NCBI GenBank assembly: GCA_947452555.1
Contig: CANGDH010000001.1
Location: forward strand, 124,001 to 188,000
Source: Bacteroidota bacterium
GTDB taxonomy: Bacteria; Bacteroidota; Bacteroidia; Chitinophagales; Chitinophagaceae
Direction of reading: 5' to 3'
Length of the DNA stretch: 64,000 nt
Part shown: positions 1-64,000 of the stretch, piece by piece
Layout of the letters: every line of letters begins with the position of its first letter
How positions within the stretch are numbered: the stretch's first letter is position 1
Notes under the pieces: generated by a model
Seen by the model: only the letters and a program-made list of their open reading frames with translations
What the model was told of the DNA's origin: nothing
Database searches by the model: none
Program-made: the position numbers and the translations under genes

Positions 1-357
1 GCATTGAGTCCGTTAGTGGCTTTCCCTGCACATATGGCACCAATGGCTTTATTGTTTTATCAAGGAAGTCAATTCCCTGCAAAATATAAGGAAGGAGCAT
101 TTATCGCATTTCATGGCTCATGGAATAGAGCACCATTGCCTCAGGAAGGATATTTCGTAGCATTTATTCCTTTTAAAAATGGCAAACCAGCAGGTGATTG
201 GGAAATTTTTGCAAATGGTTTTGCTGGTTCTGATATCGTTGCTAATCCAAGACAAGCAAGAGCAAGACCTTGTGGTTTGGCAGAAGGTCCAGATGGATCT
301 TTGTACGTGAGTGATGACAATCACGGTAATGTTTTCAAAATCAGTTTTAATAAGTAA
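1..357 (+). CDS. C-terminal fragment of sorbosone/glucose dehydrogenase-like (PQQ-type beta-propeller) protein, 5' truncated by window edge
   Basis: Frame is open to base 1; motifs FIAFHGSWNRAP and GLAEGPDGSLYVSDDNHGNVFKI are typical of the sorbosone dehydrogenase family. Confidence 0.8.
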   Translation, partial: ALSPLVAFPAHMAPMALLFYQGSQFPAKYKEGAFIAFHGSWNRAPLPQEGYFVAFIPFKNGKPAGDWEIFANGFAGSDIVANPRQARARPCGLAEGPDGSLYVSDDNHGNVFKISFNK

Positions 358-367
358 GTTTTAAATA

Positions 368-763
368 ATGAAGATAGTATCAGTTGTAATAGGATGTTTT
401 TTATTAATGATTTCGCTGCAAGGCAATAGTCAAAATAAAGTGAACGGGAAAAAAATATACGAAACAAGGTGCTTGGTATGTCATCAAGCCGATGGTGGTG
501 GCGTTCCTAATATGAACGCGCCATTGGACGGTTCTTCTAATTTAGTGGGGAATGATATCGCTCGATTAGTAAAAATTATTCGTTATGGATATAATGAACG
601 AATTGCACTTGATGGATATTATTATACCAATGCTATGACAGCTAATCCAGATTTTAAAGATGCTGATATTGCAGATGTATTAAGTTATGTAAGAAATAGC
701 TGGAGTAATAAAGCTGCTAATATTACAGTATTGCAGGTTCAACAAGCAAAAAGAAAAAAATAA
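368..763 (+). CDS. Secreted class I c-type cytochrome
   Basis: Signal peptide plus CLVCH (CxxCH) haem site and ADVLSYVRNSW C-terminal helix. Confidence 0.85.
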   Translation: MKIVSVVIGCFLLMISLQGNSQNKVNGKKIYETRCLVCHQADGGGVPNMNAPLDGSSNLVGNDIARLVKIIRYGYNERIALDGYYYTNAMTANPDFKDADIADVLSYVRNSWSNKAANITVLQVQQAKRKK

Positions 764-780
764 CCCTAATACCTAATTTT

Positions 781-1911
781 ATGAGACCTATTTTATTTAT
801 TGATAGAGACGGTGTTATTTTGGAAGAGCCCAAATCTGATTTTCAAGTAGACAGCATTGAAAAAACTAGTTTTGTGCCTGGAGCTATCACTTATCTAAGT
901 AAGATTGCGGCTGAATTTGGTTTTCATAAAGTAATGGTAACGAATCAAGACGGACTAGGGACCGCAAGTTATCCTTTAGAGCAATTTGAACCTTATCAGC
1001 AACTGATGCTTCGAGTATTGGCTGGTGAGGGTTTTGTATTTGATGAAATATTCGTTGACAACACATTTGCAATGGATAATCAACCAACACGAAAGCCAGG
1101 AACTGCTATGTTGAAACATGTATTGAATAATGTTCATTATGATATACACGATTCATTCGTTATTGGAGACCGTTGGAGCGATATTGAATTAGCTAAAAAT
1201 ATTGGATGTAAGGCCATTTATTTAAAAACAGACAACCATAGTTTAACAGCAGAACAGGAACTTGTATTAAGACCTGTAATTGCTTTTGAAGCAAATAGTT
1301 GGGAAGCAATATATACTTTCTTGAAATTAGGCTTGAGAAAAGTATCCCATGTTCGAAATACGAAGGAAACTAAGATCAGTATCGAACTTAATTTAGATGG
1401 AAAAGGAGAAGCGAAAATCGAAACTGGTTTGGGCTTTTTTGATCATATGTTGGAGCAAATAGCAAGACATGGTGCCTTAGACTTAACCATTAAATGTGAC
1501 GGCGACTTGCATATTGACGAGCACCATACCATTGAAGACGTTGGGATTGCTTTAGGAGAAGCTTTTGCTTTAGGACTAATGGATAAAAGGGGTATGGAAC
1601 GATATGGGTACGCATTGCCCATGGACGAAGCAGAGGCCAAAGTGTTAATTGACTTTGGAGGTAGAAATTGGATTGTATGGGATGCCGAATTTAATAGGGA
1701 AAAAGTAGGCGAAATGCCTACTGAGATGTTTTTTCACTTTTTCAAGTCCTTTAGTGATGCCGCTAAAGCCAATTTAAACATAAGCTGTAAAGGGGAGAAT
1801 GAACATCATAAGATAGAAGCTATTTTTAAGGCTTTTGCTAAATCCATAAAAATGGCGGTTAAAAGAAACCCTAATAGTGACGCATTACCTAGCACTAAGG
1901 GCGTTTTATAG
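781..1911 (+). CDS. hisB: Bifunctional histidinol-phosphatase / imidazoleglycerol-phosphate dehydratase
   Basis: N-terminal HAD domain (FIDRDGVI) fused to IGPD (GLGFFDHMLEQIARHG, DEHHTIEDVGIALGEA). Confidence 0.97.
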   Translation: MRPILFIDRDGVILEEPKSDFQVDSIEKTSFVPGAITYLSKIAAEFGFHKVMVTNQDGLGTASYPLEQFEPYQQLMLRVLAGEGFVFDEIFVDNTFAMDNQPTRKPGTAMLKHVLNNVHYDIHDSFVIGDRWSDIELAKNIGCKAIYLKTDNHSLTAEQELVLRPVIAFEANSWEAIYTFLKLGLRKVSHVRNTKETKISIELNLDGKGEAKIETGLGFFDHMLEQIARHGALDLTIKCDGDLHIDEHHTIEDVGIALGEAFALGLMDKRGMERYGYALPMDEAEAKVLIDFGGRNWIVWDAEFNREKVGEMPTEMFFHFFKSFSDAAKANLNISCKGENEHHKIEAIFKAFAKSIKMAVKRNPNSDALPSTKGVL

Positions 1912-1944
1912 TCTAGTAATTGAAATCTCCTATTCTTAGGTTTT

Positions 1945-1976
1945 TTTGGTTAAAAATATTGAATACCTTAATTTTG
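1945..1976 (+). promoter_or_regulatory. Predicted Bacteroidota sigma-A-type promoter for trp leader: TTTG (1945-1948), 20 nt, TAATTTTG (1969-1976)
   Basis: Matches the -33 TTTG / -7 TAnnTTTG consensus with 20-nt spacing, directly before the leader ORF. Confidence 0.65.
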
Positions 1977-1983
1977 TATTCGA

Positions 1984-2040
1984 ATGAAAACAATAAACAA
2001 TTTTTGGTGGTGGCATACAAACTCCGTTGGGGTATTGTAG
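1984..2040 (+). CDS. trpL: trp operon leader peptide MKTINNFWWWHTNSVGVL (18 aa)
   Basis: ATG-to-TAG ORF with three consecutive TGG codons (2005-2013), placed between a promoter and an intrinsic terminator before trpE; below the ORF track size cutoff. Confidence 0.88.
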   Translation: MKTINNFWWWHTNSVGVL

Positions 2041-2069
2041 TGACATAGCCATATTGTCAAGATATACAT

Positions 2070-2105
2070 AAACCCCGACATGCAATGTCGGGGTTTATTT
2101 TTTTT
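2070..2105 (+). terminator. trp attenuator terminator
   Basis: Perfect 12-bp stem aaaccccgacat (2070-2081) / atgtcggggttt (2085-2096), loop gca, then T8 (2098-2105). Confidence 0.92.
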
Positions 2106-2129
2106 ACGAACTATAGAAACATAAGCAGG

Positions 2130-3542
2130 ATGCAAAAAATAAGAATTACAACGTCGGTTACTAAAATGTTAGCTGACACTTTTACACCGGTAGGAATTTA
2201 TTTAAGACTAAGAGACCAGTTTAGAGATACGATATTATTAGAGAGTACCGACTCTCATGCATCTGAAAATAGTTATTCATTTATAGGAGTAAACGCCATT
2301 GGCGGTATAGAGATTTCTTCTTTAAATGAAATTGAATTTAAATATCCTAATCAAGTTCCTCAAAAAGAAATTATTCAAAACGTACATGCTGCACCAGATA
2401 GAATATGGGCTTATATGCAACAGTATGAAATGAAGGGACAGGAGGTAAAAGAAGCTGCATTTGCGCAAGGGCTTTATGGATACACTGCTTATGATGCGAT
2501 TCCTTTTTTTGATACTATTCAATTTAAAGAAGGGGCACCTATTGTTCCATTAATGCGCTATAGATTATATCAGTATGTAATTGCGTTCAACCATTTTAAA
2601 GACGAGATTTTTATTTGTGAGAATAATGTGGAAGGAATTAATTCAGAAAACGAAGCATTAATTTCTTTAATTAAAAGTAAGGACGTTCCTCAATATCCTT
2701 TTACTATCAAAGGAACTGAAAGTTCTAATTTGACAGATGACGAATATCGAGAGGCGGTAAAAAAAGGAATACAGCATTGTATGAGAGGGGATGTATTCCA
2801 AATAGTTTTAAGTAGACGTTTTCAACAATCATTTCAAGGGGATGAGTTCAATGTATACCGTACTTTAAGAAATATTAATCCCTCCCCTTATTTATTTTAC
2901 TTTGATTACGGCGATTATAAATTAATGGGTTCCTCTCCTGAAGCACAAATTATTATCAATAATGGGAAAGCCATAGTGCATCCGATTGCAGGCACATTTA
3001 AGAGAACTGGAGATGCAGCTACAGATGCAGCTATGACACAAAAGTTATTAGATGACCCAAAGGAAAATGCAGAGCATGTAATGTTGGTGGACTTGGCTAG
3101 AAATGACTTGAGTAGAGTTTGTACAGAAGTGCGCGTAAAGCAATATCGTCAGGTACATTATTATAGTCATGTAATTCATTTAGTAAGTGAAGTGGAAGGT
3201 AAGGTAGCTGCTGGGGCTAATCCATTTCATTTAATTGCTAAAACATTTCCGGCAGGTACTTTGAGTGGTGCGCCTAAGTTTAAAGCAATGCAAATTATAG
3301 ATGCAATTGAACCCACTAAGCGTTCTTATTATGGAGGTTGTATTGGTTTCGTTGGATTCAATGGAACTTGTAATCAAGCAATAATGATTAGAACATTTTT
3401 AAGTAGAGAAAATACATTGACCTATCAGGCTGGCGCAGGAGTAGTGGCAGCAAGTGTGCCTGAAAATGAATTACAAGAAGTTAATAATAAATTGAACGCA
3501 TTAAAAGCTGCAATCGTATTGGCGGAAAGTATACATAATTAA
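2130..3542 (+). CDS. trpE: Anthranilate synthase component I
   Basis: Chorismate-binding enzyme motifs (GDVFQIVLSRRF, PIAGTFKRTG, AGTLSGAPKFKAMQIID). Start placed at ATG 2130 after AGCAGG; the track start at 2085 lies inside the terminator. Confidence 0.96.
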   Translation: MQKIRITTSVTKMLADTFTPVGIYLRLRDQFRDTILLESTDSHASENSYSFIGVNAIGGIEISSLNEIEFKYPNQVPQKEIIQNVHAAPDRIWAYMQQYEMKGQEVKEAAFAQGLYGYTAYDAIPFFDTIQFKEGAPIVPLMRYRLYQYVIAFNHFKDEIFICENNVEGINSENEALISLIKSKDVPQYPFTIKGTESSNLTDDEYREAVKKGIQHCMRGDVFQIVLSRRFQQSFQGDEFNVYRTLRNINPSPYLFYFDYGDYKLMGSSPEAQIIINNGKAIVHPIAGTFKRTGDAATDAAMTQKLLDDPKENAEHVMLVDLARNDLSRVCTEVRVKQYRQVHYYSHVIHLVSEVEGKVAAGANPFHLIAKTFPAGTLSGAPKFKAMQIIDAIEPTKRSYYGGCIGFVGFNGTCNQAIMIRTFLSRENTLTYQAGAGVVAASVPENELQEVNNKLNALKAAIVLAESIHN

Positions 3543-3623
3543 AGGTTGTAAATGTATCAACAACTATAAAATATAAGTTGGTGACGCAATAAAATAGTTA
3601 GGATAAAAATAAAAATAAGCAGG

Positions 3624-4190
3624 ATGAAAATATTAGTTTTTGACAATTACGATTCTTTTACATATAATTTGGTACAAATGATTCGTGAAATCACCAAAGG
3701 GAATGTGGATGTATTTCGTAATGACGAAATCCCATTAGAAAATGTAAAAGGGTATGATAAAATTTTATTATCGCCAGGTCCAGGCATACCGTCTGAATCA
3801 GGATTGTTACTACCCTTAATAAAAGAATTCGCTGCTACTAAATCCATTTTTGGAGTTTGCCTTGGACAACAAGCCATTGCAGAAACTTTTGGAGGAAGTT
3901 TAAGTAATTTAAGTAAAGTATATCATGGCATTGCAACGCCAGTGCATTTAACAGCACCTTCTACTTTATTTGAGGGCATGCCAAATACTTTTAGTGTAGG
4001 CAGGTATCATAGCTGGGTCGTGAATGAAAAAGATTTGCCATCAGAACTGACTATTACATCAAAAGACGATGATGGATACATTATGTCATTGGAGCATAAA
4101 ACTTATGATGTTAAAGGAGTTCAATATCATCCAGAAAGTGTGTTAACTCCAGAGGGTGCCAAAATTATAAGTAACTGGTTAAAAAAATAA
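3624..4190 (+). CDS. trpG: Anthranilate synthase component II (glutamine amidotransferase)
   Basis: GATase class I motifs SPGPGIP, GVCLGQQAIAE, GVQYHPES. Confidence 0.96.
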   Translation: MKILVFDNYDSFTYNLVQMIREITKGNVDVFRNDEIPLENVKGYDKILLSPGPGIPSESGLLLPLIKEFAATKSIFGVCLGQQAIAETFGGSLSNLSKVYHGIATPVHLTAPSTLFEGMPNTFSVGRYHSWVVNEKDLPSELTITSKDDDGYIMSLEHKTYDVKGVQYHPESVLTPEGAKIISNWLKK

Positions 4191-4194
4191 CAGC

Positions 4195-5187
4195 ATGAAA
4201 AAATTATTACAATATTTATTCGAACATAAAACCTTGACTAGTGAACAGGCCAAAGAAGTATTAGTTCAAATATCGCAAGGGGCTTATAATGAACATGAAG
4301 TCACTTCCTTTGTCACCGTGTTTTTAATGCGTAGTATAACAATTGAAGAACTAATGGGTTTTAGAGATGCATTACTTTCCTTGGCAGTGAAAGTGAATTT
4401 GGGTGTAGACAATGCCATTGATATAGTTGGTACAGGCGGAGATGGTAAAGACACATTCAATATATCAACTTTAGCTTGTTTTATTGTTGCGGGAGCAGGG
4501 CAGCCAGTTATTAAGCATGGTAATTATGGAGCATCTAGTGTTAGTGGTTCTTCGAATGTAATGGAACAACTAGGGTATACTTTTAAAAATGAAGAAGTTT
4601 TATTAGCTAGAGAAGTGAAAGAAGCGGGAATCTGTTTTTTACATGCGCCCTTATTTCATCCAGCATTAAAGTCAGTTGGTGCAATGAGAAGAAATATTGG
4701 GGTAAGGACGTTTTTTAATATGCTTGGGCCCATTGTAAATCCAGCACAACCTAAGTATCAATTGATTGGAGTGTATAATTTAGAAATGGCAAGAATTTAC
4801 AATTATGTATTACAATCCTTGAATAAGGAATTTACTTTAATTCACAGTATTGACGGATATGATGAAATCTCCTTGACCACCGACACAAAAGTGGTCACTA
4901 ATAATGGCGAATTCATAATGACGCCTTTACAGTTAGGAAAGCGTATACTAATGCAATCGGAATTGCATGGGGGTGATACCGTTGAAGCAGCAGCTACAAT
5001 TTTTAAAAATATAATTGAAGGAAAGGGAACAGACGCTCAAAATGAAGTGGTATTAGCAAATGCTGCAATGGCATTGCAAGTGACTGGTGCTTATAATAAT
5101 TATGAAGCCGCTTTAGAAGTTGCTACAAAAAGTTTAGTATCTGGTGCTGCAAATAATAGTTTGAAAAAATTAATCAGCCTACAATAA
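4195..5187 (+). CDS. trpD: Anthranilate phosphoribosyltransferase
   Basis: IVGTGGDGKDTFNIST, KHGNYGASSVSGSSNVMEQLG. Confidence 0.96.
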   Translation: MKKLLQYLFEHKTLTSEQAKEVLVQISQGAYNEHEVTSFVTVFLMRSITIEELMGFRDALLSLAVKVNLGVDNAIDIVGTGGDGKDTFNISTLACFIVAGAGQPVIKHGNYGASSVSGSSNVMEQLGYTFKNEEVLLAREVKEAGICFLHAPLFHPALKSVGAMRRNIGVRTFFNMLGPIVNPAQPKYQLIGVYNLEMARIYNYVLQSLNKEFTLIHSIDGYDEISLTTDTKVVTNNGEFIMTPLQLGKRILMQSELHGGDTVEAAATIFKNIIEGKGTDAQNEVVLANAAMALQVTGAYNNYEAALEVATKSLVSGAANNSLKKLISLQ

Positions 5188-5990
5188 TGAGTACAAATAT
5201 CTTAGCTAAAATAGTAGCGCATAAATTCGTAGAAGTAGCCGAAAGGAAAAAGCAAATTAGTATTGAGCAATTGGAGGCAATGCCTTTGTTTTCTCAAAAA
5301 GCCCATTCCTTAAAAGCCAATTTATTAGATAGCACTAAAACGGGTATTATTGCAGAATTTAAAAGGCAATCTCCTTCCAAAGGTGTTATTAACTCCACTG
5401 CAACAGTGGAGGAAGTAGCTAAAGCTTATAGTGATTATGGTGCTGCGGGAATTTCTGTTTTGACAGACAATCAATTTTTCGGAGGAAGTTTGGCAGATTT
5501 ATCAATTGCTATTCATAATCCAATTCCAGTGCTTAGAAAAGAGTTCATAATTGATGAGTTTCAGATAATAGAAGCTAAGGCATATGGGGCGTCTGTGATT
5601 TTATTAATCGCATCTTGCTTGACCCCAACCGAAATTGAATTACTAGCAGGCACTGCAAAGGAATTAGGGATGGAAGTGTTGTTAGAATTACACGATGAAT
5701 CTGAATTAGTATATATCTGTGACGAAGTCGATTTCGTAGGAATTAATAATAGAAGTTTAAAGTCATTTGAAGTAAATATTGAACATTCCTTAAAGTTGAG
5801 AAATCAATTACCAAAGGATAAATTAAGTATTGCCGAAAGTGGAATATATGATATTGAAACATTTAGATTGTTAAAGAAAGAAGGTTTTGATGGATTTTTA
5901 ATGGGAGAGTATTTTATGAAACAAGACAACCCCGCAAAAGCATTTGAAGAATTTGCATCACAAATTAAAATGGACGGACATGCAATTTAA
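5187..5990 (+). CDS. trpC: Indole-3-glycerol phosphate synthase
   Basis: IAEFKRQSPSKG, AESGIYDIE, operon context. Confidence 0.96.
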   Translation: MSTNILAKIVAHKFVEVAERKKQISIEQLEAMPLFSQKAHSLKANLLDSTKTGIIAEFKRQSPSKGVINSTATVEEVAKAYSDYGAAGISVLTDNQFFGGSLADLSIAIHNPIPVLRKEFIIDEFQIIEAKAYGASVILLIASCLTPTEIELLAGTAKELGMEVLLELHDESELVYICDEVDFVGINNRSLKSFEVNIEHSLKLRNQLPKDKLSIAESGIYDIETFRLLKKEGFDGFLMGEYFMKQDNPAKAFEEFASQIKMDGHAI

Positions 5991-6606
5991 GGTTTGTGGC
6001 ATATCGAATATGGAACAGGCGCTGGCTTTGGAAGCTATGGGAGTCAATTATATTGGATTTATATTTTATCCAGCGTCAAAGCGGTATGTATTGGCTAATT
6101 TATCCTTAAATGATTTAGCTTATTTTAAACCTGTGAATGCAAAAAAGGTGGGTGTGTTTGTAAATGAACCATTGGAACAATTATTAAGCATTGCTGAAGC
6201 AGCAGGGTTAGACATGGTGCAGTTGCATGGCGATGAAGATGCAGCCTATTGTGCTTTGGTACAAAAACAAGTAACGGTGGTTAAGGTATTTAGGATTGGT
6301 GGAGCTTTGCCCGTATTTGAAGATTTTGAAAAAGTAGCTGATTATTTCTTATTTGATACGGACAGCAAAATGTATGGAGGTACGGGCCAACATTTTAATT
6401 GGGAATTAATTAAAGGCACTAATATCAAAAAGCCCTATTTTTTAAGTGGCGGTATAGGGCCAAATGATATACAAGGTGTACAAATTATGGAACAAACCAA
6501 AGCAGGTAAAACATTAGTTGCTTTGGATTTAAATAGTCAATTCGAGTTAGAACCTGGAATAAAAAATTTAGAAAAAATAAAAACGTTTATCAATGCATTT
6601 ATTTAA
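5980..6606 (+). CDS. trpF: Phosphoribosylanthranilate isomerase
   Basis: MQFKVCGISNMEQA, VQLHGDED, LSGGIGPNDI; likely ATG 5980 (track start 5944). Confidence 0.93.
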   Translation: MQFKVCGISNMEQALALEAMGVNYIGFIFYPASKRYVLANLSLNDLAYFKPVNAKKVGVFVNEPLEQLLSIAEAAGLDMVQLHGDEDAAYCALVQKQVTVVKVFRIGGALPVFEDFEKVADYFLFDTDSKMYGGTGQHFNWELIKGTNIKKPYFLSGGIGPNDIQGVQIMEQTKAGKTLVALDLNSQFELEPGIKNLEKIKTFINAFI

Positions 6607-7804
6607 CGAGTTAACGAATTATCAAGCACCAAGTAAGGAAGGTTATTATGGTGAATTTGGAGGAGCCTATATTCCCGAAATGTTATACGGTAATGTAGAG
6701 ACTTTAAAAACACAGTATTTACAAATCATGGAAGATCCTGCTTTTAAAGAAGAAGTAGCAGCTTTGTTAAAAGACTATGTAGGAAGACCCACTCCATTAT
6801 TTTATGCAGAAAGATTGAGCAAAGAAATAGGTACAAATATTTATTTAAAAAGAGAAGACCTTTGTCATACAGGTGCACATAAAATTAATAATACTATTGG
6901 ACAAATTATTTTAGCTCAAAGATTAGGTAAGAAGAAGATTATCGCAGAAACAGGTGCAGGTCAACATGGAGTGGCTACAGCAACTGTATGTGCATTGAAG
7001 GGAATGGAATGTGTCGTTTATATGGGTGAAAAAGATATTGAGCGTCAAGCACCCAATGTTGCGAGAATGAAAATGTTAGGAGCTACTGTGGTGCCAGCAG
7101 CCAGTGGAAGCAAAACATTGAAGGATGCCACCAATGAAGCTATAAGAGCATGGATAAATGAACCAGACGAAACACATTATATCATTGGTAGTGTGGTAGG
7201 ACCACATCCTTATCCAGACATGGTGGCGCGTTTCCAAAGTGTGATAAGTGAGGAGACTAGAAAGCAATTAAAAGAAAAAACAGGATCTGAATTGCCAACG
7301 CATGTTATTGCTTGTGTGGGAGGAGGGTCTAATGCAGCGGGTGCATTTTATCATTTTTTAAATGAGCCCACTGTTGAATTAGTGGCAGTAGAAGCAGCAG
7401 GTCATGGAGTTAATTCAGGGATGAGTGCAGCGACTACACAATTGGGAACTACGGGTATTTTACATGGAAGTAAAAGTATTGTGATGCAAACCAAGGACGG
7501 TCAAGTTGTAGAGCCACATAGTATTTCTGCTGGCTTAGACTATCCAGGCATTGGACCACTACATGCATTCTTATATGAAAGCAAGCGAGGTACCTTTATG
7601 AGTGCCACCGACGAGGAAGCATTAGACTGGGCCTTTCATATCTCTGAAATTGAAGGGATTATACCTGCATTAGAAACTGCGCATGCTTTTTCTGTATTGC
7701 CGAAAATAAATTTTAAGCCAACAGACGTAGTAGTTGTATGTTTAAGTGGAAGAGGTGATAAGGATTTAGCTACTTACATGCAAGCAATGGACTTGAAAAA
7801 ATAG
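6593..7804 (+). CDS. trpB: Tryptophan synthase beta chain
   Basis: GRPTPLFYAERLS, KREDLCHTGAHKINN, ETGAGQHGVATATVCA. Confidence 0.97.
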   Translation: MHLFNELTNYQAPSKEGYYGEFGGAYIPEMLYGNVETLKTQYLQIMEDPAFKEEVAALLKDYVGRPTPLFYAERLSKEIGTNIYLKREDLCHTGAHKINNTIGQIILAQRLGKKKIIAETGAGQHGVATATVCALKGMECVVYMGEKDIERQAPNVARMKMLGATVVPAASGSKTLKDATNEAIRAWINEPDETHYIIGSVVGPHPYPDMVARFQSVISEETRKQLKEKTGSELPTHVIACVGGGSNAAGAFYHFLNEPTVELVAVEAAGHGVNSGMSAATTQLGTTGILHGSKSIVMQTKDGQVVEPHSISAGLDYPGIGPLHAFLYESKRGTFMSATDEEALDWAFHISEIEGIIPALETAHAFSVLPKINFKPTDVVVVCLSGRGDKDLATYMQAMDLKK

Positions 7805-7854
7805 TGTTCACCAAGGAGGACTTCGAAAAAAAGTCCTCTTGAAAAATAAAAAAT

Positions 7855-8625
7855 ATGTCAAGGTTATCAGAATTATTTAAACAACAATCTCAACGCGTTT
7901 TAAATGTGTATTGCACTGCAGGCTTCCCTCTTTTAAATAGTACATTAGAAGTTATGGAAAGTCTCCAACAAAATGGAGCAAATATTATTGAACTTGGAAT
8001 GCCTTATAGTGATCCGCTTGCAGACGGAGAAGTAATACAGTCAAGTGGTAATATTGCATTGGCAAATGGAATGACAATTGAAACCTTGTTTGAGCAACTA
8101 GCGCACATGCGTAAAACTATTCATATTCCAGTAGTTTTAATGGGCTATATGAATCCTATTTTACAATATGGTTTTGAGCAGTTTTGCAAAAAAGCAAAAG
8201 AGGTTGGAGTGGACGGTTTAATATTGCCTGACTTGCCTTTATATGAATTTGAACATTTATATGGAACGTCGATACAACAAAATGGACTTGACTTTGTCTT
8301 TTTAGTAACGCCAGAAACACCAGAAGAAAGATTAAGAAAATTAGATAGCTTAAGTACCGGTTTCTTATATGCGGTAAGTTCTTCTGCTACTACAGGGAAG
8401 GATAAAGACTTTTCTAAAGTGGCTATTTACTTGCAGAAATTACAAGCTATGCATTTGAAAAATCCGGTATTAGTTGGCTTTGGAATTAAAGACAAAGAAA
8501 CATTTGATGCAGTATCTGCTTATTCTAATGGAGCAATTATAGGGTCTGCCTATATTCAAGCATTGTCAAAAGGGGGGTCTATAGAATTAGTAACTTCTCA
8601 GTTTTTGAAAGGAGTATTAAATTAA
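7855..8625 (+). CDS. trpA: Tryptophan synthase alpha chain
   Basis: IIELGMPYSDPLADGEVIQ, GLILPDLP, VGFGIKDKET. Confidence 0.96.
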   Translation: MSRLSELFKQQSQRVLNVYCTAGFPLLNSTLEVMESLQQNGANIIELGMPYSDPLADGEVIQSSGNIALANGMTIETLFEQLAHMRKTIHIPVVLMGYMNPILQYGFEQFCKKAKEVGVDGLILPDLPLYEFEHLYGTSIQQNGLDFVFLVTPETPEERLRKLDSLSTGFLYAVSSSATTGKDKDFSKVAIYLQKLQAMHLKNPVLVGFGIKDKETFDAVSAYSNGAIIGSAYIQALSKGGSIELVTSQFLKGVLN

Positions 8626-8627
8626 TT

Positions 8628-9221
8628 ATGAGTACAGTTATTATACAATATAATGCAGGCAATATCCAATCCGTTTTATACGCATTGGAGAGATTAGGGG
8701 TGAATGCTACCGTGACGGATAATGTGGAAGCAATACTAGCTGCTGATAAAGTAATTTTCCCTGGAGTGGGGGAAGCTAGTACCGCTATGGCATATTTAAA
8801 AGAACGTAAATTAGATACAGTAATAAAAAATCTGCAACAACCTGTATTAGGTATTTGTTTAGGGATGCAATTAATGTGTGCCTATTCGGAAGAAAACAAT
8901 ACAAACTGTTTGGGTATTTTTGAAGAACAGGTGAAATTATTCATTCCAACAGATCAAACCATTAAAGTTCCACAAATAGGATGGAATACCATTTCAAATT
9001 TAAAGACTGACTTGTTCAAGGAAATTCCGGAAAATAGCTTTACTTATTTTGTACATGGTTATTATGCAGCCTTTGGGATTCATACAATTGCCACTACTAA
9101 TTATATACAGGATTATAGTAGTGCTTTGCATAAAAATAATTTTTATGGAGTACAGTTTCATCCAGAAAAATCGGCTAAGGTTGGAGAACAGATTATAAAA
9201 AATTTTCTTGAAATTTCTTAA
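8628..9221 (+). CDS. hisH: Imidazole glycerol phosphate synthase, glutamine amidotransferase subunit
   Basis: NAGNIQSV, GVGEASTAM, GICLGMQLM, GVQFHPEKS. Confidence 0.95.
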   Translation: MSTVIIQYNAGNIQSVLYALERLGVNATVTDNVEAILAADKVIFPGVGEASTAMAYLKERKLDTVIKNLQQPVLGICLGMQLMCAYSEENNTNCLGIFEEQVKLFIPTDQTIKVPQIGWNTISNLKTDLFKEIPENSFTYFVHGYYAAFGIHTIATTNYIQDYSSALHKNNFYGVQFHPEKSAKVGEQIIKNFLEIS

Positions 9222-9240
9222 TTAAATGAATGACCGAATT

Positions 9241-9954
9241 ATGCAAATTATTCCAGCGATAGATTTAATAGAAGGTAAATGTGTAAGATTAACAGAAGGA
9301 GATTACGCGCAGAAAAAGATCTACAACGAAGACCCCTTGGAAGTGGCCAAAAATTTTGAAGGGATTGGTTTAATACGTTTACACTTAGTAGATTTAGATG
9401 GCGCAAAAGCAGGCAAAGTGGTGAACTGGAAAGTGTTAGAGAAAATTGCAAACAAAACAAGTTTGGAAATCGATTTTGGGGGAGGCATCAAAACAGAATC
9501 CACTTTAAAAACAGTTTTAGACACAGGAGCGCGCTACGCTACCATTGGGAGTCTTGCAGTTAAGAGTAGGGAAACTTTTGAAGAGTGGATTGAACGATTC
9601 GGAGCTGAAATATTTATGTTAGGTGCAGATGTATTTGAAGAAAAAATAGCGGTGGGTGGATGGCTTGAAAAAACAAATATTGACGTATACGAATTTATGC
9701 AATCCTATATAAATAAAGGACTTACTCAAATGTTTTGTACTGATATTCAAAAAGACGGAAAATTAGAAGGGCCTTCGATTGAATTGTATAAAAAAATAAT
9801 TATAAAATTTCCAAGTCTTCAATTAATTGCTAGTGGCGGTGTGAGTAAACTACAAGACTTAGTGGAATTAAGGACGATTGGATGTTCTGCAGCAATTGTG
9901 GGAAAAGCAATTTATGAAAATAGAATTACATTAGACGAACTTTCTAAATTTTAA
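9241..9954 (+). CDS. hisA: Phosphoribosylformimino-5-aminoimidazole carboxamide ribotide isomerase
   Basis: IIPAIDLIEGKCVRLTEGDY, IDFGGGIK; start probably ATG 9241 (track start 9226). Confidence 0.94.
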   Translation: MQIIPAIDLIEGKCVRLTEGDYAQKKIYNEDPLEVAKNFEGIGLIRLHLVDLDGAKAGKVVNWKVLEKIANKTSLEIDFGGGIKTESTLKTVLDTGARYATIGSLAVKSRETFEEWIERFGAEIFMLGADVFEEKIAVGGWLEKTNIDVYEFMQSYINKGLTQMFCTDIQKDGKLEGPSIELYKKIIIKFPSLQLIASGGVSKLQDLVELRTIGCSAAIVGKAIYENRITLDELSKF

Positions 9955-9979
9955 TCCGCCTCAATTATAAACCAAAATC

Positions 9980-10738
9980 ATGTTAACCAAAAGAATCATC
10001 CCTTGTTTAGATATCAAAGACGGCCGCACGGTGAAGGGTGTAAACTTTGAACAAATAAGAGATGCTGGGGACCCCATTGAATTAGGCGCATTGTATGCAG
10101 CGCAAGGAGCAGATGAATTGGTATTTTTAGACATTACTGCAACTGTGGAGAAACGAAAAACATTGAGTGAATTAGTAAATAAAATTGCGCATCGAATCAA
10201 TATTCCTTTTACAGTAGGGGGTGGTATTAAAACAGAAGACGATGTAAGTACCTTATTGCAGAATGGAGCAGATAAAATTTCTATTAACACTGCTGCTTTT
10301 TTAGACCCCACTATTATTAGTCGATTCGCGAAAAATTTTGGAAGTCAATGTGTGGTATTGGCAATAGACGCTAAATGTGAAGCTGATAATAATTGGTATG
10401 TATATTTAAAAGGGGGGCGAGAAAAAACAGACAAATTAGTAATCGATTGGGCTAGAGAGGCGGTTGAATTAGGGGTAGGGGAAATACTTTTGACTTCAAT
10501 GAATCATGATGGAACTAAACAAGGTTTTGCATTAGACATAACGGCGCAGTTGGCAGAGATATTACCTGTTCCTATTATTGCTTCTGGCGGAGGTGGAACA
10601 ACGGCACATTTTTATGATGTTTTTACTAAGGGCAAGGCGGATGCAGCATTGGCAGCGAGTATTTTTCATTACAAAGAGATTGCCATACCTGACTTGAAAC
10701 AATACTTACACCACAAAGGAATACCTATAAGATTATAA
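9980..10738 (+). CDS. hisF: Imidazole glycerol phosphate synthase cyclase subunit
   Basis: [42 protein letters not shown]. Confidence 0.96.
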
Positions 10739-10757
10739 ACTTTACTTAATTTTAATT

Positions 10758-11363
10758 ATGAATATAGATTTTACAAAATATACAGATGGTTTAGTTCCAG
10801 CTATTATTCAGGATGCAAAAACTAAAACAGTCTTAATGTTAGGCTTTATGAATCAAGATGCCATTGACGCAACTTTGTCTCAAAAGAAAGTCACATTTTA
10901 TAGCCGTTCTAAAAAAAGATTGTGGACCAAGGGTGAAGAAAGCGGTAATTTTTTGAATTATGTTAGCATAGCGAATGATTGTGACGGAGACAGTTTATTA
11001 ATACAAGCAAATCCAGTTGGACCAGTATGTCATAAGGGAACTGCTACCTGCTGGGGGGAGGAGAATATAACAAATAGCCCCGATTTCTTAAATACGCTAG
11101 AACAAATAATTGCACAAAGAAAATCTGCAGCGCCTGATAGTTCTTATGTGGCATCTTTATTTGCCAAAGGGATTAATAAAATAGCTCAAAAAGTAGGTGA
11201 GGAAGCGGTAGAAGTGGTGATTGAGGCAAAAGACAATAACGATATGTTATTTTTAGACGAATCTGCAGATTTATTATTCCATTATTTAATATTATTGCAA
11301 GCAAAAGGTTTTACTTTTAAGGATATTATCAAAGTTTTAGAGACAAGACACAAACCTTCATAA
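10758..11363 (+). CDS. hisIE: Bifunctional phosphoribosyl-AMP cyclohydrolase / phosphoribosyl-ATP diphosphatase
   Basis: VLMLGFMNQDAI, FYSRSKKRLWTKGEESGN and C-terminal KVGEEAVEVVIEAK. Confidence 0.95.
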   Translation: MNIDFTKYTDGLVPAIIQDAKTKTVLMLGFMNQDAIDATLSQKKVTFYSRSKKRLWTKGEESGNFLNYVSIANDCDGDSLLIQANPVGPVCHKGTATCWGEENITNSPDFLNTLEQIIAQRKSAAPDSSYVASLFAKGINKIAQKVGEEAVEVVIEAKDNNDMLFLDESADLLFHYLILLQAKGFTFKDIIKVLETRHKPS

Positions 11364-11394
11364 CACAAGAAATAACCTTTATAACACAAGAAAT
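11353..11394 (+). repeat. Two tandem 21-bp units, (aaccttcataacacaagaaat)(aacctttataacacaagaaat), overlapping the hisIE stop codon
   Basis: Direct reading; the units differ by one base, with a degenerate third unit following. Confidence 0.8.
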
Positions 11395-11416
11395 AAATCT
11401 TCATAAATAAATACAC

Positions 11417-12502
11417 ATGAAAAAAATAGTTTTAGGCTTTATTTTACTTACTGTTTTAACACAATTGAATGCACAACAAGCTTTATATATTAAGGCAGAT
11501 TTAAGAGGTATACCAGACAATACAACAGTAAGTTTAATTGACGGGATGAGTAATAAAGAGGTAGCTACTGCTAAAGTGGATGCCGGTAAATTTACTTTAA
11601 CTAGTAAAACAGCTTTGCCTACTGTATTTTTACTTTCTTTTAGTGGCCTTCAACAAAAGCTGCCATTATTTATTGGTAACGATAGTTTAAGTATCTATGG
11701 TGATTTATTAAAGCCAACTAATATTAGCTACAAGGGTTCACCTAATCATGATGTATATCAAAATTTCATGAAAATGTTGACTCCGAAAATGGAATTATAT
11801 GGTAAAACAAGACAAGCATTGCAGGTAGAAAAAAGTGCTATAGTTAAAGACTCATTAATTAATGTAGAAGCAACTCAAGCAAAAGATATAGTATTGAGTT
11901 ATCAATTTACAGCGAGAAAAAACAATCAGTCTCCAGTATCAACATTTTTCTTGTTTCAGCTAGCCAATGCATTTCCAGCTATCAAAGATAATTTAGGAGA
12001 CTATTATGCTGAATTAGGCGGTGATGCAAAAAAAGGAGCATTTGCAGAAATTGTTGAAAAATCTTTACAATCTGCAGGCATTGGTAAAATTGGTTCTGTT
12101 TTGCCTGATTTCAAACAAAATGACGTGAATGGTAAATCAGTAAGTTTGTCTTCATTGAGAGGCAAATATGTATTAGTTGATTTTTGGGCAAGCTGGTGTG
12201 GTCCTTGTAGAGCAGAGAATCCAAATGTGGTAAAAACATTCAATACTTTTAAAGCAAAAGGATTTACAGTATTAGGAGTTTCATTAGACCAAGACAAGTC
12301 TAAATGGTTAGAAGCAATTAAGAAAGACGGATTAACATGGACTCATGTAAGTGATTTGAAATATTGGAACAATGAAGTAGCTGTTCAATTTGGTATTCAA
12401 AGTATTCCAGCTAATTTCTTAATAGATCCTAAGGGGGTAATAATTGGTAAAGATTTAAGAGGGGAGGATTTAAACAGAATTCTTTCAGCAAATATTAAAT
12501 AG
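11417..12502 (+). CDS. TlpA-family thiol:disulfide oxidoreductase with N-terminal DUF4369-like domain
   Basis: Signal peptide; VDFWASWCGPCRAENP redoxin motif. Confidence 0.9.
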   Translation: MKKIVLGFILLTVLTQLNAQQALYIKADLRGIPDNTTVSLIDGMSNKEVATAKVDAGKFTLTSKTALPTVFLLSFSGLQQKLPLFIGNDSLSIYGDLLKPTNISYKGSPNHDVYQNFMKMLTPKMELYGKTRQALQVEKSAIVKDSLINVEATQAKDIVLSYQFTARKNNQSPVSTFFLFQLANAFPAIKDNLGDYYAELGGDAKKGAFAEIVEKSLQSAGIGKIGSVLPDFKQNDVNGKSVSLSSLRGKYVLVDFWASWCGPCRAENPNVVKTFNTFKAKGFTVLGVSLDQDKSKWLEAIKKDGLTWTHVSDLKYWNNEVAVQFGIQSIPANFLIDPKGVIIGKDLRGEDLNRILSANIK

Positions 12503-12539
12503 ATAATTATTGTTTTTAAACTAATAATTTAAGTTATTT

Positions 12540-12568
12540 AAAATGCCCTCTATTTGAGGGCATTTTTG
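12540..12568 (+). terminator. Intrinsic terminator after tlpA-like gene
   Basis: aaaatgccctc / gagggcatttt stem with tattt loop and T-run; core identical to 13618-13644. Confidence 0.85.
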
Positions 12569-12632
12569 TGGGGATTAATACGCTGATTCTATCTTATTGC
12601 TGTTGATATATTCAATGTCTAAATAAACAATT

Positions 12633-13355
12633 ATGAAAACAATGAAAATCAGTAGTATGGTAACACCATTATTTGTATCATGTATGCTTTTTGTGCAAGC
12701 TTGTCAAAAGGAGCCTTTGAAACCAGCTATTTCGAATGAGGATTATGGGGTCCAGAGTATGAACAAAGATATTCCAATAGTGGAAAGTTCAGAACTAGTT
12801 GATGCTAATGACCTCCAAGTAAAATCCTTGCTACATTCTGAAGCTATACTAAATGGCAATTTTGATTTTAATAACGCTGAGTATTATAAAATTAAATTTA
12901 AAGGATTGACTTCTTATAGTGGCATTCATATTAAATTTCAGGATATCGATAGTAGTAGTAAAGATTTATTCTATGTTATTGAATCGGTAAATAATACGCA
13001 ATTAACCGTAGTTAGAGAAAAGATTGGGTTTAGAGGAAAAAATATTGGCAGAATAATTTTTAAAGACATTAATGGAAGAGAATTTTCAAATGATTATTTC
13101 GATCATCAGAAAATCATTAAAAGTAAATCTGGTTCATTAGATAATACTCTAAGTTTTTTAGATTCAAATAAACTATTTAGAATCAAGTCTAATGTTATTT
13201 GGAATTGTACAACTGCTCAGTTTAATGCTTATTATCAAGAGGCCAAAAATAGTTGTTCAGAAGATTGGCTTTGCGATTTTGCCTGTACCTTTAATCCATG
13301 CGCTATAAGCTATGTTGCTTATGCAGTAGGTAGATGCTCAGGGGTATTTAAATAA
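12633..13355 (+). CDS. Uncharacterised lipoprotein with Cys-rich C-terminus
   Basis: Lipobox-like FVQAC; C-terminal CTTAQFNAYYQEAKNSCSEDWLCDFACTFNPCAISYVAYAVGRCSG contains six Cys. Confidence 0.7.
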   Translation: MKTMKISSMVTPLFVSCMLFVQACQKEPLKPAISNEDYGVQSMNKDIPIVESSELVDANDLQVKSLLHSEAILNGNFDFNNAEYYKIKFKGLTSYSGIHIKFQDIDSSSKDLFYVIESVNNTQLTVVREKIGFRGKNIGRIIFKDINGREFSNDYFDHQKIIKSKSGSLDNTLSFLDSNKLFRIKSNVIWNCTTAQFNAYYQEAKNSCSEDWLCDFACTFNPCAISYVAYAVGRCSGVFK

Positions 13356-13377
13356 TTAAATTAAAAATTATTAAAAA

Positions 13378-13575
13378 ATGAAATTATCAATTAACAAATT
13401 AAGTCCATTAATGAAATTTGTATTAGGAATGATTTTGATCTTATCGAGTGTGTTGCTTGAGTCTTTAAACAAATTTAGTTTCTTAAAAGGTTTCTGTATG
13501 GGAGGAGGATTAGTATTAGAATTTCTTGCGCTTATTAGTCTGCTGAAATCTAACAAATCAAAAAAAGTAGTATAA
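13378..13575 (+). CDS. Small two-helix membrane protein of unknown function
   Basis: 65 aa with two hydrophobic segments, 22 nt after the preceding lipoprotein gene. Confidence 0.55.
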   Translation: MKLSINKLSPLMKFVLGMILILSSVLLESLNKFSFLKGFCMGGGLVLEFLALISLLKSNKSKKVV

Positions 13576-13612
13576 AAAATCGCCAATATTTTAATAAATT
13601 AAGCAATTATTA

Positions 13613-13649
13613 CTACCAAAATGCCCTCTATTTGAGGGCATTTTGGTAG
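13613..13649. terminator. Bidirectional terminator overlapping the end of the minus-strand ArsC-family gene
   Basis: Perfect 16-bp stem ctaccaaaatgccctc / gagggcattttggtag, loop tattt, between convergent genes. Confidence 0.8.
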
Positions 13650-13978
13650 GCAGTCTCGTCAAATCCGAGTGTTAATATTTTTCCATTTTCTTCAATTAAG
13701 GGGCGGCGTATAATAGACGTTTTTCCCAACATCAATGCAATGGCAGTTTTTTGATTGGTAATGGTCGATTGTATTTCAGGTCCTAATAATTTCCAGGTAG
13801 TACCTTTTTTATTTATCAAAGTCTCCCAGCCCACTTGCTTGCACCAATTGGTTAAATGCGTATTGGTAATTCCTTTTTTCTTATAGTCATGGAACTCAAA
13901 TGGGATCTTATTTAGTTTTAACCAATCAAGTCCTTTCTTTACAGTATTACAGTTGGGTATGGCATAAACAGTGATCAT
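13628..13978 (-). CDS. ArsC/Spx-family thioredoxin-fold protein
   Basis: MITVYAIPNCNTVKKGLDWL...RRPLIEENGKILTLGFDE. Confidence 0.88.
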   Translation of the reverse strand: MITVYAIPNCNTVKKGLDWLKLNKIPFEFHDYKKKGITNTHLTNWCKQVGWETLINKKGTTWKLLGPEIQSTITNQKTAIALMLGKTSIIRRPLIEENGKILTLGFDETAYQNALK

Positions 13979-14508
13979 TATTTAATATATTTTGCGGCTA
14001 ACCAGCTTTCGCTTATTGGTTGCATCCATTTAGTTTCCATTTCTTCTTTGGTGCTTACTAAATTATTAAAGTATAAAGTATCTTTTTGTATTAATTCATT
14101 TTCTAATGCATAAGCAACTTGAGACAAAGGGATGGTCTCTACCTTTTCTTTTACCCAAAACGCTAAAAGTTCTCTATGAAACATTTGTACTCCACACAAT
14201 TTCTCCACTTCTTTTATTACATGTACTGAACTGTCGGTACTACATCCGCCCACACCTGTTTGTGTCTCGTCTGCCATTAGTATAATGAACTGACCATATA
14301 TAATAGTGCCAAATCCTTTAACAGGGGCACCATGGCTTTTCCAGTTAGCTATGAAATTCTCCAATAGCTCTTCTATTTGAAATAACTCTCCCATTCTAAA
14401 AGTTCTATTAGACTGGTAAATCCAAACTTTTGATTGTGGATGAAAATTTTCGGGTAGTATGGTTGATAAATCTTCTGGCATTTTATAATTATGTTTTAAT
14501 ACATACAA
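13978..14508 (-). CDS. Conserved hypothetical protein (Bacteroidota)
   Basis: Intact 176-aa ORF, shares one base with the ArsC-family ORF; no recognised catalytic motif. Confidence 0.65.
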   Translation of the reverse strand: MYVLKHNYKMPEDLSTILPENFHPQSKVWIYQSNRTFRMGELFQIEELLENFIANWKSHGAPVKGFGTIIYGQFIILMADETQTGVGGCSTDSSVHVIKEVEKLCGVQMFHRELLAFWVKEKVETIPLSQVAYALENELIQKDTLYFNNLVSTKEEMETKWMQPISESWLAAKYIK

Positions 14509-14574
14509 TCAAGCTTTTATTATATGCTTCTTATATTCTTTATTTTTGTAATCTTATTTATGATAAGTTATCGT

Positions 14575-15354
14575 TTATTTTATCGCTTTAGCAATAATTT
14601 CTGCAATATCTAAAACTTCAGTATGCACTTCCTCTGCTCTATTTTTAATACCGTCGGTCATCATCGTATTACAGAATGGACAAGCACTTGCCACAAAATC
14701 TGATTTTGTTGCTAGGGCCTCGTCTGCTCTTTCTGTATTGATTCTTTTATCTCCTTTTTCTTCTTCCTTAAACATTTGAGCGCCACCAGCTCCACAACAT
14801 AATCCCTTCGACTTACAACGCTTCATTTCTCTTAATTCCATGTCTAAGCTTTCTAAAACTTTTCTAGGAGCTTCGTAAATCTCATTAGCACGCCCTAAAT
14901 AACAACTATCATGATAAGTGATAGACTTTCCCTTCCATTCATTACTATCGGTGAATTTGATTTTACCCTGTTCTATAAGTTCTTGTAAGAATTGAGTATG
15001 GTGTATTACTTCATAATTACCTCCTAAAACGGGGTATTCATTTTTTAACGTATTGAAACAATGAGGGCAGGTGGTTACAATTTTTTTAATATTATATCCA
15101 TTCAACACTTGAATATTTTGATAGGCCATCATTTGAAACATAAATTCATTACCAGCTCTTCTAGCTGGGTCGCCGGTGCATGCTTCTTCCTTGCCTAGTA
15201 TGGCATAATTGACTCCTGCCTTATCTAATATAGTGGCGAATGCTTTGGTTATTTTCTGAGCTCTTTGATCAAAGCTACCAGCACATCCAACCCAAAATAA
15301 AACCTCGGGTTGTTCTCCTTTAGCCATGAATTCCGCCATTGTGTTTACTTTCAT
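14575..15354 (-). CDS. (Fe-S)-binding protein with CCG domains (HdrB/GlcF/LutA-like)
   Basis: TTCPHCFNTLKNEYP, KGLCCGAGGAQMF, ACPFCNTMM; start likely ATG 15354 rather than track start 15420. Confidence 0.88.
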   Translation of the reverse strand: MKVNTMAEFMAKGEQPEVLFWVGCAGSFDQRAQKITKAFATILDKAGVNYAILGKEEACTGDPARRAGNEFMFQMMAYQNIQVLNGYNIKKIVTTCPHCFNTLKNEYPVLGGNYEVIHHTQFLQELIEQGKIKFTDSNEWKGKSITYHDSCYLGRANEIYEAPRKVLESLDMELREMKRCKSKGLCCGAGGAQMFKEEEKGDKRINTERADEALATKSDFVASACPFCNTMMTDGIKNRAEEVHTEVLDIAEIIAKAIK

Positions 15355-15364
15355 ACAATAAGGT

Positions 15365-16639
15365 TTATGATTGAGAAGTCCAGGCGTCTCTGTCGTCTGG
15401 TGAAAACTTCCAAGGTGCAAAATTATTTTCTATATTACTAAACATCCCATTCCATTCAGCCGGGGCATTACTTTCTTCCATTACTAATGATCTTCTTAAT
15501 TCTAATATAATATCCATAGGTGAAATACTTACAGGACACTCTTCCACGCAGGCATTGCATGTAGTACAGGCTCTTAGTTCTTCAATAGTTATATAATCAT
15601 GTAATAATGATTTTCCGTCCTCGATAAATATTTTATTGGTATCTATATTTTTGCCTACTGCTTCTAACCTGTCACGTGTTGACATCATGATTTTTCGTGG
15701 GCTTAATAATTTACCAGTCAGGTTTGCAGGACAAGCAGCACTACATCTTCCACATTCAGTACAGCTATAAGCATCCATTAAGTTCTTCCAGCTTAAATCC
15801 ATCACGTCTTTTGCGCCAAATTTTTCAGGAGCAGTGGCTTCTGTAGGTGCCATTTCTGGCTGCATAGCATACAACACTTCGTTTTGTATAGATTGCATAT
15901 TATGCATCGTACCCTTTGGTATTAATGGGGCGTAATAGGCATTGGGGAATGCCAATATGATATGCAAGTGCTTAGAATAAGGCAAGTAATTCATGAATGC
16001 ATATATACCAATAATATGCAGCCACCAAGCACTGTGCTCTATAATTGCTAATTGACTTTCGTTAAAATTGTTAAATAAAGGCTTTAAATAACTAGAAATT
16101 AAAAAATGACTAGCTGGGTCTGTTGCATTCATTATTAAAAACAAACTCATTAAAACGACTTCTGTAATTAAAATAATATTAGCGTCAGTTTTTGGCCATC
16201 CATTTAAGTCTTTGCTAATAAATCTTTTTAATCGAATAATATTACGACGACTATAAAATACTACACATGCAATTAAAACTAATGCAGCAAGTACTTCGAA
16301 ACTATTAATAAGTAAAATGTAACAGTTACCTAATAAGGGTGCAAAAGCACGATGACTTCCAGTTATGCCGTCTACGATAATTTCAAGTAATTCAATATTG
16401 ATTACAATAAAACCTACATATACAAATAAGTGTAAAATGGCAACTAGTGGGTTACGAAACATCTTCTTTTGTCCGAAAGCCAATAAAAGAACTTGCTTCC
16501 ATCTTCTTCCTGGATGGTCATTTATAAAACTAGCTTTGCCAATTAGAATATTACGTCTAATGGCTAATAAATTTTTACAAAAAAAGAAGAGCGCGGTGCC
16601 AGTAAGTATACTAAACAGAATTTCAGCAATCAGAGCCAT
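15365..16639 (-). CDS. Membrane-bound 4Fe-4S ferredoxin protein (NarI-like transmembrane region plus HdrC-like domain)
   Basis: Multiple TM segments; CTECGRCSAACP and CTTCNACVEECP motifs. Confidence 0.87.
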   Translation of the reverse strand: MALIAEILFSILTGTALFFFCKNLLAIRRNILIGKASFINDHPGRRWKQVLLLAFGQKKMFRNPLVAILHLFVYVGFIVINIELLEIIVDGITGSHRAFAPLLGNCYILLINSFEVLAALVLIACVVFYSRRNIIRLKRFISKDLNGWPKTDANIILITEVVLMSLFLIMNATDPASHFLISSYLKPLFNNFNESQLAIIEHSAWWLHIIGIYAFMNYLPYSKHLHIILAFPNAYYAPLIPKGTMHNMQSIQNEVLYAMQPEMAPTEATAPEKFGAKDVMDLSWKNLMDAYSCTECGRCSAACPANLTGKLLSPRKIMMSTRDRLEAVGKNIDTNKIFIEDGKSLLHDYITIEELRACTTCNACVEECPVSISPMDIILELRRSLVMEESNAPAEWNGMFSNIENNFAPWKFSPDDRDAWTSQS

Positions 16640-16824
16640 ATTAATGATTTATTGGTATTTAGCGGGCCGCTACAAATTTAGCCCATTTCCTCAAGTAACA
16701 TTCCTAAAATACCCTCAAATAATGCACAATTCACTTACAAACTAATCGTATTTTTTGGGGGTCATTTAAGGAGAATTATTTAATTTGCCGGTATTCCAAT
16801 TAAATATCGAATAATAGCAAATAT

Positions 16825-18552
16825 ATGAGCCCAGCCATTGAACAAAAAGTAGCAACCTGGTTAGCAGGAAACTATGATGAAGCAACTAAAAATGCAGTTC
16901 GTGATTTACAAGCGAATCATCCCAATGAATTAGAAGAATCTTTCTATAAAAACTTGGAGTTTGGAACAGGCGGCTTACGTGGTATTATGGGAGTGGGGAC
17001 TAACCGTATTAATAAATATACCATTGGCATGGCTACACAGGGCTTTGCTAATTATTTAAAAAAGTCCTTTCCAGCTGAGCCTATTTCAGTTGCCATTGCG
17101 CACGATAGCAGAAACAATTCAAGATTTTTTGCTGAAACTACTGCCAATGTATTTGCCGCAAATGGCTTTACTGTTTATTTATTTGATGCTTTAAGACCCA
17201 CGCCTGAATTAAGCTTTGCAATAAGAAATTTACATTGTAAAGCTGGAGTGGTTTGTACGGCTTCGCATAATCCTAAAGAATATAATGGTTATAAAGCTTA
17301 TTGGAACGACGGTGGACAATTAGTGCCTCCACATGACACAAGCGTAATAACAGAAGTTGAAGCCATACAATCGGTAGACGATGTTAAGTGGTCAGGAGGA
17401 GAAGCTAATATTCAATTATTAGGGGCAGACATGGATGCTAAGTATATAAAAATGCTTAAATCATTAAGTGTATATCCTGAAATTATTGAAGCACAACAAG
17501 ATTTGAAAATTGTGTACACTCCAATTCATGGAACAGGTATTACATTAGTGCCTAAAGTACTAGCTGAATTTGGATTTAAGAATGTGCATGTGGTGGAAGC
17601 GCAGTCAACACCAGACGGCAATTTCCCAACTGTAAAATATCCAAACCCAGAAGAAAGTGAAACCATGAGTATGGGTATGGCAGAAGCAAAAGCATTAGAT
17701 GCAGACATATTATTAGGGACCGATCCCGATGCGGATAGAGTAGGTATTGCAGTTAAGAATCATAATGGGGAATGGGTTTTAATGAATGGTAACCAAACAG
17801 CTGTTTTAGCTTTTGCGTATATGATGGAAGCTAGAAAAGCAAAAGGTATTGCTGAACCAAATGATATGGTTGTTACAACTATTGTAACAACAGCAATGAT
17901 TAATGAAGTGGCTAAACAAAATCATGTTGCATGTTATAATGTATTAACAGGATTCAAATGGATTGCTGAATTAGTTAAAGAAAAAGAAGGGAAAGAGAAT
18001 TATATTATTGGCGGAGAAGAAAGCTTTGGTTTAATGATAGGAGATCAGATAAGAGACAAGGATGCAGTGAGTGCAGTTGCTTTATTATGTGAAATGGCTG
18101 CTTATGAAAAAAGCAAGGGAAGGTCTTTATTTGACAAAATGATTGAATTGTATATGCAATATGGTTTTTATTACGAAAACCTTATCAGCATTACAAAAAA
18201 GGGTATGAATGGGCAGCAGGAAATTGCGAATATGATGCAAGGTTATCGAAATGCGCCACCTGCTATTATTAATGGATCAAAAGTAGTTACCTTATTAGAT
18301 TACGAATTGCAAACAGGTAAGAATTTAATTTCAGGAGAGACTTGGAAAATTAATTTACCAAAAAGCAATGTCTTACAATTTATTACAGAAGACGGGAGTA
18401 AAATTTCAGCAAGACCTAGTGGAACTGAACCTAAGATTAAATTTTACTTTAGTGTAAGTACCACTTTAGTTGATAAAGCTCAATTTGACGAACAGTATCA
18501 ATTATTACAAGACAAAATAAAAGGCATTATCACGGATATGCAATTAAATTAA
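16825..18552 (+). CDS. pgm: Phospho-sugar mutase (phosphoglucomutase/phosphomannomutase)
   Basis: FGTGGLRGIMG, CTASHNPKEYNGYK, GTDPDADRVGIA, SARPSGTEPKIKFY. Confidence 0.92.
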   Translation: MSPAIEQKVATWLAGNYDEATKNAVRDLQANHPNELEESFYKNLEFGTGGLRGIMGVGTNRINKYTIGMATQGFANYLKKSFPAEPISVAIAHDSRNNSRFFAETTANVFAANGFTVYLFDALRPTPELSFAIRNLHCKAGVVCTASHNPKEYNGYKAYWNDGGQLVPPHDTSVITEVEAIQSVDDVKWSGGEANIQLLGADMDAKYIKMLKSLSVYPEIIEAQQDLKIVYTPIHGTGITLVPKVLAEFGFKNVHVVEAQSTPDGNFPTVKYPNPEESETMSMGMAEAKALDADILLGTDPDADRVGIAVKNHNGEWVLMNGNQTAVLAFAYMMEARKAKGIAEPNDMVVTTIVTTAMINEVAKQNHVACYNVLTGFKWIAELVKEKEGKENYIIGGEESFGLMIGDQIRDKDAVSAVALLCEMAAYEKSKGRSLFDKMIELYMQYGFYYENLISITKKGMNGQQEIANMMQGYRNAPPAIINGSKVVTLLDYELQTGKNLISGETWKINLPKSNVLQFITEDGSKISARPSGTEPKIKFYFSVSTTLVDKAQFDEQYQLLQDKIKGIITDMQLN

Positions 18553-18561
18553 AAGATAAGC

Positions 18562-19224
18562 ATGCGTAAATTAGAAGATGCCTATCTACATAAGGGCTTG
18601 AGAAAACAATTAGTAGCTCAATTAAAAGAAAAGGGAATAACTGACAATCAAGTGTTAGAAGCAATTGGAGCTATTCCAAGGCATTTTTTTTTAGATTCTG
18701 CATTTGACAAAATAGCATATGAGGACCGTGCATTTCCAATTGCGGCAAATCAAACCATATCACAGCCTTATACTGTCGCTTATCAGACTCAATTGCTTCA
18801 AATAAAGCAAGGCGATAAGGTATTAGAAATTGGCACTGGTAGTATGTATCAAACAACTGTGCTAGCAGCTATGGGAGCAGAAGTATATACTATTGAACGT
18901 CAAAAACAATTATTTGAGAAAACGAGTAAATATATTTTTAGAGCGAATTACCCTAATGTTTTTTTTTATTTTGGTGATGGATTTGAGGGCTTACCTCAGT
19001 TAGCACCATTTGATAAAATATTAATAACAGCCGCAGCCCCTGAGGTTCCTGAAATGCTTTGGCAGCAACTAAAAATAGGAGGAATGATGGTGATTCCTGT
19101 AGATGAATCTGAAACAGTACAACGTATGTTAAGACTTACTAAGAAAAAAGATGGCACTGAAAAAATAGAATCCTTTGATGAATTTTCCTTTGTTCCAATG
19201 TTAACTGGAAAAACAAAAAGCTAA
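18562..19224 (+). CDS. pcm: Protein-L-isoaspartate O-methyltransferase
   Basis: IPRHFFLDSAFDKIAYEDRAFPIAANQTISQPY, VLEIGTGSMYQT. Confidence 0.94.
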   Translation: MRKLEDAYLHKGLRKQLVAQLKEKGITDNQVLEAIGAIPRHFFLDSAFDKIAYEDRAFPIAANQTISQPYTVAYQTQLLQIKQGDKVLEIGTGSMYQTTVLAAMGAEVYTIERQKQLFEKTSKYIFRANYPNVFFYFGDGFEGLPQLAPFDKILITAAAPEVPEMLWQQLKIGGMMVIPVDESETVQRMLRLTKKKDGTEKIESFDEFSFVPMLTGKTKS

Positions 19225-19247
19225 ACCATACGGTTTAGCTTTTTGTT
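19212..19247. terminator. Terminator overlapping the pcm stop codon
   Basis: Perfect 16-bp stem aacaaaaagctaaacc / ggtttagctttttgtt, loop atac. Confidence 0.85.
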
Positions 19248-19286
19248 AAATAGTTTCAATTGGTTATTATGTACTCTTTATTTATG

Positions 19287-21884
19287 TTATTGTGGAACTT
19301 GGTCCATCCCTGCTCCGTCTCCAGTATTACTACTTTTTCTTCTTAATAAATTCACATCAAATTTTCCAAAACGCAAACTAAAGTTTAATCTAAATAATTG
19401 TTGATCTCTAACTCTTGTTGCATTTTGAATAAAGTATTGACTTTGGGAAAAGGTCTTGCTTATTCTTGTTTTGAATACATCATTTACGCTAAATGATAAA
19501 CTAGCAGTCTTTCCGCCTTTCAAACTCCATTCTTTTCTAAGGGCCATGTCAAAATCGTATACAGGTAAATTGTAACCTTGAGCAGTAGACTGTGGTCCGC
19601 CGAATCCGCCACCACCTGGAGGGCCTCCACGACCACCACCACCTGTACTACTTCCACCTGGAGGTAAAATAGTTTTAGCTTGGTATTGACCGCTAAATTG
19701 GTAGCTTAATCCTTTTCCAATTTTGAAAGTGTTGTTCATTTTACTAAACCAGCTTGTCAAGTCATTGTCAACATTTTGACCAGGTATAGTAGCCTGAATT
19801 GCAGATTTGAATAAATTAAAGCTCAAGTTCAAATCCCACCATTTAGTTACTGCAGTTTTATTGCTTAATTCTAAACCATACACTACTGCAGTGTTCGCGT
19901 TGATAGAAGAACTAAAATAAGCACTATCATTATTATTTGCAGGGTTAATGTCTCTATAAACATAGCTTGTAATTAAGTCCGTGCTGTATTTATAATAGGC
20001 AGTTGCTAAAAAATTAGATCCTTTTTTATAAGCATTATTATATGCTACTTCAAAAGAATGTGTAAACTGTGGTTTCAATTTTGGATTACCAATAGTAATG
20101 TTTTGAGGATCGCTATAGTCTGGGAATGGCAATAATTGGAAAAAATTTGGAGGACTAATTCTTTTTGAATAGTTGAATTGAAAATCTTCCTTATCGTTCT
20201 TTTTATAATTAATAAAAGCGCTAGGAAATAATGAAATAGGGTACTTCATTGAAAAAGGATCAGGGATAGAAGTTATTTTGTGAACGTTGTAAGTGGTGCC
20301 GTCATAAGTTCTACTTTCTGCTCTTAATCCTAATTGGTAACCCCATTTATTACGCTTCATATTAATATTAGTATATGCTGCGTAAATTTTTTCATTATAA
20401 TCATATTGTTTACTTACATCTGCAAGTAATACTTCACTACGATATTGATCTCTACTATTAAATTCAGAACGGTAATTATATTTCAACCCTGATTCAAATT
20501 TAATATCTCCTTTAAATTCTCTTGCATAGTCAATGTTTGCAGAATAATTTTTATTAGTTCCAGTTCCAATACTTCTTTGATTTAGTAAAGTTGAATTAAT
20601 CAAAGACCAGTTATTACTTTCCGCTTGGTTGTAATTCACGTCTGCAGTTAATTCATGCCCTTTTTCTTCAAACAAATGCTTGTAACTTAATTGAGCTCCT
20701 TTGTTTAAGAATTCAAAATGTGAGGTATTATCTAAATTGTATTGCTTTGTTACTCCTGACTTAATAGAGTCAATAATTTGATTTCCACTATTATTAAAAG
20801 CGCCTTTTACAATATTGCCATACAAAGAAAATGTATTTCTGTTGTCTGGTAGAAAGTCAAATCCAGCACGGTAAAAATTAAAAGTTCCATTATTGGTACT
20901 ATTATTAATTGTCTTGATGCTTGTAGGAACAGTTGCTCCAATAATCTCTCTTGTTGTTTCAGATGTTCCAATAGACTTTCTGCCCATCGTATTAGCGGTA
21001 AGAGAATAGTTGAATTTATTATCTCTAATATTCAAATCTCCACCTCCATTAAATTTCCCTCTCATGTCAATACCAGTTCTGATTCCTCCATTATAACCAT
21101 TTTTCCTATTCTTCTTTAAAACTATATTTAAGATACCTGCATTACCGCCTGTCGCGTCATATTTAGCAGAAGGGTTAGTGATAATTTCTACTCTATCAAT
21201 AATGTCGGCAGGTATCTGATCCATTGTCAAAGTAGTAGGTCGGTTGTCAATTAATAAAGTAGGTGCGGCGTTTCTTAAAGTTACATTACCGTCAATATCC
21301 ACATTTAAATTAGGTATGTTTTTCATTACTTCAACTGCAGTCTGTCCCGTACTAGTTAAGTTCTTATCAACGTTAAAAATTTTACGGTCAATACCCATTT
21401 CGAATTGCGGTTTTGCAGTAGAGGATACTGTAACACTTTGTAAGTCGGTAGTAGATTCTTCCAACTTAATATTGCCTAAATCTTTGTCAACCAATGCCAT
21501 CATTTCTTGCATGTTTTGGCCGCCATTCATTTTTAAATTGAAGCTTAACACTTTTTCTAATTTCTTAAAACCTACTCCAGAAATAATCAATTTAAAATTA
21601 CCCATAACAGGTAAATTTTCGAAACTAAAATCACCATTAGAGGCGGTCAACATAGTTCCTAAGATAACTTCAGTTGCTTTTTTAGTAGCAGGATCAAATT
21701 TGCTTCCTTTTAATTGGATAGTAGCTCCGTCTATGGCCTTTTTATTGGCATCAACAATTTTGCCATAAAAGTGCCCCAAATTCATAGAAGCCCCGCCTCC
21801 AGATCTAGCAGCACCAGCTGGAACTTGTGCATTACTAGCTAGTTGCAATAATAATAAACCAAATACAATACATATGTTTTTCAT
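19287..21884 (-). CDS. TonB-dependent receptor, carboxypeptidase-like regulatory domain plus OMP_b-brl_3 barrel
   Basis: Signal peptide, GKIVDANKKAIDGATIQLKG domain, plug region (PNLNVDIDGNVTLRNAAPTLLIDNRPT), beta-barrel C-terminus. Confidence 0.92.
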   Translation of the reverse strand: MKNICIVFGLLLLQLASNAQVPAGAARSGGGASMNLGHFYGKIVDANKKAIDGATIQLKGSKFDPATKKATEVILGTMLTASNGDFSFENLPVMGNFKLIISGVGFKKLEKVLSFNLKMNGGQNMQEMMALVDKDLGNIKLEESTTDLQSVTVSSTAKPQFEMGIDRKIFNVDKNLTSTGQTAVEVMKNIPNLNVDIDGNVTLRNAAPTLLIDNRPTTLTMDQIPADIIDRVEIITNPSAKYDATGGNAGILNIVLKKNRKNGYNGGIRTGIDMRGKFNGGGDLNIRDNKFNYSLTANTMGRKSIGTSETTREIIGATVPTSIKTINNSTNNGTFNFYRAGFDFLPDNRNTFSLYGNIVKGAFNNSGNQIIDSIKSGVTKQYNLDNTSHFEFLNKGAQLSYKHLFEEKGHELTADVNYNQAESNNWSLINSTLLNQRSIGTGTNKNYSANIDYAREFKGDIKFESGLKYNYRSEFNSRDQYRSEVLLADVSKQYDYNEKIYAAYTNINMKRNKWGYQLGLRAESRTYDGTTYNVHKITSIPDPFSMKYPISLFPSAFINYKKNDKEDFQFNYSKRISPPNFFQLLPFPDYSDPQNITIGNPKLKPQFTHSFEVAYNNAYKKGSNFLATAYYKYSTDLITSYVYRDINPANNNDSAYFSSSINANTAVVYGLELSNKTAVTKWWDLNLSFNLFKSAIQATIPGQNVDNDLTSWFSKMNNTFKIGKGLSYQFSGQYQAKTILPPGGSSTGGGGRGGPPGGGGFGGPQSTAQGYNLPVYDFDMALRKEWSLKGGKTASLSFSVNDVFKTRISKTFSQSQYFIQNATRVRDQQLFRLNFSLRFGKFDVNLLRRKSSNTGDGAGMDQVPQ

Positions 21885-22024
21885 AATCTTACTTTTCGTG
21901 TTTATTGGACTTCCATTGAAGTCAATCGTTTAATCAAGGGTCAAATATCGACCATATATAATAACAATGGTTTTGAGATAGTATAAACGGTAATTAAACC
22001 TTAATCAACAGCCCTATTGAATGA

Positions 22025-22552
22025 CTAAAAAAGGGAAATAATATAATAAGTGAGTAAACCCCATATTAAGCCAATTACCAGGGATGCAATTCTAATTTTT
22101 GAAGTTGCTTTCATGATAATTATTTCTATAGCTGGCGCCATTTTTTGTTTGAAATTAGATTTAAAATCTGCTTCCAAGTTTTGGCTAAATTGAGTAATTA
22201 AACCAGGGAATAAATTGCTTAATTCTTCCATAAACACAGCCTTAAGCTGCGAAATGGTTTTATCCCCAATAAACATGGAAATCATTGGTAGTTTTTCCGC
22301 AATTTTATTTCTAAAAAAATCGTCCAGTTTACTGTCTATAAAAGGTATTACTTGTTCTAGTTGTTTTCCAATTTGTTCGGGACCCAAAAATTGATCTAAT
22401 GAAAATTGCTGAATTAGCGGATACAATGCACCTTCCCATTTAAAGCCAAGAATATTAATAGGTTGATAAGGGAAGAATAATAATTTAATGAATGACCAAG
22501 TCAATAACCATGCAAAAACGGCGGTCAATAAAGGAATTAGTATAAAATTCAT
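22025..22552 (-). CDS. DUF445-like membrane protein
   Basis: N- and C-terminal TM segments flanking an amphipathic region; WLLTWSFIKLLFFPYQPINILGFKWEG resembles DUF445 N-termini. Confidence 0.75.
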   Translation of the reverse strand: MNFILIPLLTAVFAWLLTWSFIKLLFFPYQPINILGFKWEGALYPLIQQFSLDQFLGPEQIGKQLEQVIPFIDSKLDDFFRNKIAEKLPMISMFIGDKTISQLKAVFMEELSNLFPGLITQFSQNLEADFKSNFKQKMAPAIEIIIMKATSKIRIASLVIGLIWGLLTYYIISLF

Positions 22553-22569
22553 ATTTATTCTTTTACATT

Positions 22570-22605
22570 AAAAAACCCGTCCCGATAATCGGAACAGGTT
22601 TTCTA
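22570..22605 (-). terminator. Terminator downstream of tRNA-His
   Basis: Minus-strand aacctgttccgattatcgggacgggtttttt imperfect hairpin plus T-run. Confidence 0.7.
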
Positions 22606-22608
22606 GGG

Positions 22609-22683
22609 GGAGAACGATGGGTCTCGAACCCACGGCCTACAGTGCCACAAACTGTCGCTCTAACCTACTGAGCTACGCCCTCC
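22609..22683 (-). tRNA. tRNA-His (anticodon GTG)
   Basis: Cloverleaf read by eye: encoded G-1 pairs with C73, acceptor GAGGGCG/CGTTCTC, anticodon loop with GTG, T loop TTCGAGA; no encoded CCA. Confidence 0.95.
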
Positions 22684-22822
22684 ATTTTGGGTCGCAAAAA
22701 TACGTTTAAATAAAGAATCTATAAAATTAGTTTTCTTGTTTTTATAAAATTATGATAAAAAATACCCTAATATCATAGAATAACTGCTTTCAAACCCATT
22801 TTACGCTATTTTTGAATTCTTC

Positions 22823-25009
22823 ATGCGGGCAATTATGACATATGTAAAACAAAATAAGTGGGTAGTATTATCCACGGTTATCGTATTTGGTGGTCTGTTT
22901 TTTGCTTTTAGCAAATCAGCCAATCAGGAACCAGCGGACCTTAGACATAGAAAATTACTATCTACAGTAGGTAATCTATTAGAAAGTGAACATTATAGTC
23001 CAAGGAAAGTGGACGATGTTTTTTCAAAGGAAGTATTTGATGGGTATTTAAAATCATTAGATCCAGACAAGGATTTATTTACACAGTCTGATTTGGAAAC
23101 TTTAAAACCTTTTGAAAAAACTATTGACGACGAAATTCATGGTGCAACTATTTATTTTGTACCCGCAGTAGACTTAATTTATGAAAAGAGAATTGCAGAA
23201 GCCAAAAAAGTTTTTGATTCAATTATTCAAAAGCCATTCGAATTTAATACTGATGACTCTTTATATTTTGACCCAACCAATTTAGCTTATCCAGCTTCTA
23301 CAAAAGAGCGAGATATAAGATGGTCAAAATTAGTAAAGTATAAAGTATTGGACAGATATGCAGCTGCTATAGAAGACAAATTAAAAAACAGTGGCAAGGA
23401 GAAATTTATAATAAAATCGGACTCTTTAATTGAAGTAGAGTCAAGAATGGCAGTTAAAAAAGCACAGCTAAAGAAGTTTGAATTATTAGATAAAACCTTT
23501 GGTAGAGAAAAAAGGTTTGAAACTTTTTTAAATACAATTACAGGATTAATGGATCCGCACACAGACTATTTCGCACCAGTTGAAAAAAGATCTTTTACAG
23601 AGCTAATGAGTGGCGTATTTTATGGTATTGGGGCATTACTTACACAGGACGACAATGGCGTTAAAATTGCGAGTGTTCAACCAGGTGGTGCTGCATGGAA
23701 GTCTGGGGTATTAATGGCAAACGACGTAATTATTAAAATCGCACAAGGTGCAGGGGAGCCTGTAGATATTGAAGGATATGAAACTACAGATGCTGTTAAA
23801 TTAATAAGAGGTGATTTGGGTTCAGAAGTTCGCTTGACTGTTAGAAAACCAGACGGTACTATAAAAGTGATTCCACTTATAAGAGAAAAAATCATTTTGG
23901 ATGAGTCATATGCACGTAGCGCAGTCATTACGAGAGGGAATGATAAATATGGTTATATTTTACTGCCAGATTTTTATGCAGATTTCGAAAGAGAAGACGG
24001 TCATAGATGTTCCGAAGACGTTGCTAAAGAGGTAGAAAAATTAAAAGCAGAAAAAGTAAAAGGAATTATCATTGACGTTCGTTATAATGGAGGAGGTTCT
24101 TTGTATGAAGTCGTTCAAATGGCTGGCTTGTTTATTGACAAAGGCCCTGTTGTTCAAATTAGAAATAAAGAAGGTCGTTCTCAGGTTTTATATGACGAGA
24201 CTGCAGGTATATTATATGACGGGCCATTAGTAGTTATGGCAAATGAATTTAGTGCTTCTGCAAGTGAAATTTTTGCGGCTGCTATTCAAGACTATAAAAG
24301 AGGATTGGTTGTAGGAAGTACTTCCACTTATGGTAAAGGTACTGTTCAAAGAAATGTTGCATTTGGTAAGCCATTAGATTCTTTAGGAATTCAAACAGAA
24401 TACGGTGCTGTTAAATTGACCTTCCAGAAATTCTATAGAATTACCGGAAGTTCAACACAGTTAAAAGGCGTGGTTCCAGACGTGATATTGCCTGACGAAT
24501 ATGAGTTTTTGAAATACAGGGAAAAAGACAATCCTTCTGCATTGGCTTGGGATGAAATGGAAAGAGCTAAGTTTCAAGTTTGGCCTAAAACAGGTAATAT
24601 GAATATGATTGCAATGAATGCCAATAAGAAAATCGAATCTGATACAGCAGTTATTAAGTTCAAAAAGAACTTGCAATGGATTTCATCACAGATAGATAAG
24701 CCTGTTTATTTAAAACTAGATAAGTATCAAGCTTTCAAAAAAGAAATACAAGCAGTGGTAAAGCAAAACGAAAATATTATAAAGCTGAAAGATACGATGC
24801 AGATTGCAGCGCTTAAAGCAGATAATGATAAATTTTATAACAATCCTGATAAGGTGAAACAAGAAAGATACCAAGCTTGGTTAAAACTTGTTGCTAAGGA
24901 TTTACAAATTAAACAGTCAACTGATTTACTGAGTCAATTCAATGCAGTTTCAACTATAACCACAACAACGAATAAAAACAAAACAATAGCTCCAGTAAAG
25001 AAAGGGTAA
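22823..25009 (+). CDS. prc: Carboxy-terminal processing peptidase (S41, tail-specific protease)
   Basis: PDZ domain, VKGIIIDVRYNGGGSL, NEFSASASEIFAAAIQDYKRGLVVGSTSTYGKGTVQ. Confidence 0.94.
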   Translation: MRAIMTYVKQNKWVVLSTVIVFGGLFFAFSKSANQEPADLRHRKLLSTVGNLLESEHYSPRKVDDVFSKEVFDGYLKSLDPDKDLFTQSDLETLKPFEKTIDDEIHGATIYFVPAVDLIYEKRIAEAKKVFDSIIQKPFEFNTDDSLYFDPTNLAYPASTKERDIRWSKLVKYKVLDRYAAAIEDKLKNSGKEKFIIKSDSLIEVESRMAVKKAQLKKFELLDKTFGREKRFETFLNTITGLMDPHTDYFAPVEKRSFTELMSGVFYGIGALLTQDDNGVKIASVQPGGAAWKSGVLMANDVIIKIAQGAGEPVDIEGYETTDAVKLIRGDLGSEVRLTVRKPDGTIKVIPLIREKIILDESYARSAVITRGNDKYGYILLPDFYADFEREDGHRCSEDVAKEVEKLKAEKVKGIIIDVRYNGGGSLYEVVQMAGLFIDKGPVVQIRNKEGRSQVLYDETAGILYDGPLVVMANEFSASASEIFAAAIQDYKRGLVVGSTSTYGKGTVQRNVAFGKPLDSLGIQTEYGAVKLTFQKFYRITGSSTQLKGVVPDVILPDEYEFLKYREKDNPSALAWDEMERAKFQVWPKTGNMNMIAMNANKKIESDTAVIKFKKNLQWISSQIDKPVYLKLDKYQAFKKEIQAVVKQNENIIKLKDTMQIAALKADNDKFYNNPDKVKQERYQAWLKLVAKDLQIKQSTDLLSQFNAVSTITTTTNKNKTIAPVKKG

Positions 25010-25019
25010 TTTAATATTT

Positions 25020-25538
25020 ATGAGTACAGAACTAGCTATACAGGAGAAGCGTTGGCATGTAATTTATACCAAATCCAAATGGGAAAAGAAAGTGGATTCG
25101 CTTTTGATACAAAAAGGATTTGAAAGTTGGTGTCCAGTGCAAAAAAAAGAAAGACAATGGTCTGACAGAAAGAAAATCATTGAAGAACCACTTTTTAGGT
25201 CTTATGTATTTGTAAAAGCTAGTCAGGAGGAAAGAAGTAAAATTTTAGCAGTAAATGGGGTAGTTAATTTTTTGTATTTCGAAAAAAAACCTGCTATGAT
25301 TCGCGATCAAGAAATTGAAACTATCAAGAAATATCTAGGAGAGTCTTATCAATCTATTCAGGTGGTAGATATGAATAATATTCCAGCTCAAACAAAAGTG
25401 TCCATTAATAATGGCCTATTTATGGGTCAAAGAGGGGAGGTAATTAAATCAGGAAAGAAGACCGTATTTGTAAGGCTAGAAAGTATCAATATGATGATGA
25501 TAGTAGAATTTAAAGTGGAGGAAGTTTCCATTCAATAA
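25020..25538 (+). CDS. UpxY/RfaH-like NusG paralogue
   Basis: WHVIYTKSKWEKKVDSLLIQKGFESWCPVQKKERQWSDRKKIIEEPLFRSYVFVK NGN domain plus C-terminal KOW-like region. Confidence 0.88.
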   Translation: MSTELAIQEKRWHVIYTKSKWEKKVDSLLIQKGFESWCPVQKKERQWSDRKKIIEEPLFRSYVFVKASQEERSKILAVNGVVNFLYFEKKPAMIRDQEIETIKKYLGESYQSIQVVDMNNIPAQTKVSINNGLFMGQRGEVIKSGKKTVFVRLESINMMMIVEFKVEEVSIQ

Positions 25539-25581
25539 TTTAACTAAGCGCTAAGACATTTCAAACTTGTGCACAGTCATT

Positions 25582-26874
25582 TTAAGCTAAGTTCCATTCA
25601 ATTAATTGGTTACTCCATTCTGCTCTAAAGGGCGTGATTACTTTTATATAGTTATCGGTATATCCTTCCAACATGGCGATACTTTCTGAATCTTTTTGTT
25701 TAATAGACTCAAATAAAACGGTACGTGTACTGCCTAAATGAGCGGCATTAAAGTATTGTTGTTTTTGATAAGATAAATTGCGCATTATTTTATTCCTTTC
25801 CTGTCTCACCAAAATAGGGACAATTGGTTTAATGTCCAATGCTTTTGTAGAAGCTCTCTCTGAATAAGTAAAAACATGTAAGTAAGTAATGTCTAATGAA
25901 TGTATAAAATCCAAACTCTCTTTAAAGTAAGCTTCCGTTTCACCAGGTGATCCTACAATTACATCTACGCCAATGGCGGCATGGGGGATGTGCTTTTTTA
26001 TTAATTCAACCTTCTCACGATAGAGTTCACTATTATACCTTCGTTGCATTAATTTCAGAACCGCATCAGAGCCACTTTGTAATGGAATATGAAAATGCGG
26101 CATGAATTTTTTGCTTTGGGCTACCCATTCAATCATTTCGTTGGTCAATAAATTGGGCTCAATAGACGATATACGGTATCTAGGAATTGCTGTGTCTAAT
26201 TCTAACGCTTTTATTAATTCAAAAAAATCTTCTTCATGTTTTTTTCCACCCTCGTTTCCTTTTCCAAAATCTCCTAAATTAATACCAGTCAACACAATTT
26301 CTTTCACCCCGTTTGCAGCTAATTGTTTTGCTTGATTCACAACATTTTCAACAGAATCACTTCTACTTTTGCCTCTTGCCATAGGGATCGTACAAAAAGA
26401 ACAACTATAGTCGCAACCATCTTGTACTTTCAAAAAAGTACGGGTCCTGTCATTTACAGAAAAAGAGGAATTAAATCCAGTAACTGTTTCGATATCACAG
26501 CTACAAATTTTAGTATCGTCCCCTTTTGATAAAGTAGCCAAATGTTGAACCAGGTTGAATTTTTCGGAAGCACCCAACACTAAGTCTACTCCTGGTATAT
26601 CTGCAATTTCTTGAGGCTTTAATTGAGCATAGCATCCTGTAATAACCACAAAGCTCTCTGGGGCCAATCTTTGAATTCTTCTAACTAACTGACGGCATTC
26701 TTTGTCCGCGTTGTCGGTTACTGAACAGGTATTAATCACATAAACGTCAGCTTTGTCCGTAAAAGCACGCTTTTCAAATCCTTCTTGCTCCAATTGTCTA
26801 GAAAGAGTAGAAGTTTCTGAAAAGTTCAGTTTACAGCCTAAAGTATGAAATGCTACAGAACGTTTGGTATTCAT
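25582..26874 (-). CDS. mtaB: tRNA t6A37 methylthiotransferase (MiaB/MtaB family)
   Basis: TLGCKLNFSE, NTCSVTDNADKECRQ, radical-SAM CDYSCSFCTIP; start at the first or second in-frame ATG. Confidence 0.93.
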   Translation of the reverse strand: MNTKRSVAFHTLGCKLNFSETSTLSRQLEQEGFEKRAFTDKADVYVINTCSVTDNADKECRQLVRRIQRLAPESFVVITGCYAQLKPQEIADIPGVDLVLGASEKFNLVQHLATLSKGDDTKICSCDIETVTGFNSSFSVNDRTRTFLKVQDGCDYSCSFCTIPMARGKSRSDSVENVVNQAKQLAANGVKEIVLTGINLGDFGKGNEGGKKHEEDFFELIKALELDTAIPRYRISSIEPNLLTNEMIEWVAQSKKFMPHFHIPLQSGSDAVLKLMQRRYNSELYREKVELIKKHIPHAAIGVDVIVGSPGETEAYFKESLDFIHSLDITYLHVFTYSERASTKALDIKPIVPILVRQERNKIMRNLSYQKQQYFNAAHLGSTRTVLFESIKQKDSESIAMLEGYTDNYIKVITPFRAEWSNQLIEWNLA

Positions 26875-26993
26875 GGGCTGCAAAGATAAAAAACCTTAGT
26901 GGAACCCGGAAATCTTAAAATAATCATAAACCGCCTATTAATTTCCCATTTTGGCACATTTCAATTAAGTTTGCAACTACTAAAAAAGTAAAA

Positions 26994-29900
26994 ATGGACT
27001 TCAAGAAAATTAACAATTGGACAGGTTGGATTGTGACTTTAATAGCTTGTACAGTGTACATTATGACTTCAGAAGCTACTGGTAGTTTTTGGGATTGTGG
27101 TGAGTTCATAAGCAGTGCTTATAAATTACAAATTCCGCATCCACCGGGTGCTCCAATGTTTGTTTTAATGGGAAGAGTGTTTATTATTCTTTTTGGAGAC
27201 AATCCATTGACAGCAGCCAAAGCAGTTAATACCATGAGTGCATTAGCGAGTGGGTTTACTATTTTGTTTTTATTTTGGACCATTACGCACTTTGCGAAAA
27301 GAATGGTTGAAAAACAATCTGGGTTAGCACTAACATCAAACCAAATAATTTTAATCATGGGTGCTGGAATTGTTGGGGCACTAGCTTATACTTTTAGTGA
27401 TTCATTTTGGTTTAGTGCGGTTGAAGGCGAGGTTTATGCGTTGAGTTCTTTCTTTACTGCGCTAGTATTTTGGGCGATGCTGAAATGGGAGCATAATGCT
27501 GAAAATTCAGGTTCTGACAAATGGATTATTTTTATATTTTACATGATGGGCGTTTCGATAGGGGTCCATTTATTGAATATTTTAACTATTCCTGCTATTG
27601 TAATGGTTTATTATTTTAGAAATTACAAGCCTAGTTTTAAAGGAGGCTTAGTTGCATTTTTTATAGGAGTTATTATTACAGGTTTTATACAAGTATTTTT
27701 AATTCAATATACCATTAAATGGGCTGGGGCATTTGACATTGCATTTGTAAACAACTTAGGCTTGCCATTCTTTAGTGGGTTTATTACTTTCTTTATTTTA
27801 TTAGCTGTATTACTTGGTTTAACCATTCGATATGCAAATAAAAAAGGTTTATACTTTTTGAAATTAGGTACATGGTCATTGATATTTTTCTTATTAGGAT
27901 ATACTAGCTATGTAACTACAATGATACGTTCTAGTGCAGACCCTTCAGTTGACATGTATAATGTGGACAATCCCGTAACTTTAATGGGCTATTTAGGAAG
28001 AGAACAATATGGTGATTGGCCAATTCTTTATGGACCTGACTATGTAGACAAGGTTGATAATGTAGAGGGAGGAGATCAATATGTTAAATCTAAGAACACA
28101 TATGAAGTAGCTGGCAAAAATTATAAGAGAGATTGGTCTTCAGCACCGTCTGCGCATCTTTTCCCAAGAATGTGGGACGGCGAAAATGACAGAGGACAGA
28201 TGGATAGTTATAAAGCATTTGCGGGTGTAGTAGATGGGGAAGCGCCAACTTTAAGAGATAATATTAAATACTTTACTAATTATCAGTTTGGGTTCATGTA
28301 TCTACGTTATTTTTTATGGAATTTCGCGGGCAAACAAAATGACTTACAAGGCTTTGGAAATGTGAGAGATGGCAATTTTAAAACCGGAATTAGTTTTGTA
28401 GACAATGCCATATTTGGTGACCAATCTAAACTACCTGATTCAATTAAAAAAGACAATAAGGCGAACAATACTTTATTCATGCTTCCCTTCTTATTAGGAA
28501 TAGCAGGATTTATATATCAGTATCAACAAGCTAAGAAAGACTTTATAGTAACTGCTTTATTGTTCTTCTTTACAGGTATTGCCATAGTACTTTATTTGAA
28601 TCAAGTAAGTTTACAACCACGTGAGCGTGACTATGCTTATGTAGGTTCTTTCTATGCATTTGCAATTTGGATTGGCTTAGGCGTATTACAAATTGCTGCA
28701 TGGTTAAGTAAAGCAGTAACACAAAGAGTGGCTGCAATAGCTGCAACTGTAGTTTGCTTTTTTGCAGTCCCTGCTTTAATGGCGCAACAAGAATGGGATG
28801 ATCATGATAGGAGTCAAAAGACATTACCTCGTGACTTAGCGCGTGATTACTTAGAGAGCTGTCCTCCAAATGCTATCTTATTCTCTTTTGGGGACAATGA
28901 CACTTATCCATTATGGTATGCACAGGAAGTAGAAGGTATTCGTCCTGATGTACGTGTCGTAGTTAATAGCTTATTGGGTTCTGATTGGTATATGAGAGAG
29001 CTTCGCTACAAAGTGAATCAAAGCGATAAATTCGACTTGATATTAACTGAAGATGAAGTGTCTGGTAACAAGTTGAATGCGGTTTACTATAATGCATCAG
29101 CTGGTTTTGACGAGGTGAATTATCATAATTTAGATTCAATTTTACGTTATGTGGTAGCTGATCCTTCTGGGAAATATAAAGTTTCTTCACAAGAAGGGCC
29201 AATTAATATTTTCCCAACCCATAAATTTAGTGTTCCTGTAAATAAGGCCAATGCAATTGCTTCAGGCATAGCTAAGCCTACAGACAATGTTGTTAATGAG
29301 TTATTAATAGATTTTAATCCAAAGAGACAATATTTATTGAAAAACGAATTGGCGATGTATGCTATTATAGCAACTTCACAATTTAAACGTCCAATTTGCT
29401 TTACTTCTACTCAGGATTTAAAAGAGTTGGGTTTAGAAAAATATGTACGTCAAACAGGTATGTCATATCAGTTGGTGCCAGTTGAAAATTCAGGAGTTGA
29501 TGGAGATGTTGCTTATAAAAATATCATGACTAAGTTTGCTTTCGGAAATGCAAAAAATCCAAATGTTTACTATGATGAAGAAAATCGCAGACACTTGAAT
29601 TCAATTCGATACGCAACAGCTCAGATTGCAATTGCATTATCAGCACAAGGCAAAAAGGATAGTGCACAGCAAATTTTAAGAAAATTGGATAGTGAGACAA
29701 GTGAAAAAAGTTTCCCTTATGGTATGACTTCTAATAGAGGAAACCAACATAATTACTTCTCTTATGTATTTGTTCAAGCTTGTTACGCATCTGGAGAATT
29801 AAAATTGGCTAAGAAAGTTTCCACCTCTGTTATTAAAGATTTGAAACAACAAATCGCATATTATAGATCACTTGGTGATCCAATGTCTGAAGAACAATTC

Positions 29901-30050
29901 TTACAAAATGCAGATGCTGCTTATCAAGGCAAGCCATCTAATTTCAGCAATAAGCAAATGTCTTTTGTACAGGACATTTTAACATGTTATCAGATAGAAG
30001 GAGCAATGAATAAAATGGAATCAGACGCTGCGGCAGCTGCAAAAAAATAA
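26994..30050 (+). CDS. DUF2723/TMEM260-like multi-pass membrane protein
   Basis: [32 protein letters not shown] and [29 protein letters not shown]. Confidence 0.92.
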   Translation: [1018 protein letters not shown]

Positions 30051-30077
30051 CAAACTTCATTCATATAATGATTGTTT

Positions 30078-30112
30078 CATAAGAAAGGCTCCCAATTGGA
30101 GCCTTTCTTATG
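30078..30112. terminator. Bidirectional terminator
   Basis: Perfect 15-bp stem cataagaaaggctcc / ggagcctttcttatg, loop caatt. Confidence 0.8.
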
Positions 30113-30170
30113 TTAAGTTTTAAGCAATTTTATCAAATCTCTTTAAGTAATAAATGCTATAGAAAATTAG

Positions 30171-31298
30171 TTATAACATAGTTGTTAATGCTTCCACCAC
30201 AGTATCAATTTCTTGTTGAGTATTGTTTTTGCTAAAAGAGAATCGGATAGTTGCGATATCGTCTCCTTTTTGTAAAGCTTGTATTACATGAGACCCTTGC
30301 TGCGCACCACTAGAACAAGCACTGCCACCACTCGCGCAAATTTGTTTCATATCCAAATTAAATAAAATCATTTCTGTCTTCTCGTTCTTTGGGAAGTTAA
30401 CACTTAGTAAAGTGTAAAGACATTTTCCAAAAGTATCCCCATTAAAGCTCACCCCAGGAATTTTAGCTATTAGTTGATCATACATATACTGTTTTAAGGA
30501 AAGAATAAAGGCACTTTCTTTTTCATAATTAGCAGTTGCTAATTCCAAGGCTCTTGCAAAACCAATAATTCCGTATAAGTTTTCTGTACCAGCGCGCATA
30601 TTTCTTTCCTGAGCACCGCCATGTACCAATGGACTAATTTTAATATTTTCATTTATATAAAGCATGCCTATTCCTTTTGGGCCATGAAACTTATGACCTG
30701 CGCCAGTAATAAAATCAACAGGCATTTCGCTTAAATTAAAAGGGAAATGACCCACAGTTTGTACTGTATCACTATGGAAATAGGCATTGTATTTTTTGCA
30801 AATAGCGCCAATTGTATCTATCTCAATCATGTTTCCAATTTCATTATTTGCATGCATAATGCTTACAATGGTCTTTTCTGGGTTGTCTGTTAAAAGTTGT
30901 TCTAAATGAGCAGTGTCAATATGGCCATTTGGCAAAATATTTACCCAAGATAATTTTATGCCTGTATGTTTGGCTAAATGTTCCACCGTATGCAATGTTG
31001 CATGATGCTCTATCGGAGAGCTAATGATATGTTTACAGGCTAAGTCATAAATAGCAGCTTGTAAAATAGTATTACTACTTTCCGTTCCGCCACTTGTAAA
31101 AAAGATTTCGGAAGGACGGGCGCCTAGGATTTTAGCAACCGATTTTCGAGCCTGTTCAATGGCCATTCTTGTTTCTCGACCATAACTATAAATGGATGAA
31201 GGATTGCCAAATTTTTCCGTCATAAATGGCATCATTGCTTCTAATACCTGAGGGTCTAATGAAGTAGTTGCTGCGTTGTCAAAATATATTCGATCCAT
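30171..31298 (-). CDS. Cysteine desulfurase (NifS/IscS family)
   Basis: YFDNAATTSLDPQVLEAM, HSDTVQTVGH, TGAGHKFHGPKG, SGGSACSSGAQQ. Confidence 0.93.
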   Translation of the reverse strand: MDRIYFDNAATTSLDPQVLEAMMPFMTEKFGNPSSIYSYGRETRMAIEQARKSVAKILGARPSEIFFTSGGTESSNTILQAAIYDLACKHIISSPIEHHATLHTVEHLAKHTGIKLSWVNILPNGHIDTAHLEQLLTDNPEKTIVSIMHANNEIGNMIEIDTIGAICKKYNAYFHSDTVQTVGHFPFNLSEMPVDFITGAGHKFHGPKGIGMLYINENIKISPLVHGGAQERNMRAGTENLYGIIGFARALELATANYEKESAFILSLKQYMYDQLIAKIPGVSFNGDTFGKCLYTLLSVNFPKNEKTEMILFNLDMKQICASGGSACSSGAQQGSHVIQALQKGDDIATIRFSFSKNNTQQEIDTVVEALTTML

Positions 31299-31330
31299 AG
31301 GGGATATAATTTCTTAGTTGTATATATGAT

Positions 31331-32713
31331 TTACTTAATTGTATTGATGATGGAGATAATGCGGTCTGCTAAATCATCTGCTGCTTTTTGTGACCCAGCT
31401 TCTGTGTAGATTCGCATAATAGGTTCTGTATTGCTCGTTCTTAAATGCACCCATTCGTTTTCAAAATCTACCTTAAACCCGTCAACTCTGTCAATTGGGT
31501 ATTGTTTAAATTCAATCTCTAAAGCTGTAAAGATTTTTTCAATTGGCACATTTACACTCAAGTCCATTTTCTTCTTGCTCATAAAATAAGCAGGATAACT
31601 TGCTCTTAATTGAGAAGTAGTCATTTTTGATTTAGCTAAATGCGTCAGGAATAGTGCGATTCCAATTAAAGCATCTCTTCCGTAGTGCAAGTCAGGTACA
31701 ATAATACCTCCATTTCCTTCTCCACCAATTACTGCATTTTCACTCTTCATTTTATTCACCACATTTACTTCTCCAACTGCACTTGCAAAATAAGTACAGC
31801 CATGTTGAATACTCAAGTCTCTTAAAGCTCTTGTTGATGACAAATTACTTACGGTAGCCCCTTTTTTATGTTGTAAAATGTAATCCGCTACAGCAACCAA
31901 GGTATATTCTTCTCCAAATAATTCTCCATCTTCACTTACAAAGCAAAGTCTATCTACGTCTGGGTCCACTGCAATACCCACATGCGCTTTTTCTTTTATC
32001 ACTGTGCTACATAATTCAGTTAAATGCTCTTTTAAAGGTTCTGGGTTATGTGCGAATTCACCAGTCATTTCTGCATTAAGCACTTTGATATTATCAACTC
32101 CAATTGCTTTTAACAATGCAGGAACAGTAAAAGCGCCTGAACTATTGATAGCATCAACTACCACAGAGAAATTAGCTGCTTTGATTGCTTTAACGTCTAC
32201 TAAGGGGTAGTCTAATATGGCTTGGATATGTTTTTCTAAACTATTATTATCTGCATGAGTAAGTCCAATTTTATCTATTGAAGCATAATTAAAATCCTCA
32301 TTTGAAGCTAAATTCAAGATTGTCTTTCCCTCTTCTCCGCTTACAAACTCTCCCTTTTCGTTTAATAATTTTAAGGCATTCCATTCCTTTGGATTATGGC
32401 TTGCAGTTATAATAATGCCTCCATCCGCTTTTTCAAAAACTACTGCCATTTCTACTGTAGGTGTAGTGCTTAGTCCTAAATGAATAACGTCAATCCCCAA
32501 TGCCAATAAGCTTTGTTCAACTAAGGCTTCCACCATGGTCCCACTTATACGACCATCACGTCCAACGACTACTTTTTTTCGACCTTCTGATTTTGCGTTT
32601 AGCCAACTTCCATAGGCTGAAGCGAATTTTACAATGTCAATAGGGGTAAGGTTATCATTAGGTTTTCCTCCAATAGTACCTCTAAAACCTGAAATGCTTT
32701 TTATTAGTGCCAT
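31331..32713 (-). CDS. glmM: Phosphoglucosamine mutase
   Basis: SGFRGTIGG, ITASHNPKEWNALK, DPDVDRLCFV, RTSNTEPIMRIYTEA. Confidence 0.88.
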   Translation of the reverse strand: MALIKSISGFRGTIGGKPNDNLTPIDIVKFASAYGSWLNAKSEGRKKVVVGRDGRISGTMVEALVEQSLLALGIDVIHLGLSTTPTVEMAVVFEKADGGIIITASHNPKEWNALKLLNEKGEFVSGEEGKTILNLASNEDFNYASIDKIGLTHADNNSLEKHIQAILDYPLVDVKAIKAANFSVVVDAINSSGAFTVPALLKAIGVDNIKVLNAEMTGEFAHNPEPLKEHLTELCSTVIKEKAHVGIAVDPDVDRLCFVSEDGELFGEEYTLVAVADYILQHKKGATVSNLSSTRALRDLSIQHGCTYFASAVGEVNVVNKMKSENAVIGGEGNGGIIVPDLHYGRDALIGIALFLTHLAKSKMTTSQLRASYPAYFMSKKKMDLSVNVPIEKIFTALEIEFKQYPIDRVDGFKVDFENEWVHLRTSNTEPIMRIYTEAGSQKAADDLADRIISIINTIK

Positions 32714-32790
32714 AATTACTATATAAGTGCTTAAAAAATTGGGTATGCAAATTTACTTTAAATTTTTACACTTCCTTGTATCTTTATGGT

Positions 32791-33378
32791 ATGAAGCAAA
32801 CATTTTGGGATGCCCTATTGGTGAAAGATCAAGCTTTGTTTAGTAAAATTAATGGACAGTGGACTAGCTCTTTGGCCGACCATATTATGCCATGGGTGCG
32901 TACTGCAAATAATTGGTATCCATTGTACTTTGCTTTATTAGCCTATTTATTTATTAAATGGGGTAAAAATGCATGGAAATGGTTACTGATAGTGGCGGTT
33001 AATGTCGCGGTTACAGACCAAATTAGCAGTAGTTTTTTTAAACCCTTTGTACATAGACTAAGACCTTGTGCAGATCCTGCTATTATACATCAATCAAGGT
33101 TGTTGTTAGAACATTGTTCTGGTGGATTTAGTTTTACATCTTCTCACGCTGCAAATCATTTTGGGCTAGCCATGTTTGTATTTATGACTTTACAACCCCT
33201 TTTCAAAAATTATACAGTTTTGTTTTTTGTTTGGGCGGCATTGATATCCTATGCACAAGTATATGTTGGGGTGCATTACCCTTTAGATATTTTTGCAGGG
33301 TGTTTGATTGGCTTAGTAGTGGGGTATTTAATGGGAAGACTATTTTTAAAATGGCAGCCCAGTATTGATAAAAAATAA
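32791..33378 (+). CDS. PAP2-family phosphatase
   Basis: KPFVHRLRPC, SFTSSHAANHFG, YVGVHYPLDIFAGCLIG; ATG 32791 preferred over TTG 32776. Confidence 0.9.
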   Translation: MKQTFWDALLVKDQALFSKINGQWTSSLADHIMPWVRTANNWYPLYFALLAYLFIKWGKNAWKWLLIVAVNVAVTDQISSSFFKPFVHRLRPCADPAIIHQSRLLLEHCSGGFSFTSSHAANHFGLAMFVFMTLQPLFKNYTVLFFVWAALISYAQVYVGVHYPLDIFAGCLIGLVVGYLMGRLFLKWQPSIDKK

Positions 33379-33388
33379 ATGCATTGAA

Positions 33389-35050
33389 ATGAATAAGAAT
33401 ACGTTTTTAATATTATTGTTAGCCTGTATTGGAATTTATTTGACAGGAGCATTTATGATTCCCTTAATGGATATTGATGCAAGTCAATATGCTTCCATAA
33501 GTAGGGAGATGTTGGAGCGCAATAGCTATTTACAAATTTTTGATTTAGGAAAGGATTATTTAGATAAGCCCCCTATGTTATTTTGGTTGTCTGCATTGTC
33601 CATGAAATTTTTTGGAGTATACGACTGGGCCTATCGTTTACCTTCATTACTATTCTTAGGAGTTGCTTTATATAGTACATTTAAATTTACTCAGTTATAT
33701 TACTCGAATCAAACAGCTAGATTAGCAACCATTATTTTGGCGAGTTGTCAAGCTTTCTTTTTAATTGCACATGACGTAAGAACAGACACCATTTTAATGG
33801 GGTGGGTTATTTTAAGTATCTATTTATTAGCAAAATGGGCGGAGCAAAATAATACAAGAGACTTCTTTTTGGCTATTGTTGCAATTGCAGGAGGTATGAT
33901 GACAAAGGGGCCAATCGCAATAGTGGTTCCCGTGCTTTGTTTTGTTCCTCAATGGGTGAGTCAACAAAAATGGAGCTTTTTTATTAAGCCAATATATTTG
34001 TTAGGCCTTGTGTTCTTGGTAATACTGTTGATTCCAATGAGCTGGGGCTTATACGAACAATATGATTTGCATCCTGGAAAATTAATTAATAACAGACCCA
34101 TAGAATCCGGATTAAAATTTTATTATTGGACACAAAGTTTTGGCAGGTATACTGGTGAGAATTTTTATCATGAGATGAGTTATTTCACTTTTCTTTTAGA
34201 GAATATGTTCTGGAGTTTCTTGCCTTGGATCTTTGTTTTTTTATGGGCATTAGTTAGTAAAGCATTTAATGTGGTAAAAGAGGGTGTATTTAAGCCAGGC
34301 ACTGAACGTATTAGTTTTTTTGGTTTTGTATTAACTTATTTGGTATTGTCAAGAAGTCAAGCACAATTACCCCATTATATATTTGTTGTATTTCCGTTGG
34401 CGGCAATTCTTACTGCAGCACATTGGGAGAAAGTAATTTGGCACCAAACAAGTTTTAGTAGGGGGTTGCGCATTTTCTATGGCTTTCATTTATTCATATT
34501 CACGCTCCTCTTAATTATATTAGCAGCAGTTATATTCATTCCTTTTGGATGGGCTGGGTGGATGGGTATTCTATTTGGATTAGTCACTTTGTTTTTAGTA
34601 ATTAAAAAAATCTTCTCAAAACAGTCACTAGGGCAAAAATGGTTTTATGCCGCTGTAATCATCATGTTAGGAGTAAATAGCATTATGAACAGTCATTTTT
34701 ATCCGCATTTGTTACAATATCAATGGGGGAATCAATTGGCAGAAATCATAAATGAAAAAGGGCTAGATAAAAACAAAATAATTATTTATAAAATACCAAA
34801 TAGTAATGCTTTTCATTTTTATGGGCAACATATATTTCCTGCAATCCAAGACAGTTTGCAATTAAAAGAAGGAGACTTAGTAGTTACAGATGCAAAAAAT
34901 GATGCTAACTTGAAACTACAGTTCCCTAATAGCCAAATTCAATATAAAGGGGAAAGATTCCATGTTACCATGTTAACCCTGTCATTTTTAAATCCTGCAA
35001 CTAGGAAAGGGGAGCTTACTGAGTTTAATTTAATTCAATTACTTAAATAA
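33389..35050 (+). CDS. ArnT-like glycosyltransferase family 39 membrane protein
   Basis: PLMDIDASQYASISREML, DKPPMLFWLSALSMKFFGVYDWAYRLPS; ATG 33389 preferred. Confidence 0.88.
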   Translation: MNKNTFLILLLACIGIYLTGAFMIPLMDIDASQYASISREMLERNSYLQIFDLGKDYLDKPPMLFWLSALSMKFFGVYDWAYRLPSLLFLGVALYSTFKFTQLYYSNQTARLATIILASCQAFFLIAHDVRTDTILMGWVILSIYLLAKWAEQNNTRDFFLAIVAIAGGMMTKGPIAIVVPVLCFVPQWVSQQKWSFFIKPIYLLGLVFLVILLIPMSWGLYEQYDLHPGKLINNRPIESGLKFYYWTQSFGRYTGENFYHEMSYFTFLLENMFWSFLPWIFVFLWALVSKAFNVVKEGVFKPGTERISFFGFVLTYLVLSRSQAQLPHYIFVVFPLAAILTAAHWEKVIWHQTSFSRGLRIFYGFHLFIFTLLLIILAAVIFIPFGWAGWMGILFGLVTLFLVIKKIFSKQSLGQKWFYAAVIIMLGVNSIMNSHFYPHLLQYQWGNQLAEIINEKGLDKNKIIIYKIPNSNAFHFYGQHIFPAIQDSLQLKEGDLVVTDAKNDANLKLQFPNSQIQYKGERFHVTMLTLSFLNPATRKGELTEFNLIQLLK

Positions 35051-35134
35051 TTTTCACATAACATAACTGATTATTAATTAAATTCGTATACCCATATTTT
35101 AATGGGTAAATCTATTTATTTAAAAAACAGTAAT

Positions 35135-37141
35135 ATGAAAATTGTGAAGCGTTGTTTTTTGTTTATTTTATTTTTTACGTGTGCAAATTTAACAAAGGCA
35201 CAAATCGTTAAAATAGCAGACCCGAGTGCGGCACCTAGTACGAACTATAATTATCATGATGCATTCGCTCCATTTTTCTATACAAAGAATGGCACCGAAT
35301 ATAGAGCAGCTTCAGGAGAACCAGGCCCTAGGTACTGGCAAAATAAAGCCAATTATAAATTGGCTGTTCATTTGAACGACGAAACAAATGAAATTAGTGG
35401 TTACGAGATAATAGAATACACAAATAATAGTCCACAAAAAATGGAGTTTATTTGGATGCAATTAGACCAGAATTTATTCAAAAAAGATTCAAGAGGTTCT
35501 ACAATAGTTCCTGTATCTGGTAGTCGAAATGCAGGACATGGACAGGAATTTGATGCAGGATATAAAATCAAGTCAGTAAAATTAATAACTGGACCTAAAG
35601 GAGAAAAAGAGACTGAGGTTAAATACAGTATTGAGGATACACGTATGCAGATTTTCTTAACCAATGAATTAGCGGCTAATGGAGCTGCTTTGAAATTAAA
35701 AGTGGAATATTCATATACCTCACCTGACTACGGTTCTGACAGAACAGGTGTTTTGGCAACTAAAAATGGTAAAATTTTCACGGTGGCGCAATGGTTCCCT
35801 AGAGTTTGTGTATATGATGATATTATGGGCTGGAATACGATGCCTTATACAGGTCCTGGTGAGTTTTATTTAGAATATGGGGACATTGACTTTTCAGTCA
35901 CTGCAGCTGCTAAAATGATTATAGTAGGTTCAGGAGAATTAATGAATCCACAAGAAGTATATACAGCTGAGCAAATGAAGCGTTGGGCTTTAGCAGCAAA
36001 TTCTGATAAAACAATTATGATTCGTTCAGCAGAGGAAGTGACAGATGAAAAATCAAGACCTGTCAACAAAAAAGAACTGACATGGCATTTTAAAATTAAA
36101 AATACAAGAGACGCTGCTTGGGGTGCTTCTGCCGCATTCATTATAGATGCCGCAAAGATGAATTTGCCTTCTGGTAAAAAGTCTTTAGCTATTTCAGCTT
36201 ATCCGATAGAAAGTAATGGAGATACTGCATGGGCAAGATCTACAGAATATGTAAAAAAATCAATTGAATTTAATTCTGCAAAATGGTATGAATATACTTA
36301 TCCTGCTGCAACTAATGTCGCAGGTATTGTTGGTGGTATGGAGTATCCGGGAATTGTTTTCTGTGGTGCAAAAGCTAAAAAAGGAGGCTTATGGGGTGTG
36401 ACAGATCATGAATTTGGACATAATTGGTTTCCTATGATCGTAGGCTCTAATGAACGCTTATACGGCTGGATGGATGAGGGATTCAATACTTTTATTAATA
36501 CTATTTCTACTTTTGAATTTAATAATGGTGAATATCGATCTAAACGTCCAAAAGACATGCATGTGATAGGTAAGAATTATACCAATCCAGAAGTGGAACC
36601 TATGTTAAGTTATGTGGCTAATTATAAAGAAAAGAACAACGGAATTTTGTCTTATTCAAAACCTGGAGAAGGTTTAATTTTACTAAGAGAGCAAATCTTA
36701 GGTAAAGAAAGATTTGATCGTGCCCTTCAAACTTATATAAAAAGATGGGCGTTTAAACATCCAACACCAGACGACTTCTTCCGTACCATGGAAAATGTTG
36801 GCGGAGAAACTTTACAATGGTTTTGGAGAGGATGGTTTGTAAACAATTGGCGTTTAGATGTTGGAGTTCGTGATGTTTCTTATGTCGACAGCACCAATTA
36901 TAGTAAAGGTGCTTATATTATATTAGATAATTTAGAGAAAATGGCGATGCCTGTGATTTTAGAAATTAAAACAGTATCAGGCAAAATAGATAGAATTAAA
37001 CTGCCTGTTGAAATTTGGGAAAGAAATACTTCTTGGAAATTTAAATATCCAAGTACCGAAGCTATTGAGTCGGTAACTTATGATCCAGATAAAGTACTTC
37101 CAGACTTTAATCCAGATAATAATGTTTGGAAAAAGAATTAA
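35135..37141 (+). CDS. Secreted M1-family metallopeptidase
   Basis: [29 protein letters not shown] (HExxH-E); signal peptide starts at M 35135 (track start 35102). Confidence 0.92.
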
Positions 37142-37188
37142 TGAACGCATCAAATGATTCAGGTAGACTGCACATTTAGTTTGTATTT

Positions 37189-37218
37189 AAAAAGGCCTAG
37201 CAATTGCTAGGCCTTTTT
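37189..37218. terminator. Bidirectional terminator
   Basis: Perfect palindrome aaaaaggcctagcaattgctaggccttttt. Confidence 0.85.
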
Positions 37219-37279
37219 ATGTAAATTTTTTAATTATAACTGACTAGTCGGAATCAATAGTATGTTAAGTTATAATTTA

Positions 37280-38368
37280 CTAATCAATTTGATGAGCTGC
37301 ATGCTTGTAATTTTTCCATTTTACAATTGCGGCTTGCATGTCATTTGGTAATTCACTTTCAAAAATCATTTTCTCTTCTGTTACTGGATGAATAAAACCT
37401 AATGTTGCTGCATGTAAAGCACACCTTGGGCAGGCTTCAAAACAGTTTTCGACAAATTGTCGATACTTGGTATAAATGGTGCCTTTTAAAATCCTATCAC
37501 CACCGTATTCGAAATCATTAAATAGGGTATGGCCAATATGTTTCATGTGTACTCGAATCTGATGCGTTCTGCCAGTTTCTAAAATACAAGAAACTAAAGT
37601 CACATAGTTATAACGCTCCATTACTTTATAATGCGTAATAGCATGCTTCCCAATTTCACCTTCTGGGTAAGCGTTGAACATTTTTCTATTCGTTTGGTGA
37701 CGAGCAATATGAGCGTTCACAGTTCCTTCCTCTTCTTCCAAATCTCCCCATACTAAAGCAACATATTTTCGTTCCACAGTATGATTGAAAAATTGTTTGG
37801 CTAAATGACTTGCAGCGTCGGGTGTTTTTGCTAGCACAATTAATCCGGTAGTATTTTTATCAATGCGATGAACCAATCCAAAACGAGGTAATATTTCTTC
37901 GTTTAAATGTGGATTCAAAGCAAGCAAATGATGCATTACTCCATTCAATAAAGTGCCAGTATAGTTTCCTATGCCAGGGTGCACTACCATATTAGATGGC
38001 TTATTAATGACCATCACGGCGTCGTCCTCGTAAACTATATCTAGATCCATCTTCTCAGGCTTAAGTTCCGTGTAGTCTGGATTTACATAATTTAGATATA
38101 CGACTTCGTCGCCAGGGCGGGTGCGGTAGTTACTTTTTACTATTTTACCATTAACCGTTAAAAAACCGGCCTCAATTCCATTTTGTAATTTACTTCTTGT
38201 TAAACCTTCAATACGCATTTGGACCCATTTGTCAATACGCATAGGTTCCTGACCCTTATCTACCATAAAGGTCAATTTTTCGTAAATATCTTCGGTTTCA
38301 TTTTGTGTATCTTCCAATGGGGGTTCCGTGTCTACCATTGCAAGCTTTGCTTTCTCTTCTTCTAACAT
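37280..38368 (-). CDS. rluD: RluA-family 23S rRNA pseudouridine synthase
   Basis: S4 domain then GLVHRIDKNTTGLIVLAKT and ETGRTHQIRVH. Confidence 0.9.
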   Translation of the reverse strand: MLEEEKAKLAMVDTEPPLEDTQNETEDIYEKLTFMVDKGQEPMRIDKWVQMRIEGLTRSKLQNGIEAGFLTVNGKIVKSNYRTRPGDEVVYLNYVNPDYTELKPEKMDLDIVYEDDAVMVINKPSNMVVHPGIGNYTGTLLNGVMHHLLALNPHLNEEILPRFGLVHRIDKNTTGLIVLAKTPDAASHLAKQFFNHTVERKYVALVWGDLEEEEGTVNAHIARHQTNRKMFNAYPEGEIGKHAITHYKVMERYNYVTLVSCILETGRTHQIRVHMKHIGHTLFNDFEYGGDRILKGTIYTKYRQFVENCFEACPRCALHAATLGFIHPVTEEKMIFESELPNDMQAAIVKWKNYKHAAHQID

Positions 38369-38412
38369 ACTGCAAAAGTAAGTTATTGCTGCTTAGTTTG
38401 TAACTTTGTCTC

Positions 38413-39120
38413 ATGCGCCAAAAAGTATATTTTGAAGATTTAGGTATAAAATCATACCAGCCTACCTGGGAATATCAAGAATCGCTATTAGATAAAAACA
38501 CTAAAATCAAATTTACAGCTAGGGAAAACGAGGAAGATGTCACTAAAACGGCAACAACACATAAATTGCTATTTGTAGAACATAATCCTGTATTTACACT
38601 TGGGAAAAGTGGAAAAAGAGAACATGTGTTGGTGTCAGAGGAGCAATTAGAAAAATTAGGAATAGAATTTTTCCATATTAATAGAGGAGGGGATGTTACC
38701 TATCATGGACCACAACAAATTGTGGGGTATCCGATTTTAGATTTAGATAAATTCAAAACCGATCTAGGTTGGTATTTAAGAAGCTTAGAAGAGGTTATTA
38801 TAAATGTGATTGCGGAATATGGTTTAACGGGAGAAAGAAGCGCGGGAGAAACAGGCGTCTGGTTGGAACCTAATGACCCTTTTATGGCCAGAAAAATTTG
38901 CGCGATGGGTATAAAATGTAGTAGATGGATTACGATGCATGGCTTTGCTTTAAACGTAAACCCAGACTTATCCCATTTTGAATATATAGTTCCTTGCGGC
39001 ATACAAGGCAAGACGGTGACTTCTTTGGAAAAAGAATTAGGTCATAAAGTAAACTATGAAGAAGTAAAAGAAAAAATCAAAAAACATTTCCAGTTAATTT
39101 TTGACTGCGATTTAGTGTAA
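38413..39120 (+). CDS. lipB: Lipoyl(octanoyl) transferase
   Basis: RGGDVTYHGPQQIVGYPI, GVWL, KICAMGIKCSRWITMHGFALNV. Confidence 0.95.
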   Translation: MRQKVYFEDLGIKSYQPTWEYQESLLDKNTKIKFTARENEEDVTKTATTHKLLFVEHNPVFTLGKSGKREHVLVSEEQLEKLGIEFFHINRGGDVTYHGPQQIVGYPILDLDKFKTDLGWYLRSLEEVIINVIAEYGLTGERSAGETGVWLEPNDPFMARKICAMGIKCSRWITMHGFALNVNPDLSHFEYIVPCGIQGKTVTSLEKELGHKVNYEEVKEKIKKHFQLIFDCDLV

Positions 39121-39169
39121 CGAATTGGTGCAAAGTGTATAGTAAAAATTTTATTTATTTAAAAGATTT

Positions 39170-40117
39170 CTAACTATTAAATGACAGTACACCCTTAGCT
39201 AAGGATCGGTTCCCTTGTAGGCCACCACTGTGTATTACTAAAATTTTACTTGAAGGTTTGAAATAGTTTTCCTTCACTAATTGGTCCACTGCAAAAAGTA
39301 ATTTTCCTGTATATACAATATCAGTTGGAATATTTTCGGTCGCCCATATATAATTCATATAATCAATTTGAGCAGGGGTTGTTTTTGCATATCCACCTTG
39401 ATGAAATTGAGGTAAAATTTGAAAAGGTTTTTCGGGGTCAAGTAATAATGAATTTATCTCAGATTTAATGGTCCCCTCATTCTTTAAAACAGGAATGCCA
39501 ATTACCGTTTGGTTTATATTGCTTGCATTAATAATGCCTGCCAGCATGGTTCCTGTGCCAACTGCAGCAATTATATAATCATATTTATAAATGGGGTTGT
39601 CATCTTTCAATTGATCACAATTATAGATTAAAGCATCTTTATTCTCAGGTTTCCTCCAGTCTGTAATAATAGTAGCAGCTCCCTTAGCACCCATTATGCC
39701 ATAACCCCCTTCATCAACAAAATAAGTGCTAACTATAGAATTTGCTTTTAATAATAAGTCCTCTTTTTTTGGTTGAAACAAACTGCGTCCCAAAAAAACA
39801 AGTTGCATACCATACTGCTGTGCTTCTTGTAAGGTGGGCGTAATGGGTTCTCCTTCGTTTGCTCTAACGTATCCAATACTAGCTAAATGATTTTCCTTTG
39901 CAGCAAATGCAAGAGCAACAAGATGATTGGAGTAGGGCCCACCAAAACTGGCTATTGTTTTTGCATTTTGTGCTAGAGCTGCTTCAATGTAGCATCTTAA
40001 TTTATACCATTTATTGCCACTTACAACAGGATGTATTTGATCTAGCCTAAGTAGGTCTACGTTTAATCCATTTTGGCTTAAATAGATAATTTTCTGTATG
40101 GTTGGACTAGTATGCAA
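39170..40117 (-). CDS. 1-aminocyclopropane-1-carboxylate deaminase / D-cysteine desulfhydrase-like PLP protein
   Basis: SGNKWYKLRCYIEAALAQ, FGGPYSNHLVALAFA, VGTGTMLAGI. Confidence 0.87.
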   Translation of the reverse strand: MHTSPTIQKIIYLSQNGLNVDLLRLDQIHPVVSGNKWYKLRCYIEAALAQNAKTIASFGGPYSNHLVALAFAAKENHLASIGYVRANEGEPITPTLQEAQQYGMQLVFLGRSLFQPKKEDLLLKANSIVSTYFVDEGGYGIMGAKGAATIITDWRKPENKDALIYNCDQLKDDNPIYKYDYIIAAVGTGTMLAGIINASNINQTVIGIPVLKNEGTIKSEINSLLLDPEKPFQILPQFHQGGYAKTTPAQIDYMNYIWATENIPTDIVYTGKLLFAVDQLVKENYFKPSSKILVIHSGGLQGNRSLAKGVLSFNS

Positions 40118-40172
40118 ACTTTTTATAATTAGTCAAAAATCAGCTATTTTTGCTTGATTAAAAAATTTGAAA

Positions 40173-41075
40173 ATGAGTGCACCTACATTAGTGATTTTGG
40201 CAGCAGGGATGGCAAGTAGATATGGTAGTCAAAAACAAACAGAAGGATTTGGACCCAACGGTGAAACAATAATGGATTATTCTATTTATGATGCCATTCG
40301 TGCAGGTTTTGGGAAAGTAGTTTTTATAATTAGAGAAGATTTCGCAACGGCATTTAAGGAAGTATTTGAGCCCAAGTTAAAAGGAAAGATAGCAACTGCT
40401 TATGTATATCAGGCTCTTGATAAATATACCACAGGATTTAACATACCTGCTGAAAGAACAAAACCATGGGGAACAGCACATGCTGTTTTATGTACCAAAG
40501 GAGTGGTGAATGAACCTTTCGCTGTGATTAATGCAGACGACTATTATGGCAAAGAAGCTTTTGAGCAAGCGTATAAATTTTTAACGACAGAATGCAATGA
40601 AAAAATGTACTGTATTTTAGGGTATGAGTTAGCCAATACTTTAAGTGCTAACGGAACAGTGAGTAGAGGGGTCTGTTCTACCAATAATCAAAATATACTT
40701 ACTCAAATTAATGAACGCACTAAGATTTATAGAAATGAAGATGGGCAAATAATATATGAAGAGGCCGGAGTAGAAACACCATTACAAGAGGACACTAGAG
40801 TAAGTATGAATTTCATGTGTTTTGCTCCAGGATTTATCGATTTGTGTGAAAATGAATTTGCTACTTTTTTAGAAAAACAAGGTCAAGAATTAAAGTCTGA
40901 ATTTTATATACCTTATGTTACAGGACAGTTTACTACATTAGGTTTGGGAGATGTGAAAGTAATTCCAACCAATGCTAAATGGTTTGGCGTAACTTATAAA
41001 GAGGACGCTCCTGGAGTAAAAGCAAGTATTGACAAATTAGTTCAAGACAAAGTGTACCCAGAAAGATTATGGTAA
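40173..41075 (+). CDS. Sugar-phosphate nucleotidyltransferase
   Basis: LVILAAGMASRYGSQKQTEGFGPNGETIMDYSIYDA, VINADDYYGKEAF. Confidence 0.88.
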   Translation: MSAPTLVILAAGMASRYGSQKQTEGFGPNGETIMDYSIYDAIRAGFGKVVFIIREDFATAFKEVFEPKLKGKIATAYVYQALDKYTTGFNIPAERTKPWGTAHAVLCTKGVVNEPFAVINADDYYGKEAFEQAYKFLTTECNEKMYCILGYELANTLSANGTVSRGVCSTNNQNILTQINERTKIYRNEDGQIIYEEAGVETPLQEDTRVSMNFMCFAPGFIDLCENEFATFLEKQGQELKSEFYIPYVTGQFTTLGLGDVKVIPTNAKWFGVTYKEDAPGVKASIDKLVQDKVYPERLW

Positions 41076-41084
41076 TATCTTATT

Positions 41085-41126
41085 CCTATAAAAAAAGGAG
41101 TCCAATTGGACTCCTTTTTTTATAGG
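41085..41126. terminator. Bidirectional terminator
   Basis: Perfect 19-bp stem cctataaaaaaaggagtcc / ggactcctttttttatagg, loop aatt. Confidence 0.9.
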
Positions 41127-41193
41127 AACTATGCTAATATGATTTTGACTCGTTAATTATTTTAAAAAAATAGTACTAAATGAAAAAGTATAA

Positions 41194-42306
41194 CTAGTTA
41201 AATGACTTAATGCTGTAAATGAAATCTTTAAAGTTATTAATATGACTTTTTCTGTCTGTATGTGCTTTAGAACTAGCTTTATTTAATTTAATAGACATTG
41301 CTTCTGTATTGTCATTTTCTTTTATCGCGTCTACTAAGTCGTAAATCTTTTTGGATTTAATTGCGAATGCAACACCTTCCGCTTGTTTTTGTCTTGTACT
41401 TATAATACCAATCAATTCAGCCTTATCATTAAAAACAGGTGCTCCAGAATAGCCTGGGTTGGCACTTATTTGAATTTGATAAGAGTTACTGTCCCCCTCA
41501 AAACCAGACTGTGCACTTAAATAACCCTTTCCATAAACAATATCATTATCGCTTCTAGGATAACCAAGTGTAAAAACTTCTTCACCCAAATCGGTTGTCT
41601 TTTTACGAATAGTAAATGGTAATTGTTTAGGTTGTTTAAATTCTTCGTCAGTTATTTGTAATAACGCTAAGTCAATATTTTTGTCAGCATAAATAATTTT
41701 TGCATTCAATTCCTGCCCTTCGCTATTTATAACTATTGCACTATTGCCTTTTAATACATGTGCATTGGTAATTACGAATCCCTTTGTATCAATTAAAAAA
41801 CCAGATCCTCCACTTATTAATTTAGCATTTTCTGGCAACTTTGTCTTCACCTCATTTAGCAAATGACCTTGTGCTTGTTGATTTTTCTTTATTGCTTCCA
41901 AAGCCTTACTTAATTGTAGCACTTGAGAACCATTTAAGCTTGGCGCAAAGTACATAAGCATAGAAGAAGTAAAAAGAGCAATAAATCCACCCACAGAAGC
42001 GGCAATGGCTGCAACTTTTTTGTACTTACTCCAAAGATGAATTAGTTTCACTTTGGCAGGTTGTTCGTCAAATGGAACCCATTGTCCAGCTTCAAATAAT
42101 TTTGTGAATATTTGTTCAGATCGCTTTGTGAAATTCTTTCTATTTGCAAATTGCTCAATTTGATGTAAAAACATTTCATGTTCCACCACCATTTGATCAA
42201 TTTCGGGAGTTTGCTTACGAAGGGTTTCAAATTGAGCCATCTCCCCAGAAGACATATCGCCCAAGAGGTATCGTTCTATAGCTTCTAATAATTGAATATC
42301 GTCCAT
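41194..42306 (-). CDS. Anti-sigma-like N-terminal domain, one TM helix, and periplasmic trypsin-like (S1C/HtrA-like) protease domain
   Basis: N-term LLEAIERYLLGDMSSGEMAQFETLRKQTPEIDQMVVEHEMFL, TM AAIAASVGGFIALFTSSMLMYF, catalytic TNAHVLKG / NIDLALLQI / NPGYSGAPV. Confidence 0.85.
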   Translation of the reverse strand: MDDIQLLEAIERYLLGDMSSGEMAQFETLRKQTPEIDQMVVEHEMFLHQIEQFANRKNFTKRSEQIFTKLFEAGQWVPFDEQPAKVKLIHLWSKYKKVAAIAASVGGFIALFTSSMLMYFAPSLNGSQVLQLSKALEAIKKNQQAQGHLLNEVKTKLPENAKLISGGSGFLIDTKGFVITNAHVLKGNSAIVINSEGQELNAKIIYADKNIDLALLQITDEEFKQPKQLPFTIRKKTTDLGEEVFTLGYPRSDNDIVYGKGYLSAQSGFEGDSNSYQIQISANPGYSGAPVFNDKAELIGIISTRQKQAEGVAFAIKSKKIYDLVDAIKENDNTEAMSIKLNKASSKAHTDRKSHINNFKDFIYSIKSFN

Positions 42307-42324
42307 AATAACCCTTAATTTATT

Positions 42325-42915
42325 TTAATCACCAATATTATACTGCGAAAAGAATAATTTCTTTAAGCGCATCAAACACTTATATTTCTGATTTTTGGCA
42401 TTGTCCGCGTTGGTATAACCAAAATCTGCGGCCAATTCCTGCATCCCTTTTTTATTCAAATAGTATCCTTCTAATAAACTTTTACATGGCTCCCCAAGAC
42501 TGTTTAAAGCTCGGTTCATAATTGCAAAAGCGGCATCTTTCTTTTCTAATTCCTCTAAATCAGCTTCTACTGAAATACTTTCTTCCTCAGTGCTAAGTGG
42601 GCTACTATATTTCCCTATTTGCTGTAGACGCTTAAGCCATAAGTTTTTACAAATTGAAAATAGATAAGTCTTTATTTGACAACTAAGAACGAAACTATCA
42701 TTTTGAACCTTTTCATATAAGGTAATCATGGCTTCTTGAAAAACATCCCTGGCGTCGTCAAAACTGCCATTATTATTAAGCACGAAATGCTGAATCATCG
42801 TAAAATGACTCTTATAAAGCGATTCTATCGCTTTGGAGTCATTTTTAGCTAACCCTTTTAAAAGGGCTTGTTCGTTGTTTTCAGCTTTCAATAGGTTAAT
42901 ACTTAATTGAGACAA
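42325..42915 (-). CDS. ECF-type RNA polymerase sigma factor (start codon uncertain)
   Basis: Sigma-70 region 2-like DARDVFQEAMITLYEKV and region 4-like EPCKSLLEGYYLNKKGMQELAADFGYTNADNAKNQKYKCLMRLKKLF; only TTG-type starts near the 5' end. Confidence 0.88.
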   Translation of the reverse strand: MSQLSINLLKAENNEQALLKGLAKNDSKAIESLYKSHFTMIQHFVLNNNGSFDDARDVFQEAMITLYEKVQNDSFVLSCQIKTYLFSICKNLWLKRLQQIGKYSSPLSTEEESISVEADLEELEKKDAAFAIMNRALNSLGEPCKSLLEGYYLNKKGMQELAADFGYTNADNAKNQKYKCLMRLKKLFFSQYNIGD

Positions 42916-43029
42916 AAGTAACCCAAAATGCCTAGTTTTTTATTTTTTTAGAAATATTTGAAAATAGGGGGTTACCTAGTTTCAATTTCTGTATTAATGG
43001 TATAAATTAATCAATAAAAAATCTTCCAA

Positions 43030-43206
43030 ATGAAAAAAGTATTTGCAATTTTCGCTATCGCTGCTTTAGCTGCTTGTGGTGGTGCTTCAACTGAAACTAA
43101 AACTGATTCTGCTGCAACAACTGTTGATACAGCTGCTGTCGCTACTGATTCTTCTGCTGTTGTTGCTGATTCAACTGTTAAAGTTGATTCTGCTGCTAAG
43201 AAGTAA
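43030..43206 (+). CDS. Small (58 aa) lipoprotein, Ala/Thr/Asp/Ser-rich
   Basis: MKKVFAIFAIAALAACGGASTETKTDSAATTVDTAAVATDSSAVVADSTVKVDSAAKK: signal peptide plus lipobox LAAC; just below the ORF track cutoff. Confidence 0.85.
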   Translation: MKKVFAIFAIAALAACGGASTETKTDSAATTVDTAAVATDSSAVVADSTVKVDSAAKK

Positions 43207-43296
43207 TTAATATTGGACTATTAGTTCTGCCCCTCAAAAGGCTTAGTTTGCCGACTAATAGTTATCAAACGTTTTCATATGGCAAGCAATCGTTAA

Positions 43297-43328
43297 AGAC
43301 CTCCCGTTTCTACGGGAGGTCTTTTTTT
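43297..43328 (+). terminator. Intrinsic terminator downstream of small lipoprotein
   Basis: 11-bp stem agacctcccgt / acgggaggtct, loop ttct, T-run. Confidence 0.92.
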
Positions 43329-43461
43329 ATGTGTCTATTCAATTCATTAAGGGTTTCTTGCTTTCTGAAATAGGGGTTGCGTTTATCTGTAATTCTACGA
43401 ATAGTTGTTAGTAAAATGTAAAAAACTTTGTGTTTTATGCCTATTTTAGGCCGTTTTAGCT

Positions 43462-43469
43462 TATCTTTG
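43462..43469 (+). promoter_or_regulatory. Predicted -7 element TATCTTTG for the aromatic leader
   Basis: Exact TAnnTTTG match, 4 nt before the leader ATG; no convincing -33 TTTG at usual spacing. Confidence 0.5.
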
Positions 43470-43473
43470 TCTC

Positions 43474-43560
43474 ATGATGAAAGCAAATAGCAACTGGTTT
43501 TACTTTTTCTTTTATTTCTACTTTAAACAAAGTAGCCGGGTAGTATTTGTAAAAGCTTAA
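43474..43560 (+). CDS. Aromatic-amino-acid leader peptide MMKANSNWFYFFFYFYFKQSSRVVFVKA (28 aa)
   Basis: Unbroken ORF with an uninterrupted W-F-Y-F-F-F-Y-F-Y-F run, followed by an intrinsic terminator and then pheA; absent from the ORF track. Confidence 0.88.
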   Translation: MMKANSNWFYFFFYFYFKQSSRVVFVKA

Positions 43561-43581
43561 AGAATTAACTAAATATACGAT

Positions 43582-43609
43582 CCCGGCCCACTAAGCCGGG
43601 TTTTTTTTT
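43582..43609 (+). terminator. Attenuator terminator upstream of pheA
   Basis: cccggc (43582-43587) / gccggg (43595-43600), loop ccactaa, T9 tail. Confidence 0.9.
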
Positions 43610-43655
43610 GATTTGATAGAGGGAAAGAATAAGATAAAATGAATTGGATTTTAAG

Positions 43656-44492
43656 ATGAATAAAAAAGTAACAATACAGGGTTATGAAGGAAGTTTCCAT
43701 CAAGTGGCAGCTAGACAATTCTTTGGTAAGGATGTATCGGTTATTACTTGTGACACTTTTAGAGAAGTGGTGAAGATAGGCGCTGATCCAAAACTTTCTG
43801 ACGGAGCTGTAATGGCAATTGAAAATTCCATTGCCGGAAGCATCTTGCCTAATTATAATTTGTTACAAAAAAGCAAGTTGCAAGTTATCGGGGAAGTGTA
43901 TTTGTCAATCAGTCAAAATTTGTTGACTTACCCTGGTGTTAAATTGGAAGATATTAAGGAAGTGCATAGTCATCCAATGGCCATTTTGCAATGTCTTGAT
44001 TATTTAGAAAAACATAATTGGAAATTGGTTGAATCGGAGGATACTGCATTGAGTGCAAAACTGGTGCACCAACATAAAAGTAAACATGTAGCAGCTATCG
44101 CAAGTAAACTGGCGGCGCAGTTATATGACTTAAATGTAATCACCCCAGACATCCATACTTTAAAAAACAATATCACTCGTTTTTTGATTATGGTGCCTAG
44201 TACCAATAAAGTGGTCATTGAAAATGCGGACAAAGCGTCTATCTATTTTCAAACCGATCACTCAAAAGGTATTTTGTCAAAAGTGTTGGCAAAGATTGCG
44301 CAAGGCGGGGTGAATTTGAGCAAGTTGCAAAGTATGCCCATTCCAGGTAGTACTTTCAAATATGGGTTCTATGCAGATTTAGAGTTTGAGAATAATAAAC
44401 AAATTGAAAAAGTTTTAGCATCTCTTCAAGAGTTGACTAAAAGTTTTAAAGTTTTTGGATTGTATAAAAAAGGAAAAGTTGTAAAAGGCTAA
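43656..44492 (+). CDS. pheA: Prephenate dehydratase with ACT domain
   Basis: VTIQGYEGSFHQVAARQFF, AIENSIAGSILPNYNLL, NNITRFLIM, C-terminal ACT region; ATG 43656 preferred over TTG 43644. Confidence 0.93.
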   Translation: MNKKVTIQGYEGSFHQVAARQFFGKDVSVITCDTFREVVKIGADPKLSDGAVMAIENSIAGSILPNYNLLQKSKLQVIGEVYLSISQNLLTYPGVKLEDIKEVHSHPMAILQCLDYLEKHNWKLVESEDTALSAKLVHQHKSKHVAAIASKLAAQLYDLNVITPDIHTLKNNITRFLIMVPSTNKVVIENADKASIYFQTDHSKGILSKVLAKIAQGGVNLSKLQSMPIPGSTFKYGFYADLEFENNKQIEKVLASLQELTKSFKVFGLYKKGKVVKG

Positions 44493-44494
44493 CT

Positions 44495-45655
44495 ATGAAT
44501 TGGACATTATCACATAGGCTAGAGGGGATTGGTGAGTATTATTTCTCAACCAAATTGCGCGAAATTGACGAACTCAATAAAGCGGGTAAACAAATTATTA
44601 ATTTGGGTATTGGAAGTCCCGATTTGCCACCTCATCCAGACGTGATTAAAGTGTTACAAGAAGAATCAGCTAAGGACAATGTCCATGCTTATCAATCTTA
44701 TAAAGGTTCTCCAGTTTTGAGAGAAGCCATTGCTGAATGGTATAAAAAGTATTACGCGGTCTCCATAGCGCCCGCAACTGAAATACTTCCATTACTAGGA
44801 AGCAAGGAAGGCATCATGCACATTTGCATGACCTACCTAAATCAAGGAGATCAGGTCTTAATACCTAATCCTGGTTATCCTACGTATACAAGTGCAGTTA
44901 AGTTGGCAGGGGGCACCCCGCTTTACTATGAGCTAACTGCCGAGAACAATTGGGCACCTGACTTTGAAAATTTAGAAAAATCGGATTTATCAAAAGTGAA
45001 GTTAATGTGGGTGAACTATCCGCATATGCCTACCGGCCAAATTCCTACGCAACAATTATTTGAAAAGTTAGTAGCGTTTGGCAAGAAGCATCATATTTTA
45101 ATTTGTCATGATAATCCTTACAGTTTCATTTTGAATGAGCAACCCATGAGTTTGTTATCGGTGGAAGGCGCGAAGGAAGTAGTGATAGAGTTGAACTCTT
45201 TAAGCAAAAGCCAAAACATGGCAGGCTGGAGAGTGGGAATGTTGATTGCTGCAGAAGAAAGGGTCAATGAAATTCTAAGATTTAAATCCAATATGGATAG
45301 TGGTATGTTTTTACCTGTGCAATTAGCAGCAGCAAAAGCATTAAGCTTAGAAAAATCTTGGTATGATTCAGTAAATAAAATTTATACTGAACGTCGTGAA
45401 AAAGTTTTTGAACTGTTAGACACATTAGGTTGTGCATTTTCAAAACAACAAGTAGGGATGTTTGTTTGGGCTAAAATACCTGCGATTTATAAAGACGGTT
45501 ACGCTTTAAGCGATAAGGTTTTATATGAAGCAAATGTGTTTATTACACCTGGTGGTATTTTTGGTTCAGCTGGTAATGAATATATCCGTGTGAGCTTATG
45601 CGGTTCCATGGAAAAATTTAGTGAAGCTATTAAAAGAGTTAAAGCATGCGTTTAA
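44495..45655 (+). CDS. Class I/II PLP aminotransferase, probably aromatic/aspartate-type
   Basis: NLGIGSPDLPPHPDVI, IPNPGYPTYTSAVKLAGG, SLSKSQNMAGWRVG; operon context. Confidence 0.9.
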   Translation: MNWTLSHRLEGIGEYYFSTKLREIDELNKAGKQIINLGIGSPDLPPHPDVIKVLQEESAKDNVHAYQSYKGSPVLREAIAEWYKKYYAVSIAPATEILPLLGSKEGIMHICMTYLNQGDQVLIPNPGYPTYTSAVKLAGGTPLYYELTAENNWAPDFENLEKSDLSKVKLMWVNYPHMPTGQIPTQQLFEKLVAFGKKHHILICHDNPYSFILNEQPMSLLSVEGAKEVVIELNSLSKSQNMAGWRVGMLIAAEERVNEILRFKSNMDSGMFLPVQLAAAKALSLEKSWYDSVNKIYTERREKVFELLDTLGCAFSKQQVGMFVWAKIPAIYKDGYALSDKVLYEANVFITPGGIFGSAGNEYIRVSLCGSMEKFSEAIKRVKACV

Positions 45656-46485
45656 CAGTAATTGGTATTGGTTTAATTGGAGGCTCTTTGGCCTTGACAC
45701 TAAAGCGTAAAGGTTTAGTGAGCAAAGTCATTGGAGTAGACAACAATCCAGTGCATCAGGAACAAGCATTGAAATTAGGTATCGTTGACGAGATTATGTC
45801 TTTGGAAGAAGCTGTAAAATCATCTGACTTAATTGCCATTGCAACACCTGTAAATATTGCTGAAAAATTATTGCCAACTATTTTAGATTTGATTGACAAA
45901 CAAGTAGTGTTTGATTTAGGTTCAACTAAGGAGCGCATTGTCAACATTGCAAAGGCACACACAAAAAGTGGCCGATTTGTTCCAACTCACCCAATGTGGG
46001 GTACAGAATTCAGTGGTCCTAGTGCGGCTCAGGAAGACGCATTTAAGGAAAAAGCTGCTGTAGTTTGTAATAAAGAGCAAGTAGATGAAGATGCACTTAA
46101 ATTAGTTGAACAAGTATATCAAACACTAGGTATGCATATTTTATACATGGACGCTGTAAAGCATGATATCCATGTGGCTTATGTGAGTCATATATCACAT
46201 ATTACTTCTTTTGCATTGGCTAATACCGTGTTAGAGAAGGAAAAAGAGTCGGATGCTATTTTTGAATTAGCGAGTGGTGGTTTTGAAAGCACAGTGCGTT
46301 TGGCTAAGTCCAATGCTGCAATGTGGGTTCCCATCTTCATGCAAAATAAAGAAAATGTATTGGACGTATTGAATGAGCATATTAGTCAGTTACGCAAGTT
46401 TAAATCTTGTCTTGAAAAAGAAAATTTTGAATACTTGTCTGACTTAATTGAGAATGCGAATGGAATTAAAAGAATTTTAAAATAA
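45646..46485 (+). CDS. tyrA: Prephenate dehydrogenase
   Basis: VIGIGLIGGSLALTLK, PTHPMWGTEFSGPSAA, DAVKHDIHVAYVSHISHI. Confidence 0.93.
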   Translation: MRLTVIGIGLIGGSLALTLKRKGLVSKVIGVDNNPVHQEQALKLGIVDEIMSLEEAVKSSDLIAIATPVNIAEKLLPTILDLIDKQVVFDLGSTKERIVNIAKAHTKSGRFVPTHPMWGTEFSGPSAAQEDAFKEKAAVVCNKEQVDEDALKLVEQVYQTLGMHILYMDAVKHDIHVAYVSHISHITSFALANTVLEKEKESDAIFELASGGFESTVRLAKSNAAMWVPIFMQNKENVLDVLNEHISQLRKFKSCLEKENFEYLSDLIENANGIKRILK

Positions 46486-46518
46486 AATTCTAATTAAAAG
46501 AAAAGTAAAAAAACAAAA

Positions 46519-48324
46519 ATGAAGAAAACAGAAGAGATGGAAAATACAAATGAATTGATAGAGGCCGTTAAGTCGAAAAAGACATTCGTGGAAATTGGAA
46601 TAAATGAACAATTAGTTAAGGCTGTTACAGAATTAGGATATACACATGCTACTGAAATTCAAGAGCGTTCAATTCCAGTTTTAATAAGTGGAACAAAGGA
46701 TTTTATTGGTTTAGCACAAACAGGTACAGGTAAAACAGCTGCGTTTGGTTTGCCATTATTGCAGTTAATCAAAACTGCAGACAAATTTCCTCAAGCTTTG
46801 GTGGTTTGTCCAACAAGAGAATTGTGTATGCAAATCGTAAACGAATTGAATTTGTTTAAAAAGCATATACCAGGTTTACAAGTATTAGCAGTTTATGGCG
46901 GTACTTCAATTGGATTACAAATTAGAGACTTGAAAAGAGGTATTCAAATTATTGTAGCTACTCCAGGTCGTTTAATTGACTTGATAGAAAGAAAAGCAAT
47001 TAATTTAGAGCAAATCGAGTATGTAGTATTAGATGAGGCAGATGAAATGTTGAACATGGGATTCCAAGAAGACATTGAATTTATTTTAAAGAATACACCT
47101 AACAGAGAAAGTATTTGGTTATTTAGTGCAACAATGCCAACTGAAATCAGAAAAGTAAGTAAGCGTTACATGAAAGAGCCGGTAGAAGTAACTATTGGTA
47201 AAGTGAATGCAACCAATAAAAGTATTGATCATCAATATTATGTTACCTCTGCACAATATCGTTACGAGACTTTAAAAAGAATTATTGATTTCAATCCAGG
47301 TATTTATGGTATCATTTTCACACGTACTAAGGCAGATGCACAAGACGTTGCAGCTCGTTTAACACGTGAAGGATATGATATAGATGCGATTCATGGCGAC
47401 TTAACGCAACAACAACGCGATAGAGTAATGGGTCAGTTTAGAGACAAGACTTTACAATTATTAATTGCAACTGACGTAGCTGCTCGTGGTATTGACGTAA
47501 AAGGGATTACACATGTAATCAACTATGAATTACCAGATGACGTTGAAGTATACACACATAGAAGTGGCCGTACAGGTCGTGCGGGTAGTCAAGGTATTTG
47601 TATCTCAATTGTACATGCAAGAGAATCATACAGATTACGTCAAATTGAGAACATCAACAAAAGCACTTTTCATAAATTAGATATCCCTAGTGGTAAGGAT
47701 GTTTGTAGAAAACAATTCTTCCACGTAATGGACAAGTTAATGTCAACAGACGTGAGTCATGGTGATTATGAAACTTATGTACCAATGTTAGCGGAGAAAT
47801 TTGCAGACATGACTAAGGAAGAAATTTTGAAAAGAGTAGCTGCTTTAGAATTCAATCGTTTCTTAAGCTATTATGAAAATGCTGCCGACTTAAATGTTAG
47901 AGCTGCTGAAAGATCTAATGGTCGCAGAGAACCAATGCAACAACAAGATCGTAACCGTGATAGAGGTCGCAATGAATTCCAAGATCGTGGAGACAGCCGC
48001 GGTGATCGTGGTGGAGACAGAGGTGGACGTAGCCAATCAAGAGGCGCTGCAGGTACAACACGTTTGTTTGTCAACTTAGGAACTAAGGACGGTTTTTACA
48101 AAGCAAGTTTCTTACAATACATTTTAGATATGAGTGAATTGAAAAAAGAAGCATTAGGTAAAATTGACATGAGAGACATGAATAGTTGGATCGAAATTGA
48201 ATCAGGTTCTGCTAAGAAAATGATTACTGCTATTGATGGTAAAAACTATAAAGGTCGTCGTATTCGCATGAATGATGCAGATAGTGGTGGTCCAAAAGGG
48301 TTTTCAAATAATAATGAAGGATAG
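46519..48324 (+). CDS. deaD: DEAD-box RNA helicase with DbpA/CsdA-like RNA-binding domain and R/G/D-rich linker
   Basis: AQTGTGKTAAFGLP, PTRELCMQI, VLDEADEMLNMGF, SATMP, HRSGRTGRAG; C-term TRLFVNLGTKDGFYKASFLQYI. Confidence 0.94.
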   Translation: MKKTEEMENTNELIEAVKSKKTFVEIGINEQLVKAVTELGYTHATEIQERSIPVLISGTKDFIGLAQTGTGKTAAFGLPLLQLIKTADKFPQALVVCPTRELCMQIVNELNLFKKHIPGLQVLAVYGGTSIGLQIRDLKRGIQIIVATPGRLIDLIERKAINLEQIEYVVLDEADEMLNMGFQEDIEFILKNTPNRESIWLFSATMPTEIRKVSKRYMKEPVEVTIGKVNATNKSIDHQYYVTSAQYRYETLKRIIDFNPGIYGIIFTRTKADAQDVAARLTREGYDIDAIHGDLTQQQRDRVMGQFRDKTLQLLIATDVAARGIDVKGITHVINYELPDDVEVYTHRSGRTGRAGSQGICISIVHARESYRLRQIENINKSTFHKLDIPSGKDVCRKQFFHVMDKLMSTDVSHGDYETYVPMLAEKFADMTKEEILKRVAALEFNRFLSYYENAADLNVRAAERSNGRREPMQQQDRNRDRGRNEFQDRGDSRGDRGGDRGGRSQSRGAAGTTRLFVNLGTKDGFYKASFLQYILDMSELKKEALGKIDMRDMNSWIEIESGSAKKMITAIDGKNYKGRRIRMNDADSGGPKGFSNNNEG

Positions 48325-48380
48325 TCCTTCGGTAGTTAAAACAAAAAATAAATATCTTAAATACAAAAATTGCTTAAAAA

Positions 48381-49466
48381 ATGGGAACCTTAACTGAACA
48401 ACAACAAAAAGTAAGCACGTTATTAAAAAAAGCACCATTAATTATTTCTGGTCCTTGTAGTGCAGAAACAGAAGAACAAGTAATGCAAACTGCTATTAGA
48501 TTAGCAGCTACTGGAAAAGTAGATATCATGCGTGCTGGTATCTGGAAACCAAGAACAAGACCGGGAAGTTTCGAAGGTATTGGAACTAAAGGTTTGCCTT
48601 GGATGCAACAAGCTAAAAAAGAAACTGGTTTGCCAATTGCAGTGGAAGTTGCAACTGCAAAACAAGTGGAAGATGCATTGCATTTTGATGTTGATGTATT
48701 ATGGGTGGGAGCTCGTACTACAGTAAATCCTTTTAGTGTGCAAGAAATTGCAGATGCATTAAGAGGGGTTAAAGTTCCTGTTTTAATTAAGAACCCGTTA
48801 AACCCTGATTTAGAATTATGGGTTGGTGGGATGGAACGTATTGCGAAAGCAGGCATTGAAGACTTAGGTTTAATACATAGAGGATTTAGTTCTTATGGGA
48901 ATACAGATTTCCGTAACGCTCCAATGTGGCATTTAGCTATCGAAATGAAGCGACGTTACCCAGGAATTCCAATGATCAATGACCCTTCACATATTTGTGG
49001 ACGTCGTGATATTTTACAAGAAGTAGCTCAACAGGCAATGGACTTAGACTTTGACGGGTTAATCATTGAATCTCATATTGATCCAGACAATGCATGGAGT
49101 GATGCAAAACAACAAATCACGCCAGAAGTATTGAAGGAAATGTTGGAGGCAATCCGTTGGAGAAAAGAAGATAATAATTCAGAAGATTTCCATAGTGCTT
49201 TAGAGAAATTCCGTCAACAAATTAACCAATTAGATGACGAATTATTACAAGTATTGTCTTCACGTATGAAAGTGGCACAAAAAATCGGTGAATACAAAAA
49301 GAACAACGATATCACAATTTTACAAACTAGCCGTTGGAATGAAATTTTAGAAAGAGCCATTTCAAAAGGAGAAAAATTAGGATTGACCGACGAGTTTGTT
49401 ACTAAATATATGGACGCAGTTCATATGGAAAGTATCAATCATCAAAATAAAGTAATGAATAGCTAG
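48381..49466 (+). CDS. Bifunctional DAHP synthase / chorismate mutase type II
   Basis: GPCSAETEEQVMQTA, RAGIWKPRTRPGSFEG, NDPSHICGRRD, C-terminal LEKFRQQINQLDDELLQVLSSRMKVAQKIGEYK. Confidence 0.94.
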   Translation: MGTLTEQQQKVSTLLKKAPLIISGPCSAETEEQVMQTAIRLAATGKVDIMRAGIWKPRTRPGSFEGIGTKGLPWMQQAKKETGLPIAVEVATAKQVEDALHFDVDVLWVGARTTVNPFSVQEIADALRGVKVPVLIKNPLNPDLELWVGGMERIAKAGIEDLGLIHRGFSSYGNTDFRNAPMWHLAIEMKRRYPGIPMINDPSHICGRRDILQEVAQQAMDLDFDGLIIESHIDPDNAWSDAKQQITPEVLKEMLEAIRWRKEDNNSEDFHSALEKFRQQINQLDDELLQVLSSRMKVAQKIGEYKKNNDITILQTSRWNEILERAISKGEKLGLTDEFVTKYMDAVHMESINHQNKVMNS

Positions 49467-49511
49467 GACTTTAAATTTAATGATTTAAGTACTATTTAAA
49501 TTTTGACAGGT

Positions 49512-50534
49512 ATGAAAAATTGGAAAGTAAAATTTTCGAGCGCGACAGTAACATTTGTATTAGATGGCAAATTTGCAGCTATTGATAAAATGGTGGATAA
49601 AGCAAATGCAATTTATATTACAGACGAGAATGTATATGCCTTACATGAGAAAAAATTTAAAGGAAAAAAAACTATAGTGATTCCTTCAGGGGAAGAACAT
49701 AAGCATCAAGCAACTGTTGACTTTATTATTGAAGCGTTATTGAATTTTGGAGCTACACGACAAGCAGTTTTAATTGGCGTTGGTGGTGGAGTGGTAACCG
49801 ACATGGTAGGTTATGTTGCAGGTGTTTACATGCGAGGTGTGGCGGTTGGCTTTGTGCCTACCACCATACTTGCTATGGTGGACGCTTCTATTGGCGGAAA
49901 GAATGGCATAGATGTTGGGATATATAAAAATATGGTTGGATTAATAAGACAACCTGCTTTTATATTACATGACCTAAGTTTTTTACAATCTTTACCAAAA
50001 TACCAATGGGAAAACGGATTTGCTGAAATCATCAAACACGCAGCTATCAAGGATGCAAAAATGATGAAGGAATTGAGTGAAAACGATTTGGCTTTTTATC
50101 AAAAAAACACAAAAGCATTAACTGTGCTTATTGAAAAAAATGTGCAGATTAAAGTCAAAGTGGTACAAAAGGATGAATTCGAAAAAGGCGATAGGAAATT
50201 ATTAAATTTTGGACATACACTGGGGCATGCTATTGAGAATGAACATGCATTATTACATGGTCATGCTATTAGTATAGGAATGGTGTATGCTGCAAAAATC
50301 TCACAAGTATTACAAGGATTTACAGGTACAGGATTATTAGTAGACACTCTTAAGCAATATGGCTTGCCAACGGCAATGCATTTTAATGTGGAAGAAGCGA
50401 TGGTAGTGATGCAAAAAGATAAGAAAAAAGCTACGGCAGGAATGCAGTATGTTTTATTGAATAAGATGGGTAAGGGAGTTATTGAAACCATCCCTATGAA
50501 AACATTACAAAAATTGATAAACTTGTATTCATAA
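49512..50534 (+). CDS. aroB: 3-dehydroquinate synthase
   Basis: VIPSGEEHKH, GVGGGVVTDMVGYVAGVYMRGV, VDASIGGKNGID, NFGHTLGHAIE. Confidence 0.95.
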   Translation: MKNWKVKFSSATVTFVLDGKFAAIDKMVDKANAIYITDENVYALHEKKFKGKKTIVIPSGEEHKHQATVDFIIEALLNFGATRQAVLIGVGGGVVTDMVGYVAGVYMRGVAVGFVPTTILAMVDASIGGKNGIDVGIYKNMVGLIRQPAFILHDLSFLQSLPKYQWENGFAEIIKHAAIKDAKMMKELSENDLAFYQKNTKALTVLIEKNVQIKVKVVQKDEFEKGDRKLLNFGHTLGHAIENEHALLHGHAISIGMVYAAKISQVLQGFTGTGLLVDTLKQYGLPTAMHFNVEEAMVVMQKDKKKATAGMQYVLLNKMGKGVIETIPMKTLQKLINLYS

Positions 50535-50535
50535 T

Positions 50536-51813
50536 ATGAGAGCGATTGTTTATCCAGGAACATTAAAGGGGGAGCAGGTTGCCCCTGCAAGTAAAAGTAG
50601 CATGCAAAGAGCATGTGCTGCTGCTTTATTGCACGTGGGGGATACATTGATTTTAAATCCTGGTCATTCAAATGACGATTTAGCAGCCATTGATGTTATA
50701 CAAAAACTAGGGGCTACTGTTGATCAATCAGCAACTCAAATTAAAGTAAGTTCAAAAGGAGTTCAGCCAATAGGCCCAGAAATGAATTGCGGAGAAAGTG
50801 GTTTAGGAATTAGAATGTTCACGCCCATAGCAGCCTTAAGCAGCAATGCAATTTTGATTAATGGGAATGGTAGTTTGTTAAAAAGGCCAATGCATTTTTT
50901 TGATGAAATATTTCCATTATTAAGTGTGAAAGTGGATTCTCAAAAAGGTTTTTTGCCAATTGCTATTCAAGGTCCTTTAACGCCCGCTACCATTACGGTT
51001 GACGGATCTTTAAGTTCTCAATTTCTAACAGGATTATTAATGGCCTACGCAGCTAGTGATGCACAAAATGCTGTGATACATGTGTTGAACTTGAAAAGTA
51101 AACCCTATATTGATTTAACATTGTCTGTGTTAAATAGTTTTGGTTGGAAGGTGAAACATAATAACTATGAAAGTTTTGAGTTCTTGGCGCATGCGCCATT
51201 AGCAGCTCATATTGAATATTCGGTAGAAGGAGATTGGAGTGGTGCAGCATTTTTATTAGTAGCAGGTGCTATTGCAGGTCCTATTAAAGTAAAGGGTTTG
51301 CAATTAGATTCTACTCAGGCGGACAAAGCAGTAATGCAAGCATTGAAAAATGCAAATGCACCTATTGAAATTCTAGAAGATGGAATTGTAATTGGGGTTA
51401 ATGATACGGGGGCATCTTTAATTGCATTTGAATTTGACGCAACAGATTGTCCTGATTTATTCCCTCCATTAGTAGCGTTAGCTGCAGTATGTAAAGGGAT
51501 ATCAACAATTAAAGGAGTAAGTCGTTTAGCACATAAGGAAAGTGATAGAGGGCTGACATTACAGACAGAGTTTTTCAAACTTGGAATTAGTATTCAATTG
51601 GAAGGAGATTTAATGAAAATACATGGCGGAACACCAATAGAATCAGCTACTGTATTTTCACAACATGATCATAGAATTGCGATGGCTTGTGGAGTTGCTG
51701 CTTTAAAGTCTAATGGTCCTGTAGTAATTACGGAAGCAGAAGCAATCAATAAGTCATACACTGATTTTTTTGATCATTTAGCTCAATTAGGTGCAAAAGT
51801 TGAAATCGATTAA
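50536..51813 (+). CDS. aroA: 3-phosphoshikimate 1-carboxyvinyltransferase
   Basis: PASKSSMQRACAAALL, GESGLGIRMFTPIAAL, SSQFLTGLLMA, HKESDRG, DHRIAMACGVA. Confidence 0.94.
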   Translation: MRAIVYPGTLKGEQVAPASKSSMQRACAAALLHVGDTLILNPGHSNDDLAAIDVIQKLGATVDQSATQIKVSSKGVQPIGPEMNCGESGLGIRMFTPIAALSSNAILINGNGSLLKRPMHFFDEIFPLLSVKVDSQKGFLPIAIQGPLTPATITVDGSLSSQFLTGLLMAYAASDAQNAVIHVLNLKSKPYIDLTLSVLNSFGWKVKHNNYESFEFLAHAPLAAHIEYSVEGDWSGAAFLLVAGAIAGPIKVKGLQLDSTQADKAVMQALKNANAPIEILEDGIVIGVNDTGASLIAFEFDATDCPDLFPPLVALAAVCKGISTIKGVSRLAHKESDRGLTLQTEFFKLGISIQLEGDLMKIHGGTPIESATVFSQHDHRIAMACGVAALKSNGPVVITEAEAINKSYTDFFDHLAQLGAKVEID

Positions 51814-51843
51814 TTTTCTTAACTTGTAATATAGAAATAAGAC

Positions 51844-52842
51844 ATGAATAATTTTGGAACCCTATTTAAAGTACAAATTTTTGGTGAGTCACATGGTGCT
51901 TGCGTTGGTATTGTTATTGATGGTTGTCCTGCTGGATTGCCATTAGTACAAGCAGACTTTGTTAATGATATGGAGCGCAGAAAAGGAGGTAAACAAAAAG
52001 GGACTACTCCAAGACAGGAGGACGATATGCCAATATTTAAGTCTGGTTTATTTAATGATACTACTACAGGAGCCCCTATAACAATGTTATTTGAAAATAA
52101 TAATACGCGTAGTGGTGATTATGAGAAACAAAGAGCTGTTCCAAGGCCAGGACATTCTGACTTTACAGCACACCATAAATTTGGTAGTTTTGAGGATTAT
52201 AGAGGTGGTGGACATTTTAGTGGAAGGTTAACTGCCGCATTAGTTGGAGCAGGTGTTATTGCTAAAAAATTATTGAATGACATACAAGTTGAATCACATA
52301 TTGTAAGTATTGGAGGAGAAACGGATGTAGAAAAAGGGTTGCAAAAGGCAATTGATCAAAAAGATAGTGTAGGTGGAATAGTGGAGTGCGTTGTAAAAGG
52401 ATTGCCAATTGGATTGGGAGAACATTTTTTTGACTCGGTAGAATCATTAATTAGTCATGCAGTTTTCGCAATACCTGCAATTAGAGGCATTGAATTTGGC
52501 ACAGGCTTTGCTGCAGCAAATATGTTTGGGGTAGACCATAATGACCCTATTTTAGACGCAACAGGGAAAACGAAAACAAACCATGCGGGTGGCGTAGTTG
52601 GAGGGTATACCAATGGGAATGATTTGGTTTTCAGAATTGCCGTTAAGCCAACTTCTTCTACTCCTAAGCATCAAACTACATGGAATTGGGAAACCAATGA
52701 ACAAGAGAATTTCTCAGTAAAAGGAAGGCACGATTTATGCATAGCATTAAGAGTGCCAGTTGTTTTAGAAGCAGTAACTGCAATTGTTTTAGCAGACCTA
52801 ATGTTATTAGAACAGCATATTCCAAGAATTATAAAAAAGTAA
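51844..52842 (+). CDS. aroC: Chorismate synthase
   Basis: FGESHGACVGIVIDGCPAG, RPGHSDFTAHHKFG, DYRGGGHFSGRLTAALVGAG, KTKTNHAGGVVGG. Confidence 0.96.
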   Translation: MNNFGTLFKVQIFGESHGACVGIVIDGCPAGLPLVQADFVNDMERRKGGKQKGTTPRQEDDMPIFKSGLFNDTTTGAPITMLFENNNTRSGDYEKQRAVPRPGHSDFTAHHKFGSFEDYRGGGHFSGRLTAALVGAGVIAKKLLNDIQVESHIVSIGGETDVEKGLQKAIDQKDSVGGIVECVVKGLPIGLGEHFFDSVESLISHAVFAIPAIRGIEFGTGFAAANMFGVDHNDPILDATGKTKTNHAGGVVGGYTNGNDLVFRIAVKPTSSTPKHQTTWNWETNEQENFSVKGRHDLCIALRVPVVLEAVTAIVLADLMLLEQHIPRIIKK

Positions 52843-52853
52843 AGAATTAAGAA

Positions 52854-53162
52854 ATGGAAAGTGAATACATATATCATGTAACTACTAAAAAAGAGTGGGA
52901 ACAAGGAAAATTAAATAATGAGTACAAGCCGGCTGGATATGATCAAGAAGGTTTTATTCATTGTTCAATTGAAAAGCAGGTGACTGGAGTCTTAGATCGA
53001 TTTTACAAAGGCCAAACAGGGTTGGTTAAATTGAAAATAGAAAAAGCAAAAGTACAAAGACCAGTATTATTTGAATTAGCGGCCGACTTGGATGAATTAT
53101 TTCCGCATATATACGGCCCATTGAATATTGACAGTATTGTGGATGTGACAGATATTAACTAA
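52854..53162 (+). CDS. DUF952-like protein
   Basis: YIYHVTTKKEWEQGKLNNEYKPAGYDQEGFIHCSIEKQV. Confidence 0.8.
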   Translation: MESEYIYHVTTKKEWEQGKLNNEYKPAGYDQEGFIHCSIEKQVTGVLDRFYKGQTGLVKLKIEKAKVQRPVLFELAADLDELFPHIYGPLNIDSIVDVTDIN

Positions 53163-53170
53163 TTGCATTT

Positions 53171-53656
53171 ATGAATTATAAAAGCATTTTATTTATTTTA
53201 TTATTGTCGCCATTGTGTTCAGTGGCTCAAAATGTTTATTCTAATACCTTTACCACAATTAATTTTTTAGATAGCAATGCAATTGTCAAGTATCAAAAAA
53301 AGATGGATACCTCTAAAATTACAATTGAGATAAATCGTGTTACTGGAATTGCTAGTTTTTATAGTGCTTATTTAAATGGCACACTTACTTCAACGGGAGA
53401 ACGTTACAGAAATAAAAAATATACTGCAGCCTGTAATTTATTTAAGTTAAATACGTTGGTTAGAGTAACTAACATGCAAAACGGAAGTACCATACTTGTC
53501 CGTATCAACGACCGTATGCATCCAAATATGTTGAAGAAAGGAAGAGTCATAGATTTAAGTCAATCTGCTGCAAAGAAATTATTTTTCAAATCAAGTGGCG
53601 TTGTAGAAGTTGTTGTAGAAGCTATAGGTTTTAGTGAAATTAATCCTGAAAATTAG
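53171..53656 (+). CDS. RlpA-like (double-psi beta-barrel) secreted protein
   Basis: GIASFYSAYLNGTLTSTGERYRNKKYTAACNLFKLNTLVRVTN...VRINDRMHP..RVIDLSQSAAKKL. Confidence 0.88.
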   Translation: MNYKSILFILLLSPLCSVAQNVYSNTFTTINFLDSNAIVKYQKKMDTSKITIEINRVTGIASFYSAYLNGTLTSTGERYRNKKYTAACNLFKLNTLVRVTNMQNGSTILVRINDRMHPNMLKKGRVIDLSQSAAKKLFFKSSGVVEVVVEAIGFSEINPEN

Positions 53657-53709
53657 TCATATTAGTTTTTTTTAATCTTAGTTTTGTATTGAATCAACAA
53701 AATTAATTT

Positions 53710-54999
53710 ATGAAAAAAATAGTTTTATCAATTACGATGATTGCATTAGCAACATTCGTTATAGCACAAGATGCTTCACTTATAAAGAAGCCAGCTATTG
53801 CATTTAAAATCTCGGTTTTAGATTTCAAAAAAACAAATCAAACAGAAGGATTAACTAAAACAGCACCAAGTCTTGGGTTGCAATATTTTCAAGGAATTAC
53901 GAATCATTTTGATTTTATGTCAAATTTAGATTTTGCTTCTTTAAAATACCCTTACTATACTTCTTTAAATGTACCAAAATCGACGGAAAATAAATTATAT
54001 TCTGCGTTTGACATTAATTTAAATTATAAATTCTTAACAGATGAACATAGCGTAGTTCCTTATATAACTGCAGGTATTGGTGTTTCTAGTGACAATTTTA
54101 ATTTATATCATTCATACGCTCCAGTTGGAGGTGGGTTGCAATTTAAGGCAAACAATGGTTCTTTCTTTAATTTAATAGCTACCTATAGAGCAGAAGTTTC
54201 TGAATTAACTAAGACGCATTTTAATTATGGCATTAGTTATTCAATTCCTTTAAAAGGCAAAGAAAAAAAAGCAATTATGTTACCTCCAGTTACTGTTCAA
54301 GCTGACGGCGATAATGATGGTGTAATTGATAGTGAGGATTTATGCCCAAATCAATCAGGTACTGTAAAATATCGTGGATGTCCTATTCCAGATACAGACA
54401 ATGATGGTGTAAATGACGACAATGATAAATGTCCAAATGTTAGTGGTACAATTAAATATAATGGATGTCCTATTCCTGATGCTGACAAAGATGGCATAAA
54501 TGATGAACAAGATAAATGTCCTACTGTTGCTGGTTTAAGTCGTTATAATGGATGTCCAATACCTGATACAGACCATGATGGCATAAACGACGAAGAAGAT
54601 AAATGTCCCGCAGTAGCAGGTATTGCCGCTAATGGGGGATGTGCTGACGTTCAACCAATTTTAAACCAAGCTGCTGCTGATTTGAAATTTGAAACCGGAA
54701 GAACTTATTTATCAAAAAAAGTATTAGCTGGTTTAGATGTGGTAATTGCCATTTTAAATGAAAATTCTAATGTAGTTATCGATATTAGTGGTCATACTGA
54801 CAATACAGGTGCTGAAAGAATTAATAAAAAGTTATCACATCAAAGAGCAGGAGTAGTTTATGATTATTTAGTTAAAAAAGGAATCGATAAAAAGCGTTTA
54901 ACTAAGGAGGGATTTGCAGCAACTAGACCAATTGCTGAAAATACAACAAAATCGGGTAGAGCTAAAAATAGAAGAGTGGACATGACAGCTAAATATTAA
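53710..54999 (+). CDS. OmpA-family outer membrane protein with thrombospondin type 3-like repeats
   Basis: Signal peptide, N-terminal barrel, four DxDxDGxxDxxDxCP repeats, C-terminal DISGHTDNTGAERINKKLSHQRAGVVYDYL. Confidence 0.93.
   Translation: MKKIVLSITMIALATFVIAQDASLIKKPAIAFKISVLDFKKTNQTEGLTKTAPSLGLQYFQGITNHFDFMSNLDFASLKYPYYTSLNVPKSTENKLYSAFDINLNYKFLTDEHSVVPYITAGIGVSSDNFNLYHSYAPVGGGLQFKANNGSFFNLIATYRAEVSELTKTHFNYGISYSIPLKGKEKKAIMLPPVTVQADGDNDGVIDSEDLCPNQSGTVKYRGCPIPDTDNDGVNDDNDKCPNVSGTIKYNGCPIPDADKDGINDEQDKCPTVAGLSRYNGCPIPDTDHDGINDEEDKCPAVAGIAANGGCADVQPILNQAAADLKFETGRTYLSKKVLAGLDVVIAILNENSNVVIDISGHTDNTGAERINKKLSHQRAGVVYDYLVKKGIDKKRLTKEGFAATRPIAENTTKSGRAKNRRVDMTAKY
54304..54648 (+). repeat. 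Four intragenic TSP3-like calcium-binding repeats (~87 bp each)
   Basis: DGDNDGVIDSEDLCP / DTDNDGVNDDNDKCP / DADKDGINDEQDKCP / DTDHDGINDEEDKCP. Confidence 0.85.
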
Positions 55000-55019
55000 T
55001 AAGCTATTGAAGTAATATT

Positions 55020-55047
55020 AAAAGAGCCTCCAATTGGAGGCTCTTTT
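55020..55047 (+). terminator. Intrinsic terminator after ompA-like gene
   Basis: aaagagcctcc / ggaggctcttt stem, loop aatt, T-run. Confidence 0.9.
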
Positions 55048-55092
55048 TTTGAGTAGGTAGTTGTGAAAATATAATTATCACAATATTTTATG

Positions 55093-56106
55093 CTAAATAA
55101 CATTTACTTCTCTTTCCAATACTACTTCAAATTTCTGAAAAACAGATTGTATTATTTCTGCAGAAAAATCCAATATTTCTTGACCAGTTCCATTTCCATA
55201 GTTTACAATAACTAAGGCCTGCTTCTCATAACAGCCAATATTGCCTTTTTTAACACCTTTCCATCCACTATGTTCTATTAACCATCCGGCAGCTAATTTA
55301 TATTCTGTATCAGATATGGGAAAAGCCATAATGTTTTCATACTTATTTTTCAATAGCTCAAATTGGTTTATACTTACTGTAGGGTTTTTAAAGAAACTTC
55401 CTGCATTCCCTAGCATTTTGGGATCTGGTAATTTTTGGGTTCTAATAAAAACGATAGCATTTGATACGTCTTCTAAACTTGGATTTTGAATTTTTTTTTG
55501 ATGTAGCACTTCTCTAATCGCACCATAGTCGGTTCTTAGTTTAGGTTGTTTTTGTAAACAAAAATCAACCTTGGTAATTATAAACCTATTTTTTTCTCTT
55601 TTAAATAAGCTATTTCTGTAACCAAAATCACTATCTAATTTATTTAAGCTTACCCATTTATTAGCAATTGTGTCATAAGCTGTTATTGTTTCAATAGTTT
55701 CTTTGACTTCGACGCCATAAGCGCCTATGTTTTGAATTGGAGCTGCGCCAACTGTACCTGGAATCAAACTCAAGTTTTCAACACCTCCCCAACCTTTATG
55801 AACGCAGTAGCTAACAAAGTGGTGCCAATTTTCTCCCGCACCTACTGACAAATAAACTTCCGATGCGGTTTCGTTTGTTTTTTGAATACCCTTTATCTCC
55901 ATTTTTAATACCAAAGCTTCAACCTGTTTTGTAAATAACATATTAGTTCCACTTCCCAATACTAAAAATGGTTTATCATTTTTCTTACACCAGTCGATTG
56001 CTAGTTCTATTTCATGACTTGACTTTATCGTTGTAAAATAAGTTGCATTTACATCACAGCCAAAACTATGAAATGGTTTTAGTGAAATATTTTTAGTAGG
56101 TGTCAT
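55093..56106 (-). CDS. murB: UDP-N-acetylmuramate dehydrogenase
   Basis: FLVLGSGTNMLFTK, SLIPGTVGAAPIQNIGAYGVEVKE, GYRNSLFK. Confidence 0.94.
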   Translation of the reverse strand: MTPTKNISLKPFHSFGCDVNATYFTTIKSSHEIELAIDWCKKNDKPFLVLGSGTNMLFTKQVEALVLKMEIKGIQKTNETASEVYLSVGAGENWHHFVSYCVHKGWGGVENLSLIPGTVGAAPIQNIGAYGVEVKETIETITAYDTIANKWVSLNKLDSDFGYRNSLFKREKNRFIITKVDFCLQKQPKLRTDYGAIREVLHQKKIQNPSLEDVSNAIVFIRTQKLPDPKMLGNAGSFFKNPTVSINQFELLKNKYENIMAFPISDTEYKLAAGWLIEHSGWKGVKKGNIGCYEKQALVIVNYGNGTGQEILDFSAEIIQSVFQKFEVVLEREVNVI

Positions 56107-56125
56107 AATGTATTAAGATGTCAAA

Positions 56126-58561
56126 TTAATTGGGGTCAATGTCAACAACTATTTGAACAGTTTTATATCTTGGGTGTACTTGAATTAATTGAACAAAATG
56201 GAGTAATTGTTTTTTAGCAATTTGTAATTGATCTCTTTTGCTAGAAATTTTTACACAAAGTTCCCAAATATATTTATTTCGTATTCGGTTTATGAGTGGT
56301 TGAGCTGGTCCTAACACTGTCTTTTGAATAGAGGGGTCTAGTGATTTTAAAAAATGATTTGCGGCTTCTTCTGCAATATGATTATCCTTGTGTTTAAATA
56401 AAATACTCATTAGTCTGCTAAATGGGGGGTAAGCAAAATGCTTTCTATTTTGAATCTCAAATTCATAAAATTTCAAGTAGTCGTGTTGTTGGACCATTTG
56501 AATAATAGGATGTTGAATTTGGCTTACTTGTATCATCACTTTACCTTGGTCATTTTTTCGTCCTGCACGACCACTAACTTGCTCCATCATTTGAAAAGCT
56601 CTTTCATTTACGCGGTATTGATTAAAATTTAATAAACTATCTGCGTCTACAATGCCTACTAAATCTACATGTTCGAAATCTAGTCCTTTAACAACCATTT
56701 GAGTGCCTACTAATACGTCAATTTGTCTTTGTTCAAATTTCTGTATGAGTTGGTCATGTTCATTTTTCCCTTTCACATTATCTAAGTCCATTCTTGCTAC
56801 TATAATATGAGGCAGAGCTTTATTCAGTTTTTCTTCAATCTGCTCTGTACCAAAGCTTTTTTGTTTAAAGTCTTGCTTTCCACATGCTTCGCAGGTTGTT
56901 ACAATAGGGTAAACTGCGCCACAGTAATGACAGGAAAGCATATTTTTAGCCTTATGATATGTAAGTGTAACGTCACAATGACGACAATGAGGAATCCACC
57001 CACAGGTTTGACAAATCATATAAGGAGCATAACCTCTTCTATTTTGAAATAGGATTACTTGTTTTTTATTTTCAATTGTTTTTTGAATAGCAGCTAATAA
57101 GGGGGGTGTTAGGATGGCAGCGCTATCGATTTGTTTTTTGGTATCTATTAATTCAATTGTTGGTAATGCTGCATTGCTAAATCTTTCAGTTAAATGGGTA
57201 TATCCATATTTTTGCTGCATTGCATTATAGAATGACTCTACACTTGGTGTTGCAGAACCTAATACGCATTTTGCTTTTATGATATTAGCATAATAAATTG
57301 CAGTATCTCTTGCTTGATAACGTGGTGCAGGGTCCTGTTGTTTGTAGGAGGCGTCATGCTCCTCGTCAATTATTATTAATGATAAATTTTTATAAGGAAG
57401 GAAAAGTGCAGATCTTGCGCCCAATACAATTTTAATTTCTCCAGATTTAACTTTATTCCATATTTCAACTCTTTCGTTAGGATTGAATTTTGAATGATAA
57501 ATAGCGATACTGTCGCCAAAGTACATTTTTAAACGACGAATCATTTGGGCTGTTAATGCAATTTCTGGTAACATGTATAAAGCCTGTTTCCTTTTTTGCA
57601 TCATGGCTTCAATTAGTGCAACATATATCTGAGTTTTACCACTTCCTGTTATACCATGTAATAAACTTACTTGAAACGTTTCTAATTGTGTTTGTATAGA
57701 ATCAAATGCAATTTTTTGAGGATCGCTTAATTGATGTAATAAGGCATTGCCCTCTTCTTTGATACTTGCAAGGCGATCCACTTTTATTTTTTCTGCTATA
57801 AGAATACCTTTGTCTATCAATGCTTTTAATTGTCCGTGACTAGCATCTGCCTTTTCTAAAAGCATTTTTTGCTTTACAATGCCTTCTGTTTTTTGAAAAT
57901 GTAAAAAAGCAATCAATAAACCTAATTGTTTAGGAGCTCTCGACCATTCATTTAATAGTTTTTCTAATTTTTCTTCCGCTTTGTAATCTGAATGCAGCTT
58001 TATAATAATTTCTTCCTTGAAAGTGTATTTGTCTTTCATGGTTTCTTGTACAAAGCAAATCCCTTTTTGAATTAGTTTATTAATTACTGGGTAAACGGAT
58101 TTTCTATCTAACAATTTTTGAACTTCAACAATTGTTAATTCTTTTTTTATCTCTAAAGCTTCAGCAATAATATATTCAGCGTCTGACAATGGATGATTAT
58201 CTCGAACATACTCTTCATTTATAATAAATATACTTTCACTTGATATTTTCAGATGGCTAGGGATAGCTGCTTGCATTACTTCTCCTTCAGTGCACATATA
58301 ATAATTAGCCATCCACTCCCAAAGTTCCATTTGATGTGGATATACTATTGGGGCGTCGTCTAGTATAGCTAAGATCGGTTTTGGCTTAAAACCTAAAGGT
58401 GCTATTTCTGTGAGTGTTTTTACAATTCCAGCATATCTTTTACTAGCCCCCAGCATAACTTCAACACGCATACCAATCATAATTTCCGAATGCATTGATT
58501 CGGGAATCATCCAAGTGTAATTTTTTGGAAGTGCTAGTGGTATGATAATTTCGGCGTACAT
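56126..58561 (-). CDS. priA: Primosomal protein N' (replication restart helicase)
   Basis: LLHGITGSGKTQIYV, IDEEHDASYKQQ, zinc-binding CQTCGWIPHCRHCDVTLTYHKAKNMLSCHYCG. Confidence 0.95.
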   Translation of the reverse strand: MYAEIIIPLALPKNYTWMIPESMHSEIMIGMRVEVMLGASKRYAGIVKTLTEIAPLGFKPKPILAILDDAPIVYPHQMELWEWMANYYMCTEGEVMQAAIPSHLKISSESIFIINEEYVRDNHPLSDAEYIIAEALEIKKELTIVEVQKLLDRKSVYPVINKLIQKGICFVQETMKDKYTFKEEIIIKLHSDYKAEEKLEKLLNEWSRAPKQLGLLIAFLHFQKTEGIVKQKMLLEKADASHGQLKALIDKGILIAEKIKVDRLASIKEEGNALLHQLSDPQKIAFDSIQTQLETFQVSLLHGITGSGKTQIYVALIEAMMQKRKQALYMLPEIALTAQMIRRLKMYFGDSIAIYHSKFNPNERVEIWNKVKSGEIKIVLGARSALFLPYKNLSLIIIDEEHDASYKQQDPAPRYQARDTAIYYANIIKAKCVLGSATPSVESFYNAMQQKYGYTHLTERFSNAALPTIELIDTKKQIDSAAILTPPLLAAIQKTIENKKQVILFQNRRGYAPYMICQTCGWIPHCRHCDVTLTYHKAKNMLSCHYCGAVYPIVTTCEACGKQDFKQKSFGTEQIEEKLNKALPHIIVARMDLDNVKGKNEHDQLIQKFEQRQIDVLVGTQMVVKGLDFEHVDLVGIVDADSLLNFNQYRVNERAFQMMEQVSGRAGRKNDQGKVMIQVSQIQHPIIQMVQQHDYLKFYEFEIQNRKHFAYPPFSRLMSILFKHKDNHIAEEAANHFLKSLDPSIQKTVLGPAQPLINRIRNKYIWELCVKISSKRDQLQIAKKQLLHFVQLIQVHPRYKTVQIVVDIDPN

Positions 58562-58581
58562 GAATTGTTTACAAAAATACA

Positions 58582-59364
58582 CTATGATTTTGGATAGGTT
58601 CGATATCTTCTTAGTCCGTCATCCATTATTTTGTACACATCGGTTTTTAGCTTTTCTAAATCATTTACTGTATAGTCTTCTATAGCTACTGTAGGCAGAT
58701 AAACGACTCTATTCAACCCAGGTGTTAAAGACAATACACTATCAAAATGCATCCTGTCAACTGCGTCAATCATAATAACAGGCTGAATAGGAATACGCAT
58801 TTCTATAGCTAATTTGAATGCCCCGTTAAAAAAAGGTTTAAGTGGTTCCTGTGTGGTCATGCTGAATGTTCCTTCAGGAAATATGAAAATTGAAATTCTT
58901 TTGTGTAAAGCAGCTTTTAAGTTTCGAATACTTTGAGCTCTTTTTGAAGGACTGCTGCGGTCCACCATAATTACTGCTGCTCTATAGATCCACCCAAATA
59001 TTGGAATTTTAGATGATTCGAATTTACCTAAAGCCCGAATAGGTTGATGCTGCAATTGAACAATTGGAGGGATGTCCATGTATGAATTATGGTTACTGAC
59101 AAAAATATGAGGCTGTTTAAAATGATGGTAAGACTCAAATATTTCTACATGTTTAATTCCTATAAATACATACCAAATTTTACTCCAGTATCTGCAGATG
59201 GTATAGATTCGATTGCCCATTTTATTTTTACCCATTGGCAATACAAATAGTAAAGCGATAGTAGATAAAATTGTAAGAATTGCGAATATCAGTAATGCAT
59301 AAATACAATACAAAAATTGTATAGTTTTATAAATGGCGATTAGGAACTTAGGCTTTGTTTTCAT
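58582..59364 (-). CDS. plsC: 1-acyl-sn-glycerol-3-phosphate acyltransferase
   Basis: VSNHNSYMDIPP (HX4D), FPEGTFS; start ATG 59364 preferred. Confidence 0.92.
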   Translation of the reverse strand: MKTKPKFLIAIYKTIQFLYCIYALLIFAILTILSTIALLFVLPMGKNKMGNRIYTICRYWSKIWYVFIGIKHVEIFESYHHFKQPHIFVSNHNSYMDIPPIVQLQHQPIRALGKFESSKIPIFGWIYRAAVIMVDRSSPSKRAQSIRNLKAALHKRISIFIFPEGTFSMTTQEPLKPFFNGAFKLAIEMRIPIQPVIMIDAVDRMHFDSVLSLTPGLNRVVYLPTVAIEDYTVNDLEKLKTDVYKIMDDGLRRYRTYPKS

Positions 59365-59387
59365 GTAAGGCACTAATATACAAAAAA

Positions 59388-59415
59388 AACCTCCCGAAAT
59401 AATTTTCGGGAGGAC
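59388..59415 (-). terminator. Terminator downstream of amt (minus strand)
   Basis: cctcccgaaa (59390-59399) / tttcgggagg (59404-59413); minus-strand T-run follows. Confidence 0.88.
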
Positions 59416-59458
59416 GATTGCTTGCTTAAAAATTAAATAAATTTATACTATAAAAAAA

Positions 59459-60817
59459 TTATGCTTTCATTGGGTTTCTACCGTATTTCTCATCATGTTG
59501 TGTAGCGTCAAGACCTAATTCTTCTTCTTCTTCAGATACACGTAAAGGAAGTAGTAATGCAATAAATTTGAAGATTAAGTAAGAAACAGTAAAGCTATAA
59601 ACCACCACTATAACCATTGCTTTTAATTGTGTAAAGAAGAAGGCTGGGTTGCCATAAAATAATCCATCATTACCTGCTGGATTAACTCCTTTCGATGCAA
59701 ATACGCCCGTCAATAACATACCAACCATACCACCAATACCATGGCAAGGAAATACGTCTAATGTGTCGTCTACTCTTGATAATTTGAACGCATGACTTAA
59801 TACATTAGAAATTACAGCGCCTACTACACCAATAAAGATACTCTGAGGTATTCCAACAAATCCTGCAGCAGGAGTAATAGCCACTAAACCTACTACGGCA
59901 CCAATACAGAATCCTAATACGGAAGGTTTTTTACCTCTCATTACATCAAAGAACATCCAAGCTAAACCTGCTGCCGCTGCCGCTGTATTTGTAGTTGCAA
60001 ATGCATTAACTGCTAATGAATTTGCTCCCAAAGCTGAACCAGCATTGAAACCAAACCACCCGAACCATAAAAGACCAGTTCCAATTAATACATAAGGAAT
60101 ATTAGCCGGAGGAATTTCCTGATGTTCTAATTTAGATCTTCTTGATTTTAACACAATTGCCCCAGCTAAAGCTGCACAACCTGCACTAATATGCACCACT
60201 GTTCCACCTGCAAAGTCCAAAGCACCCATTTTTAATAAGAATCCATTTGGATGCCAAGACCAGTGTGCCAATGGGGCGTAAACTAAAGTTATAAATAGAA
60301 CTATAAATAAGATATAAGAAGTGAATTTGATTCTTTCTGCAACGGCTCCAACAACAAGGCCTGGAGTGATGATTGCAAACATTAATTGGAATAATGCAAA
60401 TAATAATAATGGAATAGTTAATGGTGTACCACCTTGCAATAGGGGCGCTCCATTGGTTACACCTTTGAAAAACAAGTGAGTCATTGGGTTACCAATGATA
60501 CCGTTAATGGATTCGCCAAAGCTTAAGCTGTAACCGTAAGTAATCCAAATTACGGTAACTATACCAGCGGATACTATGCTTTTTATCATTGTAGATATGA
60601 TGTTTTTTCTATGAACCATTCCGCCATAAAAGAAGGCTAGGCCAGGAGTCATTATAAAAACCAAAGCTGTTGAAACTAAAATCCATGCAATATCTGCTGC
60701 ATTATAAGTGCTTGCGTCTCCTTGGAAGTTTGGAAGTTGATTTACGAATAAGCCAAGTATTGATACAATCAATAGAATCAAGAATGGAGTGTACTTCTGC
60801 AATTTTTCATTTTTCAT
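59459..60817 (-). CDS. amt: Ammonium transporter (Amt family)
   Basis: MTPGLAFFYGGMVHRKNIISTMIKS, DFAGGTVVHISAGCAALAGAI, WFGWFGFNAGSAL; start ATG 60817 preferred. Confidence 0.95.
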   Translation of the reverse strand: MKNEKLQKYTPFLILLIVSILGLFVNQLPNFQGDASTYNAADIAWILVSTALVFIMTPGLAFFYGGMVHRKNIISTMIKSIVSAGIVTVIWITYGYSLSFGESINGIIGNPMTHLFFKGVTNGAPLLQGGTPLTIPLLLFALFQLMFAIITPGLVVGAVAERIKFTSYILFIVLFITLVYAPLAHWSWHPNGFLLKMGALDFAGGTVVHISAGCAALAGAIVLKSRRSKLEHQEIPPANIPYVLIGTGLLWFGWFGFNAGSALGANSLAVNAFATTNTAAAAAGLAWMFFDVMRGKKPSVLGFCIGAVVGLVAITPAAGFVGIPQSIFIGVVGAVISNVLSHAFKLSRVDDTLDVFPCHGIGGMVGMLLTGVFASKGVNPAGNDGLFYGNPAFFFTQLKAMVIVVVYSFTVSYLIFKFIALLLPLRVSEEEEELGLDATQHDEKYGRNPMKA

Positions 60818-61017
60818 AGTAGAACCTTTTATATTAAAAATAAATACATATATATAATGTAATGTAAAAATAATGATAATTGTCATACTATTCCAAATCG
60901 CTTATATATATTAATAAACATAATGTTAACTTTAGTCACTTTTAAATTCTAGATAAACTTCTATTCTTATTGACTTGTAATGAGTTATAAGGCAGGTGAA
61001 TTAAAAATTTTGTGTAT

Positions 61018-61048
61018 AAAAAAAGGCACATAGAGTGCCCGTTTTTTA
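61018..61048 (-). terminator. Terminator downstream of gltD
   Basis: Minus-strand gggcactctatgtgcctttttttata. Confidence 0.75.
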
Positions 61049-61083
61049 TTTTTTAAACTGTATTTGATTAATGTTGCAGAATT

Positions 61084-62559
61084 TTATAAATTCTGTACTA
61101 ATAAACTTGCATCTTTAGATTCAAGAAGGGAAGATCCAGTCAGAAATATGTCTACTTTTCGAGCACATTCTCTTCCTTCACTAATAGCCCAAACAACCAA
61201 AGATTGTCCACGGCGCATATCGCCAGCTGTAAAAATTTTAGGATTATTGGTCTGAAAAGCAGTTTCTGTGGCTTTTACATTGCCTCTTTCGTCAGTTTCA
61301 ATTCCCATTTCGTCTATCATGCCTGTAGCTTGTGGATGTAAGAATCCCATTGCTAAGAATGCTAGTTCGCAAGGAATTTCTCTTAGACTGCCTTCTTTTT
61401 CGGTAAATTTTGCTGGTCTACCGTCTGCACTTGATGTCCATTCCAAGTCCACTATTTGTAAAGCCTTTAAATTGCCATTTTCATCTCCAATAAATGCTTT
61501 TGTTGCCACTTCCCAAATACGGTCTGCACCTTCTTCATGTGAAGTGGTTGTCTTAAGTAACATAGGGTAGGTAGGCCAAGGCATATATCCTGCTCTTTTT
61601 TCAGGAGGCTTTGGTAATAATTCAAACTGTGTAACCGATTTTGCACCTTGTCTATTTGAAGTTCCTACACAATCACTACCCGTATCTCCACCGCCAATTA
61701 CTACCACATTCTTACCTTTAGCAATTATTTCTTTTTCTTCAACCGGGATATTACTAACACGTTTATTTTGTTGTTTTAAAAACTCCATAGCAAAATGAAC
61801 TCCATTCAAGGATCTTCCTGGTATTGGTAAATCTCTTGGTATGGTAGATCCCCCAGCTAATACAACAGCATCGCTGTCTCGCATAATATCATTCACTCTT
61901 ACATTCACACCTACGTTGGCATTACATATAAACTGAACGCCTTCTTTTTCAAGCAATGCAATTCGTCTTTCTACAACTGTTTTTTCTAATTTGAAATCTG
62001 GTATTCCAAATCTTAATAAGCCTCCGGGTTTTGCATCTCTTTCATAAACAGTTACCTCGTGACCTGCATAATTTAATTGAGCAGCGGCAGCTAATCCAGC
62101 TGGGCCTGATCCAATTACAGCAACTTTCTTCCCAGTTCTCAAAATAGGTTTACGTGGAACCACAAATCCTTTTTCAAATGCAATTTCAATAATATTTTTT
62201 TCTATTTCTTCAATAGTTACTGCAGGTTGGTTAATGCCTAGTACACAAGCACTTTCGCAAGGTGCAGGACAAATACGTCCAGTAAACTCTGGAAAATTAT
62301 TTGTAGAAATTAAAATTTCATAAGCTTCTTTCCATTCTTTGTGATAGACTGCGTCATTGAATTCAGGAATAATATTGCCTAAAGGACAACCGCTATGACA
62401 AAAAGGGACGCCACAATTCATGCACCTTGATGATTGTTCATTTAATTTTTCTTCTGGCAATAAAGCAACAAACTCTTTATAGTTCTGCTTTCTTTCCGCT
62501 ACTGGCAATTTGCTTGGTAGCTCTCTTGTATATTCTTTAAATCCAGTTGGTTTTCCCAT
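61084..62559 (-). CDS. gltD: Glutamate synthase small subunit
   Basis: [58 protein letters not shown]. Confidence 0.96.
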
Positions 62560-62580
62560 AATTGCTAATTAAACCTGTGA

Positions 62581-64000
62581 TTATTTTTTTACTGCAATAC
62601 TTGCTTTACGTTGTTGTAAAACTTTCTTATAGTCGCGTGGAAATACTTTAATAAAATATTTTAATTGATTTTCGAAATCAGCTAAAATAAATTTTGCTAC
62701 TGCACTTCCTGTTTTGTCAAAATGTTGTTGAATTAAATTTTGTAAACTTGCTATGTCCTCTTCTTCTACAGGATCTAAATCGACCATCTCCTTATTACAT
62801 AACTCATCAAAATTATTTTTAACATTGTAAACATATGCAATACCGCCACTCATGCCGGCTGCAAAGTTTCTTCCAGTAGCACCTAGTATTACAGCAGTGC
62901 CGCCTGTCATGTATTCACAACCATGGTCTCCAATACCTTCCACAACAACTGTGGCTCCTGAATTTCTAACTGCAAAACGTTCTCCTGCTTTTCCTCTTAT
63001 AAATGCAATACCACTTGTGGCTCCATATAATGCTACATTGCCTATGATAATATTATCTTCTGCTACAAATTTCGCAGTATGGTCTGGATAAACAATTAAT
63101 TGCGCACCACTTAAGCCCTTTCCAAAATAATCATTTGCATCACCTTCTAGTTCTAAGGTTACACCCTTAGTGTTAAATGCACCAAAGCTTTGTCCAGCAG
63201 TTCCTAAGAACTTATAATGTAATGTGTCTTCTGGTAATCCTACACCCTTGTATTTTTTTGTAATCTCGTTAGACACAATGGTGCCAGCAGTTCTGTCTGT
63301 GTTTTTAATTGGGAAACTGGCTACCACTTTTTGTAAATTATCAATAGCAGGTTTTGCGGCTTCTAATAATTTCCAATCTAAAACACCATCTAATCCATGA
63401 TCCTGTATTTCTGTTTGATAAAGTCCTACACCAGCTTCTGCAGGTTGCTTATATAAAATAGCACTCAGATCCAAATTTTTGTATTTCCAATGATTTATGT
63501 TTTGGCGCATAGTTAAGGCGTCAACTTGACCAATCATTTCGTTAATAGTTCTATATCCTAATTCTGCCATGATCTCTCTTAACTCTTGTGTCATGAACTC
63601 GAAGAAAGTAACTACATGATCTGGGTTCCCAGTAAAACGTTTACGTAATTCAGGATCCTGAGTTGCAACACCAACTGGGCAGGTATTCATGTGACATTTG
63701 CGCATCATAATACACCCTTCTACAATTAATGCAGCGGTTGCAACGCCCCATTCTTCTGCACCCAATAAAGCGGCCATTGCAATATCACGACCGGTTTTCA
63801 TTTGACCGTCCGCTTGCACTACCACGCGACTTCTTAATTTATTTTTCACCAAAGTTTGATGCGTCTCTGCAAGTCCTAATTCCCATGGCAAACCAGTATG
63901 TTTAATAGAACTTAATGGAGAAGCTCCTGTGCCACCATCAAAACCTGCTATCAAAACCACGTCAGCTTTAGCTTTAGTTACTCCTGCTGCTATAGTTCCA
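62581..64000 (-). CDS. gltB: Glutamate synthase large subunit, C-terminal part (5' end beyond window)
   Basis: [52 protein letters not shown]-terminal GXGXG-like repeats; frame stays open to base 64000. Confidence 0.95.

Follow-up and report, generated by a model that had tools for sequence, protein, structure and literature searches.

A very probable ribosome-mediated trp attenuator before a composite trp–his operon in Chitinophagaceae, with a candidate second control codon for histidine

Transcription attenuation of the trpL type is textbook bacterial gene control. In the Escherichia coli trp leader, tandem Trp codons and a short peptide tail are combined with 1:2, 2:3 and 3:4 hairpins, a terminator lies before trpE, and ribosome-mediated attenuation of this sort needs a ribosome that is closely coupled to RNA polymerase. 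The same leader carries an Arg codon after its Trp codons, and Arg starvation also relieves termination. The enterobacterial ilv and thr leaders are multivalent, one leader peptide sensing more than one amino acid, in each case products of one branched pathway. For Bacteroidetes, trp attenuators may already have been predicted, most likely in the comparative study of Lopatovskaya et al. (2010).

A 2010 study extended the leader-peptide systems known from Proteobacteria and Actinobacteria to Firmicutes (PMC2965389). Leader-peptide attenuation in Bacteroidota was later suggested in papers on Bacteroides thetaiotaomicron (PMC7366714) and Flavobacterium psychrophilum (PMC9723704), the latter reporting structured 5′ regions with strong clues for such attenuation before operons for amino-acid biosynthesis, together with a structured element in front of hisG. 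Because flavobacterial leader-peptide attenuation had already been suggested in print, the mechanism class considered here is not new and its novelty is below what had been hoped; an earlier sequence-only reading of this DNA had called the novelty uncertain. In Sinorhizobium meliloti, the leader ORF of trpLE(G) (rnTrpL/peTrpL) is leaderless, the RNA 5′ end being the trpL ATG, and transcriptional repression is absent (PMC7298713).

The locus studied here lies in a 64,000-nucleotide stretch of a Chitinophagaceae genome (the window), which starts shortly before hisB (781–1911), a his gene that stands alone ahead of the trp leader. Downstream of the leader, on the forward strand, follow trpE (2130–3542), then trpG, trpD, trpC, trpF, trpB and trpA (3624–8625) and, beginning 2 nt past trpA and with short gaps, hisH, hisA, hisF and hisIE (8628–11,363), giving the order trpEGDCFBA–hisHAFIE. 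The best match of trpE is TIGR00564 (trpE_most), below its cut-off, and the start at 2130 is conserved among relatives; the mechanical ORF call begins at 2085, inside the terminator, and had been correctly recognised as mis-started. The his pathway is divided around this region (781–11,363), with hisG, and probably hisD and hisC, clustered 5′ of the window and hisHAFIE appended to the trp operon. Linkage of hisF to trpE is found in about half of Chitinophagaceae genomes; in several relatives hisF lies near hisG instead.

Judged from its sequence, the region between hisB and trpE is very probably a ribosome-mediated, trpL-type transcription attenuator controlling the composite trp–his operon. 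Direct reading bears out the 18-codon mini-ORF reported earlier, MKTINNFWWWHTNSVGVL, at 1984–2040 of the forward strand (ATG at 1984, TAG stop at 2038–2040), together with its three tandem TGG codons (2005–2013), which form the 5′ side of segment 1 and are invariant in a 44-sequence alignment. A His codon, CAT (2014–2016), stands directly behind them and is a candidate second control codon. Between this short translatable ORF with its run of Trp codons and the first gene of the biosynthetic operon lies an intrinsic terminator (3:4, 2068–2105), with arms at 2068–2081 and 2085–2098, a GCA loop and a T tail; it had been described as a 12-bp stem with T8 at 2070–2105, and those coordinates hold, but the stem comes to 14 bp once the A–T pairs at its foot are counted. 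Segment 2, GTTGGGGT (2026–2033), falls within the final codons of the ORF and can pair with segment 3, ACCCCGAC (2072–2079), in the 5′ arm of the terminator, so that the 2:3 antiterminator and the 3:4 terminator are mutually exclusive. In a predicted 1:2 (pause, or anti-antiterminator) hairpin spanning 2005–2051, the Trp codons and CATACAAACTCC pair with sequence around and behind the stop codon. The trpL-type reading proposed earlier is thus supported: control codons, terminator and exclusive antiterminator are present, and a 1:2 hairpin taking in the Trp codons is predicted. The leader RNA folds better than 200 of 200 dinucleotide shuffles (z −4.6).

From these parts we infer a course of events that runs from transcription start through stalling to termination or readthrough, and includes a response to histidine. 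RNA polymerase would start a few nucleotides 5′ of the leader ATG, and a ribosome would initiate on an almost leaderless mRNA. When charged tRNA-Trp is scarce, the ribosome would stall on the three TGG codons and mask segment 1, leaving segment 2 to pair with segment 3; no terminator would form and trpEGDCFBA–hisHAFIE would be transcribed. When Trp is plentiful, a ribosome at the stop codon would cover segment 2, and the 3:4 hairpin would halt transcription before trpE. A stall on the adjoining His codon would probably be equivalent, in which case the switch would respond to the supply of histidine too, on behalf of the his genes it controls.

The upstream regions of trpE were gathered through a TrpE search that covered 150 same-family genomes, 80 genome contigs and 130 phylum genomes, with Chitinophagaceae called from record titles, and mini-ORFs of at most 45 codons containing WW were scored. 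Such a mini-ORF precedes trpE in 163 of 170 Chitinophagaceae regions (118/125 in the family set and 45/45 close relatives), in 22/23 other regions of the class and in 11/14 of the wider phylum sample, and most of these carry WWW. By comparison, none was present in the 20 upstream regions of genes for paralogous chorismate-using enzymes, and Markov-shuffled upstream regions contained WW mini-ORFs at a rate of 1.7% and WWW at 0.02% (1/4,340). As the pattern TGGTGGTGG alone is common, with 56 sites in the genome, the weight of evidence lies in context and conservation. The conservation of mini-ORF and TGG run, which the sequence-only reading had named as its check, therefore holds throughout Chitinophagaceae and in most other regions sampled. 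A W-rich leader was not found in L102, L106, L183, L210, L218, L225 and L226, where contig or start errors are possible, and three family regions without WW (L105, L114 and L192) still hold a mini-ORF with a single W. Single-Trp leaders followed by His (GWHIIPFQG, SWHLNSDQG, GWHTYSSLG) occur in L105, L114, L161 and L192, with GGGG and the terminator retained; wherever linkage data exist for them, the operons are his-linked. Divergent leaders, WWLSRWQ(H/R/L)VNS, with the third Trp spaced from the first two, were seen in L211–L214, before TrpE relatives that reach about 50% identity only. When the covariance model R1 was run on the window's own genome, the trpE leader scored 101.8 bits, far ahead of 11 weaker matches at 32.6–36.5 bits; weak matches at G000:C1:597551–597657 and C2:163754–163857 (both strands, 34–36 bits) are probably ordinary terminator hairpins.

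The geometry of the leader is conserved as well. Of the 96 leaders that combine WWW with a terminator, 84 place the stop codon at +33 nt and 95 begin the terminator at +57 to +71, both counted from the first Trp codon, while segment 2, as GGGG or AGGG, is located 8–10 nt 5′ of the stop in most relatives. Since GGGG falls in all three reading frames among the leaders, it is the RNA and not the peptide tail that is conserved. Segment 2 covaries with its partner among relatives: the 2:3 duplex has −14.1 kcal/mol with its own partners and −12.7 kcal/mol with swapped ones (0 of 10,000 permutations, a figure made optimistic by the kinship of the sequences), and the own duplex is also stronger than shuffles (mean z −2.2). 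One clade has GTTAGGGT/ACCCTAAC in place of GTTGGGGT/ACCCCGAC. The separation by swapped energies fails in one direction, with main-clade segment 2 pairing equally well with terminators of the WWWQSIF clade, because CCCCG is common to both groups. In the WWWQSIF clade, the ORF is four codons shorter and segment 2, TGTGTCG, lies directly behind the stop, with its partner CGACACA at the opposite end of the terminator arm; segment 2 has shifted together with the stop codon. These leaders are of the Ferruginibacter type (L091, L094, L098, L109, L118 and relatives), and the antiterminator has been rebuilt within one family. Compensatory changes are present in the terminator stem. The 1:2 hairpin is compatible with most sequences and shows almost no covariation, and in an equilibrium folding model without a ribosome the 2:3 pairing is at least as favoured as 1:2.

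Upstream of the ORF, direct reading also confirmed the reported promoter-like sequence, which fits a Bacteroidota sigma-A promoter (1945–1976, forward strand) with a TTTG −33 box (1945–1948), 20 nt of spacing and the −7 box TAATTTTG (1969–1976). Family leaders aligned on the leader ATG display A-rich DNA, TTTG and then a CATATTTGC-like −7 box, and this box ends 4–9 nt upstream of the ATG in 105 of 125 leaders, as against 0 of 20 paralogue control start codons; given this proximity, an almost leaderless leader mRNA is predicted. The −7 box of F. psychrophilum, TAnnTTTG, sits at −12 to −5 (PMC9723704), and by that spacing transcription is predicted to start at about 1981, 3 nt 5′ of the leader ATG. 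It is rare in Bacteroidota for the 5′ region to be missing or very short, with 5′ regions of less than 10 nt amounting to 3.7% in B. thetaiotaomicron (PMC7366714) and leaderless ones to 5.5% in F. psychrophilum (PMC9723704).

Two other accounts of the locus have to be set against the attenuator. The leader ORF might be untranslated and the WWW run incidental, with the hairpin acting as a constitutive terminator or under an RNA-binding protein, a T-box or a riboswitch; a terminator can indeed attenuate by itself. This is very unlikely given that the WWW run is kept over the phylum at a fixed distance from the stop codon and segment 2, that stop codon and segment 2 moved jointly in the WWWQSIF clade, and that neither an Rfam T-box or riboswitch match nor TRAP was found. 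Within the window, the Rfam scan gave no T-box, riboswitch or cis-regulator at gathering score, only a tRNA, and in a scan of the leader at a permissive threshold the Trp_leader model RF00513 reached 18.3 bits over 2002–2101, below its gathering score of 41. Searches of this draft genome (89.65% complete, 13 contigs) did not find TrpR (PF01371; E. coli control positive) or TRAP (PF02081; B. subtilis control positive), so control may lie mainly with attenuation, which is what has been stated for S. meliloti. It is equally improbable that the mini-ORF chiefly encodes a functional small protein or a trans-acting peptide, as S. meliloti peTrpL does, with attenuation secondary. WWWHTNS is strongly conserved as a peptide and a trans-acting leader peptide has already been described (PMC7298713), yet the C-terminal residues vary widely and track the RNA, with GGGG read in different frames, and the N-terminal part is variable. 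The leader peptide may have an extra role in trans beside the attenuation that we favour.

The genome holds another leader of this kind about 4 kb 5′ of the window, MTLNKHIHHHHLLSKG, which precedes hisG (L303:1222–1342, about G000:C1:119704–119824); a TAAATTTG −7 box stands 4 nt ahead of its ATG, and its terminator is AAAGGGCTTACT/AGTAAGCCCTTT. A genome scan for the pattern CAYCAYCAY, too common to be informative alone, had pointed to it, and leaders with His runs (HIHHHH-like) lie upstream of hisG in 26 of 29 relatives. The hisG attenuator supports the scheme proposed here: with a His-only leader at hisG and a WWWH leader at the trp–his operon, the his pathway is split between both.

To relate the His codon of the trp leader to gene order, linkage was defined as hisF lying no more than 20 kb downstream of trpE on its strand, and it was present in 51 of 99 family genomes tabulated, the window's own genome not counted. 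All 51 hisF-linked Chitinophagaceae leaders have His behind the Trp run, 50 of them immediately (the window's included) and L176 as WWWQH; in the hisF-linked L183 a recognisable leader was not found. The 31 unlinked operons with enough contig have 18 His, 8 Gln, 4 Leu and 1 Ser after the Trp run, and the difference is significant (51/51 against 18/31, Fisher p 5.8e-6). An independent-pairs test of His against linkage had too few informative pairs (median no contrary pair, p 0.5), and because it was underpowered the question was put to a likelihood model on the TrpE tree, in which a gain and loss of His dependent on linkage was preferred both strictly (LR 17.1, p 1.9e-4) and when L176 was counted as His (LR 23.4, p 8e-6). 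The same tree test gave no significant result for residues +2, +3 and +4 or for Trp run length (p 0.07–0.21). Outside the family, two linked genomes (L125 and L128) carry WWWH, and flavobacterial-type leaders, with WWWN/S/K/C and no His, are unlinked to hisF where this can be judged. Folding of this leader with an assumed ribosome footprint left 7.7 of 9.1 segment 2:3 pairs possible for a stall at His (+1), 4.9 one codon further and 0.5 two codons past it (+3), so that in the model the second codon is placed where a stall still permits the antiterminator.

On this evidence we lean towards a bivalent Trp/His attenuator, in which a near-leaderless WWWH leader would open the trp–his operon upon shortage of either amino acid, and in which the His codon would be kept by selection while his genes are in the operon and lost repeatedly once they are absent. 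Since 18 of 31 unlinked leaders keep His, its retention is not strictly tied to linkage, and this belongs among the points for an attenuator that reads Trp only, with the His codon maintained through pairing of its CA in the 1:2 hairpin or through shared ancestry. That account has a substantial chance of being right, if somewhat under an even one: the CA is invariant in the 44-sequence alignment, changes from His to Gln touch the third base alone, and a lone His codon would be a weak sensor next to the His runs of the hisG leaders. However, the consensus structure leaves the third base unpaired, and yet His follows directly in all linked leaders but one (WWWQH); the association with linkage holds on the tree and is absent for +2, +3, +4 and run length; and His persists in altered tails such as WWWHGVSFLNAV, WWHVSRAYAV and GWHIIPFQG.

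What the present analysis adds to the sequence-only reading is a likely role for the His codon and a predicted, almost leaderless leader mRNA. No description of a Trp/His bivalency tied to operon fusion, or of a near-leaderless design across the phylum, was found in the open-access literature, a search by which absence is unprovable. If the His codon is functional, the leader gained a fused sensor along with the operon fusion, a clear case in which regulatory logic has followed the order of the genes, and leaders with natural H/Q variation are ready controls. The presence of a trp attenuator in most sampled Bacteroidota, non-reliant on Shine–Dalgarno initiation, also implies coupling of ribosome and RNA polymerase there. 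In practical terms, the element serves annotation both as a covariance model and by correcting trpE genes whose starts were called wrongly.

Compared with described systems, the locus shares with E. coli trpL the tandem of Trp codons, the alternative hairpins and the terminator before trpE, and the Arg response of that leader sets a precedent for a switch that senses the codon after the Trp codons, here His. It differs in having three Trp codons and not two, and in a segment 2 contained in the ORF shortly ahead of the stop. Its 5′ leader is predicted to measure about 3 nt and to lack a Shine–Dalgarno sequence, its trp genes are joined to his genes, and a His follows its Trp run; TrpR, moreover, was not found. 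S. meliloti trpLE(G) is similar in combining attenuation with a leaderless leader ORF, the near-leaderless start being a prediction in our case, but it belongs to another phylum with another promoter type and has a trpE(G) fusion, split trp operons and no linked his genes described. The F. psychrophilum elements are of the same class, the main text of that paper being general and without trp detail, and flavobacterial-type leaders lack the His. Finally, in contrast to the ilv and thr leaders, Trp and His come here from separate pathways that are joined by gene order only.

Follow-up and report, generated by a model that had tools for sequence, protein, structure and literature searches.

Classical attenuation has long been known, including in leaders that carry several kinds of control codons; in the ilvGMEDA and thrABC leaders of E. 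coli, whose mixed codons are branched-chain or Thr/Ile rather than Phe/Tyr, shortage of any one of the amino acids concerned relieves termination. Such attenuators were reportedly sought in bacteria by a comparative approach in 2010 (Lopatovskaya et al.), and part of the present finding may already have been predicted there. Among the closest described systems is the E. coli pheA attenuator (pheL; Rfam family RF01859, Phe_leader), in which a leader peptide with control codons, the segment pairings 1:2, 2:3 and 3:4 and a terminator precede pheA. A short leader with both Phe and Tyr codons ahead of an aromatic pathway gene has also been described, namely AroR, located before aroF in C. glutamicum, where stalling on a Phe-Tyr-Phe leader relieves attenuation (PMC11802643, PMC4046766); AroR responds to Phe, and Tyr availability is without effect (PMC11802643). 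In the same species, the ilvBNC leader peptide is described as having no ribosome binding site, its mRNA being leaderless (PMC4046766 citing Morbach 2000; PMC11857589). A structured 5' element conserved in Flavobacteriaceae lies upstream of pheA in F. psychrophilum, and its authors saw clues for leader-peptide attenuation in amino acid operons (ISME Commun 2021; PMC9723704); the accessible text of that report gives neither the peptide nor the antiterminator, specificity or covariation of the pheA element, which is probably the same element as ours in another family.

In the window, i.e., the whole 64,000-nucleotide stretch of Chitinophagaceae DNA analysed here (124,001-188,000 of contig C1), the leader ORF of the pheA operon (43474-43560, + strand), as read directly from the sequence, encodes MMKANSNWFYFFFYFYFKQSSRVVFVKA*. 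Its codons 43498-43524 spell F Y F F F Y F Y F, that is, six Phe and three Tyr, and a single Trp codon (TGG, 43495-43497) adjoins this run on its 5' side. Of the two ATGs, the one at 43477 rather than that at 43474 is probably the conserved start, since sister Sediminibacterium-like genomes have the second ATG only. The F/Y run has no second copy in the 2.28 Mb draft genome, even when three mismatches are allowed. Downstream of the ORF comes an intrinsic terminator (43582-43609, +) composed of CCCGGC, a CCACTAA loop, GCCGGG (43595-43600) and nine T residues (43601-43609), and then the first structural gene, pheA, coding for prephenate dehydratase (43656-44492, +; Pfam PDT, PF00800, E 4e-54). 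The region 44495-52842 (+) holds, according to Pfam, genes for a class I/II aminotransferase, prephenate dehydrogenase (tyrA), a DEAD-box helicase and a DAHP synthase-chorismate mutase, followed by aroB, aroA and aroC. The preliminary description of this DNA had named the same ORF, with its nine F/Y codons after one Trp, and the same terminator with T9 ahead of pheA, all of which the letters bear out; its proposed operon content (pheA, tyrA and the common chorismate pathway) agrees with the Pfam assignments. The aminotransferase gene follows pheA in 72 of 73 named relatives and tyrA is present in 71 of the 73. The helicase gene between tyrA and the DAHP synthase gene (46519-48324, +) encodes an RNA helicase with a DbpA RNA-binding domain; in 32 of the 73, a helicase was matched downstream within the DNA examined. 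Upstream of the leader, after a small Ala/Thr-rich lipoprotein-like gene, a strong terminator (43295-43324, +) would shield the leader promoter from upstream transcription.

How does this locus relate to the described families? An Rfam scan of the window returned only a tRNA above the gathering score, and no T-box riboswitch or other regulator. RF01859 was the best sub-threshold match by score and aligned to the window leader over its full length; with 22.6 bits (E 0.12) for a gathering score of 55 bits, the leader falls outside the family, although it would work like a Phe_leader. It differs from E. coli pheL by having Tyr in addition to Phe codons, by an ORF that usually runs through segment 2, by its Bacteroidota promoter, and by the predicted control of tyrA and aro genes as well as pheA. 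As for AroR, it has three control codons only, precedes a DAHP synthase gene, belongs to the Actinobacteria and answers to Phe and not to Tyr; its Phe-Tyr-Phe leader is nevertheless a precedent, so that the mixed sensor, presented at first as unusual, is not without one (PMC11802643).

The preliminary description had counted a lack of conserved F/Y richness in relatives against its reading, and had proposed a search upstream of pheA for F/Y-rich mini-ORFs followed by terminators. We searched PheA in 100 genomes of the family (71 hits), 150 of the phylum and 198 of the class, and added 80 named loci, the best-matching of which belong to Sediminibacterium sp. and other Bacteroidota MAGs (84-87% protein identity), which places the present Chitinophagaceae genome near Sediminibacterium. 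Taken together, the surveys of family and phylum plus the named loci yielded 174 distinct upstream regions with 170 candidates, one of which (L221) was a false assignment and was removed; an F/Y-rich in-frame mini-ORF is thus found in 169 of 173 distinct regions, corresponding to 161 distinct leaders, and the control-codon run is conserved in these 169, with a terminator detected in 167. The richness is therefore conserved. Such leaders precede pheA in Chitinophagaceae and in other families of the Bacteroidia: they were found at 25 of 25 pheA loci from other families (e.g., MASNRFYFSNNFYFFFSRSQDCAMVI and MLQNVWQGFYFYFYYFSKRRGFVSCI) and at 17 of about 31 loci from more distant ones. Outside the class, a leader was seen only in G162, G112 and G229, which have closer PheA proteins. 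In the more distant set, five genomes of one group have lost the leader, and there pheA itself directly follows the promoter motif TAnnTTTG. At the loci L298, L299, L301, L305 and L309, from one family of the class (f44) in which the leader is absent, pheA starts within about 15-20 nt of TAnnTTTG; at two others (L132 and L133, family f8), pheA comes directly after a gene whose end resembles aroA (EPSP synthase).

Phe, Tyr and Trp make up 8.6 of 10 codons in frame, versus 2.4 and 2.8 in the two alternative frames; given this bias and the conservation in relatives, we rejected a chance ORF. The same figures bear on the idea that the tract, which is indeed U-rich, is a binding element for a protein or a small molecule, the ORF being incidental. 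We consider this extremely improbable, as the richness is confined to one frame, the run is in frame with an ATG lying just after a promoter, and no Rfam family exceeds its threshold at the site.

The RNA of the window leader can be divided into four segments. Segment 1 (43483-43506, +; MFE fold and duplex prediction) comprises GCAAATA (43483-43489), CTGGT (43494-43498) and TACTTT (43501-43506), and pairs with segment 2 (43529-43550, +; folds and duplex prediction, with covariation in relatives), which reads AAAGTA-GCCGGG-TA-GTATTTGT and lies inside the leader ORF. Segment 3 (43575-43587, +) is made of ATAC (43575-43578) and of CCCGGC (43582-43587), which also serves as the terminator's 5' arm; segment 4 is the GCCGGG of the 3' arm. 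In the antiterminator, GCCGGG (43535-43540) and GTAT (43543-43546) of segment 2 pair with CCCGGC and ATAC of segment 3, and this 2:3 pairing excludes the 3:4 pairing of the terminator; together with 1:2, the classical set is complete. Over its whole length, the window leader does not surpass shuffled sequences in folding (z -0.58), and its own antiterminator is weaker than those of the family (0.82 vs. a median of 1.00). The 1:2 pairing beats codon-order shuffles in 164 of 165 leaders, with a weak result in the swap test (54 of 165 in the best 10%).

Swapping segment 2 among all genomes was uninformative, as most of them share the same CCGGG stem, and information came from restricting the comparison to the 36 distinct leaders whose terminator differs from the common TCCCGG stem. 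In 28 of these 36, the leader's own segment 2 ranks among the best 10% of all segments 2 for pairing with its own segment 3, where 3.6 would be expected (binomial p ~1e-21, a value to be read keeping in mind that relatives are not independent). Covarying pairs include AGAGGCTTTGTA/ATAAAGCCTC, TGAGACTTTGTA/TATAAAGTCTCGA, GATCGGGT/ACCCGATC and GGCGGGA/TCCCGCC. The reading frame of the CCGGG in segment 2 is 0 in 58 leaders, 2 in 44 and 1 in 11, and in 3 the motif even lies past the stop codon, which indicates that the RNA is selected, and not the tail of the peptide; we rejected the peptide tail as a conserved element on that ground. A nascent peptide arresting the ribosome in the manner of SecM or TnaC, and sensing a ligand instead of tRNA charging, could have been suspected from the conserved hydrophobic aromatic peptide and from recurrent tails such as SSRVVFVKA and RPGMLLLK. 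RNA segment 2, with its three reading frames and its occasional position after the stop, nevertheless accounts for these tails, and the run interchanges F and Y freely, which makes peptide arrest highly improbable.

The reading that we favour, and that we hold to be very probable, places the pheA-tyrA-aro operon under a ribosome-mediated transcription attenuator; the ingredients of such a device, that is, an ORF with control codons, a terminator before pheA, a covarying antiterminator and properly placed codons, are all found by computation. In the proposed mechanism, transcription would start at the leader AUG or a few bases before it, and a ribosome would begin translating immediately. With ample charged tRNA-Phe and tRNA-Tyr, the ribosome would pass the F/Y stretch and cover segment 2; segments 3 and 4 could then pair, and RNA polymerase would terminate before pheA. 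Should the charging of tRNA-Phe or tRNA-Tyr be low, the ribosome would stall on an F or a Y codon and cover segment 1; segment 2, then free, would capture segment 3, no terminator would form, and the operon would be transcribed.

An earlier simulation based on the equilibrium probability of the terminator was dropped: its contrast was low, and it put the stem of the window sequence in the wrong register. We then masked the RNA up to 12 nt past the A-site codon and folded the rest as it would be before segment 4 exists; one has to bear in mind that this is equilibrium folding, which ignores the kinetics of transcription. The mean probability that segment 3 is captured by upstream RNA is 0.98-0.99 with the ribosome at F/Y codons (0.99 with the last F/Y in the A site), and it falls to 0.87 one codon past the last F/Y, 0.42 two codons past it, 0.21 four codons past it and 0.12 once the stop codon is reached. 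The last start that permits antitermination lies, in each of the 165 leaders, at least 13 nt past the first base of the final F/Y codon, with a mode of 15-17 nt, and this limit matches a ribosome footprint; no F or Y codon is thus found beyond the productive boundary, and the run extends just as far as stalls should remain productive. Two kinds of control codon, F and Y, each placed where a stall is predicted to be productive, are what is expected of a multivalent attenuator. Since every F/Y codon precedes the boundary, the model predicts a Phe-or-Tyr OR gate, in which shortage of either amino acid alone should suffice. Folding also predicts that, on an RNA free of ribosomes, most of segment 3 remains sequestered until segment 4 emerges, so that basal termination would depend on kinetics or on steady translation. 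Conservation, the three-way covariation of antiterminator and terminator, and this ribosome-position folding all support the Phe-plus-Tyr attenuator put forward in the preliminary description.

Whether Tyr contributes to the response deserves a separate discussion. Over all leaders, the run residues amount to 887 F, 572 Y, 42 W and 218 others, and at least two F plus at least two Y codons occur in 164 of 165 leaders. Unlike F/Y neighbours make up 67% of cases for 48% expected, an alternation that exceeds chance; codon order is also constrained by the 1:2 pairing, and alternation alone is thus no proof of dual sensing. An attenuator that senses Phe only, with Tyr codons present for the pairing of segment 1 or because Tyr starvation is rare, would account for this constraint and for the excess of Phe over Tyr codons, and AroR, with its FYF leader, behaves in this way (PMC11802643). 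Such a device is less expected to retain Tyr codons so constantly or to have tyrA in the operon of nearly all named relatives, and stalls at Tyr codons are predicted by folding to be as productive as those at Phe codons; we regard it as rather unlikely. The term multi-aromatic, used initially for this leader, stands for Phe and Tyr. It fails for Trp as a core control codon, which we rejected because only 46 of 165 leaders have W; in some of them Trp remains conceivable as an additional signal. Indeed, the window's own leader has its W just before the run, its operon includes genes of the common pathway, and W stall positions are upstream of the productive boundary, all of which would suit a gate answering to Trp shortage as well as to that of Phe and Tyr, as the operon feeds the shared chorismate pathway. 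The same architecture is nonetheless found in the majority of relatives, which are without W, and G, S, T, R and N outnumber W at the non-F/Y positions within the run, so that a gate for all three amino acids seems quite unlikely.

The Phe-plus-Tyr attenuator has a further feature in its promoter. A -7 element, TATCTTTG, matching the TAnnTTTG of the Bacteroidota primary sigma factor, is read directly at 43462-43469 (+). In F. psychrophilum, this motif is placed at -12 to -5 from the transcription start site (PMC9723704); applying the same spacing to the final G of the box at 43469, the predicted +1 falls at about 43474, for a 5'UTR of 0-3 nt. No clear -33 element was seen at the leader promoter; the family logo displays TT(T)G about 20-23 nt before the -7 box. 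We took the 119 distinct Chitinophagaceae leaders with a strict TAnnTTTG within 60 nt, and derived positions from the promoter box: the ATG lies 5-9 nt after the G of the box in 101 of them (predicted 5'UTR of 0-4 nt), and the predicted 5'UTR is shorter than 10 nt in 111. In leaders from other families, the distance to the box is mostly 18-25 nt, or a strict box is lacking. As a background, 6 of 29 ordinary genes have their ATG at 5-9 nt, in a set of only 29 cases that is not clean. The Chitinophagaceae pheA leader is thus predicted to be leaderless or nearly so. The C. glutamicum ilvBNC leader, with its leaderless translation, belongs to the Actinobacteria, in which leaderless mRNAs are common, whereas leaderless mRNAs or very short 5'UTRs represent 3.7% of mRNAs in B. 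thetaiotaomicron (PMC7366714) and 5.5% in F. psychrophilum (PMC9723704).

Searching genome-wide for a promoter, an ATG and five F/Y codons proved too permissive, with about as many matches as the control. We then scanned about 1.25 of the 2.28 Mb, in an unbiased way, for TAnnTTTG, an ATG within 3-12 nt, a mini-ORF and a terminator, and obtained seven distinct places, three of which are the pheA leader, a Trp leader and a His leader; the last two are likewise predicted, from their layout, to be leaderless or nearly so. The Trp leader, MKTINNFWWWHTNSVGVL (window 1984-2040), lies before trpE. Its attenuator (window 1969-2099, +) has the -7 box TAATTTTG, with the ATG at 1984, 8 nt after the box, and a pairing is possible between GTTGGGGT within the ORF and ACCCCGAC, part of the terminator TAAACCCCGACATGCAATGTCGGGGTTTA. 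The His leader, MTLNKHIHHHHLLSKG, lies some 4.3 kb upstream of the window, at L328:91 (= L236:19691); it has a similarly near-leaderless layout, is accompanied by a terminator and stands about 145 nt before an ORF reading as hisG, with hisD and hisC next. The scan for the His pattern is noisy and gave several leader-like matches, e.g., MNIQVHIHHHH.

Within the literature searched, four points are new: the class-wide F-plus-Y composition, the covariation seen in the switch, the limit resembling a footprint, and a predicted leaderless start common to three attenuators. The broad proposition joining them, a Phe/Tyr OR gate throughout the Bacteroidia together with leaderless Phe/Tyr, Trp and His leaders in Chitinophagaceae, is advanced tentatively, as a possibility that we place slightly short of an even chance. 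The locus provides a concrete, testable regulator of aromatic amino acid synthesis in a phylum whose amino acid regulation is little studied, and it is a case in which to ask whether mixed control codons sense two amino acids or one, the FYF leader of AroR having proved negative for Tyr. If true, immediate initiation would couple ribosome and polymerase without a Shine-Dalgarno sequence, which would amount to a general attenuation design for a phylum with little Shine-Dalgarno initiation; to the problem of tight transcription-translation coupling under such conditions, the predicted leaderless leader peptides would be a simple answer.

Follow-up and report, generated by a model that had tools for sequence, protein, structure and literature searches.

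What is a short open reading frame (ORF) dense in aromatic codons doing ahead of pheA, and why does it carry a copy of one arm of the terminator that follows it? The locus lies in a stretch of 64,000 nucleotides (here, the window) from a genome of the Chitinophagaceae, in the phylum Bacteroidota. A sequence-only reading had claimed that GCCGGG at 43535-43540, inside the leader ORF, duplicates the terminator 3′ arm (GCCGGG, 43595-43600) and is complementary to the 5′ arm (CCCGGC, 43582-43587); all three positions were exactly as claimed, and the coordinates bear out both the identity and the complementarity. The 10-nt gap claimed between the control run and the hexamer also held, the last codon of the aromatic run ending at 43524. 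The hexamer was said to encode Ser-Arg, and it does touch codons for both residues, but it extends into a Val codon as well (AGC-CGG-GTA). The features of the locus are as follows.

43462..43469, + strand: −7 box of the phe leader, TATCTTTG, matching the Bacteroidota sigma-A motif TAnnTTTG; predicted RNA start at 43474, the A of the leader ATG
43474..43560, + strand: leader ORF, MMKANSNWFYFFFYFYFKQSSRVVFVKA and stop; 28 aa, or 27 aa from a second ATG at 43477
43483..43506, + strand: segment 1; blocks GCAAATA, CTGGT, and ACTTTT pair with segment 2
43495..43524, + strand: control codons, W-F-Y-F-F-F-Y-F-Y-F
43529..43550, + strand: segment 2 (the proposed decoy plus its flanks); core GCCGGG at 43535-43540, GTAT at 43543-43546; covariation
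43575..43587, + strand: segment 3, the terminator 5′ arm; ATAC at 43575-43578, CCCGGC at 43582-43587
43595..43609, + strand: segment 4; GCCGGG at 43595-43600 and a T9 tract, completing the terminator
43656..44492, + strand: pheA, prephenate dehydratase (PF00800), first gene of the controlled operon
44495..50534, + strand: genes 3′ of pheA, for an aminotransferase, prephenate dehydrogenase (tyrA), a DEAD-box RNA helicase, DAHP synthase-chorismate mutase, and 3-dehydroquinate synthase (aroB)

All 10 codons of the control run in the predicted leader ORF specify aromatic residues, the end products of the pathway, and the content of the operon downstream (the Phe/Tyr pathway) matches them. Gene spacing suggests that pheA to aroB are cotranscribed. 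The helicase gene, which has a DbpA-type domain, lies at 46519-48324 between tyrA and the DAHP synthase gene. An intrinsic terminator stands between the leader ORF and pheA, as it did in nearly all loci compared; it sits between the promoter box and pheA, and a separate terminator is located upstream, at 43295-43324. The control run, the terminator, the pairing, and the aromatic operon downstream thus agree with the proposal that the leader at 43474-43560 belongs to an aromatic attenuator. Formally, the hexamer could be a chance copy beside an ordinary intergenic terminator, as short GC-rich hexamers can recur and terminators are common. However, only 42 of 100,000 mononucleotide shuffles of the 36-nt stretch following the control codons recreated it, the terminator has a promoter box on one side and pheA on the other and is 3′ of the separate terminator at 43295-43324, and the arrangement is conserved in dozens of genera with covariation. 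GCCGGG is also rare: 748 kb of this genome (34% G+C) contain only 28 copies, both strands counted. The conservation data, together with the permutations and shuffled scans described below, led us to reject chance, which we regard as extraordinarily improbable.

A PheA protein search gave a match in 44 of 61 Chitinophagaceae genomes, and an aromatic leader ORF preceded pheA at every one of the 30 family loci examined. In a second collection of named relatives (Sediminibacterium, Lacibacter, Segetibacter, Terrimonas, and many Chitinophagaceae metagenome-assembled genomes), the leader was found at 74 of 80 loci; 3 of the 6 loci lacking it have less than 190 nt of upstream sequence. Beyond the family, 21 of 22 loci sampled from the same order or class and from three further lineages had the leader, and none preceded pheA at 16 loci from more distant Bacteroidota lineages. 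Across the codons corresponding to 43477-43524 in 47 close relatives (loci L246 to L295), most third positions of the control codons are fixed (TTC TTT TAT TTC TAC TTT), and the adjoining codons vary.

Of 60 leaders folded as RNA minus the terminator 3′ arm, nearly all paired segment 2 with the terminator 5′ arm, and the resulting antiterminator helix exceeded the hexamer. In one class of leaders, GCCGGGA, CTTT, and TGTTGA face TCAACA, AAAG, and TCCCGGC; in the other, GCCGGG and GTAT face ATAC and CCCGGC. The segment 2:segment 3 (2:3) duplex averaged −21.2 kcal/mol with a locus's own partners versus −17.6 kcal/mol when partners were swapped between loci, and the corresponding values in other families were −14.0 and −9.6; 0 of 5,000 permutations were as good in either comparison. 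Pair counting in the two class alignments gave 87% and 94% of cells paired, with several both-sided changes (0 of 500 shuffles as good; at most 52% paired when the partner was slid). Covariation thus supports a 2:3 antiterminator that is mutually exclusive with the terminator.

The identity of segment 2 to the 3′ arm had been the starting observation, and loci at which the strands diverge (L006, L013, L022, and L028) separate identity from pairing. At these loci, segment 2 tracks the 5′ arm and not the 3′ arm, as in L006 (ACCGGGA with TCCCGGT), L022 (GCCAGGATT with AATCCTGGC), and L028 (CCGGAGG with CCTCCGG); in L305, all three strands were altered together. These comparisons indicate that the GCCGGG strand is real and under selection and that the conserved property is pairing with the 5′ arm rather than identity to the 3′ arm. 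The resemblance of segment 2 to that arm therefore follows, since both strands share one partner, and what had been called a decoy copy is better called an ordinary antiterminator strand, segment 2. One could instead suppose that the ORF is selected as a small functional peptide with the complementarity arising as a by-product: both the aromatic run and the length of the leader ORF are conserved, and leader peptides can act in trans, as does peTrpL in Sinorhizobium (PMC7298713). However, all three reading frames across the hexamer are in use among the genomes (KPG, SRV, and RAG), and the residues differ, so that nucleotides rather than amino acids are kept. The strand also follows the terminator 5′ arm through compensatory changes, and the pattern of fixed third positions in the control codons beside variable flanking codons likewise argues against the peptide. 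Peptide-level selection on the strand was rejected on account of the three reading frames in use, and selection of the ORF as a peptide appears very improbable.

The sequence-only reading had also pointed to a second leader of the same arrangement in the window, and the trp leader does have the same order of parts as the phe leader.

1969..1976, + strand: −7 box of the trp leader, TAATTTTG, 7 nt before the trp ATG
1984..2040, + strand: Trp leader ORF, MKTINNFWWWHTNSVGVL and stop
2026..2033, + strand: trp segment 2, GTTGGGGT, forming 8 bp with ACCCCGAC at 2072-2079
2067..2105, + strand: trp terminator hairpin (stem 2067-2097) and T tract

This leader (WWWHTN...) was present at 30 of 30 loci, with the same plan as the phe leader. 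Its 2:3 pairing was locus specific, with 3 of 5,000 permutations as good, and the effect was small; alignment-based counting revealed no covariation in this helix, probably because of register shifts.

The trp and phe leaders both contain a further, conserved element, a segment 1:segment 2 (1:2) hairpin that would sequester the antiterminator strand. In trp leaders, the Trp codons pair with sequence just 3′ of the stop codon, with 86.8% of cells paired and clear covariation (0 of 500 shuffles as good; at most 53% paired when slid), and this hairpin explains why TAATGGCATTGCC is conserved 3′ of the trp stop. In phe leaders, it is the 5′ portion of the ORF (AAAGCAT..CCGG or GCAAATACA) that pairs, its partner being segment 2 plus the adjoining 3′ sequence (CCGG..ATGCTTT or TGTATTTGC); the pairing had a z score below −2 in 26 of 30 leaders and was locus specific (0 of 5,000 permutations as good). 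Alignment-based counting gave weak support to the phe hairpin in one class, where 83 to 137 of 500 shuffles did as well on covariation measures, and moderate support in the other class. CTACTTT in the control run can also pair with AAAGTAG directly 5′ of the hexamer. Folded singly against shuffles, the window's own leaders gave modest z scores, −1.25 (phe) and −1.62 (trp) for the 1:2 pairing and −1.94 (phe) and −2.43 (trp) for the 2:3 pairing, and because they only modestly beat shuffles, the case for pairing rests on comparison. A minimal attenuator of three strands, with the decoy copy and terminator sufficing and the 1:2 hairpin having no role, would fit the facts that the 2:3 and 3:4 (terminator) pairings are the strongest signals and that the window's own phe 1:2 hairpin scored so modestly. 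However, the locus-specific phe pairing and the covarying trp hairpin make this simpler device improbable, and we conclude that the initial picture was incomplete, having missed half of the device: the 1:2 hairpin and the full length of the antiterminator helix.

We therefore favor the reading that the region is very probably a complete four-segment, ribosome-mediated transcription attenuator of the aromatic operon. Its working steps, as outlined here, are drawn from the anatomy and from the well-known attenuation mechanism, and the start site, the ribosome stalling, and the regulation itself are all predicted in that way. The RNA would start at or within a few nucleotides of the leader AUG, so that a ribosome could load almost as soon as the RNA emerges. 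When charged tRNA-Phe or tRNA-Tyr is scarce, the ribosome would slow on the WFYFFFYFYF run and keep segment 1 away; segment 2 (GCCGGG, beginning 10 nt beyond the control run, plus the sequence 3′ of it) would thereby be available for pairing with segment 3. The 2:3 antiterminator would then consume the terminator 5′ arm, and RNA polymerase would continue into pheA-tyrA-aroF-aroB. When aromatic amino acids are plentiful, the ribosome would cover segment 2, which is inside the ORF, and the 3:4 hairpin would form, ending transcription at the T9 tract. If the leader were not translated, segment 2 would be tied up in the 1:2 hairpin, and termination would be the default.

It had been suggested that this grammar could be searched for, and our scan, which covered one contig (C1; 748 kb, about a third of the genome), put the phe leader at the top (score, 31.6), followed by the trp leader of the window (20.3). 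Sixty shuffled scans reached 20.0 at best, a value that the trp leader barely exceeds. The third top match (MTPWWWNW, C1:284445) overlaps an apparent tRNA gene and was rejected as a leader. Separately, 28 of 30 hisG loci proved to have a His leader of the same plan, with 79 of 5,000 permutations as good for its 2:3 complementarity; the contig scan missed it because the scan required T5. In this genome, the His leader (MTLNKHIHHHHLLSKG and stop) lies upstream of hisG at C1:119703 (locus L165), 4.3 kb before the window; its ATG is preceded, at 4 nt, by TAAATTTG, and the stop codon falls within its segment 2, GGGTAAGC. Relatives have Ile/Val/Leu leaders of the same plan (IIIVVVIIIP..GGG, with CCCGCCTCC terminators); those upstream of ilvD operons (L200 to L224; e.g., M..IIIVVVIIIPALNGGG and stop) are, by eye, not near-leaderless. 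No Ile/Val/Leu leader was found upstream of leuA or ilvD in this genome, whose sequence was covered for contig C1 and part of contig C9. Upstream of leuA at L226 (3300-3420), we observed a hairpin, AACGGGCTAAAAGCCCGTT, then TTGT, with the TAAATTTG motif before it and no Leu/Ile/Val leader. For a Thr/Ile leader before thrA, there was one convincing case (L233) among 19 relatives and none in this genome. The grammar is therefore searchable but not common here: on the one contig, only the phe and trp leaders and the separately found his leader fit it.

The attenuators of textbook proteobacterial trp, phe, and his operons comprise a leader ORF with codons for the operon's amino acid, a 1:2 hairpin, a 2:3 antiterminator, and a 3:4 terminator. 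In E. coli trp, segment 2 follows the stop codon, unlike the phe segment 2 described here, which is wholly within the ORF. The leaders reported here share the scheme of the proteobacterial families in Rfam (RF00513, Trp_leader; RF01859, Phe_leader; RF00514, His_leader) but differ in their near-zero 5′ untranslated region (UTR). No Rfam family reached its cutoff on these leaders: the phe leader scored 22.6 bits with Phe_leader (gathering threshold, 55), and the window's trp leader scored 18.3 bits with Trp_leader (threshold, 41). The rnk_pseudo score for the trp leader, 40.4 of 55 bits, seems to reflect a generic hairpin and was set aside.

The shared grammar had been described as lineage specific, a claim that does not stand, as its logic is the textbook one and actinobacterial trp attenuators, proposed by analogy with proteobacteria, carry the same complementary triples (gGCC-rGCy-GGCC; Seliverstov 2005, PMC1262725). 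The actinobacterial attenuators have the same three mutually complementary strands but belong to another phylum and have other sequences. According to a survey published in 2010, its authors knew of no demonstration of leader-peptide systems beyond Proteobacteria and Actinobacteria prior to their own Firmicutes case (PMC2965389). In Flavobacteriaceae, the main text of a 2021 study of Flavobacterium psychrophilum noted structured elements upstream of pheA and hisG, with “strong clues” of leader-peptide attenuation and no Rfam match (PMC9723704). These elements precede the same genes in the same phylum and, as here, have no Rfam hit; that main text is without strand anatomy, and the layout that we describe is from another family. 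The kind of mechanism is thus already known, and it is barely described in this bacterial family in the open-access literature.

According to the same study, the Bacteroidota sigma-A −7 box TAnnTTTG maps at −12 to −5 in F. psychrophilum (PMC9723704). From the end of the box to the leader ATG, the distances in this genome are 4 nt (phe), 7 nt (trp), and 4 nt (His), the starts being predicted. At the family loci, a slightly relaxed box lay 4 to 10 nt from the ATG in 26 of 30 phe leaders and in 25 of 30 trp leaders; with a strict box, 57 of 72 phe leaders in the second collection had 4 to 8 nt. As a control, of 14,273 arbitrary ATGs on the contig, only 81 had a strict box at such spacing. Leaders of other families mostly had about 17 to 24 nt where a box was seen. 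Among 622 predicted genes of contig C1, the distance from TAnnTTTG to ATG was bimodal, 17 genes forming a narrow peak at 4 nt and a second, broad peak lying at 15 to 30 nt; distances of 10 to 14 nt to a gene start were almost absent. A regular minority of starts in this genome thus seems to be leaderless, so that attenuators are not unique in having them. The Sinorhizobium meliloti trpL leader ORF is leaderless, its RNA beginning at the trpL ATG (PMC7298713), as predicted here, but that case concerns one operon of an alphaproteobacterium, whereas here three operons, and most of the family, are predicted to have the near-leaderless layout. From the box positions, this near-leaderless layout, with its near-zero 5′ UTR, does look lineage specific, and it is the one unusual trait. 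A possible but rather doubtful extension is that the phe, trp, and his attenuators of the Chitinophagaceae shifted as a group to leaderless or near-leaderless translation, near-leaderless starts having been selected in attenuators specifically; the first ribosome would load on the emerging 5′ AUG, and its timing relative to RNA polymerase would be set without an initiation region.

These results provide a clean, covariation-supported anatomy for Bacteroidota amino acid attenuators, for which Rfam is without a matching model and which the open-access literature that we found only mentions. They imply that transcription and translation are coupled closely enough for ribosome-timed attenuation in a phylum that uses little Shine-Dalgarno pairing, and the near-leaderless layout leads to a testable prediction on the synchronization of the first ribosome with RNA polymerase.
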